Source: Thysanoteuthis rhombus (taxonomy: Eukaryota; Mollusca; Cephalopoda; Oegopsida; Thysanoteuthidae). Taken from it: a stretch of DNA of 64,000 nt. The stretch's first letter is position 1. Every line of letters begins with the position of its first letter. The notes under the pieces were generated by a model. It did not search any database. It was given only the letters and a program-made list of their open reading frames with translations, and had not been told where the DNA came from. Location of the stretch: assembly GCA_963457665.1 (NCBI GenBank), contig OY735225.1, forward strand, positions 108,501-172,500. The letters are read 5' to 3'. Below, piece by piece: positions 1 through 64,000 of this stretch. The position numbers and the translations under genes were made by a program.

Positions 1-54
1 ACTCTTGCCACGTTCATTTTGAAACTGCTCTCCTGTTCCTTCGTCTCCAGACAT
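1..54 (-). CDS. Divergent histone H4-like protein, 5' fragment (copy A)
   Basis: The window starts inside this gene. The minus strand reads ATG at 54-52 and encodes the first 18 residues (MSGDEGTGEQ then FQNERGKS), identical to the three complete copies. The rest of the gene lies left of the window. It uses CAA for Gln12, as in copy B; copies C and D use CAG. Its promoter is present at 99-261. See copy D for the family argument. Confidence 0.8.
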   Translation of the reverse strand, partial: MSGDEGTGEQFQNERGKS

Positions 55-98
55 GATGAATGCTTGGTAGTGTGAAACTGGCTGACTGATAGCTTTCC

Positions 99-261
99 TT
101 TTTATACAGCTCCGATATTAGTTTAACAGGCAGCAGTCAGCGCAGAACGTAGGCTCCTAGTTCAGGTGTGTGCTTAGTTGAATTTTCATTGGTTACAAAT
201 TACACACATTTTTGTTTTTGAAAATTTGAGCGCGAAAATATCAGCAGTTTGAGCGCGAAAA
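99..261 (-). promoter_or_regulatory. H4-like promoter, copy A (TATA, CCAAT, two E2F-like sites)
   Basis: Read on the minus strand, a TATAAAAA box lies at 106-99, about 45 bases before the ATG. A CCAAT box lies at 192-188. Two TTTTCGCGC sequences at 238-230 and 261-253 match the E2F-type consensus. The layout is the same in all four copies. Role is inferred from motif matches and spacing. Confidence 0.6.
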
Positions 262-479
262 TATCTATAGTTTGCAAGCCGCATGTCTCTGATTCCAACG
301 TATCAGTAAGCACATTCCATTACTCGCCAATTACAATGAAAGTGGAGATAAGTGAAAATTAAAGAAGCTTCCTTTTAGTCGATTATTTATTACAACTTTT
401 TGAATTCATTTAAACTTTTTACTTGTTTCATTGCAGCGTTGACCTGGGATAGAGAACGACTAAAGAAAAAGACAGAAAT

Positions 480-1800
480 ATACAGTAACAAAAATGTGAT
501 GTGATGTTTTTTACCATTTAGCAGTGATTTTTCTTACCATTTCTATTATTCTTTGACCCTATCCCAATTTTGATTTCGGTTAAGAAAACAACGTAACAAC
601 ACGATGGAATAAAATAGTAGTTGTGATTTAATGATATTCACTCCATCTTTTCTTAACAAAAATTATTTTTCAAAAACTTTATCTCAATCTTTTTGTTTTC
701 AATCTGAGTTTGAGAGAGAGATGGAAGTAAATAGTAGTGAAAATGTAATGTGATCTCTACCACTAGTGATGTGTGCTATTATTTTCACAACTTTTTACCA
801 TAAATTCAATATTGAATGTGTCTCATCGAAAATTTGATTTAGTCTAAAAATAAAACAAAATAAACATTAAAAAAGGACTATGGGAATACATAGTGATGAA
901 ATGTAATGTGATTTTTACGAATATTTTCACTAGTTTTTACCTTTGATTCGATATAATATGGGTCTTAATAGTGATTTGAATTCCTCTGAAAATAAGACAA
1001 AAAAATTACGATGGAAATAAATAGTTGTTAAACTTCTATGCTGTTAACATGTTTTTGTTGAAAATTTCTCTTCTTCAAACTTCTATCCTGAATTTTTAGG
1101 TTTAATCAGAATTTTAGAAAAAGATGGACATAAATAATAGTTAAATCATAATGTTATTTCTACCATTAGTGATTTCTCTTACTATTTTTACTACTTCTTA
1201 CCTTAGAGTCTATATTACGTCTAATCACAAATTTTATTTACTTTGAGAAAGCAACATAAAATTACGATGAAATTAAAAAGTAATTGTAATTATTTGATAT
1301 CCACATTTTTTTCTGAAAAAAAAAAATTAATCTCAAACTTTTAGTTTTTTATCAAAATTTACAAAAAGGACAGACATAAATAGAAGTGAAAATGTAATTT
1401 GATTCAGACTGAAAAAACAATATAAAATTAAATACTAGTTGCAATTAAATGATATTCACATTAGTTTTCCCTTCAAAGAACTTGAAAAAGTAATTAATCT
1501 CAAACTTTAAGTTTTCTATCATAATTAAAAAAAAAAAAGATAGACATAAAAAGTAGCAAAAATGTAATGAAATTTATACCACTAGTGACTATTTTTACTA
1601 TTTTATACCTCGTATTCGATATTGAAAGCGTCGTATTATTAATTTGATTTGGTCTAAGTATTAAACAACCAAATTTTGTTGGAATTAAATAGTTGCTAAA
1701 ATTGTATAATATTCACATTTTTTCTTAGTTTTCAATCCCAGATTAAATTTGTAAAGTAATTAAATACTTGTAAATAGAGGGATAGATTTAATGAGATGTA
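480..1800. repeat. Degenerate minisatellite array upstream of H4-like copy A
   Basis: A loose motif recurs: a purine-rich start (gatgga.ataaatagtagt), then a.aatgtaatg.gat, then a pyrimidine-rich stretch with ttttacc. Recognisable starts fall near 721, 880, 1010, 1123, 1267, 1370, 1420, 1541 and 1678, giving irregular monomers of about 110-160 bp. Related sequence lies downstream of the same gene (13,500-14,842). No coding potential seen. Confidence 0.6.
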
Positions 1801-2479
1801 TTTTATTTTATTGATCGTTACTATGATTTACGTTCAACTTTTTACTTGATTCATTTCAAATGGACTCAGGCTACAAAACAACTACACAATTACGATGTGT
1901 GTCATTTTTGTTATAATTTAGAAGAATTTCATAATTTTTTTACAAAAGTTTATCAAACTGAATCTTCACCAAAATTTCTTCGCTTATTCTGCAAAATCGA
2001 AATTTAGAGGCATGCACACCCCAAAAATATCATATGGGACGCCCCCCTGATGCAACATATAATCTATAGTAATATTTGTTTGTCCATGCCTCTTCCACGC
2101 TAAATTCATAATGCCTATTGACCTAATATTTGACATAGAATCAAAATTAATCAATTTCCCATATCAGCTAAGTTTGGAAATCATTTGAAGTCACCAGAAG
2201 TCATACTATAGCCAACCTTCGGTTCAGAACAAATCTAAAATATTTCTCATTGCAAATGGAAAAAAAAGATGTCTCACAATAAGATGAATTCTTATGAAGT
2301 TTCAGGCATTTTTTTTTCTAAAGAGACACGATCACATTTACGCATCAACCAGTTATCTTTTAGGTTGTAGCAGTCACAACGCTCGTGAACATACATATCT
2401 TTTTAAGTCTATTCCCAACAAACATCTTTCATTGCATTTTTTACTGAGTTTGATTGAAAAAGTATTGATTCACTATTAA
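1801..2479. other. Intergenic, no feature recognised
   Basis: AT-rich unique-looking sequence, repeated in the other units (18,244 onward, and inverted near 36,100-36,780). It contains a 61-codon open frame at 2294-2479 with no domain and amino-acid changes between copies, so I do not call a gene. Confidence 0.4.
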
Positions 2480-2880
2480 AAGTGTGTACATATTTTGTCC
2501 CTGGAAAAGAATATATTGACTACTAAAAAAGGAAATACAACAAGGAATGATAGCTCTTTCACTAATCCTAAAATGTACAATCAAAGGTTTACACTTCATT
2601 TTATAAGAGCCTTTCCTTGTGCTGTAATGAAGATTCAGAAAAACAAGGGAGAAAACTTAGAATATATAAAAAAAATTTCAACTCTTTCTTTACGACGTAG
2701 TATTTTTTTGCAACAGAACAATTTTTAAAAAATATCTTCCAATTGAAAACAAATTATCCCCCGAATCTGGTCAACGCTTCCAAAGCCCATCCATAAAGTT
2801 TCATTAAAATTCATTGAAATCATTTAGATATAGTGAGTGGACAGACGGACAAGCCAAAATACATATACCTCTTCTAACTT
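2480..2880 (-). repeat. Interspersed repeat remnant
   Basis: On the minus strand the stretch at 2,760-2,870 resembles the ends of old dispersed elements in invertebrates: a cgtctgtcc-like motif, then a run reading ISMNFNETLWMG, then a GSVDQ-like run. It is present once per unit (18,925-19,320 and inverted at 35,700-36,080). The family cannot be named from sequence alone. Confidence 0.35.
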
Positions 2881-4776
2881 TGTTGGAATTATATATACAA
2901 AATGAAAAACTTAACGAATCAGCTGAATACCTGTCATAATGGGCAATATGAAATTATTGTAAAAAAAATGTAATCCTGTAAATAAGCAGCACAAAATCGC
3001 AATCAATATTTGAACAACATGAATTTTATTTGATATATCTTATCATTAAGAAGTTTGATTTATTTACTTTTTGTTTGCAGTTTTAGAAATAATCAACCTT
3101 CTCGATTGTAAAGTTCTCCACCATATTCTCTGCAATAACGTATTTCATTTCACGGTTGCATATCAGTGGCAGCAATAGAAGGAACAAGAGCCACAAGACT
3201 GGATTCAAATAGAACTCCTTTATTTTAATAATTTAGTTGAGCGAAAATACATCGCGTAGTCTTCGCTTGAAGACAAACGAAACGAAATCCTCACTCACAT
3301 CTATGCAAGTTACAATGGTTTTTGGACAAAAATCATCGGTCAGAAGAAATATTTGGAGCTACTGTTAACTTTTCAACTGATGTTTTCTGTCCACATTAAG
3401 AAACCATATGAAATTCCATATATGATTAATACAAACTTAGTTGGAACATTCGGAATTACTGTTATCCTTTATACTGATGGTTTTTGTCAAAATTAAGATA
3501 CTATATGATAGTACATATTTAACTAATGCAAATACATATATTGTGTCCAACACTTTTAAATTCATTCCAACCATTTAAAGACTGAACACTTGTACATCTG
3601 AAGAGTTTTGGACGAATTTGCCTTCTCAGAAGTGTCAGTCGAAAAGCTTTCAAGATTTGTTTTACAACTAAAACTTCAAACTTTAACTTTTTACTGATTT
3701 TGCTATGCACTTGCTAAGTAGTATAGTATTTAGATTCTGTACAATTAAAAGATGTTTCAAAATTTGTCCTCATTTGTGTAAGTGAAATTGATCAGGAACA
3801 ATTAATTCATTGCGATCTTTCTTCGTACTATTCAGGCAAAGAAGGCAATGAAATGAACGTGGTAAATATTTTGAAGTTTACTTCCTTGCTAGCTTAAAGT
3901 AGCTAATTTTTTTTCTCGGTCTTTCTTTTTCTGCTGTGTGAAAATTGTCACTTTTTAGCGAGAACCACAATTCGGGAGCCTTATTGGATATGATTTTAAA
4001 TAAATTTGAAATAAATGTCCAAAGAATCTACCTTACTTCCCACATCAAATATTCCTCTCGAGATGAATTCCTGTCTAGATGAATTATTACAAAATGTAAC
4101 TTGAATTCGCCTAAACTTGACTACCATATGCGTGAGTTATGAAATTTTATGCTGATTTTTACCAGACATAGAAATTTCTTGAATGTCGATTTTGCTGTGA
4201 AATTGTATCCACATTATTCAAACATACTGTTTAACGATGTTGAAATTATTTGGGCAAAGAGAAAAATGACTTTCATTCGGTAAAACGCCTTATTTTCAGT
4301 TCTTCTCTCTTATATTCTTATATGCTGATAAGAAATAGACGTTGAAAATATGAAATTCTGATAGATTTCAAAGTAAATATTGAATTTGACTGATTCTTTT
4401 TTTCTAATTTCTAATCGTCAGATTGCACAGGAATCTTTTTTCTTCCTCCACCAAAGTACATTCCCACTGAATGCTTGCACAGATGTGAACTAAAAATTGT
4501 TTAGAGATAATTTTTGCATAGACTTTCTCCATGACTTACTTCACTATATTAATATAGTAAAGTATGATTAAATCGGTGATGCTTTTATGGTTTTCAACTA
4601 CTTTATTCGGTTTCAATAAAAATAAACCTTATTTGGTATTTGCGATATGTTGACATAAATCAATAACTCCAATCAATTCAGATTATTGAAATTACTGGAT
4701 AGAATTAAATAAAAACTTTTTACTATATTATTCTAGGTGAAAAACTTACTGTGTTTGGGATGGATAGATTAACTAG
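2881..4776. other. Intergenic, no feature recognised
   Basis: AT-rich sequence conserved among units at the few-percent difference level. Short open stretches exist (for example 3,958-4,005 after an AG), but the equivalent in the second unit has an in-frame stop. Nothing here is supported as a gene. Confidence 0.4.
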
Positions 4777-5703
4777 AAAGTGACTCGGAGGAGTCAGCTG
4801 GAGAGGTATGTATTTTTTTCTTTATTTTATTGTTTTATTCAGTAAATGCTAGATCGACGGTGGTTTCATAAACATCTTGTGCTGAGCTAGTGTTGGCACA
4901 AGGCTCAGCTCTTGGAGCATCTACAGAAATTGAGCTCCATTGTTATAACTTGAGGGGGCGAGTATAGTAGCCTGTACTCAGCAATGACGTGATACTCATT
5001 GGTTAGGGATTTTATGTTTTGAGGCTGAAAGTTTCAAACAAATCTTTCTGAATATTGATTAACTGAAACAATTGCACTTCATGTCTGATGATATATTGAT
5101 ATAGTTGAACCAGTGTCCTCATCTTGCTGTCCCAATGAATAAAAATGACCGTTTCATTTTATTGATATCAACTGTTCAGTGTATATTAGGTAATTATTTC
5201 ATATTATGATGAATGCAATTTTAATTTCAAAATTAAACAAAATAGTCTCTATAGTTCATTGTATCCCTTTTAGGTTTGATTATGATTCTATCATTAAATT
5301 CACTTTTAATAATCGAATGTTTGGCTAAACTTACTGAAATACTTATTCTGAAGGCATTCATAAGTTTTTTGATATTTTATTATATAGTCACTTTTGAACA
5401 TTTCTCCAGTATTTTTATTACATAATTCAACCTTTTAGTACAATACTTGAGCAAATTTCCTCTTCCTTTAGATGATAAATCTGTTTTTTTACAATGCCTG
5501 CCATGAATTTGAAGCTTTCATTTATTTTATGAGTTGGTATTTATTCAATTTTTTTAATTACTTTACAGGATGTATGCCCTACCAACGACTCGTCGAATTC
5601 TATCGATATCCTAGTCGAAACGTTGGATAATTATCTACCAAAATGGCTTATTGAGGAGTTATTCAAATTAAAAGTGACTTATTTTTTCTTTGGTTGTCTG
5701 TGA
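4777..5703 (+). other. Candidate two-exon coding fragment, unit 1 (weak)
   Basis: A 29-base segment (4,777-4,805) ends at a good donor (GAG|gtatgt). A second open segment (5,569-5,703) follows a pyrimidine-rich acceptor ending tttacag. Joined in frame they read an acidic serine-rich run (ESDSEESAGED) followed by a helix-like run (LVETLDNYLPKWLIEELF), ending at TGA 5,701-5,703. The first segment's acceptor (aactag) is poor, and no start exon or domain is recognised. The same segments occur without indels in unit 2, with two amino-acid changes. It may be a fragment of an old transposon or of a host gene. Confidence 0.25.
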
Positions 5704-7150
5704 TATTTTCAAGATCAATACAATTTATTATAGACTTTTGAATTGAATTCATTGTTTTGTGTTTTTTAATTTTTTATTTAATGATTTGGATGTTATTTTC
5801 CGCAGCCTTCTTCAGCCTGTTATATTCAGTAATGTTTGAATTTAGAACTGAACCCTTTATATCTTCATGGGTAAACTTCTTATTTCTCTATCCATGCTAC
5901 AGATATCTCTTCTGGAGAATTTATTCCTGTGTTTTTGTTGTTTTTTTTTTGTTGTTGAATGGAATGAAATTTAAAGGAGAAAGTTAGAAATTGACAAAAG
6001 CAGTGCAGGTACTGCTTGAATATGTATGTATTTTTTAAACACACAAAGAGTCACTTCGTTTCTATTTTTGCTCAAACGCCCTCCCACTTTTATGACATTT
6101 GCACCTTCAAATGTTGGAGTTCTTTATCTTTATCTCTTTCCTTGAAAGATCAACTGTCATGAAATACATTTTGATACGCTACCTGCAGTTTTTTTAATTC
6201 TGGAATAAAGAATTTCAAAAAGTGCTCATTTATTCATTTGGTGCATATTGCAGAACAATTACCAAATATATCGAGCATCACTATCTGAGTAGTTTAGAAA
6301 TAGCCTTTTTTCAAGACGGTACTGGTTTTCTATATGGTTTTAAAATCCGGCTACAATACACATTCTGAATTGAAATATGTATCTATGATTCTCAACCTCC
6401 AAGGATGTTCTCGTTGGATAACTTGGCGGCTACGAATTGTTCGAAATAATATCGCTCAAACAGCAAATTGAGTATGCATTACTGTAAAATGCTTTTATTT
6501 TTTGCCTGGCACACCGGCCATGGCGTCTGCAAATAGACCAAGATGACGTGTACTTCATTCTGAATAATCTGAAATAACTTTTTAAAGACTGGTTTCTTGA
6601 TAGTTCTTTGAAATCTGGGTCTCATTTCGATTCAAACTTTATCAACCCTCTAAATACACCTGGATTTCCTGAATCCTCCTTTTCATTTTGTCTACGTCAA
6701 GAAATCATAAAGTTTCCACAAAATGTGATGTAGTCAATTATCTTGGATAAAATATCACGATTCTCGGTAACCTTCCTGTTTAGCTTATTGATCAAGTTCA
6801 TTGGTTCAAGTTTTTCTTTATTATCTACGCTTAATAAAAGCAATAAGGCAACCATATTGTTATACTTCTTTGACGTTTCATCTTTATCAGGGTTTTTTCA
6901 TTTTATTTATACTTTTAAAACTGTCTTTTGTACATGTTACAGCACCTGGGTAAGTGAGCGAATATATGGTGAATTTTCGAACAATGCTCAAATAAGGCAC
7001 AACTTAGCAATCAGATTCCTGAACTCATGCAGTATTTTTGATTAATTAAAGAAAGAAGATATAATGTTTTTAAAATACAACTATATCTTTTTCTTCCTCT
7101 TCTTTACAGATTGGATCATAAAGACGAACAAAGTTAATTATAGAGTTTTT
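5704..7150. other. Intergenic, AT-rich, no supported gene
   Basis: Contains hydrophobic open frames at 5,757-5,987 and 6,743-7,045. Both begin at TTG rather than ATG, have no recognisable domain and change freely between unit copies. I see no gene here. Confidence 0.4.
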
Positions 7151-8120
7151 CATGAAAGAGAATGTTAGTTTTGCTAAAAACGTGGGAGGGCCTGTGTCTG
7201 CTCGGACCCTCCGACGTCACAGGTCCTATAAATGCATTTGTTAATTCAGATATATATTTCACCTTAATTATGTTGGGGGGGGGCCTCAATGCCCCCTTTG
7301 TGGCTCTCTGGCCCTGCCTCTATATGAATAGGTAAACGAAACGCCATCAGGTGTTGTGACGCCATGAAGGTAAGAGGAGGCATGACCAGATATTTCAATA
7401 GTCATGACACGGCGCCTTAAAAAGACTTTTTTGACCGGTAGTGCGGCGGATATATTAGGAGATCATAGATAATCATCGAAGTGAATAAATGGAAAGAAAC
7501 ACTCAAGGACAGCCATAAGATAATTGGTTAACTCAGCAAGATGAACTTGTGTCCTTAGTGGATTCGAGGCAGTTAGGGTCACTGACCTAAAAAATTCAGC
7601 GAGCCCAGCTGCGACCTTACAAGAGAGTATATGACCCAGAACGCCTTAAATCGGTCATATGAACAAAATAAACCGCCAAGCACACTAAGATCTGTGATCC
7701 CCGCAATATTTCTCGACCATTCTCGCTGCTCCTGTGAATATCTGTTTAAAGTTTAGCCCACGTGTGGATTTCGAGGAGATAATTGCCTTGGTGTCGCTTA
7801 GGTGCACCCAAGTTCATCTTGCCTGGCTCACCAATTATCCTAGGACCGGCCCTAAGCGCTAGTTCCCTTCCCTGGGGCATTGTACAAAAAATGCTATATA
7901 CATTCATGTATATCAGTGGCGGCAAGAACAGAGAACACAATGACCCCGACCGGCTTAGGTTGGTCGAATCGACGAATTAAACCCCAAAGATTTTCGGGGT
8001 GATTGAGCTCTCTTCTAGGGTTTCGGCACTGTTTTTCGAGGCTAGAGTCACGCTTGCTACTTTGATTGTATAAATCCCGATCGTGTTATCATCAGGGGTG
8101 ATCAATTAATTATATGATTT
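7150..8120. repeat. GC-richer interspersed repeat block, unit 1
   Basis: Base composition is clearly richer in G+C than its surroundings. The part at 7,780-7,925 (gttcatcttgcctggctc through tatatcagtggcggca) recurs inverted at 11,190-11,320. The parts at 7,330-7,420 and 7,930-8,060 resemble 11,665-11,760 and 11,810-11,900. This is a dispersed mobile-element family of unknown class. Same block in unit 2 at about 23,600-24,560. Confidence 0.5.
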
Positions 8121-8724
8121 ATTATCGTAAATAGAGTGGATCCATTTGATTTTCCCTGATTCTCTTTTGACTGCAGACATGAAAGGTCACTTACATTCGT
8201 CATCACCTTACCGTGTAGCAAATTAATCCCAAACAATAGTCAATAAGCTCTCTTTAATGTTCCATTAAATTTCAAAAAACACCAGTTGACTTTTCATCTC
8301 TAATCACAGCGATATGGTCATTTTTACATGACCATATTATAACGTTGTTTTTTTTCCATGAATTATCTATTGTAAAATTTGTACAATAAGATTTAGTATT
8401 TGAAATATCATATATAAGATTTATGAAGGAAGAAATATGCCTCCGATCGTTTGTTAGATGTAAGCGAAAATGTAATTGAAGCAGTACAATACAATTCATA
8501 AACTAAATTTCATTGTCTTTGTTCATAATATGTCTTTACACTTATGATCGTAAGTAAAAACAAATGTAGAGAGAAAAGAGAATTCATCAATGTAGTTTAG
8601 CAAGTTGGCAAAAATTCTTCAAGTGACAAAACAATTTATGATGAATTTTCCTTTTTTTACTAACTTTAAAGAAAGCACCAAGACTTTTTATCTCAAATGT
8701 TTTGATGAAATATTGTATTTCCAA
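8121..8724. other. Intergenic, no feature recognised
   Basis: AT-rich with only short chance reading frames. Present in both tandem units. Confidence 0.4.
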
Positions 8725-11010
8725 ACACACTGGTTGAATTCTTGTTTCCTGTAACTGATGCAACCAGGTTATTTGAACAGGGCCTTAATTTTATAATCCA
8801 TTTCATAATAAAATTCATCTATTGTAAAATTAAAAATGTATGTTCTATTTATGTACGACAAAATTATGTATCTAATACATATATGTTTCAACTTATACAC
8901 TACGTAGAACAATTTTGAACAAAAGAAGAATTGCAATCTTTATTACAACACAAGTACAAATAATTAATACAACATTTTATTGTAACTACATCCCTAAAGA
9001 TTTTCAGCTAACAGCTAAATCATATATAATGTGTCTATACACATACGAACGTATATATATCCAAAAGTTCTTGAATTTTTTTGATTGAGAGATACCTTTT
9101 CGTATCCTCCATACATTTATGTATTCCCACACTTTTGGCCATCCACTATCTCCGAAAGTTATCAAATAATTCCAAAGACATTTTTTCAGGAAGGGATTAG
9201 CCTACTATAGAGCGTAAAAATCACATTCAGATAAAAATGTAAAAAAAGGTATTATTTTAACTATCACTGAGATATTTTTGTTTTTTGGTTGTAGTTTCTT
9301 AGATGAAGGTAAAGAAATTGGAGAAAATGGACAAAAATATTTCCGTGAATATGAGCTATCTTGGAAAATACATTGAAAATAGGAAAACCAATGATATCAT
9401 TGGAATCATCTCATCAAACTACATCAGAAACGACCATAAAATCAATATGAAAAAAATGACATTCAAAATCACATTTTTGGCATATATAGGCTATCTCGTA
9501 GACCTGTAATCCCGGTAAATATCAGCTCTTTCCATACATATGAGCTATATCGAAGAATATGTTGAATATAAAAAAATAATGATATCATTGGAATCAGTGC
9601 ATCAAACTACATCAGGGATGTCCATAAAATCGATATGTAGAAAAAGCATTCAAAATCACATTTAAGGCATGTATAGGCTATGTTTTAGAAGTGCATTTGA
9701 AGCAAATATCGGCTATTTGCAAGAATTGCATTTTCAAAAAATATGACCAATCTAAAAAAATACATCGAATATAGCAAAACCAATGACATCATCGGAATCA
9801 ATGCATCAAATTTCATCAAAAACTCACATAAAATCAATATGTAAGAATGACATCCGAAATCACATTTTTGGTATGTATAGGCCATGTCGTAGAACTGCAT
9901 TTCTGGCCAATATCGGCAATTTCTGTGATTATGAGCTATCTCGAAAAATATATCGAATATAGCAAAACTAAGGACATCATTGGAATCAGGGCATCAAACT
10001 ACATCAGAAACAACCATAAAATCGATATGCAAAAATGACATTCATAATCACATTCTGGCATGTGGCAAAAGTTCATTTGAAGCAAATATCGGCTATTTGC
10101 AAGAATTGCATTTTCCGAAAATATCAGCTAACTCAAAAAATACATTGAATATAGCAAAACCAATAACTTCAATCGAATCAGTGGTTCAAACTACATAAGA
10201 AACGACCATAAAATTGATATGTAAAAATGACATCCAAAATCACATTTTTGGCATGTATAGGCTGTGTCGTACAACTGCATTCCAAGCCAATATTGGCTAT
10301 TATCTGTGAATATGAGCTATCTCGACAAATACATAGAATATAGCAAAACCAATGACATCATTGGAATCAGTGCACAAAACTACATAAGAAACAACTATAA
10401 AATCGATATGTATGATTGACATTCAAAATCACATTTTTGGCATGTATAGGCTATGTCATAAAACTGCATTTCCAGCAAATATCGGCTATTTGCAAGAATA
10501 GCATTTTCCAAAACTATGAGCTAACTCAAAAAACAAATCGAATATGGCAAAACCAATAACATCATTGGAATCAGTGCATCAAACTAGTGGTTGAATTCTT
10601 GTTTCTCATAACTGATGCAACAAGGTTATTTCAACTGGGTCTTAATTTTACGATTAATTTCACAATACATCTATTGTAAAATTAAAATCATATGTTCTAT
10701 TTATGTACGACAAAATTCTGTATTCGATATATATTTTTGTGCACTTATATACTAGGCATGAACAATTTTAGAGAAAGAAGAATTACGATCTATATTATTA
10801 TCTCCGACTGGTATCATTGAATTCAGATGACATTTTGTCAAGAAGGTGTTGGCCTACTATAGAGTATAAGGATCACATTGAGATTAGAAATGTAAAAAAA
10901 TGTCCATATAAAATCCTTGTACTCTTTCACTGAGATATTTTTGTTTCTCAGATGTTGTTTCTTAGACGAAGGTGAAAAATTGAATAAAATTGACAAAAAT
11001 ATTTATTCTT
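8725..11010. repeat. Satellite array framed by long direct repeats, unit 1
   Basis: About seven monomers of roughly 190 bp (9,300-10,590) carry the landmarks ccaatgatatcattgg, gcatcaaactacatcagaaac, accataaaatcgatatg and cacatttttggcatgtatagg. The landmark gcatcaaacta recurs near 9,411, 9,599, 9,803, 9,989, 10,183, 10,369 and 10,577. The array is framed by diverged direct repeats, 8,725-9,350 and 10,585-11,010: both contain ggttgaattcttgtttc, ttctatttatgtacgacaaa, gcctactatagag and cactgagatatttttgttt in that order. Short frames inside are satellite, not genes. Confidence 0.75.
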
Positions 11011-11159
11011 GAAACTTTTACATGTTTTATCTAGAATACAATCAAAAGAACAAATTTGAGTAACAGCATTTAATTCTATTATAGAAATTTATAACAAGAA
11101 TAGAAGTTTCAAGCCGAAAAATAACCGATAAAACATTCATTTTTATGAGGGTTGAAAAT

Positions 11160-11497
11160 TGGACGAATTGTGGGCAGGGGCCAAGTCAGACCTAGTGCCG
11201 CCACTGACATACATAATAGTGAATACAAATTTAAGAAGAGGCGAAGAAACTGGCGCCATAGGCAGGCCCTAGGTTACTTGGCGAGCCAGACAAGATGAAC
11301 TTGAATGCCCTTAGCGACATCAGGTCTGATTTTGTTGTGATAAGAAAAAAAATTTTTCTGTGAAAGAGTCTTTCAAAGCGTAGCTAAATCAAAACAAATC
11401 AAAAGGATAATTGATGACTCGGGAAAGATGAACTTGTGCCCTCAAGAACACCTGCTGTCATATGGTTGTGATATTCTCCCAATGCATAGCCTAACTG

Positions 11498-11568
<71 letters not shown>

Positions 11569-11575
11569 TATATAT

Positions 11576-11653
<78 letters not shown>

Positions 11654-11900
11654 CACCCAGTTATCATTGACCAGGTGATGTGATGCTATGAAGGGAAGAG
11701 GAAGCGTGACCTGATATTCCAAATGTTGTGTCACGGCACCCGAGAGTGAATTTCTTCCCCCTGATATTCAAATAGACATGACACAGCGTCGGGTAGTGAC
11801 AATCTCTTATCCATTCGACCGACTTAGGAGGGTTGGGGTCATAGTCTTCTCTTCTAAAGTCTCAGCTGGGCTCTTTGTGTTTCGTGAGGGTAAAGACATG
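11160..11900. repeat. Inverted interspersed repeat plus long (AT)n tract, unit 1
   Basis: 11,190-11,320 is an inverted, diverged copy of 7,780-7,925. An AT dinucleotide tract of about 150 bp (11,500-11,651), broken by short CACA islands, follows. The part at 11,665-11,900 belongs to the same dispersed family as 7,330-8,060. The IYIYIY frames across the tract are artefacts. Confidence 0.65.
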
Positions 11901-13499
11901 GTTGCTATTTTGGTTGCATATTGTAGCCAAATTCGGGAAAACTTGCCTTTCTGAAAAGCATTTGGCCATCAACTTTCTTTTTGGCAAAACTTTTTTTCCA
12001 AACAGATATTTAGGAATTTGTTTTATATTTGTTTTCCATTTAATCTCAACAATAATTTTGAAAAAAAAGAAAAAATAGGTACTCTACTTTTTTTCAATTT
12101 GTATAAGTTTTGATTCCTTTGAGCTATATGGAAAAAAAATTCCCCAGTCCTTCCTCTTGTTGATTGATCACCCCTAATAATATCTTAATCTTTAATAAAA
12201 AGTAAACCTTCACCGAATTTGTGTCCTCCTCCCCTGGAAATATATCCTCTTGTTTACCCTCCCCCAACAAATATATCCATTTACACCCCGCCAACAGATA
12301 ACAATTAGTACACAAAAGAAATGTAATAAAAGTAGTAACTCTCTCCCCTTAGTATATTTTTGTCTCTTCTAGAGGTTATTACAGAAGGTTGGGCATTACC
12401 TTTGGTCAACACGACGTCATTTCCAGTCATCTCCTTTATAATGGATGGCATATCATCCCAGTGTGCAATGTTTCCCTGCATTCACACGTGCTCTCGATGG
12501 AAGCAACGACTCAGAAATCTATCATCTCTGATAATTGACCACCAATATGTATATATATATATATATATGTGTGTGTGCGAAATTGTGGATGGGCGTGTGT
12601 ATGCTGTTGTAAATGTTATGTCTGCTTGTGCATGAGTGTGATTGTGTGCCTGTTTGTGTGCGTGCATGTAAAAGAGTACGTTTGGAATTGTGTGCGTGTG
12701 CAGTGTGTGTTGTTTGGTGGGTATACATACTTATGGATATACATACTTCGACGCAACATTGATGCCAGTTTATATAGATAAAACTATTTTTATGCAAATT
12801 TCAGTTTGTTGTTGTTATTTCCGCATTTTTTCCCACTGCAGAGAAAAACAGCCGGTAAAACTTATTTTCTTATCGACAATAAATACGCAGAGAGAAAGAG
12901 AAAAAATATATTTCGTTTTTTTTCAAAGAAAACACAAGTAAGTAAAATGACACAAATAAGCACAGAAAGAAAGATACAATAAACAGAGTAAAAAGAGAAG
13001 CCAATTACTCCAAGCCAGTATTGCCAAATTCATTTGCAAGTTCATATCTGAAATTCAGTAAAAAAGAAAAAAATCTAAAAACATCTAGATTCACCAGGTA
13101 CATACAGGGATATTTTGACAAATTCAATTGTAGGCTTACATTTAAAATCCAATAAAAAACATCTTAAAACATCTAAATTCGATGGATATATACATATATA
13201 TATATATATATATAAGGATACATTCAATGGTGAGTGCAGCTTTAATTAGCGTGGGAATCGATTTAATGATGTTGAGGTATTTCAGGACAAATTAATGTCA
13301 CTTGATAAGGGGATCAATTTAAGGCAAAATCACGCAATTATATGTAAATAAAAAATCAGTGAGTTGTATTTTATGCATTTTAAAATTTTTTCTACGGATA
13401 CCAAAGTTTGATCTCAAAAGTTCAATAAACCACAGGATTTATCGAACACTCCAACAACCACTGCCTTCGAGAGTTTGAGTTTAGTTCATGTTACGTAAG
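11901..13499. other. Intergenic with short microsatellites, unit 1
   Basis: No gene seen. Short (AT)n at 12,547-12,569 followed by a GT-rich stretch to about 12,720, and (AT)n at 13,187-13,215. The second tract is longer in unit 2 (29,629-29,677), as expected of slippage. Confidence 0.5.
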
Positions 13500-14842
13500 C
13501 AGAGCATATCCTCAACAGGATTTTAAAAGACAAAATTATTGGGGATTACATTTACATATCAATTATTGTTAACTTTTCAATTCATTTAAATTTTCTGGTT
13601 TTATATATCTATTTTGATTTGGGATGAAAAAACTAGGACAAAGTTCAATTCTTGATAATTTCACATTCATCTGAATTTTTGAAGTTTTTATCAAAATTAA
13701 CAATTGGAATGAAAAAAAAAACAAATTAAGAAATCAACATGCAGGTAATAAGTAAACATCATTTAATAAAATTCATATATTTTATCAAATAATATGATAT
13801 TCTAGATTGAAAATGATATCAAGTTTTTTTCAAAAGGTTTGAAAATAAATTTTAAAAAATAGAATGCATGTAAATTGCCGACAGAATTTGCTAAAATGGT
13901 TTTTGATATATCACTTATCAGAACATGCATTAATCATGAAAAGAAGTAAAAAGTGAATCAGATTCATCATGATCTATTGATTATTACTAATTTTTACCTT
14001 CATTTTTACTCAAAATTTGTTGTTCTTATTTTGACTCGGTTCAAAAACAACTGGAGAGAAGGATGGAAATAAAACATAGTGAACTTGTAATGAGATTTTT
14101 GAGTATTGATCATTAACTTCCTTTGAATATTTTGTGGTCTTATAACTCTAACTTTGAAATTATGGTAGAATTAAATAATACTTAAAATATAATGATATTC
14201 ACTTTTTTCTTGTCAATTGTTACTAATTTTTACATTCATCCTATTTATTAGTTTGAACCACAAATTATTCTTGAGATGAAAAAAAATAAATAAATAAAAA
14301 CGACCAGAAAATCAAGATGCTTAATAAAGGGTATTATGGAACCCTGAACATAACCCCTTTTTTTAATCACAATTCCTACCGACGATGAAAAAAAAAATGA
14401 AATAAAACAATTACAATGTCGGTAAATAGTAGGCAAAAAACAACAAATTGTATTTTATTTTATAATTAGAAATCCATTTTACTTTCAACACCAACTTCGA
14501 GGTTTTGACACAGGATAAAAAAAACAACTAAGACCTGAAGATGCAGCTAAACATGAAATGCAATAAGTTACGTTTCATTTCTTAATCGTTGTTACATTCT
14601 ACCTTCATCATATTTTATGATTTTTTATCACATTCTGGACTTGGGCTAAATAAAAACAATAGTTAACAAAGTTTAATGAGATTATTTGATTCATTTATGT
14701 ATTAGTACTTCTCAACCTTATCTTAGTTTTGAAGGCTTTTTTTATCACAATTCTGACTCTGGATGAAAAAATCATGAAAAAATCATGAAAAAATCAAGAT
14801 GCAGGTGAAAAAGAGGTAAAATTCATTAAATTATTTTTAATA
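13500..14842. repeat. Degenerate minisatellite array downstream of H4-like copy B
   Basis: Irregular monomers of about 110-160 bp with recurring gatgaaaaaa, aagatgcaggta, gtaatgagatt and ttttacct motifs; related to the array at 480-1,800. Relative to unit 2 and the inverted unit, about 400 bp is missing at 14,842/14,843, where the text jumps from the array into the 3'-flank module. Confidence 0.55.
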
Positions 14843-16690
14843 CGATGTAGGGAAGATCATCTGAATTTTAAAGTACCAGACATTTGCTTAATTAATGTTT
14901 AAAAATTTTACCGTGTAAGATACTTTTAAAAAAAATGGATGTATTTATCTACTTACTTAAAAGTCAGGGAGAATGTAAGCATGATAAATTTAATAAATGA
15001 CAACAGGTGCCATTTCTTATTTACATATAGAAATATAATTTTATTCACTTCAATTTTAAATTGTAAACAATAAAAAAAAAGTAAATGTAATTTTTGTTTT
15101 GAAAGATTTTAAATAATGCCAAATGAATGTATCCATTTACTTATTGAGGAGTTTATCAGTTTCAAATTGATAAACCAAGTAATATTAGATCCAAGATGGA
15201 ATTGGTATTTTGAAAGATACAATTGACCCGTAATAACTTATCTAAAAATGTACGTAGCAAAATATGGGATTTGAAAAATTTCCTTTCATTCTAATTTCAA
15301 AATGAGAGACTGTAATACAAGAGTAACATTGTATAACATATTTTGGAATAGAGTGAGAAAATGTTCGTGGAACGTGGCTTGCCCTGAAAGGGGCCGTTAT
15401 GAAAAAAATATTTTAAGATTTGACCTCTGAAATCTTATATTTCGTGCAAAAGTCCTAGAGCAATGTATACGATGGTTAAAGTTTTATCACAGTTTTGACT
15501 CAGGAGAAAAAAAAAACCAATTAAACACTAAATTTTCAACTTCATCTTATTCTTTAATTTTTTGAATCACACTCAAATACTTTGATTGACAAATATTCAT
15601 TTGGTTAATTACTTTCACTTGTGTTTTTCTTTAGGAATTCATCTATACTTAGCTAGATAACAACTCCACAATGATGATTTACGTCCGTTTCTGATGTAAA
15701 ATAATGTCAGAGAAATCAATTAATACCAGTGTAACGAATCATATTTTTCAGTTTTAGTTCAATGCAGCTTGGCCATCTGAATTGTAAAGTAACACATATC
15801 AGTGAAATGTATTTTATCTTTATAATTAGTACTCGTCTTTTCCTCACGCTTCATCTTGAAATTTCTTTTCACACTTTTGACACGGTAGAAATTTAGAAAA
15901 AAACAATTGAAGATGCAGGTAAATATTACAGAAAATGTAATGATATTAATTCAATTTCCCTAATAAGTGTTAGTATCTACCTTCAACTTACTTTTTAATT
16001 TTCTAATCACATTTAGGACTTTTGATTCATTTATCTCGACAATGAATTTTGCTAAAAAAACAACGATATGGTAATGATTTATGCCCTTTCCAATATAATC
16101 TGATGTCAGAGAAATCAATTAATACCAGAGTAATAATCATATTTCCAAGTTTTAGCCCAAAGTAGCGAAAGCCATCTGAATTGTAAAGTAACACATATTT
16201 ACCAAATCGTTGTTTCAAAATTTCACAGTCAAATACTTTTTAATAGATCAATGTATTCGTCTACTGACTTACTGATCATCGGGTATGTAAGATTGTAGAA
16301 TTTAATCATTAGCAACAGGAGATATCTTCAACTTACATAGACAAAAAACTGATTTTCTTCACTTGAATAATAAATTGTAAATAATCAAAAAATGCATGCG
16401 TACTTTTGCCTCGGAAATAGTCGAATATTGCCAAATAATGTATCCATTTACTTATTGTGTAGTTTATCAGTTTAACATTTGTGAAGAAAAATACTATTAT
16501 ATCGAAGAAGGAAATTATATTTTTTAAAAAAAACACTTCTGACCTGTAATGGTTTCATTAAAAAGTGTACATAGCAAAATATACGAATTAAACGTTTTGT
16601 TTTTCTCAGATTTCAAAATTATAGAGCGACTTCTTTGAGTAAGAGTGTACTATACATGTTGTAACTATGAGAAAAAGTTTTCGGAGAAAG
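14843..16690 (-). repeat. Duplicated 3'-flank module of the H4-like gene, unit 1
   Basis: The 3' flank of copy B (about 16,110-16,695) is a diverged duplicate of about 14,843-15,380. Both contain catctgaattgtaaag, a cttacta/cttactt run, an aacagg landmark, taaattgtaaa and tgtatccatttacttattg in the same order, and each leads into a histone-type stem-loop. A third truncated start lies at 15,700-15,810. Confidence 0.6.
15379..15471 (-). pseudogene. Relic of a second H4-like histone gene, unit 1
   Basis: The minus strand keeps a damaged histone stem-loop (15,395-15,381, GGCCCC TTTC AGGGC). Upstream, 15,471-15,439 still reads like codons for the R-x-x-C-S-x-x-L-A-R-N stretch of the intact protein, then jumps directly to 3'UTR-like sequence. 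The rest of the reading frame is gone. The 3' flank is also homologous to that of the intact gene. This is an old paralogue that lost its coding region. Confidence 0.6.
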
Positions 16691-16695
16691 TGGGT

Positions 16696-16711
16696 GGCCC
16701 TGAAAAGGGCC
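16696..16711 (-). promoter_or_regulatory. Histone 3'-end processing stem-loop, copy B
   Basis: The minus strand reads GGCCCTTTTCAGGGCC followed by ACCCA: a six-base-pair stem with a TTTC loop, matching the metazoan replication-dependent histone consensus. It lies 48 bases after the stop. It would bind SLBP in place of polyadenylation. Confidence 0.92.
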
Positions 16712-16759
16712 GTTATGAGTAAATATGTTTTATATTTACTCGCTGAAACTTTACAGAGA

Positions 16760-17065
16760 TCAGCGTTGTGTCTTGATGGCATGGACAATGTCCAACGCAC
16801 ACACGGGATCTTTGACGATGTTTTTGCCATCACGAATAATTAAAGACTTGTAAGCATACATTGCATTTGCAGCATTACGGGCTAGAATTTTAGAGCAACG
16901 TTCACGTCGTTCCTCATCAGATTTAAGTGCTGAAAGTGATTTGAGATCACCTTCTCCCTTGATCAGTGAGGGGTTGGAACCCTGAACATAATCTCTGAGT
17001 ATCTCTCGATGACTCTTGCCACGTTCATTTTGAAACTGCTCTCCTGTTCCTTCGTCTCCAGACAT
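16760..17065 (-). CDS. Divergent histone H4-like protein (copy B)
   Basis: Complete intronless gene of 101 codons plus stop, starting ATG at 17,065. The protein is identical to copies C and D. Two silent differences from C and D are visible: CAA for CAG at Gln12, and GCA for GCG at the alanine of the LSAL run. The promoter has four upstream E2F-type repeats (one of them altered) where the other copies have two. A deletion of about 630 bp begins about 410 bases upstream relative to unit 1. The canonical histone stem-loop follows. Family reasoning is under copy D. Confidence 0.85.
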   Translation of the reverse strand: MSGDEGTGEQFQNERGKSHREILRDYVQGSNPSLIKGEGDLKSLSALKSDEERRERCSKILARNAANAMYAYKSLIIRDGKNIVKDPVCALDIVHAIKTQR

Positions 17066-17119
17066 GATGAATGCTTGGTATTGAAAATATCTTATGAACT
17101 GGCTGACTGATAGCTTTCC

Positions 17120-17328
17120 TTTTTATACAGCTCCGATATTAGTTTAACAGGCAGCAGTCAGCGCAGAACGTAGGCTCCTAGTTCAGGTGTGTGCTTAGTT
17201 GAATTTTCATTGGTTACAAATTACACACATTTTTGTTTTTGAAAATTTGAGCGCGAAAATATCAGCAGTTTGAGCGCCAAAATATCAGCAGTTTGAGCGC
17301 GAAAATATCAGCAGTTTGAGCGCGAAAA
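17120..17328 (-). promoter_or_regulatory. H4-like promoter, copy B (TATA, CCAAT, four E2F-like repeats)
   Basis: Minus strand: TATAAAAA at 17,127-17,120 and CCAAT at 17,213-17,209. TTTTCGCGC occurs at 17,259-17,251, 17,305-17,297 and 17,328-17,320, with an altered form TTTTGGCGC at 17,282-17,274. The roughly 23-bp repeat containing the site has expanded from two copies to four in this unit. TTTTGGCGC is also an acceptable E2F match. Confidence 0.6.
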
Positions 17329-17499
17329 TATCAATAGTTTGCAAGCCGCATGTCTCTAATTTCAACGTATCAGTAAGCACATTCCATTACTCGCCAATTA
17401 CAATGAAAGTGGAGATAAGTGAAAATTAAAGAAGCTTCCTTTTAGTCGATTATTTATTACAACTTTTTGAATTCATTTAATGCTGTTAACATGTTTTTG

Positions 17500-18260
17500 T
17501 TGAAAATTTCTCTTCTTCAAACTTCTATCCTGAATTTTTAGGTTTAATCAGAATTTTAGAAAAAGAAGGACATAGATGATAGTTAAAGCATAATGTTCAT
17601 TCTACCATTAGTGATTTCTCTTACTATTTTTACTACTTCTTACCTTAGAGTCTATATTACGTCTAATCACAAATTTTATTTACTTTGAGAAAGCAACATA
17701 AAATTACGATGAATTTAAAAAGTAATTGTAATTATTTGATATCCACATTTTTTTCTGAAAAAAAAAATTAATCTCAAACTTTTAGTTTTTTATCAAAATT
17801 TACATAAAGGACAGACATAAATAGAAGTGAAAATGTAATTTGATTCAGACTGAGAAAACAATATGAAATTAAATACTAGTTGCAATTAAATGATATTCAC
17901 ATTAGTTTTCCCTTCAAAAAACTTGAAAAAGTAATTAATCTCAAACTTTAAGTTTTCTATCATTATCAAAATAAAAAAAAGATAGACATAAAAAGTAGCA
18001 AAAATGTAATGAAATTTATACCACTAGTGACTATTTTTACTATTTTATACCTCGTATTCGATATTGAAAGCGTCGTATTACTAATTTGATTTGGTCTAAG
18101 TATTAAACAAACAAATTTCGTTGGAATTAAATAGTTGCTAAAATTGTATGATATTCACATTTTTTTCTTAGTTTTCAATCCCAGATTAAATTTGTAAAGT
18201 AATTAAATACTTGTAAATAGAGGGATAGATTTAATGAGATGTATTTTATTTTATTGATCG
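17500..18260. repeat. Degenerate minisatellite array, unit 2 (shortened)
   Basis: Counterpart of 480-1,800. The first part (412-1,038 of unit 1) is missing: sequence jumps from ttgaattcattta to atgctgttaac near 17,480. The inverted unit and the part of unit 3 present retain the missing segment, so this is a deletion in unit 2. Confidence 0.6.
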
Positions 18261-21223
18261 TTACTATGATTTACGTTCAACTTTTTACTTGATTCATTTC
18301 AAATGGACTCAGGCTACAAAACAACTACACAATTACGATGTGTGTCATTTTTGTTATAATTTAGAAGAATTTCATAATTTTTTTACAAAAGTTTATCAAA
18401 CTGAATCTTCACCAAAATTTCTTCGCTTATTCTGCAAAATCGAAATTTAGAGGCATGCACACCCCAAAAATATCATATGGGACGCCCCCCTGATGCAACA
18501 TATAATCTATAGTAATATTTGTTTGTCCATGCCTCTTCCACGCTAAATTTATAATGCCTATTGACCTAATATTTGACATAGAATCAAAATTAATCAATTT
18601 CCCATATCAGCTAAGTTTGGAAATCATTTGAAGTCACCAGAAGTCATACTATAGCCAACCTTCGGTTCAGAACAAATCTAAAATATTTCTCATTGCAAAT
18701 GGAAAAAAAAGATGTCTCACAATAAGATGAATTCTTATGAAGTTTCAGGCATTTTTTTTTCTAAAGAGACACGATCACATTTACGCATCAACCAGTTATC
18801 TTTTAGGTTGTAGCAGTCACAACGCTCGTGCACACACATATTTTTTAAAGTCTATTCCCAACAAACATCTTTCATTGCATTTTTTACTGAGTTTGATTGA
18901 AAAAGTATTGATTCACTATTAAAAGTGTGTACATATTTTGTCACTGGAAAAGAATATATTGACTACTAAAAAAAGGAAATACAACAAGGAATGATAGCTC
19001 TTTCACTAATCCTAAAATGTACAATCAAAGGTTTACACTTCATTTTATAAGAGCCTTTCCTTGTGCTGTAATGAAGATTCAGAAAAACAAGGGAGAAAAC
19101 TTAGAATATATAAAAAAAATTCCAACTCTTTCTTTACCACGTAGTATTTTTTTTTTGCAACAGAACAATTAAAAAAAATATCTTCCAATTGAAAACAAAT
19201 CATCCCCCGAACCTGGTCAACGCTTCCTAAGCCCATCCATAAAGTTTCATTAAAATTCATTGAAATCATTTAGATATAGTGAGTGGACAGACGGACAAGC
19301 CAAAATACATATACCTCTTCTAACTTAGTTGGAATGATATAAACAAAATGAAAAACTTAACGAATCAGCTGAATACCTGTCATAATGGGCAATATGAAAT
19401 TATTGTAAAAAAAATGTAATCCTGTAATTAAGCAGCACAAAATTGCAATCAATATTTGAACAACATAAATTTTATTTGATATATCTTATCATCAAGAAGT
19501 TTGATTTATTTACTTTTTGTCTACAGTTTTAGAAATAATCAACCTTCTCGATTGTAAAGTTCTCCACCATATTCTCTGCCATAACGTATTTCATTTCACG
19601 GTTGCATATCAGTGGCAGCAATAGAAGGAACAAGAGGCACAAGACTGGATTCAAATAGAACTCCTTTATCTTAATAATTTAGTTGAGCGAAAATACATCG
19701 CGTAGTCTTCGCTTGAAGACAAACGAAACAAAATCCTCACTCACATCTATGCAAGTTACAATCGTTTTTGGACAAAAATCATCGGTCAGAAGAAATATTT
19801 GGAGCTACTGTTAACTTTTCAACTGATGTTTTCTGTCAAAATTAAGATACCATATGAAATTCCATATATGATTAATACAAACATAGTTGGAACATTCGAA
19901 ATTAATGTTATCCTTTATACTGATAGTTTTTGTCAAAATTAAGATACTATATGAAAGTACATATTTAACTAATGCAAATACATATATTGTGTCCAACACT
20001 TTTAAATTCATTGCAACCATTTAAAGACTGAACACTTGTACATCTGAAGAGTTTTGGACGAATTTGCCTTCTCAGAAGTGTCAGTCGAAAAGCTTTCAAG
20101 ATTTGTTTTACAACTAAAACTTCAAACTTTAACTTTTTACTGATTTTGCTATGCACTTGCTAAGTAGTATAGTATTTAGATTCTGTACAATTAAAAGATT
20201 TTTCAAAATTTGTCCTCATTTTTGTTAGTGAAATTGATCAGGAACAATTAATCCATTGAGATCTTTCCTCGTACTATTCAGGCAAAGAAGGCAATGAAAT
20301 GAACGTGGTAAATATTTGGAAGATTACTTCCTTGCTAGCTTAAAGTAGCTAATTTTTTTTTCTCGGTCTTTCTTTTCCTGCTGTGTGAAAATTGTCACTT
20401 TTTAGTGAGAACCACAATTCGGGAGCCTTATTGGATATGATTTTAAATAAATTGGAAATAAATGTCCAAAGAATCTACCTTACCTCCCACATCAAATATT
20501 CCTCTCGAGATGAATTCCTGTCTAGATGAATTATTACAAAATGTAACTTGAATTCGCTTAAACTTGACTACCATTTGCGTGAGTTATGAAATTTTATGCT
20601 GATTTTTACCAGACATAGAATTTTCTTGAATGTCAATTTTGCTGTGAAATTGTATCCACATTATTCAAACATACTGTTTAACGATGTTGAAATTATTTGG
20701 GCAAAGAGAAAAATGACTTTCATTCGGTAAAACGCCTTATTTTCAGTTCTTCTCTCTTATATTCTCATATGCTGATAAGAAATAGACGTTGAAAATATGA
20801 AATTCTGATAGATTTCAAAGTAAATATTGAATTTGACTGATTCTTTTTTTCTAATTTCTAATCGTCAGATTGCACAGGAATCTTTTTTCTTCCTCCACCA
20901 AAGTACATTCCCACTGAATGCTTGCACAGATGTGAACTAAAAATTGTTTAGAGATAATTTTTGCATAGACTTTCTCCATGACTTACTTCACTATATTAAT
21001 ATAGTAAAGTATGATTAAATCGGTGATGCTTTTATGGTTTTCAACTACTTTATTCGGTTTCAATAAAAATAAACCTTAATTGGTATTTGCAATATGTTGA
21101 CATAAATCAATAACTCCAATCAATTCAGATTATTGGAATTACTGGATACAATTAAATAAAAACTTCTTACTATATTATTCTAGGTGAAAAACTTACTGTG
21201 TTTTGGATGCATAGATTAACTAG
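18261..21223. other. Intergenic counterpart of unit 1 (1,801-4,776)
   Basis: Includes the interspersed repeat remnant at about 18,925-19,320. No gene supported. Scattered substitutions and small indels relative to unit 1. Confidence 0.4.
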
Positions 21224-22150
21224 AAAGTGACTCGGAGGAGTCAGCTGGAGAGGTATGTATTTGTTTCTTTATTTTATTGTCTTATTCAGTAAATGCTAGA
21301 TCGATGGTGGTTCCATAAACATCTTGTGCTGAGCTAGTGTTGGCACAGGGCTCAGCTCTTGGAGCATCTACAGAAAATGAGCTCCATTGTTATAACTTGA
21401 GGGGACGAGTATAGTAGCCTTTACTCTGCAATGACGTGATACTCATTGGTTAGGGATTTTATGTTTTGAGGCTGAAAGTTTCAAACAAATCTTTCTGAAT
21501 GTTGATTAACTGAAACAATTGCACTTCATGTCTGATGATATATTGATATAGTTGAACCAGTGTCCTCATCTTGCTGTCCCAATGAATAAAAATGACCGTT
21601 TCATTTTATTGATATCAACTGTTCAGTGTATATTAGGTAATTATTTCATATTATGATGAATGCAATTTTAATTTTAAAATTAAACAAAATAGTCTCTATA
21701 GTTCATTGTATCCCTTTTAGGTTTGATTATGATTCTATCATTAAATTCACTTTTAATAATCGAATGTTTGGCTAAACTTACTGAAATACTTATTCTGAAG
21801 GCATTCATAAGTTTTTTGATATTTTATTATATAGTCACTTTTGAACATTTCTCCAGTATTTCTATTACATAATTCAACCTTTTAGTACAATACTTGAGCA
21901 AATTTCCTCTTCCTTTAGATGGTAAATCTGTTTTTTTACAATGCCAGCCATGAATTTGAAGCTTTCATTTATTTTATGAATTGGTATTTATTCAATTTTT
22001 TTTATTACTTCACAGGATGTATGCCCTACCAACGACTCGTCGGATTCTATCGATATCATAGTCGAAACGTTGGATAATTATCTACCAAAATGGCTTATTG
22101 AGGAGTTATTCAAATTAAAAGTGACTTATTTTTTCTTTGGTTGTCTGTGA
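21224..22150 (+). other. Candidate two-exon coding fragment, unit 2 (weak)
   Basis: Counterpart of 4,777-5,703, with segments 21,224-21,252 and 22,016-22,150. Lengths, splice-like borders and reading frame are conserved. Two amino-acid changes are seen (Asn to Asp, Leu to Ile), so the sequence shows no clear sign of coding constraint. Confidence 0.22.
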
Positions 22151-25100
22151 TATTTTCAAGGTCAATACAATTTATTATAGACTTTTGAATTGAATTCATT
22201 GTTTTGTGTTTTTTAATTTTTTATTTAATGATTTGGATGTTATGTTCTGCAGCCTTCTTCAGCCTGTTATATTCAGTAATGTTTGAATTTAGAACTGAAC
22301 CCTTTATATCTTTGTGGGTAAACTTCTCATTTCTCTATCCATGCTACAGATATCTCTTCTGGAGAATTTATTCCTGTGTTTTTGTTGTTTTTTTTTGTTG
22401 AATGGAATGAAATTTAAAGGAGAAAGTTAGAAATTGACAAAAGCAGTGCAGGTACTGCTTGAATATACATGTATTTTTTTAAACACCCAAAGAGTCACTT
22501 CGTTTTTATTTTTGCTCAAATGCCCTCCCACTTTCATGACATTTGCACCTTCAAATGTTGGAGTTCTTTATCTTTATCTCTTTCCTTGAAAGATCAACTG
22601 TAATGAAATACATTTTGATAAGCTACCTGCAGTTTTTTTAATTCTGGAATAAAGAATTTCAAAAAGTGCTCATTTATTCATTCGGTGCATATTGCAGAAC
22701 AATTACCAAATATATCGAGCATCACTATCTGAGTAGTTTAGAAATAGCCTTTTTTCAAGACGGTACTGGTTTTCTATATGGTTTTAAAATCCGGCTACAA
22801 TACACATTCTGAATTGAAATATGTATCTATGATTCTCAACCTCCAAGGATGTTCTCGTTGGATAACTTGGCGGCTACGAATTGTTCGAAATAATATCGCT
22901 CAAATAGCAAATTGAGTATGCATTACTGTAAAATGCTTTTATTTTTTGCCTGGCACACCGGCCATGGCGGCTGCAAATAGACCAAGATGTCGTGTACTTC
23001 ATTCTGAATAATCTGAAATAACTTTTTAAAGACTGGTTTCTTGATAGTTCTTTGAAATCTGGGTCTCATTTCGATTCAAACTTTATCAACCCCTTAAATA
23101 CACCTGGATTTCCTGAATCCTCCTTTTCATTTTGTCTACGTCAAGAAATCATAAAGTTTCCACAAAATGTGATGTAGTCAATTATCTTGGATAAAATATC
23201 ACGATTCTCGGTAATCTTCCTGTTAAGCTTATTGATCAAGTTCATTGGTTCAAGTTTTTCTTTATTATCTACGCTTAATAAAAGCAATAAGGCAACCATA
23301 TTGTTATACTTCTTTGACGTTTCATCTTTATCAGGGTTTTTTCATTTTATTTATACTTTCAAAAATGTCTTTTGTACATTTTACAGCACCTGGGTAAGTG
23401 AGCGAATATATGGTGAATTTTCGAACAATGCTCAAATAAGGCACAACATAGCAATTAGATTCCTGATCTCATGCAGTATTTTTGATTAATTAAAGAAAGA
23501 AGATATAATGTTTTCAAAATACAACTATATCTTTTTCTTCCTCTTCTTTACAGATTGGATCATAAAGACGAACAAAGTTAATTATAGAGTTTTTCATGAG
23601 AGAGAATGTTAGTTTTGCTAAAAACGTGGGAGGGCCTGTGTCTGCTCGGACCCTCCGACGTCACCGGTCCTATAAATGCATTTGTTAATTCAGATATATA
23701 TTTCACCTTAATTAGTTTTCGGGGGGGGCCAATGCCCCCTCTGTGGCTCTCTGGCCCCGCCTCTGTATGAATGGGTAAACGAAACGCCATCAGGTGTTGT
23801 GACGCCATGAAGGTAAGAGGAGGCATAACCAGATATTTCAATAGTCATGACATGGCGCCTTAAAAAGACTTTTTTGACCGGTAGTGCGGCGGATATATTA
23901 GGAGATCATAGATAATCATCGAAGTGAATAAATGGAAAGAAACACTCAAGGACAGCCATAAGATAATTGGTTAACTCAGCAAGATGAACTTGTGTCCTTA
24001 GTGGATTCGAGGCGGTTAGGGTCCCTGACCTAAAAAATTCAGCGAGCCCAGCTGCGACCTTACAAGAGAGTATATGACCCAGAACGCCTAAAATCGGTCA
24101 TATGAACAAAATAAACCGCCAAGCACACTAAGATCTGTGATCCCCGCCATATTTCTCGACCATTCTCGCTGCTCCTGTGAATATCTGTTTAAAGTTTAGC
24201 CCACGTGTGGATTTCGAGGAGATAATTGCCTTGGTGTCGCTTAGGTGCACCCAAGTTCATCTTGCCAGGCTCACCAATTATCCTAGGACCGGTCCTAAGC
24301 GCTAGTTCTCTTCCCTGGGGCATTGTACAAAAAATGTTATATACATTCATGTATATCAGTGGCGGCAAGAACAGAGAACACAATGACCCCGACCGGCTTA
24401 GGTTGGTCGAATAGACGAATTAAACCCCAAAGATTTTCGGGGTGATTGAGCTCTCTTCTAGCAGTGTTTTTCGAGGCTAGAGTCACGCTTGCTACTTTGA
24501 TTGTATAAATCCCGATCGTGTTATCATCAGGGGTGATCAATTAATTATATGATTTATTATCGTAAATAGAGTGGATCCATTTGATTTTCCCTGATTCTCT
24601 TTTGACTGCAGACATAAAAGGTCACTTACATTCGTCATCACCTTACCGTGTAGCAAATTAATCCCAAACAATAGTCAATAAGCTCTCTTTAATGTTCCAT
24701 TAAATTTCAAAAAACACCTGTTGACTTTTCATCTCTAATCACAGCGATATGGTCATTTTTACATGACCATATTATAACGTTGTTTTCTTCCATGAATTAT
24801 CAACTGTAAAATTTGTACAATAAGATTTAGTATTTGAAATATCATATATAAGATTTATGAAGGAAGAAATATGCCTCCGATCGTTTGTTAGATGTAAGCG
24901 AAAATGTAATTGAAGCAGTAACAATACAATTCATAAACTAAATTTCATTGTCTTTGTTCATAATGTGTCTTTACACATATGATCGTAAGTAAAAACAAAT
25001 GTAGAGAGAAAAGAGAATTCATCAATGTAGTTTAGCAAGTTGGCAAAAATTCTTCAAGTGACAAAACAATTTATGATGAATTTTCCTTTTTTTACTAACT

Positions 25101-25170
25101 TTAAAGAAAGCACCGAGACTTTTTATCTCAAATGTTTTGATGAAATATTGTATTTCCAAAAACACTGGTT
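22151..25170. other. Intergenic and interspersed repeat, unit 2
   Basis: Counterpart of 5,704-8,724. The G+C-richer dispersed repeat block occupies about 23,600-24,560. Open frames differ from those of unit 1 by several residues and one changes length, so none is called. Confidence 0.4.
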
Positions 25171-27450
25171 GAATTCTTGTTTCCTGTAACTGATGCAACC
25201 AGGTTATTTGAACAGGGCCTTAATTTTATAATCCATTTCATAATAAAATTCATCTATTGTAAAATTAAAAATGTATGTTCTATTTATGTACGACAAAATT
25301 ATGTATCTAATACATATATGTTTCAACTTATACACTACGTAAAACAATTTTGAACAAAAGAAGAATTGCAATCTTTATTACAACACAAGTACAAATAATT
25401 AATACAACATTTTATTGTAACTACATCCCTAAAGATTTTCAGCCAACAGCTAAATCATATATAATGTGTCTATACACATACGAACGTATATATATCCAAA
25501 AGTTCTTGAATTTTTTTGATTGAGAGATACCTTTTCGTATCCTCCGTACATTTATGTATTCCCACACTTTTGGCCATCCACTATCTCCGAAAGTTATCAA
25601 ATAATTCCAAAGACATTTTTTCAGGAAGGGATTAGCCTACTATAGAGCGTAAAAATCACATTCAGATAAAAATGTAAAAAAAGGTATTATTTTAACTATC
25701 ACTGAGATATTTTTGTTTTTTGGTTGTAGTTTCTTAGATGAAGGTAAAGAAATTGGAGAAAATGGACAAAAATATTTCCGTGAATATGAGCTATCTTGGA
25801 AAATACATTGAAAATAGGAAAACCAATGATATCATTGGAATCATCTCATCAAACTACATCAGAAACGACCATAAAATCAATATGAAAAAAATGACATTCA
25901 AAATCACATTTTTGGCATATATAGGCTATCTTGTAGACCTGTAATCCCGGTAAATATCAGCTCTTTCCATACATATGAGCTATATCGAAGAATATGTTGA
26001 ATATAAAAAAATAATGATATCATTGGAATCAGTGCATCAAACTACATCAGGGATGTCCATAAAATCGATATGTAGAAAAAGCATTCAAAATCACATTTAA
26101 GGCATGTATAGGCTATGTTTTAGAAGTGCATTTGAAGCAAATATCGGCTATTTGCAAGAATTGCATTTTCAAAAAATATGACCAATCTAAAAAAATACAT
26201 CGAATATAGCAAAACCAATGACATCATCGGAATCAATGCATCAAATTTCATCAAAAACTCACATAAAATCAATATGTAAGAATGACATCCGAAATCACAT
26301 TTTTGGTATGTATAGGCCATGTCGTAGAACTGCATTTCTGGCCAATATCGGCAATTTCTGTGATTATGAGCTATCTCGAAAAATACATCGAATATAGCAA
26401 AACTAAGGACATCATTGGAATCAGGGCATCAAACTACATCAGAAACAACCATAAAATCGATATGCAAAAATGACATTCATAATCACATTCTGGCATGTGG
26501 CAAAAGTTCATTTGAAGCAAATATCGGCTATTTGCAAGAATTGCATTTTCCGAAAATATCAGCTAACTCAAAAAATACATTGAATATAGCAAAACCAATA
26601 ACTTCAATCGAATCAGTGGTTCAAACTACATAAGAAACGACCATAAAATTGATATGTAAAAATGACATCCAAAATCACATTTTTGGCATGTATAGGCTGT
26701 GTCGTACAACTGCATTCCAAGCCAATATTGGCTATTATCTGTGAATATGAGCTATCTCGACAAATACATAGAATATAGCAAAACCAATGACATCATTGGA
26801 ATCAGTGCACAAAACTACATAAGAAACAACTATAAAATCGATATGTATGATTGACATTCAAAATCACATTTTTGGCATGTATAGGCTATGTCATAAAACT
26901 GCATTTCCAGCAAATATCGGCTATTTGCAAGAATAGCATTTTCCAAAACTATGAGCTAACTCAAAAAACAAATCGAATATGGCAAAACCAATAACATCAT
27001 TGGAATCAGTGCATCAAACTAGCGGTTGAATTCTTGTTTCTCATAACTGATGCAACAAGGTTATTTCAACTGGGTCTTAATTTTACGATTAATTTCACAA
27101 TACATCTATTGTAAAATTAAAATCATATGTTCTATTTATGTACGACAAAATTCTGTATTCGATATATATTTTTGTGCACTTATATACTAGGCATGAACAA
27201 TTTTAGAGAAAGAAGAATTACGATCTATATTATTATCTCCGACTGGTATCATTGAATTCAGATGACATTTTGTCAAGAAGGTGTTGGCCTACTATAGAGT
27301 ATAAGGATCACATTGAGATTAGAAATGTAAAAAAATGTCCTTATAAAATCCTTGTACTCTTTCACTGAGATATTTTTGTTTCTCAGATGTTGTTTCTTAG
27401 ACGAAGGTGAAAAATTGAATAAAATTGACAAAAATATTTATTCTTGAAAC
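25171..27450. repeat. Satellite array framed by direct repeats, unit 2
   Basis: Counterpart of 8,725-11,010, nearly base-for-base identical to it; I noticed only a handful of substitutions. Monomers of about 190 bp run from 25,735 to 27,020. Confidence 0.75.
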
Positions 27451-27599
27451 TTTTACATGTTTTATCTAGAATACAATCAAAAGAACAAATTTGAGTAACA
27501 GCATTTAATTCTATTATAGAAATTTATAACAAGAATAGAAGTTTCAAGCCGAAAAATAACCGATAAAACATTCATTTTTATGAGGGTTGAAAATTGGAC

Positions 27600-27932
27600 G
27601 AATTGTGGGCAGGGGCCAAGTCAGACCTAGTGCCGCCACTGACATACATAATAGTGAATACAAATTTAAGAAGAGGCGAAGAAACTGGCGCCATAGGCAG
27701 GCCCTAGGTTACTTGGCGAGCCAGACAAGATGAACTTGAATGCCCTTAGCGACATCAGGTCTGATTTTGTTGTGATAAGAAAAAAAATTTTTCTGTGAAA
27801 GAGTCTTTCAAAGCGTAGCTAAATCAAAACAAATCAAAAGGATAATTGATGACTCGGGAAAGATGAACTTGTGCCCTCAAGAACACCTGCTGTCATATGG
27901 TTGTGATATTCTCCCAATGCATAGCCTAACTG

Positions 27933-27995
<63 letters not shown>

Positions 27996-28002
27996 TATAT
28001 AT

Positions 28003-28095
<93 letters not shown>

Positions 28096-28340
28096 CCCAG
28101 TTATCATTGACCAGGTGATGTGATGCTATGAAGGGAAGAGGAAGCGTGACTTGATATTCCAAATGTTGTGTCACGGCACCCGAGAGTGAATTTCTTCCCC
28201 CTGATATTCAAATAGACATGACACAGCGTCGGGTAGTGACAATCTCTTATCCATTCGACCGACTTAGGAGGGTTGGGGTCATAGTCTTCTCTTCTAAAGT
28301 CTCAGCTGGGCTCTTTGTGTTTCGTGAGGGTAAAGACATG
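27600..28340. repeat. Inverted interspersed repeat plus (AT)n tract, unit 2
   Basis: Counterpart of 11,160-11,900. AT tract at 27,935-28,092 with a different arrangement of the CACA interruptions. Confidence 0.65.
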
Positions 28341-29626
28341 GTTGCTATTTTGGTTGCATATTGTAGCCAAATTCGGGAAAACTTGCCTTTCTGAAAAGCA
28401 TTTGGCCATCAACTTTCTTTTTGGCAAAACTTTTTTTCCAAACAGATATTTAGGAATTTGTTTTATATTTGTTTTCCATTTAATCTCAACAATAATTTTG
28501 AAAAAAAAGAAAAAATAGGTACTCTACTTTTTTTCAATTTGTATAAGTTTTGATTCCTTTGAGCTATATGGAAAAAAAATTCCCCAGTCCTTCCTCTTGT
28601 TGATTGATCACCCCTAATAATATCTTAATCTTTAATAAAAAGTAAACCTTCACCGAATTTGTGTCCTCCTCCCCTGGAAATATATCCTCTTGTTTACCCT
28701 CCCCCAACAAATATATCCATTTACACCCCGCCAACAGATAACAATTAGTACACAAAAGAAATGTAATAAAAGTAGTAACTCTCTCCCCTTAGTATATTTT
28801 TGTCTCTTCTAGAGGTTATTACAGAAGGTTGGGCATTACCTTTGGTCAACACGACGTCATTTCCAGTCATCTCCTTTATAATGGATGGCATATCATCCCA
28901 GTGTGCAATGTTTCCCTGCATTCACACGTGCTCTCGATGGAAGCAACGACTCAGAAATCTATCATCTCTGATAATTGACCACCAATATGTATATATATAT
29001 ATATATATGTGTGTGTGCGAAATTGTGGATGGGCGTGTGTATGCTGTTGTACATGTTATGTCTGCTTGTGCATGTGTGTGATTGTGTGCCTGTTTGTGTG
29101 CGTGCATGTAAAAGAGTACGTTTGGGTTTGTGTGCGTGTGCAGTGTGTGTTGGTTGGTGGGTATACATACTTATGGATATACATACTTCGACGCAACATT
29201 GATGCCAGTTTATATAGATAAAACTATTTTTATGCAAATTTCAGTTTGTTGTTGTTATTTCCGCATTTTTTCCCACTGCAGAGAAAAACAGCCGGTAAAA
29301 CTTATTCTCTTATCGACAATAAATACGCAGAGAGAAAGAGAAAAAATATATTTCGTTTTTCTTTCAAAGAAAACACAAGTAAGTAAAATGACACAAATAA
29401 GCACAGAAAGAAAGATACAAAAAAACAGAGTAAAAAGAGAAGCCAATTACTCCAAGCCAGTATTGCCAAATTCATTTGCAAGTTCATATCTAAAATTCAG
29501 TAAAAAAGAAAAAAAATCTGAAAACATCTAGATTCACCAGGTACATACAGGGATATTTTGCCAAATTCAATTGTAGGCTTACATTTAAAATCCAATAAAA
29601 AACATCTTAAAACATCTAAATTCGAT

Positions 29627-29680
<54 letters not shown>

Positions 29681-29940
29681 ATACATTCAATGGTGAGTGC
29701 AGCTTTAATTAGCGTGGAAATCGATTTAATGATGTTGAGGTATTTCAGGACAAATTAATGTCACTTGATAAGGGGATCAATTTAAGGCAAAATCACGCAA
29801 TTATATGTAAATAAAAAATCAGTGAGTTGTATTTTATGCATTTTAAAATTTTTTCTACGGATACCAAAGTTTGATCTCAAAAGTTCAATAAACCACAGGA
29901 TTTATCGAACACTCCAACAACCACTGCCTTCGAGAGTTTG
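28341..29940. other. Intergenic with microsatellites, unit 2
   Basis: Counterpart of 11,901-13,499. (AT)n at 28,987-29,008 and 29,629-29,677. No gene seen. Confidence 0.45.
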
Positions 29941-31710
29941 AGTTTAGTTCATGTTACGTAAGCAGAGCATATCCTCAACAGGATTTTAAAAGACAAAATT
30001 ATTGGGGATTACATTTACATATCAATTATTGTTAACTTTTCAATTCATTTAAATTTTCTGGTTTAATATATCTATTTTGATTTGGGATGAAAAAACTAAG
30101 ACAAAGTTCAATTCTTGATAATTTCACATTCATCTGAATTTTTGAAGTTTTTATCAAAATTAGGAATTGGGATGAAAAAAAAAATTAAGAAATAAACATG
30201 CAGGTAATAAGTACACAACATTTAATAAAATTCATATATTTTATCAAATAATATGATATTTTAGATTGAAAATGATATCAAGTTTTTTTCAAAAGGTTTG
30301 AAAAGGAATTTTAAAAAATAGAATGCATGTAAATTGCCGACAGAATTTGCTAAAATGGTTTTTGGAATATCACTTATCAGAACATGCATTTATCATGAAA
30401 AGAAGTAAAAAGTGAATCAGATTCATCATGATCTATAAATTATTTCTAATTTTTACCTTCATTTTTACTCAAAATTTGATGTTCTTATTTTGACTCGGTT
30501 CAAAAACAACTGGAGAGAAGGATGGAAATAAAACATAGTGAACTTGTAATGAGATTTTTGAGTATTGATCATTAACTTCCTTTGAATATTTTGTGGTCTT
30601 ATAACTCTAACTTTGAAATTATGGTAGAATTAAATAATACTTAAAATATAATGATATTCACTTTTTTTTTGTCAATTGTTACTAATTTTTACATTCATCC
30701 TATTTATTAGTTTGAATCACAAATTATTCTTGAGATGAAAAAAATAGATAAATAAAAATGACCAGAAAATCAAGATGCTTAATAAAGGGAATTATGGAAC
30801 CCTGAACATAACCCCTTTTTCTTAATCACAATTCCTACCGACGATGAAAAAAAAAATGAAATAAAACAATTACAATGTCGGTAAATAGTAGGCAAAAAAC
30901 AACAAATTGTATTTTATTTTATAATTAGAAATCCGTTTTACTTTCAACACCAACTTCGAGGTTTTGACACAGGATAAAAAAAACAACTAAGACCTGAAGA
31001 TGCAGCTAAACATGAAATGCAATAAGTTACGTTTCATTTCTTAATCGTTGTTACATTCTACCTTCATCATATTTTATGATTTTTATCACATTCTGGACTT
31101 GGGCTAAATAAAAACAATAGTTAACAAAGTTTAATGAGATTATTTGATTCATTTATGTATTAGTACTTCTCAACCTTATCTTAGTTTTGAAGGCTTTTTT
31201 TTTTATCACAATTCTGACTCTGGATGAAAAAATCATGAAAAAATCAAGATGCAGGTGAAAAAGAGGTAAAATTCATTAAATTATTTTTATTGTATTATAT
31301 AATATTCGTTTTCACCTCAAGCTTCAAATTTATGGTTTTATTGCAGTTTTGACAAAAGATTGAAGAAAAAAAAATTAAAAATTGAAGATGCAGGAAAATA
31401 GTAAGCAAAATGTAATGATGTGCATTTTATTTACTTGATCATTTGAAGCCTTAATTTTAGAATTATTTTTTTCTTTTCTTTATAACATTTTGTGCGAAAA
31501 AAAAAACCATGATAAATTGGATGAAATTTATGTGATCTGGTTAATCATCACTCCCGCTTACCTTAATTTGTAATTTTGTAAATACTTCTAAAAAATGACA
31601 ACACAATTATGATTTACATTCTTCTTTTAAATATAATTTAACGCCCAAAGAAAAACAAAAAAAAAAACAGCGAATTAATGCGAGAGTAACGGATAATATT
31701 TTCAAGTTTT
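29941..31710. repeat. Degenerate minisatellite array downstream of H4-like copy C
   Basis: Counterpart of 13,500-14,842, but it retains roughly 400 bp (about 31,290-31,700) that unit 1 lacks. Same recurring landmarks. Confidence 0.55.
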
Positions 31711-32250
31711 AGTACGATGTAGGAAAGATCATCTGAATTGTAAAGTATCAGACATTTGCTTAATTAATGTTTAAAAATTTTACCGTGTAAGATACTTTTA
31801 AAAAAAATGGATGTATTTATCTACTTACTTAAAAGTCAGGGGGAATGTAAGCATGATAAATTTAATAAATGACAACAGGTGCCATTTCTTATTTACATAT
31901 AGAAATATAATTTTATTCACTTCAATTTTAAATTGTAAACAATAAAAAAAAAGTAAATGTAATTTTTGTTTTGAAAGATTCAAATAATGCCAAATGAATG
32001 TATCCATTTACTTATTGAGGAGTTTATCAGTTTCAAATTGATAAACCAAGTAATGTTAGATCCAAGATGGAATTGATATTTTGAAAGATACAATTGACCC
32101 GTAATAACTTATCTAAAAATGTACGTAGCAAAATATGGGATTTGAAAAATTTCCTTTCATTCTAATTTCAAAATGAGAGACTGTAATACAAGAGTAACAT
32201 TGTATAACATATTTTGGAATAGAGTGAGAAAATGTTCGTGGAACGTGGCT

Positions 32251-32342
32251 GGCCCTGAAAGGGGCCGTTATGAAAAAAATATTTTAAAATTTGACCTCCG
32301 AAATCTTACATTTCGTGCAAGAGTCCTAGAGCAATGTATACG
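32251..32342 (-). pseudogene. Relic of a second H4-like histone gene, unit 2
   Basis: The minus strand keeps GGCCCC TTTC AGGGCC (32,266-32,251), a histone stem-loop with one mismatched pair. Upstream, 32,342-32,309 translates as R-I-H-C-S-R-T-L-A-R-N against R-E-R-C-S-K-I-L-A-R-N in the intact protein. This is the best preserved of the three relics. The N-terminal half and helix 3 are missing. Confidence 0.65.
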
Positions 32343-33567
32343 ATGGTTAAAGTTTTATCACAGTTTTGACTCGGGAGAAAAAACAAAACAATTAAACACT
32401 AAATTTTCAACTTCATCTTATTCCTTAAGTTTTTGAATCACACTCAAATACTTTGATTGACATATATTTTATTTGGTTCATTACTGCCACTTGTGTCTTT
32501 CTTTAGGAATTCATCTATACTTAGCTAGATAACAACTCCACAATGATGATTTACGTCCGTTTCTGATGTGAAATAATGTCAGAGAAATCAATTAATACCA
32601 GTGTAACGAATCATATTTTTCAGTTTTAGTTCAATGCAGCTTGGCCATCTGAATTGTAAAGTAACACATATCAGTGAAATGTATTTTATCTTTATAATTA
32701 GTACTCGTCTTTTCCTCACGCTTCATCTTGAAATTTCTTTTCACACTTTTGACACGGTAGAAATTTAGAAAAAAACAATTGAAGATGCAGGTAAATATTA
32801 CAGAAAATGTAATGATATTAATTCAATTTTCCTAATAAGTGCTAGTATCTACCTTCAACTTACTTTTTAATTTTCTAATCACATTTAGGACTTTTGATTC
32901 ATTTATCTCGACAATGAATTTTGCTAAAAAAACAACGATATGGTAATGATTTATGCCCTTTCAAATATAATCTGATGTCAGAGAAATCAATTAATACCAG
33001 AGTAATAATCATATTTCCAAGTTTTAGCCCAAAGTAGCGAAAGCCATCTGAATTGTAAAGTAACACATATTTACCAAATCGTTGTTTCAAAATTTCACAG
33101 TCAAATACTTTTTAATAGATCAATGTATTCGTCTACTGACTTACTGATCATCGGGTATGTAAGATTGTAGAATTTAATCATTAGCAACAGGAGATATCTT
33201 CAACTTACATAGACAAAAAACTGATTTTCTTCACTTGAATAATAAATTGTAAATAATCAAAAAATGCATGCGTACTTTTGCCTCGGAAATATTCGAATAT
33301 TGCCAAATAATGTATCCATTTACTTATTGTGTAGTTTATCAGTTTAACATTTGTGAAGAAAAATATTATTATATCGAAGAAGGAAATTATATTTTTAAAA
33401 AAAACCACTTCTGACCTGTAATGGTTTCATTAAAAAGTGTACATAGCAAAATATACGATTTAAACGTTTTGTTTTTCTCAGATTTCAAAATTATAGAGCG
33501 ACTTCTTTGAGTAAGAGTGTACTATACATGTTGTAACTATGAGAAAAAGTTTTCGGAGAAAGTGGGT

Positions 33568-33583
33568 GGCCCTGAAAAGGGCC
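33568..33583 (-). promoter_or_regulatory. Histone 3'-end processing stem-loop, copy C
   Basis: Same perfect stem-loop and ACCCA flank as copies B and D, 48 bases after the stop. Confidence 0.92.
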
Positions 33584-33631
33584 GTTATGAGTAAATATGT
33601 TTTATATTTACTCGCTGAAACTTTACAGAGA

Positions 33632-33937
33632 TCAGCGTTGTGTCTTGATGGCATGGACAATGTCCAACGCACACACGGGATCTTTGACGATGTTTTTGCC
33701 ATCACGAATAATTAAAGACTTGTAAGCATACATTGCATTTGCAGCATTACGGGCTAGAATTTTAGAGCAACGTTCACGTCGTTCCTCATCAGATTTAAGC
33801 GCTGAAAGTGATTTGAGATCACCTTCTCCCTTGATCAGTGAGGGGTTGGAACCCTGAACATAATCTCTGAGTATCTCTCGATGACTCTTGCCACGTTCAT
33901 TCTGAAACTGCTCTCCTGTTCCTTCGTCTCCAGACAT
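33632..33937 (-). CDS. Divergent histone H4-like protein (copy C)
   Basis: Complete 101-codon intronless gene, ATG at 33,937. No coding difference from copy D was seen; copy B differs at two silent sites. The copy sits in the truncated third unit with only about 520 bases of its own upstream sequence before the inversion junction, but that includes all recognised promoter elements. It faces away from copy D (head to head, starts 4.6 kb apart). Confidence 0.85.
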   Translation of the reverse strand: MSGDEGTGEQFQNERGKSHREILRDYVQGSNPSLIKGEGDLKSLSALKSDEERRERCSKILARNAANAMYAYKSLIIRDGKNIVKDPVCALDIVHAIKTQR

Positions 33938-33989
33938 GATGAATGCTTGGTAGTGAAAATCTTATGAGCTGGCTGACTGATAGCTTTCC

Positions 33990-34152
33990 TTTTTATACAG
34001 CTCCGATATTAGTTTAACAGGCAGCAGTCAGCGCAGAACGTAGGCTCCTAGTTCAGGTGTGTGCTTAGTTGAATTTTCATTGGTTACAAATTACACACAT
34101 TTTTGTTTTTGAAAATTTGAGCGCGAAAATATCAGCAGTTTGAGCGCGAAAA
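33990..34152 (-). promoter_or_regulatory. H4-like promoter, copy C
   Basis: Minus strand: TATAAAAA at 33,997-33,990, CCAAT at 34,083-34,079, and E2F-type TTTTCGCGC at 34,129-34,121 and 34,152-34,144. Confidence 0.6.
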
Positions 34153-34461
34153 TATCAATAGTTTGCAAGCCGCATGTCTCTGATTCCAACGTATCAGTAA
34201 GCACATTCCATTACTCGCCAATTACAATGAAAGTGGAGATAAGTGAAAATTGAAGAAGCTTCCTTTTAGTCGATTATTTATTACAACTTTTTGAATTCAT
34301 TTAAACTTTTTACTTGTTTCATTGCAGCGTTGACCTGGGATAGAGAACGACTAAAGAAAAAGACAGAAATATACAGTAATAAAAATGTGATGTGATGTTT
34401 TTTACCATTTAGCAGTGATTTTTTTTACCATTTCTATTATTCTTTGACCTCATCCCAATTT

Positions 34462-34507
34462 ACATTTGAACTACTATTATCCTTTCAACTGATACTTTTG
34501 GTCAAAG
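34462..34507. other. Inversion junction with filler sequence
   Basis: Unit 3 stops after catcccaattt. The next 46 bases resemble a diverged piece of the region near 3,460-3,490. From 34,508 the sequence is the reverse complement of unit positions from about 4,078 downward. The breakpoint joins two units head to head. Confidence 0.7.
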
Positions 34508-37500
34508 GAATTCATCTCGAGAGGAATATTTGATGTGGGAAGTAAGGTAGATTCTTTGGACATTTATTTCCAATTTATTTAAAATCATATCCAATAAGGC
34601 TCCCGAATTGTGGTTCTCGCTAAAAAGTGACAATTTTCACACAGCAGGAAAAGAAAGACCGAGAAAAAAAAATTAGCTACTTTAAGCTAGCAAGGAAGTA
34701 ATCTTCCAAATATTTACCACGTTCATTTCATTGCCTTCTTTGCCTGAATAGTACGAGGAAAGATCTCAATGGATTAATTGTTCCTGATCAATTTCACTAA
34801 CAAAAATGAGGACAAATTTTGAAAAATCTTTTAATTGTACAGAATCTAAATACTATACTACTTAGCAAGTGCATAGCAAAATCAGTAAAAAGTTAAAGTT
34901 TGAAGTTTTAGTTGTTGAAACAAATCTTGAAAGCTTTTCGACTGACACTTCTGAGAAGGCAAATTCGTCCAAAACTGTTCAGATGTACAAGTGTTCAGTT
35001 TTTAAATGGTTGGAATGAATTTAAAAGTGTTGGACACAATATATGTATTTGTATTAGTTAAATACGTACTTTCATATAGTATCTTAATTTTGACAAAAAA
35101 CATCAGTATAAAGGATAACATTAATTTCGAATGTTCCAACTATGTTTGTATTAATCATATATGGAATTTCATATGGTATCTTAATTTTGACAGAAAACAT
35201 CAGTTGAAAAGTTAACAGTAGCTCCAAATATTTCTTCTGACCGATGATTTTTGTCCATAAACGATTGTAACTTGCATAGATGTGAGTGAGGATTTTGTTT
35301 CGTTTGTCTTCAAGCGAAGACTACGCGATGTATTTTCGCTCAACTAAATTATTAAAAGAAAGGAGTTCTATTTGAATCCAGTCTTGTGGCTCTTGTTCCT
35401 TCTATTGCTGCCACTGATATGCAACCGTGAAATGAAAAACGTTATGGCAGAGAATATGGCGGAGAACTTTACAATCGAGAAGGTTGATTATTTCTAAAAC
35501 TGCAAACAAAAAGTATATAAATCAAACTTCTTGATGATAAGATATATCAAATAAAATTCATGTTGTTCAAATATTGATTGCGATTTTGTGCTGCTTATTT
35601 ACAGGATTACATTTTTTTTACAATAATTTCATATTGCCCATTATGACAGGTATTCAGCTGATTCGTTAAGTTTTTCATTTTGTATATATAATTCCAACAA
35701 AGTTAGAAGAGGTATATGTATTTTGGCTTGTCCGTCTGTCCACTCACTATATCTAAATGATTTCAATGAATTTTAATGAAACTTTATGGATGGGCTTTGG
35801 AAGCGTTGACCAGATTCGGGGGATGATTTGTTTTCAATTGGAAGATATTTTTTTTAATTGTTCTGTTGCAAAAAAATACTACGTGGTAAAGAAAGAGTTG
35901 AAATTTTTTTTATATATTCTAAGTTTTCTCCCTTGTTTTTCTGAATCTTCATTACAGCACAAGGAAAGGCTCTTATAAAATGAAGTGTAAACCTTTGATT
36001 GTACATTTTAGGATTAGTGAAAGAGCTATCATTCCTTGTTGTATTTCCTTTTTTAGTAGTCAATATATTCTTTTCCAGTGACAAAATATGTACACACTTT
36101 TAATAGTGAATCAATACTTTTTCAATCAAACTCAGTAAAAAATGCAATGAAAGATGTTTGTTGGGAATAGACTTTAAAAAGATATGTATGTGCACGAGCG
36201 TTGTGACTGCTACAACCTAAAAGATAACTGGTTGATGCGTAAATGTGATCGTGTCTCTTTAGAAAAAAAATGCCTGAAACTTCATAAGAATTCATCTTAT
36301 TGTGAGACTTCTTTTTTTTCCATTTGCAATGAGAAATATTTTAGATTTGTTCTGAACCGATGGTTGGCTATAGAATGACTTCTGGTGACTTCAAATGATT
36401 TCCAAACTTAGCTGATATGGGAAATTGATTAATTTTGATTCTATGTCAAATATTAGGTCAATAGGCATTATGAATTTAGCGTGAAAGAGGCATGGACAAA
36501 CAAATATTACTATAGATTATATGTTGCATCAGGGGGGCGTCCCATATGATATTTTTGGGGTGTGCATGCCTCTAAATTTCGATTTTGCAGAATAAGCGAA
36601 GAAATTTTGGAGAAAATTCAGTTTGATAAACTTTTGTAAAAAAAATTATGAAATTCTTCTAAATTATAACAAAGATGACACACATCGTAATTGTGTAGTT
36701 GTTTTGAAGCCTGAGTCCATTTGAAATGAATCAAGTAAAAAGTTGAACGTAAATCATAGTAACGATCAATAAAATAAAATACATCTCATTAAATCTATCC
36801 CTCTATTTACAAGTATTTAATTACTTTACAAATTTAATCTGGGATTGAAAACTAAGAAAAAATGTGAATATCATACAATTTTAGCAACTATTTAATTCCA
36901 ACGAAATTTGGTTGTTTAATACTTTGACCAAATCAAATTAATAATACGACGCTTTCAATATCGAATACGAGGTATAAAATAGTAAAAATAGTCACTAGTG
37001 GTATAAATTTCATTACATTTTTGCTACTTTTTATGTCTATCTTTTTTTTATTTTGATAATGATAGAAAACTTAAAGTTTGAGATTAATTACTTTTTCAAG
37101 TTTTTTGAAGGGAAAACTAATGTGAATATCATTTAATTGCAACTAGTATTTAATTTTATATTGTTTTCTCAGTCTGAATCAAATTCCATTTTCACTTCTA
37201 TTTATGTCTGTCCTTTTTGTAAATTTTGATAAAAAACTAAAAGTTTGAGATTAAGTTTTTTTTTCAGAAAAAAATGTGGATATCAAATAATTACAATTAC
37301 TTTTTAATTTCATCGTAATTTTATGTTGCTTTCTCAAAGTAAATAAAATTTGTGATTAGACGTAATATAGACTCTAAGGTAAGAAGTAGTAAAAATAGTA
37401 AGAGAAATCACTAATGGTAGAAATAACATTATGATTTAACTATTATTTATGTCCATCTTTTTCTAAAATTCTGATTAAACCTAAAAATTCAGGATAGAAG

Positions 37501-38317
37501 TTTGAAGAAGAGAAATTTTCAACAAAAACATGTTAACAGCATAGAAGTTTAACAACTATTTATTTCCATTTTAATTTTTTTGTCTTATTTTCAGACGAAT
37601 TCAGATCACTATTAAGACCTATATTATATCGAATCAAAGGTAAAAACTAGTAAAAATATTCGTAAAAATCACATTACATTTCATCACTATGTATTCCCAT
37701 AGTCCTTTTTTAATGTTTATTTTGTTTTATTTTTAGACGAAATCAAATTTTCGATGAGACACATTCAATATTGAATTTATGGTAAAAAGTTGTGAAAATA
37801 ATAGCACACATCACTAGTGGTAGAGATCACATTACATTTTCACTACTATTTACTTCCATCTCTCTCTCAAACTCAGATTGAAAACAAAAAGATTGAGATA
37901 AAGTTTTTGAAAAATAATTTTTGTTAAGAAAAGATGGAGTGAATATCATTAAATCACAACTACTATTTTATTCCATCGTGTTGTTACGTTGTTTTCTTAA
38001 CCGAAATCAAAATTGGGATGGGGTCAAAGAATAATAGAAATGGTAAAAAAATCACTGCTAAATGGTAAAAAACATCACATCACATTTTTAGTACTGTACA
38101 TTTCTGTCTTTTTCTTTAGTCGTTCTCTATCCCAGGTCAACGCTGCAATGAAATAAGTAAAAAGTTTAAATGAATTCAAAAAGTTGTAATAAATAATCGA
38201 CTAAAAGGAAGCTTCTTCAATTTTCACTTATCTCCACTTTCATTGTAATTGGCGAGTAATGGAATGTGCTTACTGATACGTTGGAATCAGAGACATGCGG
38301 CTTGCAAACTATTGATA

Positions 38318-38480
38318 TTTTCGCGCTCAAACTGCTGATATTTTCGCGCTCAAATTTTCAAAAACAAAAATGTGTGTAATTTGTAACCAATGAAAATTCA
38401 ACTAAGCACACACCTGAACTAGGAGCCTACGTTCTGCGCTGACTGCTGCCTGTTAAACTAATATCGGAGCTGTATAAAAA
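38318..38480 (+). promoter_or_regulatory. H4-like promoter, copy D
   Basis: Two E2F-type TTTTCGCGC sites (38,318-38,326 and 38,341-38,349), a CCAAT box (38,387-38,391) and TATAAAAA (38,473-38,480), in that order. Transcription is predicted to begin about 30 bases after the TATA box, giving a 5'UTR of only about 30 bases, typical of replication-dependent histone genes. Confidence 0.62.
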
Positions 38481-38532
38481 GGAAAGCTATCAGTCAGCCA
38501 GCTCATAAGATTTTCACTACCAAGCATTCATC

Positions 38533-38838
38533 ATGTCTGGAGACGAAGGAACAGGAGAGCAGTTTCAGAATGAACGTGGCAAGAGTCATCGAGAGATACT
38601 CAGAGATTATGTTCAGGGTTCCAACCCCTCACTGATCAAGGGAGAAGGTGATCTCAAATCACTTTCAGCGCTTAAATCTGATGAGGAACGACGTGAACGT
38701 TGCTCTAAAATTCTAGCCCGTAATGCTGCAAATGCAATGTATGCTTACAAGTCTTTAATTATTCGTGATGGCAAAAACATCGTCAAAGATCCCGTGTGTG
38801 CGTTGGACATTGTCCATGCCATCAAGACACAACGCTGA
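38533..38838 (+). CDS. Divergent histone H4-like protein (copy D, reference copy)
   Basis: Intronless, 101 residues (H4 has 103 with Met). Numbering without Met, residues 1-28 align to H4 with no gap, and S1, G2, G7, K16, H18, R19, L22, R23, D24, Q27 and G28 are shared. Later, LKSLSAL matches the VKRISGL position, EE at 50-51 matches the H4 EE pair, and ALDIVHAIKTQ matches AMDVVYALKRQ of helix 3. Differences are striking: R3 to D, K5 to G, K8 to E, K12 to N, K20 to E; about eight extra residues before helix 3; no H4 C-terminal tail; two cysteines. Acidic residues number 15 against 18 Lys/Arg, whereas H4 is strongly basic. With the histone stem-loop 48 bases downstream, a replication-dependent H4-derived nuclear protein, probably an H3 partner, is the best reading. 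Another histone-fold family is less likely. Function and expression are unknown. Confidence 0.87.
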   Translation: MSGDEGTGEQFQNERGKSHREILRDYVQGSNPSLIKGEGDLKSLSALKSDEERRERCSKILARNAANAMYAYKSLIIRDGKNIVKDPVCALDIVHAIKTQR

Positions 38839-38886
38839 TCTCTGTAAAGTTTCAGCGAGTAAATATAAAACATATTTACTCATAAC

Positions 38887-38902
38887 GGCCCTTTTCAGGG
38901 CC
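38887..38902 (+). promoter_or_regulatory. Histone 3'-end processing stem-loop, copy D
   Basis: GGCCCTTTTCAGGGCC followed by ACCCA, matching the metazoan histone stem-loop consensus. A CCGAAAAC stretch at 38,914-38,921 is a possible U7-binding downstream element; that part is weak. No AATAAA stands between the stop and the stem-loop. Confidence 0.93.
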
Positions 38903-40125
38903 ACCCACTTTCTCCGAAAACTTTTTCTCATAGTTACAACATGTATAGTACACTCTTACTCAAAGAAGTCGCTCTATAATTTTGAAATCTGAGAAAAACA
39001 AAACGTTTAAATCGTATATTTTGCTATGTACACTTTTTAATGAAACCATTACAGGTCAGAAGTGGTTTTTTTTAAAAATATAATTTCCTTCTTCGATATA
39101 ATAATATTTTTCTTCACAAATGTTAAACTGATAAACTACACAATAAGTAAATGGATACATTATTTGGCAATATTCGAATATTTCCGAGGCAAAAGTACGC
39201 ATGCATTTTTTGATTATTTACAATTTATTATTCAAGTGAAGAAAATCAGTTTTTTGTCTATGTAAGTTGAAGATATCTCCTGTTGCTAATGATTAAATTC
39301 TACAATCTTACATACCCGATGATCAGTAAGTCAGTAGACGAATACATTGATCTATTAAAAAGTATTTGACTGTGAAATTTTGAAACAACGATTTGGTAAA
39401 TATGTGTTACTTTACAATTCAGATGGCTTTCGCTACTTTGGGCTAAAACTTGGAAATATGATTATTACTCTGGTATTAATTGATTTCTCTGACATCAGAT
39501 TATATTTGAAAGGGCATAAATCATTACCATATCGTTGTTTTTTTAGCAAAATTCATTGTCGAGATAAATGAATCAAAAGTCCTAAATGTGATTAGAAAAT
39601 TAAAAAGTAAGTTGAAGGTAGATACTAGCACTTATTAGGAAAATTGAATTAATATCATTACATTTTCTGTAATATTTACCTGCATCTTCAATTGTTTTTT
39701 TCTAAATTTCTACCGTGTCAAAAGTGTGAAAAGAAATTTCAAGATGAAGCGTGAGGAAAAGACGAGTACTAATTATAAAGATAAAATACATTTCACTGAT
39801 ATGTGTTACTTTACAATTCAGATGGCCAAGCTGCATTGAACTAAAACTGAAAAATATGATTCGTTACACTGGTATTAATTGATTTCTCTGACATTATTTC
39901 ACATCAGAAACGGACGTAAATCATCATTGTGGAGTTGTTATCTAGCTAAGTATAGATGAATTCCTAAAGAAAAACACAAGTGAAAGTAATTAACCAAATG
40001 AATATTTGTCAATCAAAGTATTTGAGTGTGATTCAAAAAATTAAAGAATAAGATGAAGTTGAAAATTTAGTGTTTAATTGTTTTTTTTTTCTCCTGAGTC
40101 AAAACTGTGATAAAACTTTAACCAT

Positions 40126-40200
40126 CGTATACATTGCTCTAGGAAGATTTCAGAGGTCAAATCTTAAAATATTTTTTTCATAACGGCCCCTTTCAGGGCC
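40126..40200 (+). pseudogene. Relic of a second H4-like histone gene, inverted unit
   Basis: Keeps the mutated stem-loop GGCCCC TTTC AGGGCC (40,185-40,200) and the start of the coding trace (40,126-40,143), but has lost about 17 further bases of the trace that the unit 1 and unit 2 relics keep. Confidence 0.55.
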
Positions 40201-40899
40201 AGCCACGTTCCACGAACATTTTCTCACTCTATTCCAAAATATGTTATACAATGTTACTCTTGTATTACAGTCTCTCATTTTGAAATTAGAATGAAAGGAA
40301 ATTTTTCAAATCCCATATTTTGCTACGTACATTTTTAGATAAGTTATTACGGGTCAATTGTATCTTTCAAAATATCAATTCCATCTTGGATCTAACATTA
40401 CTTGGTTTATCAATTTGAAACTGATAAACTCCTCAATAAGTAAATGGATACATTCATTTGGCATTATTTGAATCTTTCAAAACAAAAATTACATTTACTT
40501 TTTTTTTATTGTTTACAATTTAAAATTGAAGTGAATAAAATTATATTTCTATATGTAAATAAGAAATGGCACCTGTTGTCATTTATTAAATTTATCATGC
40601 TTACATTCCCCCTGACTTTTAAGTAAGTAGATAAATACATCCATTTTTTTTAAAAGTATCTTACACGGTAAAATTTTTAAACATTAATTAAGCAAATGTC
40701 TGATACTTTACAATTCAGATGATCTTTCCTACATCGTACTAAAACTTGAAAATATTATCCGTTACTCTCGCATTAATTCGCTGTTTTTTTTTTGTTTTTC
40801 TTTGGGCGTTAAATTATATTTAAAAGAAGAATGTAAATCATAATTGTGTTGTCATTTTTTAGAAGTATTTACAAAATTACAAATTAAGGTAAGCGGGAG

Positions 40900-43720
40900 T
40901 GATGATTAACCAGATCACATAAATTTCATCCAATTTATCATGTTTTTTTTTAGCACAAAATGTTATAAAGAAAAGAGAAAAATAATTCTAAAATTAAATT
41001 TCAAATGATCAAGAAAATAAAATGCACATCATTACATTTTGCTTACTATTTTCCTGCATCTTCAATTTTTTTTTTTTTTTTTTTTTTCTTCAATCTTTTG
41101 TCAAAACTGCAATAAAACCATAAATTTGAAGCTTGAGGTGAAAACGAATATTATATAATACAATAAAAATAATTTAATGAATTTTACCTCTTTTTCACCT
41201 GCATCTTGATTTTTTCATGATTTTTTCATGATTTTTTCATCCAGAGTCAGAATTGTGATAAAAAAAAAGCCTTCAAAACTAAGAAAAGGTTGAGAAGTAC
41301 TAATACATAAATGAATCAAATAATCTCATTAAACTTTGTTAACTATTGTTTTTATTTAGCCCAAGTCCAGAATGTGATAAAAAATCATAGAATATGATGA
41401 AGGTAGAATGTAACAACGATTAAGAAATGAAACGTAACTTATTGCATTTCATGTTTAGCTGCATCTTCAGCTCTTAGTTGTTTTTTTATCCTGTGTCAAA
41501 ACCTCGAAGTTGGTGTTGAAAGTAAAATGGATTTCTAATTATAAAATAAAATACAATTTGTTGTTTTTTGCCTACTATTTACCGACATTGTAATTGTTTT
41601 ATTTCATTTTTTTTTCAACGTCGGTAGGAATTGTGATTAAAAAAAGGGGTTATGTTCAGGGTTCCATAATACCCTTTATTAAGCATCTTGATTTTCTGGT
41701 CGTTTTTATTTATTTATTTTTTTTCATCTCAAGAATAATTTGTGATTCAAACTAATAAATAGGATGAATGTAAAAATTAGTAACAATTGACAAAAAAAAA
41801 GTGAATATCATTATATTTTAAGTATTATTTAATTCTACCATAATTTCAAAGTTAGAGTTATAAGACCACAAAATATTCAAAGGAAGTTAATGATCAATAC
41901 TCAAAAATCTCATTACAAGTTCACTATGTTTTATTTCTATCCTTCTCTCCAGTTGTTTTTGATCCAAGTCAAAAATGAGATGAAAAAATTTCATCCATAA
42001 TCAAAATAGATAAATAAAACCTGCAAATTCAAACGCATTGAAAAGTTAACAATAATTGATATATCATAGTAATCCCCAATAATTTTGTCTTTTATTTCAT
42101 TGTGTATCAATTTTTTGGTTTCATCCTGAGTCAAAATAGTTATTAAAATTTCTAGATTTTGTTGAAACAAAAAGTTGTGATCGATTGAACCCAATTAGCG
42201 TTTCCCAAATATTTACCGGCATCTAAATTTTTAATGTATTTTTCTATCAAAGTTATGATGATAAATTATATGACTATATGACTAAGATGAGGGTAAATCT
42301 ATAATAATCGATAAAATCAAATTGAATTAATTAGATTTTATCTATGATATAACTCTGACTTAATTTTTGAGTTGTTTTTTCAGCCTGAATCAAAGTAATG
42401 ATTAGACGAGTAAAAATTTTGAAGAAAGTTTCAAAACTGTTGTAATTACTCATAATACAAAAGAAACATTATGAAATATAGTCTACTATTTACTTGCATC
42501 CAAATTTTTTCATTTATTTCTTTCATATGGTGTCAAAATCAGGACAAAAAAACTTAAAATCAAGATGAAAGTAAAATGTGATAACAATTAATGAAATGAA
42601 AGAATCCCATTAAATTTCATCTACTATAAACCTGCGTCTTAATTTTTATTTGTCTTAAATAAGAGAATCAGTAATTGTGGAGCTTAAAATTGATAAAAAT
42701 CAATGAAACAAAATAAATTTTTATCAAGTTTCAACTTCTATTTAGATCCACCTCAGGTATAAACATTAAAACGTAGGAATAAAGTAGTCATAATTAAAAG
42801 AATAAAATAAATCTTATAGTCTAATATCAACTTGCATCTTGTTTTTCATTATCCATGATCAAAATTAAGATAAAATCTTTAAAATTAAGAAGTTAAAAAT
42901 AGAAATATCTGATAGAATAAAGTAAAGCTCGTAAAAATTGATCTACTCTTATTTAGTTTTATCTTATTGATTGTATCTTTTTGCTTGTATCTTTTCAATT
43001 CTGGCTCAAATTTGTATTAAGAACTTGAAAATTAAGATGGAGGTAAAAATAGTAATAATTAATGAAATAAAATAATCTCATTACACTTTGTCTGCTATTT
43101 GCCTGCAGACTGACATTTTAGTATCGATATTGTGATAAAAGATTAAATTTAAATCAAGATACAGGGAAAAGGTTGATTATCAAAATGGAGATAAAAGTAA
43201 TAATTGATGATAAATAGAATTATTCTCATTATATTTTAACTATTAGTTAAAATTAAGATGAATGATTATAATGAAAATAAAGTAGTAATGGAAAATAATG
43301 TAAATCTCATTACATTTTACCAATATCTGCTTCCACATCATTATTTAATTCTTAAAGTCAATGTAGTGGTGAGACAAGTAAAATATTAAAACAAAGTCAA
43401 AAGGTAGTCATGATTAATATAATCAAATAACTTTCATTCAATGTTCTCTACTCTCTAGCAGCATCTAAAAAATTTAGTTATTTTTTGTCATCTCGAGTCA
43501 AAAGCGTGAAAAAAAATCTTACAAATTATGAAGCTTGTATTAAAGCAGTGATAAGTCAATGAAAACATTAAAAGGAAGGTAAAAAAGTAATTGTAATTAA
43601 TTTAGATGGAATGATTTTCATTGAAATCCCTCCACTATCTATCTGAACATTAATTTTTTCCTCATCTCTTTTATGGAGTTAATTAAATAGCATTACATTA
43701 TAACTATTCTTTATCTCCTC
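40900..43720. repeat. Degenerate minisatellite array beyond copy D
   Basis: Recurring motifs (ctgcatctt.a, ttgttttt.atcctgagtcaaaa, ctcattacattttg.ctactattta) at spacings of about 115-160 bp, for example near 41,342, 41,476, 41,594, 41,710, 41,830, 41,952, 42,112, 42,240, 42,375 and 42,510. The array continues about 1.7 kb past the end of strong unit homology. No gene seen. Confidence 0.55.
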
Positions 43721-43779
43721 CTTGATTTTCAAGTTGATTTTTTTTTTGCTGTGTTAAATCCAATGGATTAATTTGTCTC

Positions 43780-44440
43780 AGGATATCTATATGACTTTAT
43801 AGTGCTCAAGAGTTGTGATCGGAGGGTGGATTAGATGTTTTCCTGCCCCTTGTGGCTTTGGGTTTGGCTGCTATAAATCGCAGTGTCAAATTTTGGGAGA
43901 TCATATGTGGTTTGAGGTCTTTGCATTATTTGATAGTGCACAGGAAAGTGTGGGTGGATTATGAGATTAATCTAGTTTCGAGTTTTCAGCCTTTTATTCT
44001 AAATATTGATACCCGGAATCAAATAAATTGGTTTATTTTTAGGATATTCTATTAAGTTGTTTTCAGGATATCTGTTCGATTCGTTTCAGGGATATTCAGA
44101 TAATTTGACGATGCACATGAGCATTGGCCTGGAATCGCAGTAAGTTTTCATGTGCATTTTGAGTATTTGGGCTTTTCTACCATAAATCAATGTGAAAAAT
44201 CCAATGATGATAATGATGATAAGTGTATTGTCCAGAGGTGTCATGAAGTGTCCTTTTCTTTTTTTTTTTTTTTTTTTTAGTTTTCAACCATTTTAGGCAT
44301 AAATTGATATGTAGAACCTAACTGATTCATTTCCTTCCAGATATTTGTATAATTTGATACTGCACAAATATATTGACTGCAAGATTGATCAAGACTGCTT
44401 TGTGCTTGTTGAGTTCTCAGAATTTTCTGACATAACTTTT
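43780..44440. repeat. Short degenerate tandem repeat
   Basis: Three diverged blocks each contain atttga.a.tgcaca, a gagattaatc/gattgatc-like step, then cag..ttt.t..cataaat. They start near 43,930, 44,098 and 44,350. A T-rich tract lies at 44,258-44,279. Family unknown. Confidence 0.35.
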
Positions 44441-45275
44441 AACCTATTCCAAACCCCTAACATTCAACACTAACTTCAACCCTTTCCATAACCCTTTATA
44501 CTAACCCTAATCCAATTGTAATAGTAACCCCTAAACTTGACTCAACTCTTAGCTTTTACCTTTTACCCTAACCATTCAGCTGTAACTATTGTAACTATTG
44601 TAAGCCTAAACCAAGCGCCTAATCCTAACCCTAATTCCGATCCCCCCAACCATAACTCTAAACCTAACCCAAAACCTTGACTCTAATTTCTCCACTTACA
44701 TTATTTGTTCAAGTGGAGATAACTCTCACATAACATTGATATCATTATTTCCCCTACATCATATAATGAAGGGAAACAACTCTAGTCCTAATTCTAATAT
44801 CAACCCTGATTATTTCCCCTACTTTATTCGATCAAAGGGATTTAATTCCCAACGTTACTGATACTAAGTGTATCCTTTTCGTATTCTGTAATCAAAATAA
44901 AAACATTCTAATAACTTAGGAATTATCTCCCGTAGAGAAACGAGGATGTCTCTAACAGGAAACCGACCCTAATAGTGATTCCTTCACATTAAGTGATGTG
45001 AAGTAAGAAGCCTTACACTAATGTCATTTCATCCATGTTATTTAATGTAAGTCACGTAATTACAACAGCTTATCCCTAACCCTAACTCTAACCATACCAA
45101 CCTAACTTCAGAACCTAAAACTTAATCATAAACTAGCCCTAAACTCTTAATCCTAATCCTAATTCTAACCTTGACCACTAATCCTTACCCAAATTCTAAG
45201 TCCCAATCCTATCCACAAACACCAATCTATTACCCTAACCATAAAACTTAGCCCTAATGTTATTTGTTTTATATT
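44441..45275. repeat. Degenerate CCCTAA-type telomere-like sequence
   Basis: Many scattered aaccctaa, ccctaaccct and taatcctaa words in one orientation, interspersed with ordinary sequence. The pattern fits an interstitial, decayed array of the animal telomere repeat or a telomere-repeat-derived minisatellite. A short piece recurs at 57,935-57,963 at the start of the second composite repeat. Confidence 0.5.
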
Positions 45276-45789
45276 ATGCTATGTTAGAGATATAACGATA
45301 ATATTTTACTAACAATAAGATTATCTCCTCAAATCTGGTGAAGTCATCACCAGGAAACTAGCTATTCTATTCAACTTATATCTTGGTCAAAGTGTAATCC
45401 CAGAAGGTTAGAACACAGCAATTGTAATGCTATTACAAGAAAGGGGACGCATACATTTAAACAGTTACAAGCCAATAAGCTTAATCAACTGCATCTACAA
45501 ATGTTTTAGCAAAGTGAACACCAACCAAATCACCAAAACGATAGATGAAAACCGAGCACAGAAATGGGCTGGAGTCAGAAAAAGTTACACAATCATTGAC
45601 TATCTCCTTTCGGTAAATCAACCAAAAGAAAACGAAATAGAAGATAAAATGCCACTCTCTGCAGCATTTGTCGGTGCTATTATACAGCAAGGTGTAGACC
45701 ACGTATATGAGAGAGCCTTGCATTGGCTCAACTCACTAACCTTGAACACTCAGTCGTTGATAAATGTCGAATGCAGTATAGTACAATAG
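45276..45789 (+). pseudogene. RTE-like LINE reverse transcriptase fragment (first copy)
   Basis: Translation around 45,400-45,790 includes NTAIVMLLQE, then SYKPISLINCIYKCFSK, then ITKTIDENRAQKWAGVRKSY, which follow the reverse-transcriptase fingers/palm order of RTE-type non-LTR retrotransposons. An in-frame stop sits just before NTAIV, the catalytic YADD region is missing, and the end degrades into unrelated residues. Dead fragment. A sister copy lies at 58,000-58,494. Confidence 0.7.
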
Positions 45790-45900
45790 AATCACTGAAA
45801 TGGAATTGACAGCTTGCAAGTCGTGGGTTCAAATCCTGCTAGCTAATGGCTGTATCACTTAGATGAAGGTTAAAGTTTCCAGCAGTCATCCCCATGTCAA
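45790..45900 (+). repeat. Truncated tRNA-derived SINE piece
   Basis: Contains a good RNA polymerase III B box, ggttcaaatcc (45,826-45,836), within a T-arm-like hairpin, but no A box upstream, where LINE sequence is fused. Repeated at 58,495-58,610. Confidence 0.4.
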
Positions 45901-46562
45901 ATTGATCTGAAACTTGATGGAGAAGAGGGTCCAGGTAGTGATTCATTCGATCATTGTGATATAACGTGAACTTGAACTATGATAAAAGCAATCTTTGGGC
46001 AGATTTTCGATGATAATAAGTCGCTAATAAATGGATAGAAATAAGAACTTCTATTATTTCGTTTTGATAATTGAAAAAAAGCACCAAATATTTTGACAAA
46101 TTTCAGATATGTAATTTTATTCCTGTACTTGATATAATCAGCAGATCTATTTTTTTTCTTTCTTCCTGATACTAGTAAAAATTTTCTCATTAAATGGCGA
46201 AAAAAAACCCTTTCAAATTTGTTAAAAGAAACTTATGATAAGATCTACATTTGTATTTGTTAATTACTTTTATTTTTTCTTCGTTTATATTTTCATGTTT
46301 GAAAAAAGTCACAAATAGTTATAGTTCAATTAGCTCTCCCCCCACCTCTCTCTCAAATTCAATAACCTTGAATATAATAGAAATATCATCGGGGAAATAT
46401 TTAGAAATCTGCGACAGGAGGGAATGCGATAGAGTAAAGGGACAAGAGAGAGAGAGGTAGACATATGCATGAAGACCACGCGGTGTATATTGTTATGTAG
46501 TTCTTAATATAAGATGTGAAACAAAGACACGAGTTATTTTGGTGAATCAGACACTTATTAAC

Positions 46563-46565
<3 letters not shown>
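45901..46565. repeat. Middle of composite repeat, first copy
   Basis: Homologous to 58,610-59,288 with small indels. No coding potential recognised. Includes a pyrimidine-rich run near 46,335 that is (TC)n in the second copy. Confidence 0.5.

Positions 46566-46644
<79 letters not shown>
46566..46644. repeat. (AC)n-(AT)n microsatellite
   Basis: About 45 bp of AC followed by about 30 bp of AT. The second composite copy has a much longer pure AT tract here. Confidence 0.9.
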
Positions 46645-46649
<5 letters not shown>

Positions 46650-46729
46650 TTGTGTCATCCACAGACAGCTGTTTCGTTGTATTACAACTCTTCAGTGTGG
46701 CTATTGACAATCCATTATCCCATCCAATA

Positions 46730-46815
46730 CCACGAGGAAGGATTCAAACCTTCGCTTCAGACCCAGAGGCTGGTATCCTACCGCTCGGGCTCGGGCTCGG
46801 AACTGGACGGTCAGT
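46730..46815 (-). repeat. tRNA-derived SINE head, first copy
   Basis: Minus strand carries a B box GGTTTGAATCC (46,750-46,740) preceded at tRNA-like distance by an A-box-like GCCCGAGCGG. A short duplication (ctcggg) disturbs the A box. The better preserved copy is at 59,505-59,580. Confidence 0.5.
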
Positions 46816-47323
46816 AAGGCTGAATTTAAGCGATATATTTATCTAGCTTCTTAAATTCCCCATTCACCAGAGTGCTCTATTCCTATGGAAGTTCCTTAAC
46901 TCCATCAACCTTCCATTTACCGAATCCCTAACATAACCGTGCAATCTAACACCACATCACTTCCCTCCTACCCAGACACTTTCTGTCATCTTCCAGACTC
47001 ACTTCCGTTGCTAAACCATAGACTTCATCACTGGCTGGACTTTCTATCACACAACAGAATGCCCCCAGCAGATGAGGTACCATTTTTTGCTCACAAAGCA
47101 AAGCTCCTGATGATAGGCTCATGTTCCACATCAAACCTATACCTCTAAAAGTACACACACACACTGCTCGCACTACTGAAGATGGGGATACCTCCTGAAA
47201 CATGTCTAGACCATCAATAAAACCATTTTGCAGATAAATAAACCTAACTACCATACACTTAACTCCCAAGTATGTCTCACTTTCTACAGTTCATATCATA
47301 TATATAGATATATATATGTTATG

Positions 47324-47416
47324 TCGAGCACCCTCAATCAAACAAAAGAGAAAGAAACAACAATTTATATATATTGTTGTTGTTTCTTTCTCTTTTGTTT
47401 GATTGAGGTTGCTCGA
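47324..47416. repeat. Long near-perfect hairpin (foldback)
   Basis: Two arms of about 40 bases (47,324-47,363 and 47,374-47,416) are reverse complements, with an extra three-base step in one arm and a mismatch near the base. They enclose a short AT loop. The second composite copy lacks it, so it was gained after the duplication or lost from the other copy. It could be a tiny foldback element or a replication-slip product. Confidence 0.8.
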
Positions 47417-47479
47417 TATTGGGTACAGAAAATACGTAAATAGATGAATATATATATACGTGATGACTCTGTGCTTCAT

Positions 47480-48100
47480 GCATTGTTACTTGTCAACAGT
47501 CGCCCATACTAAAAGATCAAATTGAATAAATTAAAAATTAATGCTTGCTGTTTTTCTATTGCACTATTGCGTGCATAATGACTTTTTTCCCCTGGTCCAG
47601 TCAACGTAAATCCAATTTATGAAAAATACAATCAAAAGGTATACAGATGTAAATAAAAATTGTCTCACAACCAACGTCTTTTGACAACATTTCGTCTGGG
47701 GGTGATCAATTAGAAAAATGGGAAAAAGGAGGAAAGGTGGTAAGGTCGATCCTGACGCTGCATATAGTCCCCAACATGTAGAAGGCGTCCAAGCCCGTCG
47801 GACCACCCTTCACAAGCTGAACTCCGGACCCCTGACTGTAAGCGCGACACAGCAGTAGCACCAGTTCAAAACAACAATGAAGGAGACTGTGCCAAAACAA
47901 AGACTGCGGTGAAAATTATCCAAAAAAGGCACTTTGATAGCACACAAGGAGTCTGTTCCCCTCCATCTGCTGATTGCCGAAAAATTTGCTGAAGGAGACC
48001 GTCTCTTTGACCTCAACATTCGTTTAAGCAAAACAGGTCCTGTTCTAGCCTGCCCAGCTATCTAAAATCCCTTGCCTCTCCATTTCTATTGAGGAAACAT
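47480..48100. repeat. 3' part of composite repeat, first copy
   Basis: Homologous to 60,280-60,652 up to about 47,866; beyond that the second copy is interrupted by satellite. No intact gene. Confidence 0.5.
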
Positions 48101-48187
48101 GATTGGAACGTAGAGGAATTCAAATACCTCGGTGGTATCATCTTCACAGATGGTTCATTTAACAAGGAAATCGATGCCGTTGAGCAC
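48101..48187 (+). pseudogene. LINE reverse transcriptase C-terminal fragment
   Basis: Reads DWNVEEFKYLGGIIF then TDGSFNKEID, the widespread EEFKYLG..I..DG...EI motif found after the palm domain in many RTE/CR1-type LINE polymerases. Only about 29 codons survive. Confidence 0.55.
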
Positions 48188-48189
48188 TC

Positions 48190-49560
48190 GGCAGATTGCT
48201 ATCCCGATAACTGAACCAATTGTCAACCAAACTGGAAATGTACGGTTGTTATCTCTAACATTTCACAGATTACTTCATAGATGTTTATAGCATCGGGATT
48301 TTTTACTGGTTTATCCAAGCGTAATGAAGAAAGGTTTCTCTTCAGAGTATTACATCAAAAATCTTCTCTTCCGTTGTTGATGAAACTACAGACAGGGGCC
48401 CCCGAACCACTAGTCATCTGCCCTCCAACTTCTTAGCGCAGGATCAGCTGGAGCAGCTATATTATAAGACATACTGAATCCATTTATTTCTAATCACTGA
48501 CTGGATGAAAGATTTATCATCATTGCCAAAACATTTTCACTCCAAAATAGAAAAAAGTGACAAATGTCGAGTTCTCCAGTTTTTTGCATTCATTGCTTTT
48601 AACAAAAATACAAGTTTTGCTGAAAGAAAAGGGAGATCTTAATGATTGTCTCAGTATTGTCAGGTATGGTTTGCTATTTCCTGTAACAGGGGTTCTTGAT
48701 AGTTAGAAACGTTCCGGAAAAGAAAACTTTATTACTGAAATCTGTAGAGTATCAAACATCTTTGTGCTGTCAAATTCATCAAGCAGCCAGATCTTACTTT
48801 ACTAAATTTTGCTACCATAGTAGAAAAAATTCTGTTTACCCCCATCACATTTGGATAGTAGACCTGAGGAAGGTGATAGAATGGATTGGCCAAAACATTG
48901 TGATAATAACACAAGCAACAAGGTGGATTTCCATTGATGACTAAACTCTTTCAATGTTAATGACCCTTTTCAATACTATAGACAGTATTGTATTATGATT
49001 TCAAATTTTACAAATTGTTGATCTGTAGGATTTGAGATAAATAAAATATTCGCCATCACAGCCAATAATTGAACTACCATGGTGTCAAATTTTGAAGTCA
49101 TGTTTTCTCTTGCTGGGTCACTCACCGTCTTACGAGAAAAAGGTGTTTCTCATAGGATAATCTCCAAAAACAAACAAAACAAAAATAATCGGTAAATCTA
49201 AAAGAAAAAGTTTAATTTATTTCTAAAACTGAAAATTGTCCGTTTTGTATCTTTTTTTCTTTGCAAAATGAAAAATAAAATAAAATTATGGAAAAAAACT
49301 TGCTGTCACTTGTTTCCAGTTGAAACCGAGAGTTACCACAGTGGTGAAAATCTATATTATAATATTATCTATACAACAAATATGAAAAATTGAAAAATCA
49401 AATTGAAAAACCCTACAAGAAAACAAAAAAAAAATTGTCTAGACTCATATCACGGTTTCAATAAAAATCCCAAAATAATACGAAAAAAATTAAATTTTGT
49501 AGAAAAACCTTCAGGAAAGAAAGAAAATAGCAAACAAAAATATTCAGAATCTTTTCAAGA
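48190..49560. other. Intergenic, no feature recognised
   Basis: AT-rich with short chance frames; the 82-codon frame at 48,696-48,944 has no recognisable domain. Confidence 0.4.
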
Positions 49561-49564
49561 AAGT

Positions 49565-49570
49565 TTTATT
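49565..49570 (-). terminator. Possible polyadenylation signal of the TRIM-like gene
   Basis: AATAAA on the minus strand about 220 bases after the stop. It is the first canonical hexamer I noticed there. Cleavage site unknown. Confidence 0.35.
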
Positions 49571-49787
49571 CGTTTACTTTGGAAAAATGGAAATCGTTTT
49601 GCAGTATTTTTTTTCTTGATAAATCAAATTTAAAAAATAAAAGTGACAGAGAAAGAAATTTAAAAAGTCCCTTTCTTGTCAGTACAATTGTTTGAAAATT
49701 TTCATTAAATATTTCCCATTAATTTTGAGACAAACAAATATTTCATTTTTTAAAGCAAAAATTTTGGGATGTTTTTCAGGTTTTTCC

Positions 49788-51566
49788 TCAAATTTGTACA
49801 ATATTTTTTTTTTCCGGGAAGAAAGAGAAAAGTCCCTCCAGATTACAAGAATAGCCCCGACCCAATTCATTCACACAAAAATCTGAAATTCTTTCTTCTG
49901 TTTTCACTGATTGGATTTCTTTTCCGTTTGGATTAAAACAAAATAATTCAGAACAATATTCACTTGTCATCCAAAAACCTCCCGTTGAGGGATTGGCACG
50001 AATTATAGGCGAACAAAATTCAAACGATTTTCCAGTTTGAATCGTTTTCATCTTTTTGCCTTCCTTTGTAAACAAATCAACATTCAATGAACGATCACAA
50101 ACGAAAATATATTCGTTTGTTTGACACAAAGAACGGAGTGATCCCTCCATCCCTGTGTTGATGATTTTTTTGATCTGTAAAATCGGAGGAAATTTTTTTC
50201 TCTCCAAAAATATAAGTTTATTATTAACCCCGTGCCTGTCGTGAGCAACAACAACAAAAATGTTTGGGGACACCGAACAGATATCCAAGGGATATAAGCT
50301 CTGCAATTTTTGCTCTAAAAGACACTGACTGATTAATCTTCTATTTTTGTCTAATTCGATAATTGAATTGTTGGGATAATCACAGATTAAGATGTGATTG
50401 TTTTCTCCGTTTACTAGAATCGATGTAATTAACTGGTTCAATCGCAGCAGATTCCATTCTTTTTCCAAGACGAAATTCTTTGCAGAAGATAAGCATTCTG
50501 GGGTCAAATAAACGTAGCCAATCTCTCCCACTTTGATATTGTCTTGGGTTTCTGTCCACCAAGCGGGAAACGTGACATTTAAATGACATTTCTTTACCTG
50601 TTCGACCGGTTTTTGAAGGCAAGATGACAGTTTCGATCCCAACATCTGCAGACCGCAAACAACGTCCGTGTCTTGTTGGGATTCACTCAGCAAATGATTC
50701 AGATGTAACCGCCAGATCTCGATTTCTTTCAATATTTTCTCATTTTCTGCCAATTGGTTTTGCCACTTTTTCACTTGCTCGTCCGTTATTCGCTTCATAT
50801 TTTTGCACAGTTCTTCCGTTCTCTGCTTTGCATTCTGAATCATTTCTTCTAAATTCTCCCATATTTGCCTGCATTTCGATTCATAATCTGCATGCAGTTC
50901 TGTTGTGTAAAGCGTCGTCCTTTCAATCAGCCTTCTTAGACTTATCTCGAAGTCGTCCATTTCTTTTGCCAGGGTGGGGCCTTGCAATTTTTGTTTAGAA
51001 GCCTCTTCCTTTACAGACAATGGCCGAGACGAACAGCCAGGCGACTTTTGAAGATGAGTTCTGTAACATTTGTTACAAAAACACTCATTGCAAATCAAGC
51101 AATAAGAGTCCTTGGGGGTTCTGTGCAAAGGGCACATGTCTGTCGTCATTGCATTTATATATTCCCTCTTCTCATTTTCAGTCAAGACTTTAGGTTTGTG
51201 TGTTGGAAGTAATTTATTGTGGAATCTAGAACAATTATTGCAGAAGAGTTTCTGGCACTCATGACACCAATTTGTGGCTGTTGATTCAACGCCATCTTCC
51301 GAACAGAATGTACACTTCCATTCCTCTGATAGCAGTTGTTGACGTCTCAAAGCCTTGGTCACAACTGGACAGAGGCTCAACAGGTCATGAATAAATGGTT
51401 CGTGGCACTCTGGACACCAACCATTTCCATCCGTCTGTCCCTCAAAATTTCTGTCAAAACAAATGCGACAGTAAGAATGAAGACATGCTAATGTCTTCGA
51501 TTCTAAATTCAACTCTTCATGGCAACTGGTGCATTGAAATATAGTGGGACTTTGCTTTGAAGCCAT
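49788..51566 (-). CDS. TRIM-like RING/B-box E3 ubiquitin ligase with C-terminal propeller-like region
   Basis: Single uninterrupted frame of 592 codons from ATG 51,566 (MASKQSPT). The open frame extends 10 codons further to a TTG, but ATG is the sensible start and lies about 30 bases after a splice-acceptor-like tttatttacag (51,598 onward), so a 5' non-coding exon is likely. Domains: RING-HC about residues 12-54 (C12, C15, C28, H30, C33, C36, C51, C54); B-box type 1 about 84-122; B-box type 2 about 144-170; coiled coil about 190-310; then a C-terminal region with repeated beta-rich runs such as NHILICDYPNNSIIELD, resembling NHL/six-bladed propeller TRIM proteins. Family knowledge predicts E2-dependent ubiquitin transfer, target recognition by the propeller and self-assembly by the coiled coil. 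No frameshift or missing RING ligand is seen. The specific orthologue cannot be named. Confidence 0.85.
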   Translation of the reverse strand: MASKQSPTIFQCTSCHEELNLESKTLACLHSYCRICFDRNFEGQTDGNGWCPECHEPFIHDLLSLCPVVTKALRRQQLLSEEWKCTFCSEDGVESTATNWCHECQKLFCNNCSRFHNKLLPTHKPKVLTENEKREYINAMTTDMCPLHRTPKDSYCLICNECFCNKCYRTHLQKSPGCSSRPLSVKEEASKQKLQGPTLAKEMDDFEISLRRLIERTTLYTTELHADYESKCRQIWENLEEMIQNAKQRTEELCKNMKRITDEQVKKWQNQLAENEKILKEIEIWRLHLNHLLSESQQDTDVVCGLQMLGSKLSSCLQKPVEQVKKCHLNVTFPAWWTETQDNIKVGEIGYVYLTPECLSSAKNFVLEKEWNLLRLNQLITSILVNGENNHILICDYPNNSIIELDKNRRLISQCLLEQKLQSLYPLDICSVSPNIFVVVAHDRHGVNNKLIFLERKKFPPILQIKKIINTGMEGSLRSLCQTNEYIFVCDRSLNVDLFTKEGKKMKTIQTGKSFEFCSPIIRANPSTGGFWMTSEYCSELFCFNPNGKEIQSVKTEERISDFCVNELGRGYSCNLEGLFSFFPEKKNIVQI

Positions 51567-51814
51567 TTCTCTGACTGTGTGATGACCATTAATCAACCTG
51601 TAAATAAAGGGAAATCATTTTGTAAATAAATTACTATCATAAAACAAACAACAAAAAAAAGAGTGAGTCAAAAAGGAACAAAAAAAAAATAAAATCGATG
51701 TTCAAAGCCATAAAATGACTCAGTTGATATAGGAAAATATTCCATTTATTAAACTTTACGTAAAATAACCTGTTGTTTTTTAGGATGTTTCAGATTAAGA
51801 GTGAGAGAAAGTTA

Positions 51815-51990
51815 AGGAATGAGCAAGAGAAGTTAGATTAAGAAATAGAGAAAAGGAGGGAAGAGAGAAGAAGAAAGGGAAGAGAGAGAGAGAGAGTAGG
51901 AGAGAGAGGAAAAAAAGAAAAGAGGGGAAAAAGATCGACGGAGTGGCAAATAGAGAGAGGAGAACGGGGGAGATAAAGAGAGAGGGGAAA
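51815..51990. repeat. GA-rich purine tract
   Basis: Almost continuous A/G with gagagaga runs on the plus strand, just upstream of the TRIM-like gene's first recognised exon. Possibly part of its intron. Confidence 0.7.
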
Positions 51991-52029
51991 CAGGTTGGTC
52001 CTATTCATATTTTATCAGATGTCAATTAG

Positions 52030-52700
52030 AATTTGAAAATATTTAAAAAGAAAAAAAAAACAATATTTAATGAATTGAAAGAAAAATCGCTCTTTGGTAA
52101 AACTGACTCCGATTTTGAAGTTCGATGACGAGTAAAGTAGAAAAAAAAAACTTTCACGATAGATTAAAAAAAATAAATAAAAATGTAAATTTGTAATCTG
52201 GAAAATCCTGTTTTTGTAAATTAGGAAATATTTACACTTATGGTCCTCCATATTCATGACAAAAAAATCGCTAAAAGCTGACCGTTGGAATTGGATAGTT
52301 TAGATGAGTCACTTAACTGCAGTGAAGTGGGCGTAAACATTGACAGAGTTATATTAGGAAAGTAAACATCAAATTGTTTCTTTCACAACCGCTTTCAACT
52401 TTTTCTCTATATAAGATATCAAGTTGTAGTAAAAATTGAAAATTCAGAACAATTGATAATAAAATTTGTTTTTAACTGAAACTAGCACAGATTCTGTCGT
52501 TTGATGATCAGTGTAGTAGAAAGAAAGAAATATTCTATCCGGATGGATTAAAAGAAAAATAAGACCATGAAAATACGTAATCTTGGAAAACCTGATTTCC
52601 AAACTAAAACAAGTTTACGCTTATGGTCCTCCGTACCTATGACGGAGGATGGGCAAAACCCGACTCTTACAAATGCGTAGTTTAGTTTAGACACTTAACA
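52030..52700. repeat. Diverged direct duplication
   Basis: 52,100-52,290 and 52,485-52,680 share, in order, a gattctgtcgttt/gattttgaagttc step, gatgan.agt.aagtagaaa, gattaaaa.aaaataa, gtaatct.ggaaaa.cctg and cttatggtcctcc. Each ends in a tatgac/catgac landmark. An old local duplication with no coding content. Confidence 0.45.
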
Positions 52701-53460
52701 AGAGTAAAAATAGAGAAAAAATTGTATATAGAAGAGTAGGGGTAAGAGATAGAGATACAGACGGATTGGGAAACGATATCTTCATATAGAACGAAGGAAG
52801 ACGGCCTGCGGTAAAAGATCTATGTAGTAGCACAATCCAATGAAGATATAATTAAACTTTTAATTAAGAACAAGACTTTTTAGAGAGTTTAGATGACTAT
52901 TCGAACAACGTCTAAGCAGAGATTTATATTCATCACTTAAACAGTTATAAAGAAATACCCTAAAATAATCTTGTTTCCCGGTAATAGTGGTATTTCTCTA
53001 ATTAATCAAACTTCAATATAATATGTATCATTAATCATTCATTTGATATACACTGAGAAATATAGAATAAATCCTCATAAAATGTTCATTCACTTGAATC
53101 TATAAGAAAAATAATTAATTGACATACTTTATTGGTACGAATTCAGTTGAAATAATTAGAGTTGGTAACAATCAAAGTAAATCACTTGAATAATTGGAAT
53201 ACACTTGAAATATTTGTACCAATTGTGTGTTGTGAACGAACACCTTTTGAATGTTTAAAAAGTTGAATTTGTCTTTATTTAAAATCTTTGGAGAAAACAG
53301 TTTATCTTCCATTACTTTTTTACCCTTTTTTGAATTCACATTCGGAATTCCTTCACATAAGGGACACTTTTACTTATCTATGAAAAGATGCTAAATCTAA
53401 TTTATATAGCATCGTCTGTTACCGAAGAATGAGTCTACAAGAGCGTGTTATAATGGGCTC
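52701..53460. other. Intergenic, no feature recognised
   Basis: AT-rich sequence with stops in all frames. Confidence 0.4.
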
Positions 53461-53810
53461 TGTATGTATGTATGTATGTATGTATGTATGTATGTATGTA
53501 TGTATGCATGTATGTATGTATGTATGTATGTACATTTATATCTATCTCGGTGTACTATCTATATCTATGTCAGTGTGTTGATATCTATGTATCTCAAAAG
53601 ATTGATATTTATGTATAACAGTCTGCTCCTATCTATCTATCTATCTATCTATCTATTGCAATCTACTTCTATCTATCTCTCTATCTATCTATCTATCTAT
53701 CTATCTATCCCTATTGTTATCTATATCGCGGTAGGTTGACATCTATCTATCTTAGTCTGCTTCTATGTATGTATGTATGTATCTATCTATCTATCTATCT
53801 ATCTATTTTT
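53461..53810. repeat. Tetranucleotide microsatellites (TATG)n and (TATC)n
   Basis: (TATG)n at 53,461-53,532, (TATC)n near 53,632-53,658, 53,681-53,709 and 53,764-53,805, separated by degenerate versions. Adjacent open frames are artefacts. Confidence 0.9.
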
Positions 53811-53875
53811 CAAACAAACACAATCATAAGTTACAGTAGTCTGTATTACATTACATTTATTATAATAGATAAGAG

Positions 53876-54985
53876 ACATTGAAAGCGAGTGAGAGAGAAT
53901 ATCATCAGGAAGAGGGAAGAGCGTTCGAGGTAATAGATGAGAGAGAAGGTGGAACCAAAGACGAGAGAAGGAGTAGGCGTTGTAGTTGGAGGGATTTGAG
54001 GAGAGGAAGGAGTAGGCGTGGTGATTAGAGGGAGTTGAGAAGAGTGAACGAGTGGTGGTTTGAGGAAATGGAGGAGAGAGAGGAAGTCTTGGTTTGGGAG
54101 AGTTGGTGAGAGAGAGGGAGTACTTGTTGGAATGACTTGAGAAGAGAGTGGGTGTGGTAGTTGGAGCACTGAGGGAAGGGAAGTTGAAGTGGTTGACGTA
54201 CGTGAATGAAGAGGGAGGACAAGGTAGAGAGAGAGAGAGAGAGAGAGTGGAATAAAAAGAGAAAAATGAAGTAAATAGAAATAAGAAAAAATGGAAACAT
54301 AGGCGGAAAAAAAGGCGAAAAAAATTTTTTTAAAAAGAAGCAAAGAAAAAGAAGGCAAAGGAGACGGAGAAAAAAAATTGAAGCAAGAAAAAAGAAGAGT
54401 GAGACGAAGAAAGAGAGAAAAGGGAAGAAAATGGAAGCAAACGAGAAGTAGTTGAAAAAAAGGAAGATAGAATCAAAGAAGAAAGAGAAAAACAAAAAGA
54501 AATAATAATAGTCATAATGAGAAGAAAAAATTGGAGGAAGAAAAGATGAATAATTAGAAGAAAATGGAAGCAAAGAAGAAAAAGAAAAAATGGAAGTGAA
54601 TTATAATAAAAACATAGATAATATATATAAGGAGAAGAAGAAAAAGAAGAAGGAAAAAGAAGATAGAAGCAAACAAGTGAGAAATGAAAAAGTGGAAGAA
54701 AATAGCAGAGAAGAAATAGAAAATGGAAATTAATAATAATAATAATAATAATAATGAAGATTTTAATAATAATAACAATGATAATAATAGTAATAATGGT
54801 AATAATAATGATAAGATTAATAATCATGATGATAATGATAAGAAGAAGAAAAAGATAGAAGCAAAAATGGAAGAGATGAGAAAGAAGAAGAAAATGGGAG
54901 CAAAGAAGAACAAGAATGAAAAAGTGAAAACAAAGAATAATAAAGGGGAGCGAATAAGAAAAGAAGAAGAAGAAGATAGGTGAAT
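53876..54985. repeat. 1.1-kb polypurine-rich tract
   Basis: Plus strand is overwhelmingly A and G, moving from gagagag/ggagg words through a (GA)n core near 54,222-54,246 to gaagaaaaag words, with an (AAT)n island at 54,729-54,810. All long frames in it are low-complexity artefacts. Confidence 0.85.
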
Positions 54986-56089
54986 ATCAGTAAGAAATTT
55001 GCAAATCAAATGGTCAAATACCTCAGGTGTTTGAAGGAAACTTTTCGGAGCCGTTTGTCGATCGAAGCTTTTCTTCCCAGTCACTTCTCATTAACTGATT
55101 GATGTCAATTGTCACGCCAACGATCTGTGTAAAAATCACAGCTTGTTGTTAGGAAGCCGCCCTTTTAAAGGATTTTTCAACAATCTGAACCAATCAAAAT
55201 CCATCCTGTTGTTACTTTCAATATCAATATTATTACTATTACCACCGTCACAACCAACATCTATGACTTTAAAGCAGAGGAAATGCCTAAGATTAAATCG
55301 AGTGTTACGAAAGCACGCTTTAAATATCAGTGTACAGTTTTATATTTCTCTCAAAATTGAAACGCTTCAAAAAGCACAAATCATAGATATCTAAACCAAT
55401 AAAAGAAAAGTTTCCAAACCAGGTGCTGTAAAAAGGTGAAACTAAGCATTTGGGAGTGGACTAAAGAAACCAATTTTCGGACTTTCAGTTAGTTAAAATA
55501 ACTTGGGTAGATATTCAAAATCAGTTGCAAAAAAGATTTAAGGCTATTTTTAACTGTTGGCAGATTCTGTTTTATCCTTTTTACGAATAAATGTCTGATA
55601 AATTCTCATTTTAAAAAATGAAACGTCCGTGTTAACTAATTGTTAAGGCGAATGAGAGGTTATCAGGAACACATTCACTTGAAAACGTGTTCAAATTTTC
55701 TCAATTGCTTATTGCCCACCGTTACACAAGATTTTATTTTCATTGAAATAAATTTAGGACTATGAGAGATATGACGTTGGAAGAAAGATAAACTTTGAAG
55801 ATATTGTGTGGAGCAGACATTTAACTATGACAAAAGGGGAGGTGACTGTGGATGGATCCACTCGTAAATCCCATCACTTCTTTCAAAACCTATTGTCTAC
55901 TCTTCCACGAAGCTTACCCATGCAAACTTACATTGTTTTAGCTAAATGAGGATTTATGCATCCTTATAACCCCTTAGTCATAGCTATCAGTCAAGACGAC
56001 TGTTTCATTTTAGAAAACAAGGATCTATGTAACTTTTGATTGTAAATAGCAGAGAATGCTCTGAAGTAATCCACAATTACGGGAAACAG

Positions 56090-56090
<1 letters not shown>
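54986..56090. other. Intergenic, no feature recognised
   Basis: No gene or repeat family recognised. Confidence 0.4.

Positions 56091-56167
<77 letters not shown>
56091..56167. repeat. (AT)n microsatellite
   Basis: About 38 uninterrupted AT units. Confidence 0.95.
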
Positions 56168-56173
<6 letters not shown>

Positions 56174-56689
56174 CTGTTTCTATCTCATATCTCTCTATCA
56201 ATATCAGTCAGATGATATATATCACATGGCAAATCATGATAATGATACAAGTGTAAATTTACAGGAGAAAAAAAATCCTTTTTACTCCCTCTGTTGATAT
56301 TATTATCCGTCATGTCTCCATTGTAAACATGCTTTCAGCTCATTGGAGCAGAACGACACAAAGCAGACCTATCCTTTTTTTAGACTTCTTTTTACAACCT
56401 CCGAACAAAGCAAAGAAATTTGAATCAACCTACCTGTTGATTTTCAATTGATACACACGTCATTTTCAAAAAATAATTTACCATTAAAATGTTGTTTTTT
56501 ATCATAAGATTACGCCCCAAACTTGGAAACTGTCAGTCGGTGGGATCTTTCCTGATACTTTCTTTATAATTCTCATTTCTACCATTATTTATAGAGATCA
56601 GACTAAAAGACTATCTAATGAATTTTTACACGTTTTCTTATTGTGAACTATGACAAAATACTGATATAACCATTTCACAAGTATATGTT

Positions 56690-57904
56690 CACAAGTTCAT
56701 TTAACCCTCTTTCAATGAAATGCAGATCCATACACTTCACAAGTAAATGGTTTATCTCCTGTGTTAGCCTGTGTATTTTTGAATTTGATTCCAGTAAAAG
56801 TGCAAAATCTGATTTCTCTCCAGTATGTAATTGCATGTGTAATTTTAATTGAACTGATATACGCATTCAAGTAGAACATGATTTTTCTCCAATGTGTGTT
56901 TGCATGTGTTTTTTCAAATGTGATTTCTGAGAAAATGCAGACTGACACACTTCGCATGTAAATGGTTTCTCTCCACTGTGTGTTTGCATATGAACTTTCA
57001 AATGTGAACTGCGTGAAAATGCTAATGAGCACATTTCACAAGAATATGGTTTCTCTCCAGTATGTGTTCGCATGTGATTTTCTAATGTTGATTTTTGGGA
57101 AAATGCAGATCGACAAACTTCACAAGTAAATGGTTTCTCTCCAGTGTGTGTACGAATGTGATTTTTTAAAGTTGATTCCATTGAAAATGCTGATCCACAC
57201 ACTTGACAAGAATATGGTTTTTCTCCGGTATGTGTCTGCATGTGTCCCTTTAAATGGGATTTTCTTGAAAATGCAGACTCACATACTTCACAAGTATATG
57301 GTTTCTCTCCAGTGTGTGTTCGCATGTGTGATTTTAAATTTCCTTCATGTGAAAATGCAGATCTGCATACTTCACAAAGTTTCCCTCCAGTGTGTGTTCG
57401 CATATGTTTTGTAAATGCAGACCCACATACTTCACACGAGTATTTCTCTCCAGTGTGTGTACGCATGTGGCTTTTTAAACTTGAACTATTTGAAAATGCT
57501 GATGGACATATTTCACAAGAAAAAGGTTTTTCTCCAGTGTGTCTTTGCATGTGGGTTTTTAAATGTCCTTTCTGTGAAAATGCAGATCCACACACTTCAC
57601 AAGTAAATGGTTTCTCTCCAGTGTGTGTTCGCATGTGTATCTTTAAATTTCCTTCATGTGAAAATACAGAACCACATACTTCGCAAAATTTCCCTCCAGT
57701 GTGCATTCGCATATGTCTCCGAAATTCTAATATGCTTGCAAAATGCAGACCCACATACTTCACAAGAGTATGATTTCTCTCCAGTGTGTGTTTGCATGTG
57801 GCTTTTTAAACTTGAAATATTTGAAAATACTGATGGACATACTTTGCAAGCAGAGGGTTTTCCACCAGTATGTCTACGCATGTGGATTTTTAAATTTCCT
57901 TTCA
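56690..57904 (-). pseudogene. C2H2 zinc-finger array, frameshifted and truncated
   Basis: The central frame (about 57,740-56,867) has nine complete C2H2 fingers (CEVCGSAFS...LK.HM.TH type) joined by TGEKP linkers, plus one shortened finger (FTKHMRTH). Upstream, 57,904 to about 57,740 carries one complete finger and parts of others in another frame. The shift is within the finger reading CEVCGSAFCKH. Downstream, after EKSCST-stop, finger pieces continue in two further frames (HMQLHTGEKS, then TGDKPFTCEVYGSAFH) to about 56,690. The N-terminal side is cut at about 57,904 by the composite repeat. In life such proteins bind DNA in the nucleus; this copy looks dead, although the nine-finger exon alone remains open. 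Confidence 0.8.
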
Positions 57905-57999
57905 GTCCCAATCCTATCCATAAACACTAATCTATGACCCTAACCATAAACCCTAACCCTAATGTTATTTGTTTTATATTATGCTATGTTAGAGACATA

Positions 58000-58494
58000 A
58001 CGATAATATTTTACTAACAATAAGATTATCTTCTTAAATCTGGTGAAGTCATCACCAGAAAACTAGCTATTCTATTCAACTTATATCTTGGTCAAAGTGT
58101 AATCCCAGAAGGTTGGAACACAGCAATCGTAATGCTATAACAAGAAAGGGGACGCAGATATCTAAACAGCTACAAGCCAACAAACTTAATCAACTGCATA
58201 TGCAAACGTTTTAGCAAAGTGAAAACCAACCAAATCACCAAAACGATAGATGAAAACCGAGCACAGAAATGGGCTGGAGTCAGAAAAAGTTACACAATCA
58301 TTGACTATCTCCTTTCGGTAAATCAACCAAAAGAAAACGGAACAGAAGATAAAATGCCTCTTGCTGTAACATTTCTTTGTGCTATTATACAACAAGGTGT
58401 AGACGCTGTATATGAGAAAGTCTTGCATTGGCTAAACTCACTAACCTTGAACACTCAGTCGTTGATAAATGTCGAATGCAGTATAGTACAATAG
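58000..58494 (+). pseudogene. RTE-like LINE reverse transcriptase fragment (second copy)
   Basis: Sister of the copy at 45,276-45,789. It keeps NQITKTIDENRAQKWAGVRKS but has a stop in the upstream part (atgctataacaag). Same fused end. Not functional. Confidence 0.7.
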
Positions 58495-58610
58495 AATCAC
58501 TGAAATGGAATTGACAGCTTGCAAGTCGTGGGTTCAAATCCTGCTAGCTAATAGCTGTATCACTTAGATGAAGGTTAAAGTTTCCAGCAGTCATCCCCAT
58601 GTCATATTGA
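58495..58610 (+). repeat. Truncated tRNA-derived SINE piece, second copy
   Basis: B box ggttcaaatcc at 58,531-58,541, as in the first copy. Confidence 0.4.
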
Positions 58611-59288
58611 TCTGAAACTTGATAGAGAAGACGGTCCAGGTAGTGATTCATTCTGTCATTGTGATATAACATGAACTTGAACTACGATAAAAGCAATCTT
58701 TGGGTGATGAAATAAATGAATTGAAATAAGAGCTTCCATCAGTTCGTTTTGATAATTGAAAAGGGCACCAAATATTTTGGCGAATTTCAGACATGTAATT
58801 TTACCAGGATTTATTCCTGTACTTCATATCATGAGCAGGTGTTTTTTTTCTTTCTTTCTTTCCTTCAGTGCAAATATGCAGGTTATGATTTTTTATACGA
58901 GTACAAATTTTCTCATTAAATGGATAAAAAAAACTTTCAAATTTGTTAAAAGAAACTTATGATAGTATTTACATTTGCATTTGTTAATTACTTTTATTTT
59001 TTCTTCGTTTATATTTTCATGTTTGAAAAAAGTCACAAATAGTTATAGTTCAATTAGCTCTCTCTCTCTCTCTCAAATTCATTAACCTTGAATATGATAG
59101 AAATATCATCGGGGAAATACTTAGAAATCTACTACCAGAGGGAATGCGATAGAGTAAAGAGACAAGAGAGAGAGGTAGACATATTCATAAGGACCACGCA
59201 GTGTATATCGTTATGTAGTTCCTAATTTAAGATGTGAAACAAAGACACGAGTTATTTTGGTGAATCAGATACTTATTAACCTACCAAC

Positions 59289-59420
<132 letters not shown>

Positions 59421-59504
59421 ATTATTGTCATCCACAGAGAGCTGTTTCGTTGTATCACAACTCTTCAGCGTGGCTATAGAAAATACATTATCCCATCCGG
59501 TACG

Positions 59505-59580
59505 ACGAGGCAGGATTCAAGCCTTTGCTTCAGACCCGGAGGCCGGTATACTACCGCTCAGGCACGGAACTGGACGGTCA
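59505..59580 (-). repeat. tRNA-derived SINE head, second copy
   Basis: Minus strand: A box TGCCTGAGCGG (59,564-59,554) matches TRGCNNAGYGG with one mismatch, and B box GGCTTGAATCC is at 59,523-59,513. Spacing is as in tRNA genes. No tRNA cloverleaf is claimed; it is the promoter head of a SINE. Confidence 0.55.
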
Positions 59581-60058
59581 GTAAAGCTGAATTTAAGCGA
59601 TATATTTATCTAGCTTCTTGAATTCCCCATCCACTAGGGTGCTCTATTCCTATGGAAGTTCTTTAATCTCATCAACCCTCCATTTACACAATCCCTAACA
59701 TACCCACACAATCTAACACTGCATCACTTCCTTCCTACCCTGACATCTTCTGTCATCTCCCAGGCCCACTGCTAAACCATAGACTTCATCACTGGCTAGC
59801 TTTCTCTCATACAACAGGATGCCCCCAGCAGATGAGGTACCATTTTTTGCTCACAAAGCAAAGCTCCTGGTGGTAGACTCATGTTCTTATACCTCTAAAA
59901 GTACACACACACATACACACACACACTTCTCGCACTACCAAAAATTGGAATACATCCCAAAACATATCCACACCATTGATAGAACCATTTACAGTTGAAT
60001 AAACCTAACTTCCATACACTTTACTCCCGATTATGTCTCACTCTCTACAGTTCATATT

Positions 60059-60060
<2 letters not shown>

Positions 60061-60113
<53 letters not shown>

Positions 60114-60128
60114 GTGTGTGTGTGTGTA
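60061..60128. repeat. (AT)n-(TG)n microsatellite
   Basis: About 50 bp of AT followed by TG repeats. Confidence 0.9.
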
Positions 60129-60652
60129 CATAAATGAAATCCTCAAGAGGGATCGGCTCCAACAGGCTTCATCTACGCTGCATACCACAGAGGAGGTGAG
60201 AAATCAGGAATGAGGTTTAGCAACACCCTTACAGAATCACAGAACAGGAAGGGATGAAAAAAAATGGTTGTCAGGTCAATTGTGGCTTGTCAACAGCCGT
60301 CAACACTAAAAGATCAAATTGAATGAAATGAAAAAATCAATGCCTGCCGTTTTTCTAGTGCACTACTGCGCGCATAATGTCTTTTTTTTTTCCTAATCCG
60401 GTCAACATAAATGCAATTTCTGAAAAATACAATCAAAAGGTATAGAAAATGTCTCACAACCAACGTCTTTTGGCAGCATGTCGTCTGAGGGTGATCAATT
60501 AAAAAACTGGAAAAAGGAGTAAAGGTGGTAAGGTCGATCATGATGCTGTACATAGTCCCCAGCATGTAGAAGGCGTCCAAGCCCGTCAGACCATCCTTCA
60601 CAAGCTGAACTCCGGACCCCTGACAGTAAGCACCACACAACAGTGGCACCAG

Positions 60653-61628
60653 TATTATTGAATATATTGAATATAAGAAAACCAATGATATCATTGGAAT
60701 CAGTGCATCAAACTATATCAGAAACAACCATGATATCAATGTGTAAAAGTGAAATTCAAAAGCACACTTTTGGCATATATAGGGTATCTTGTAGAATGGC
60801 AATTCTTGCAAAAATAGGCTCCCTCGTACAACAATGTTTTTTGCAAAAAATAGGTTATTTCGTAAAATTGACAAATAAAGGCTATTTTGTGAGACTGCAA
60901 TCATGGCATAAAAAGGCTATCTTGAAGAATATATTGAATATAGGAAAACCAATTATATATTGGAATCAGTGCACCAAACTATATCAGAAACGACCAAAAA
61001 ATCGATATATATATAAATGACATTCAAAACCACAATTTTGGCAAATATAGGCTATATCGTAGAACAGCGATTATGGCAAAATAGGTTATCTCGTAGAATT
61101 GCATTTTTTTCGTCAAATATAGGCACGAAAAGTGACATTCAAAACCTATTTTTTGAGAAATATACACTATCCCGTTAACCAGAATATTGGTAAAGATACG
61201 TTATCTGAAAAAGTATATTGAATATAAAAAAAAACAATGATTTCAATGAATTCAGTGTATCAAACTACACCAGAAAAAACTATAAAATCGATAGGTGAAA
61301 ATGACATTCAAAACCTCATTTTTGGCAGATATATCTCGTATCGCCAGAATATTGTTAAATATAGGTTATCCACAAAAGTATTTTCAATATAGGAAAACCA
61401 ATGATTACATTGAATTAGGGACATCAAACAAAATCAGAAAAGATCATAAAATCGAAATGTAAAAATCACTTTCAAAACCCCGTTTTTGACAAATATACAC
61501 TATCTCCTAAAACTGGAATATAGGTAAATATAGGTTTTCAGCAAAAGTATATTGAATATCGGAAAACCAATGATTTCATACAATTCATCACATAAAATTG
61601 CACCAGAAAAGACCCTAAAATCGATGCA
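60653..61628 (+). repeat. Satellite array, forward orientation
   Basis: Diverged monomers with ttgaatataggaaaaccaatgat, cagtgcatcaaacta, tataaaatcgata and tttttggca landmarks, the same family as 9,300-10,590 and 25,735-27,020 in the histone units. It begins inside the distal segment of the composite repeat. Confidence 0.8.
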
Positions 61629-64000
61629 CAGAATTCAATGAAATCATCGGTGTTCCTATATTGAATATATTTTTGCAGATAACTTATATTTACCTATATC
61701 TTGGTTTAACGAGATAGCGTATTATTTGCCAAAAATGAGTTTTGATGTCATTTTCACATTTCGATTGTGTGCTCTTTTGTGATGTAGTTTGATGCATTAA
61801 TTCAATGAAATCATTGGTTTTCCTATATTCAATATGCTTTTGCAGATAACATATATTTACCTATATTCCTGTTTCACAAGCGTATATTTGCCAATAATGA
61901 GGTTTTGAATGCCACTTTTACATTTCGATTTTATGGTCTTTTCTGGTGCAGTTTGATGCACCGAATTCAATGAAATCATTGGTTTTCTTATATTCAATAT
62001 ACATTTTCAGATAACCTATATTTACTTATATTCCAATTTTACCAGATAGCGCATATTGGACGAAAATGAGGTTTTGAATGTTATTGTTACATTTCGATTT
62101 CATGTTTCTTCCTGATGAAGTTTGATGCACTGAATTCAATATGCTCTTTTAGATAACTTATATTTCCTATGATCCACTTTTACGAGATAGCGTATATTTG
62201 CCGAAAACGAGGTTTCTAATGTCATTTTTACCTTTCAATTTTAGGTCTTTTCTGATGCCATTTGATGCACTGAATTCGATCAAATCATAGATTTTCCTAT
62301 ATTCAATATACTTCTGCAGATAACCTATTTCACCTATTATCCAGTGTTATGTGATAACGTAATATTTCTCAAAAATATGGCCCTGGATGTCATTTTTACA
62401 TTTCGATTTTATGTTCCTTTTTTTATGTAGATTGATGCACTGAAATCAATGAAATTATTGGTTTTCTTATATTCAATATACGTTTTGAGACATTTTTATT
62501 TCCTATAAAGTATTTTTACAAGATAGCGTATATTGGTCCAAAATGAAGTTTTTCAAAGTCATTTTTACGTATTGATGTTATCGTAGTTTTTGATGTAATT
62601 TTTGAAAGTCATCTTTATATTTCGAATTCATGGTTGTTTCTGAAGTAGTTTGATGCACTGAATTCGATGAAACTATCGGTTTTCCTATATTCAATTGACT
62701 TATAGAGATAACTTATACTTTCCTATAATCAAGTTTTATGCTTTTATAGTTGTTTCTGATGTAGTTTGATGCACTGAAATCGAAGAGAGCATTGGTTTTA
62801 CTATATTCAATATACTTTTTGAGATATCGTATATTTTGCTGAAATCCAGTTTTACAAAATAGCCTATAATTGCCAAAAATGAGGTTTTGATAATCATTTT
62901 GACATTATTGGTTTCAGAGTCGTTTCTAATGTAGTTTGATCCGTTGATTTCATTGAAACCATCAGTATTTCTATATTCAATGAACTTTTCGAGATAACTT
63001 ATATATACCAATAACCCAGTTTTACAAAAATGCATATAACTGCCAAAAATGAGGTTTTTGAAAGTAATCTTTACATATTCATTTTATGGTCGTTTCTGAC
63101 TTAGTTTGATGTGCTAAATTCGATGAAACCATTGGTTTTCCTACATTCAATATATCTTTTTTAAATAACCTATATTTCCCTATGATCCAGTTTTACAAGA
63201 TAGCCTATAAATGCCAAAAATGAGGGTTTTTAATGTCCTTTTCACATTACAATTTTATCATCTTTTCTGATATATTTTGATTCAGTGAAATCAATGAAAC
63301 CATTTGTTTTACTATATTCAATATAGCTTTTGAGATCACCTATATTTCTCTACAATGTAGTTGTATGAGATTGCCAAGAAAAAAAAATTTAATATTCCTT
63401 TTTACATTTCAATTTTATGGTCGTTTCTGATGTACTTTGATGTGCTGAATTCAATGAAACCATTGGTTTTCTTACATACAATGTATTTTTTGAGATAACA
63501 TATATTTCCCTATAATCCAGTTTTACGTGATAGCCTATAATTGCCAAAAATGGGGGTTTTTGATAGTCATTTTTACATTTTGATTTTATAGTAATTTCTG
63601 ATGTAGTTTGATTCCCTGAATTGAAATCATTGGTTCTCATATAATTATTGTCTTTTTTGAGATCACCTATATGTCCCTATAATTTAGTTGTACGATATAG
63701 CCTATAATTGCCAAAAATCTGGTTTTTGATATTCATTTTTACAGGTCAATTTTATGGTTGTTTCTGATGTAGTTTGATGCACTGAACTCGATAAAACCAT
63801 CGTTTTTCCTACATTCAATGTATTTTTCGAGATAACCTATATTTCCCTAAAAGCCAGTTTTACAAAATTGCCAAAAATGAGTTTTTTGAAAGTCAATTTT
63901 ACATTTTGATTTTATAATCATTTTCGATGTAGTTTGATGTGCCGAATTCAATGAAATCTTTGGTTTTCCTATATCCAATGAACTTTTAGACATGACTTTT
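61629..64000 (-). repeat. Satellite array, reverse orientation
   Basis: The same family continues as its reverse complement, with about 14 monomers of roughly 160-170 bp. The landmark tttgatgcactgaattc recurs near 61,790, 61,951, 62,130, 62,264, 62,430, 62,650, 62,767, 62,936, 63,107, 63,277, 63,438, 63,606, 63,773 and 63,930. It runs off the window. Confidence 0.85.

Follow-up and report, generated by a model that had tools for sequence, protein, structure and literature searches.

The gene at positions 38533..38838 (+) of the stretch of Thysanoteuthis rhombus DNA analyzed here is very probably a functional, constrained histone variant of squid derived from histone H4. The whole stretch, hereafter the window, comprises 64,000 nucleotides and corresponds to C30:108501-172500 of the assembly. 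The gene (copy 3, subfamily A) consists of an ORF of 101 amino acids plus stop, with an ATG start and no intron. Two further intact copies are encoded on the opposite strand, namely copy 2 (33632..33937, -), an inverted duplicate of copy 3 with a nucleotide-identical CDS, and copy 1 (16760..17065, -), whose CDS differs from that of copy 3 by two third-position changes, both synonymous. Copies 1, 2, and 3 encode one and the same 101-residue protein. A truncated copy at the left edge (1..54, read 54-1, -) contains the first 18 codons and continues beyond the window, its match in the genome covering residues 1-76 only (C30:108327-108554).

The promoter of copy 3 contains a TATAAA box at 38473..38478 (+), starting 60 bases 5' of the ATG, and a CCAAT element at -146. 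A histone 3' UTR stem-loop (Rfam RF00032, Histone3) was found 3' of each intact window copy, at 38882..38926 (+) for copy 3, 33544..33588 (33588-33544, -) for copy 2, and 16672..16716 (16716-16672, -) for copy 1, each time with 37.6 bits against a gathering score of 34. The original prediction of an intronless gene with a histone 3' stem-loop is thereby confirmed, the ORF 38533-38838 being uninterrupted. When up to 3 mismatches are allowed, the window contains 6 occurrences of the stem-loop motif GGCCCTTTTCAGGGCCACC (0.01 expected). A second, slightly altered motif lies about 1.3 kb 3' of copy 3 (40185..40203, +) and likewise 3' of copy 2 (32248-32266, -) and of copy 1 (15377-15395, -). The sequence in which these second motifs lie has approximately 71-72% similarity to that 3' of the gene itself. 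No histone ORF is left before them and none is reported by Rfam at the gathering score, and they are probably the remnant of an old duplication. Copying is also evident from a perfect inverted repeat of 1958 nt, whose left arm (32468..34425) contains copy 2 and whose right arm (38045-40002) contains copy 3, and from a 16.9-kb unit that includes copy 1 and is approximately 96-98% identical to the adjoining unit. A tblastn search with core histone queries (E 0.01) detected no H2A, H2B, or H3 partner genes in the 64-kb window, and the H4 query matched only the variant genes described here. Other ORFs in the window include one of 602 residues with weak RING and B-box matches (TRIM-like; 49788-51596, -) and one of 298 amino acids encoding an array of nine or ten C2H2 zinc fingers (56867-57763, -).

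The genome (2.73 Gb, 514 contigs) has 38 reflectin matches, the best with 89% identity, which mark it as that of a cephalopod. A protein search of it yielded 57 matches, 39 of them full-length and open by hand count of the list; some copies are interrupted by stops or fragmentary. The gene thus belongs to a multicopy array, as had been proposed; of the at least four copies claimed for the window, three are intact and the fourth is the truncated one at its left edge. The copies fall into three subfamilies: A, the window type; B, on contigs C26, C39, and C40; and C, on contigs C20, C22, C29, and C64. Subfamily B proteins have 104 residues, keep the H4 helix-1 motif, and read LIRRLARKGGLK or near it at the site of H4's AIRRLARRGGVK, the H4-like motif IRRLARKGG being present. 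In subfamily C, three residues are missing shortly after the helix-1 motif stretch. Promoters and 3' ends were compared in 21 copies (23 loci minus L053 and L054, both broken copies). The TATA box is kept in 18 of them and the TATA region is absent in the other 3; the exact stem-loop GGCCCTTTTCAGGGCC is likewise present in 18 of the 21, the other 3 having one- or two-base variants. Judged from their sequences, these genes appear to combine all the features of a replication-dependent H4 gene: no intron, a TATA promoter, and a 3' histone stem-loop.

Block duplication has multiplied the variant gene, for the most part close to chromosome ends. Large contigs carry 20 clusters, of which 17 are no more than 1.2 Mb away from an end and 12 no more than 200 kb. 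With respect to single matches, the corresponding numbers are 44 and 23 of 52 (the 57 matches minus two pieces of other matches and three on small contigs). Only three clusters, on C26, C37, and C39, are internal. Telomere repeats were observed at the start of C3 and at 5 of 15 further contig ends (300 bases each), while of these 15 ends, 6 are N over the 300 bases and 4 have other sequence. A 181-bp satellite occupies all of C30:1-10000 (L015) with 99% identity, and sequence resembling it by eye is present at the start of C9 (L091) and the end of C29 (L087).

Descent of the window gene from a histone H4 gene, i.e., its proposed status as a strongly divergent H4 paralogue, is established by comparisons with the PDB, by profile comparisons, and by comparisons within the same genome. 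The window protein gave 62 PDB matches at E <= 10 (best E 5.7e-4), and the best 60 of these are all histone H4. The best 60 of 83 matches of an 11-member family profile (best E 1.9e-6) and the best 60 of 93 matches of subfamily B (best E 3.8e-9) are likewise H4 only. Aligned by hhalign with the genome's own H4, the family reaches a probability of 96.9 (E 1.8e-10, 94 columns, 37% identity). The family profile scores 26.4 bits with H4, 1.6 with H2B, -0.4 with H3, and -1.3 with H2A, as compared with 7.4 bits for the best shuffled H4 (468 of 500 shuffles reported) and 10.1 bits for the best shuffle among all four core histones. Most of the H4 score (15.7 bits) is given by the first 30 residues; the part after residue 30 alone yields 7.3 bits, a narrow excess over the maximum of 6.7 in 1000 shuffles. 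Taken alone, the subfamily A protein is weakly H4-like (27% in tblastn), and in these comparisons subfamily B bridges the gap to H4. Searched against the genome, subfamily B retrieved 134 rows, comprising the 57 family matches and 77 further rows, of which by our reading 74 are H4 loci, two are family fragments, and one is unassigned. The closest relative is thus H4, both in the squid's own genome and among the PDB matches listed. In the phylogenetic tree, the window family forms its own branch with 100/100 support and a length of 1.37 changes per site.

The extent of divergence is best seen on the hhalign alignment, where 35 of 94 residues of subfamily B and 29 of 94 of subfamily A are identical to H4, so that most other positions differ, as originally predicted. 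That prediction also holds for the alignment of residues 1-28 without gaps, for the retention of H18-R19, L22-R23-D24, and Q27-G28, and for a helix 3 that is recognizable in hhalign (CALDIVHAIKTQ vs. TAMDVVYALKRQ in H4). The supposed EE pair of helix 2 is retained by half, since D-E is aligned to H4's E52-E53 and the first E is replaced. Helix 2 is placed differently by MAFFT and hhalign, which leaves its register uncertain. Conservation across the subfamilies extends to H4-like segments, among them H18-R19, L22-R23-D24, and portions of helix 3. In the tail, D replaces R3, G replaces K5, E replaces both K8 and K20, and N replaces K12, K16 being the only modifiable position of this set that is kept. 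H4 has a net charge of +18, with +7 in its first 20 residues; here the overall charge is down to +3, and the first 20 residues carry -1 in subfamily A and -3 in subfamily B. Further replacements are R45 to P or S, Y88 to H, and R92 to T; R45, K77, and K79, which belong to loops 1 and 2 and help to hold DNA, are all lost. Subfamily A additionally lacks R36 and R39 owing to a three-residue deletion in helix 1. Relative to H4, hhalign places insertions of two residues near the start of helix 2 and of seven residues before or in loop 2. The C-terminal RTLYGFGG, by which H4 docks H2A, is absent, and in the subfamily A, B, and C copies that were read the protein stops one residue past the equivalent of Q93. 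By sequence, H4-like character persists in helix 3 and in the last part of the tail, whereas most modified tail positions, most of the basic charge, part of helix 1 in subfamily A, loop 2, and the C-terminus are altered or lost. The gene was therefore classified as an H4-derived variant and not as a canonical H4, because it agrees with H4 in descent and gene type and departs from it in tail, C-terminus, and conservation.

A histone fold is likely to be present in the encoded protein because of its homology to H4. Single-chain AlphaFold models, a check foreseen in the original prediction, were of low confidence for both subfamilies. The model of subfamily A (own-family alignment of 11 rows) has a mean pLDDT of 55.9, with helices at 19-27, 50-76, and 87-99, and that of subfamily B (16-row alignment, three rows being H4) has one of 43.2, with helices at 19-28, 32-40, 54-79, and 91-102. 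The helix order in both low-confidence models is that of a histone fold, but a Foldseek search with the subfamily A model (mean pLDDT 55.9) gave 43 matches at E <= 10 and none at E <= 0.001, and the four nucleosome-entry chains among the 43 are without meaning at that model confidence.

As a stem-loop gene implies S-phase supply, the variant would be made in the S phase of some cell type, where it would replace H4 as partner of an H3; the chances for and against such pairing are about evenly balanced. The loss of tail lysines would remove the sites of acetylation and of K20 methylation, and the loss of R45 and the loop-2 charges would weaken the grip on DNA. The C-terminal end of H4 also contributes to ASF1 binding, and its loss would abolish H2A docking and part of the ASF1 contact. 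Binding of RbAp46/48 involves helix 1 of H4 and might be disturbed by the helix-1 deletion in subfamily A. Enough of the H3-facing helices may be kept, with the other contacts lost, for a loose particle with H3. Because the acetylatable tail, the DNA-holding loop arginines, and the H2A-docking C-terminus are missing, what forms would be no stable nucleosome but a particle, either an H3-variant dimer or a tetrasome, that is loose or incomplete and can be removed with ease. Rapid change and gene amplification are typical of germ-line chromatin genes. Mammalian testis-specific variants of H2A, H2B, and H3 are reported to form less stable nucleosomes (PMC3156773). For these two reasons, the germ line or early embryo would be the most likely site of use, although we propose germ-line use only tentatively.

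A competitor of a chromatin role is that the protein has secondarily become a non-chromatin protein of H4 ancestry, acting either as a soluble chaperone or sink for H3 or as a factor that is secreted or cytoplasmic. The drop in net charge described above, both overall and in the first 20 residues, would fit such a change, as would the loss of R45, K77, K79, and the C-terminal docking end, given their roles in H4. However, the histone-type promoter and the 3' stem-loop are retained, which points to S-phase supply, and the subfamilies have kept H4-like segments such as H18-R19, L22-R23-D24, and portions of helix 3. We consider this possibility rather unlikely; it is a case within the functional, constrained H4-derived variant, so that the likelihoods given to the two do not add up to a whole.

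That the variant is functional is supported by the pattern of substitutions. Purifying selection clearly keeps the subfamily A protein: of the 32 intact A loci, 22 contributed 15 distinct CDSs (25 records, three loci being included twice), among which there are 25 synonymous and 14 nonsynonymous changes, a ratio of 0.19 (P 4.6e-7 against random mutation). The segregating sites of subfamily A are distributed over codon positions 1, 2, and 3 as 6, 4, and 21, respectively (20 copies; 22 were aligned and two left out), and pN/pS is 0.15 (45 pairs, 10 sequences). Constraint between subfamilies is moderate (pN/pS 0.37-0.49). The 3 pairs within B give a ratio of 0.40, and the 6 pairs within C, which have few changes, give one of 0.78, so that constraint is not evident within C. 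The identical test applied to X, Y, and Z, three families of another H4-like clade described below, gave ratios of 0.69, 0.87, and 0.60 with 7, 8, and 12 distinct CDSs, respectively, none of them significant, so the test does not give low ratios for everything. These results bear on the proposal that the genes are subtelomeric passengers, i.e., a dead or dying family of H4 pseudogenes that is copied with chromosome-end duplications and has no function. The proposal is consistent with the location of genes within 16.9-kb units copied at approximately 96-98% identity, with the stops or fragments in some copies, with the ratio within C, and with the lack of significant constraint in the sampled X, Y, and Z copies. 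Nonetheless, it is made improbable by the excess of synonymous changes and the codon-position pattern in subfamily A, by the low ratio not being universal in the test, by window copies 1 and 3 differing only by two synonymous changes, and by the 39 full-length open copies.

Membership in a different histone-fold family merely resembling H4 (CENP-T/W, TAF6, NF-Y, or an archaeal or viral histone) is already largely refuted and extremely improbable: although neither the window protein nor any of 10 other members scanned was assigned to a histone-fold family by Pfam (10 of the 11 had no match and one had a chance match to YebG, E 0.18), so that the classification hangs on H4-specific comparisons, the PDB, which includes such families, gave H4 only among the best 60 of 62, 83, and 93 matches, subfamily B carries the H4-like IRRLARKGG, and IMG/VR contains no viral relative for the two peptide patterns scanned. 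Since Pfam shows no histone family, the assignment to H4 rests on the PDB, hhalign, and genome comparisons, and the profile check that had been proposed against non-H4 families turned up none of them in Pfam and H4 only among the PDB matches listed. Two other candidate origins were discarded: that helix 2 is frameshifted H4, as six-frame tblastn including the H4 loci shows no out-of-frame match to the window protein, and that the gene is viral, based on the same IMG/VR search with two peptide patterns.

Histone H4 is the textbook case of a protein with almost no sequence change, and its near-invariance is not shared by the window family (29/94 identical residues in A, 35/94 in B). The H4 variants described in the available parts of the compared papers are far closer to H4, having few changes, at least 80% identity, or a conserved fold. 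Human H4G (H4.7, H4C7) is C-terminally truncated, as is the window family, and is reported to form no stable nucleosomes in vitro; it is 85% identical to H4, five residues shorter, and encoded by one gene (PMC11742582), whereas the window family has 29-35 of 94 identical residues, an acidic tail, a longer loop 2, and dozens of copies. The fungal H4E of ascomycetes resembles the window family in being an H4 paralogue with a divergent N-tail; many modifiable residues are lost, the protein is nuclear and interacts with H3, the histone fold is "quite conserved," the tails are longer, and the genes have introns (PMC10878826). In the window family, by contrast, the fold region itself is remodeled and the gene is intronless. 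H4t of Oikopleura dioica has three residue changes vs. H4, as compared with 59 (B) or more of the 94 aligned residues in the window family. Among the trypanosome variants, that of T. cruzi shares with the window family a connection to chromosome ends. T. cruzi H4.V is 98% identical to H4 and shows protein enrichment at the interface of telomere and subtelomere (PMC13052989), and T. brucei H4V is 80% identical to H4; in the trypanosome the protein marks chromosome ends, whereas in the squid it is the genes that are located there. No divergent H4 from a cephalopod or mollusc was found among the titles, abstract openings, and matches listed in the literature search. The window family is an animal H4 offshoot in which most modified tail positions are removed and the DNA- and H2A-contact regions are rebuilt; selection nevertheless acts on it, and dozens of copies exist. 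It offers a natural experiment on the parts of H4 that can be dispensed with, and in squid the replacement of H4 in a particle resembling a nucleosome becomes a testable question.

The window family is not the only H4-like radiation in this genome. When the best 150 of 322 candidates obtained with a type-Z query were scored, at least 102 belonged to another H4-like kind and 48 were canonical or near-canonical H4 (hand count). This second clade comprises the types X, Y, Z, and W, which are intronless, encode 91-97 amino acids with a GLGG end, and in some cases have arginine-rich tails (loci L016-L024, L026, L027, L034, and L055-L075). It is located mainly at C45:12.5-13.2 Mb and, near contig ends, at C13:67.03-67.39 Mb, C14:65.47-65.99 Mb, C30:87-101 kb, and C29:53.476 Mb; a further site is C463:80-93 kb. 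A TATA box is present in most or many of the sampled genes, and histone stem-loops score in their loci in Rfam. The clade thus resembles the window family in being H4-like and intronless, in its TATA boxes and stem-loops, and in occupying partly the same end regions. In contrast to the window family, it keeps the GLGG end and is without the H4-like tail, and X, Y, and Z are without the significant constraint found in subfamily A. In the tree, the X/Y/Z/W clade has its own support of 98/99, against 100/100 for the window family. A reading of the tree as separate origins of the two clades was not retained, as the AU test does not reject a joint clade apart from canonical H4 (p 0.475). Any common ancestor of both would still have been H4-like, because each keeps H4 features that the other has lost.

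Taken at its widest, the evidence suggests a scenario that we regard as possible, though short of probable: in squids, a second core histone of the H4 type may have evolved that is under constraint, has an acidic tail, and lacks the end by which H2A is docked. It would build a different kind of particle with H3 at a particular cell stage, for example in the germ line or during cleavage, and its genes would multiply at chromosome ends beside a further H4-like radiation. If true, this would be the pattern expected had H4 itself been drawn into genomic conflict or chromatin turnover as a partner.

Other histone sequences in the genome were also surveyed. No H2A radiation comparable to that of H4 was found among 77 matches at E <= 0.001 (best 150 of 180 candidates scored), and no divergent H3s near the chromosome-end clusters were observed among the matches listed. 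Short H2A-like stretches occur in the X/Y/Z/W arrays (L017, L018, L019, L022, L023, L027, and L034), where only the first 37-55 residues are resembled, with 47-57% identity. Divergent or decayed H3-like sequences of approximately 41-76% identity, many of them with stops, are located at C11:40.85-40.92 Mb, C29:9.75-9.83 Mb, and C15:27.55 Mb. A tandem cluster at C19:10.80-10.92 Mb (L029) encodes variants of H4 (94% identity to the queries), H3 (95%), H2A (91-93%), and H2B (90%), with seven H4 copies read in two pieces.
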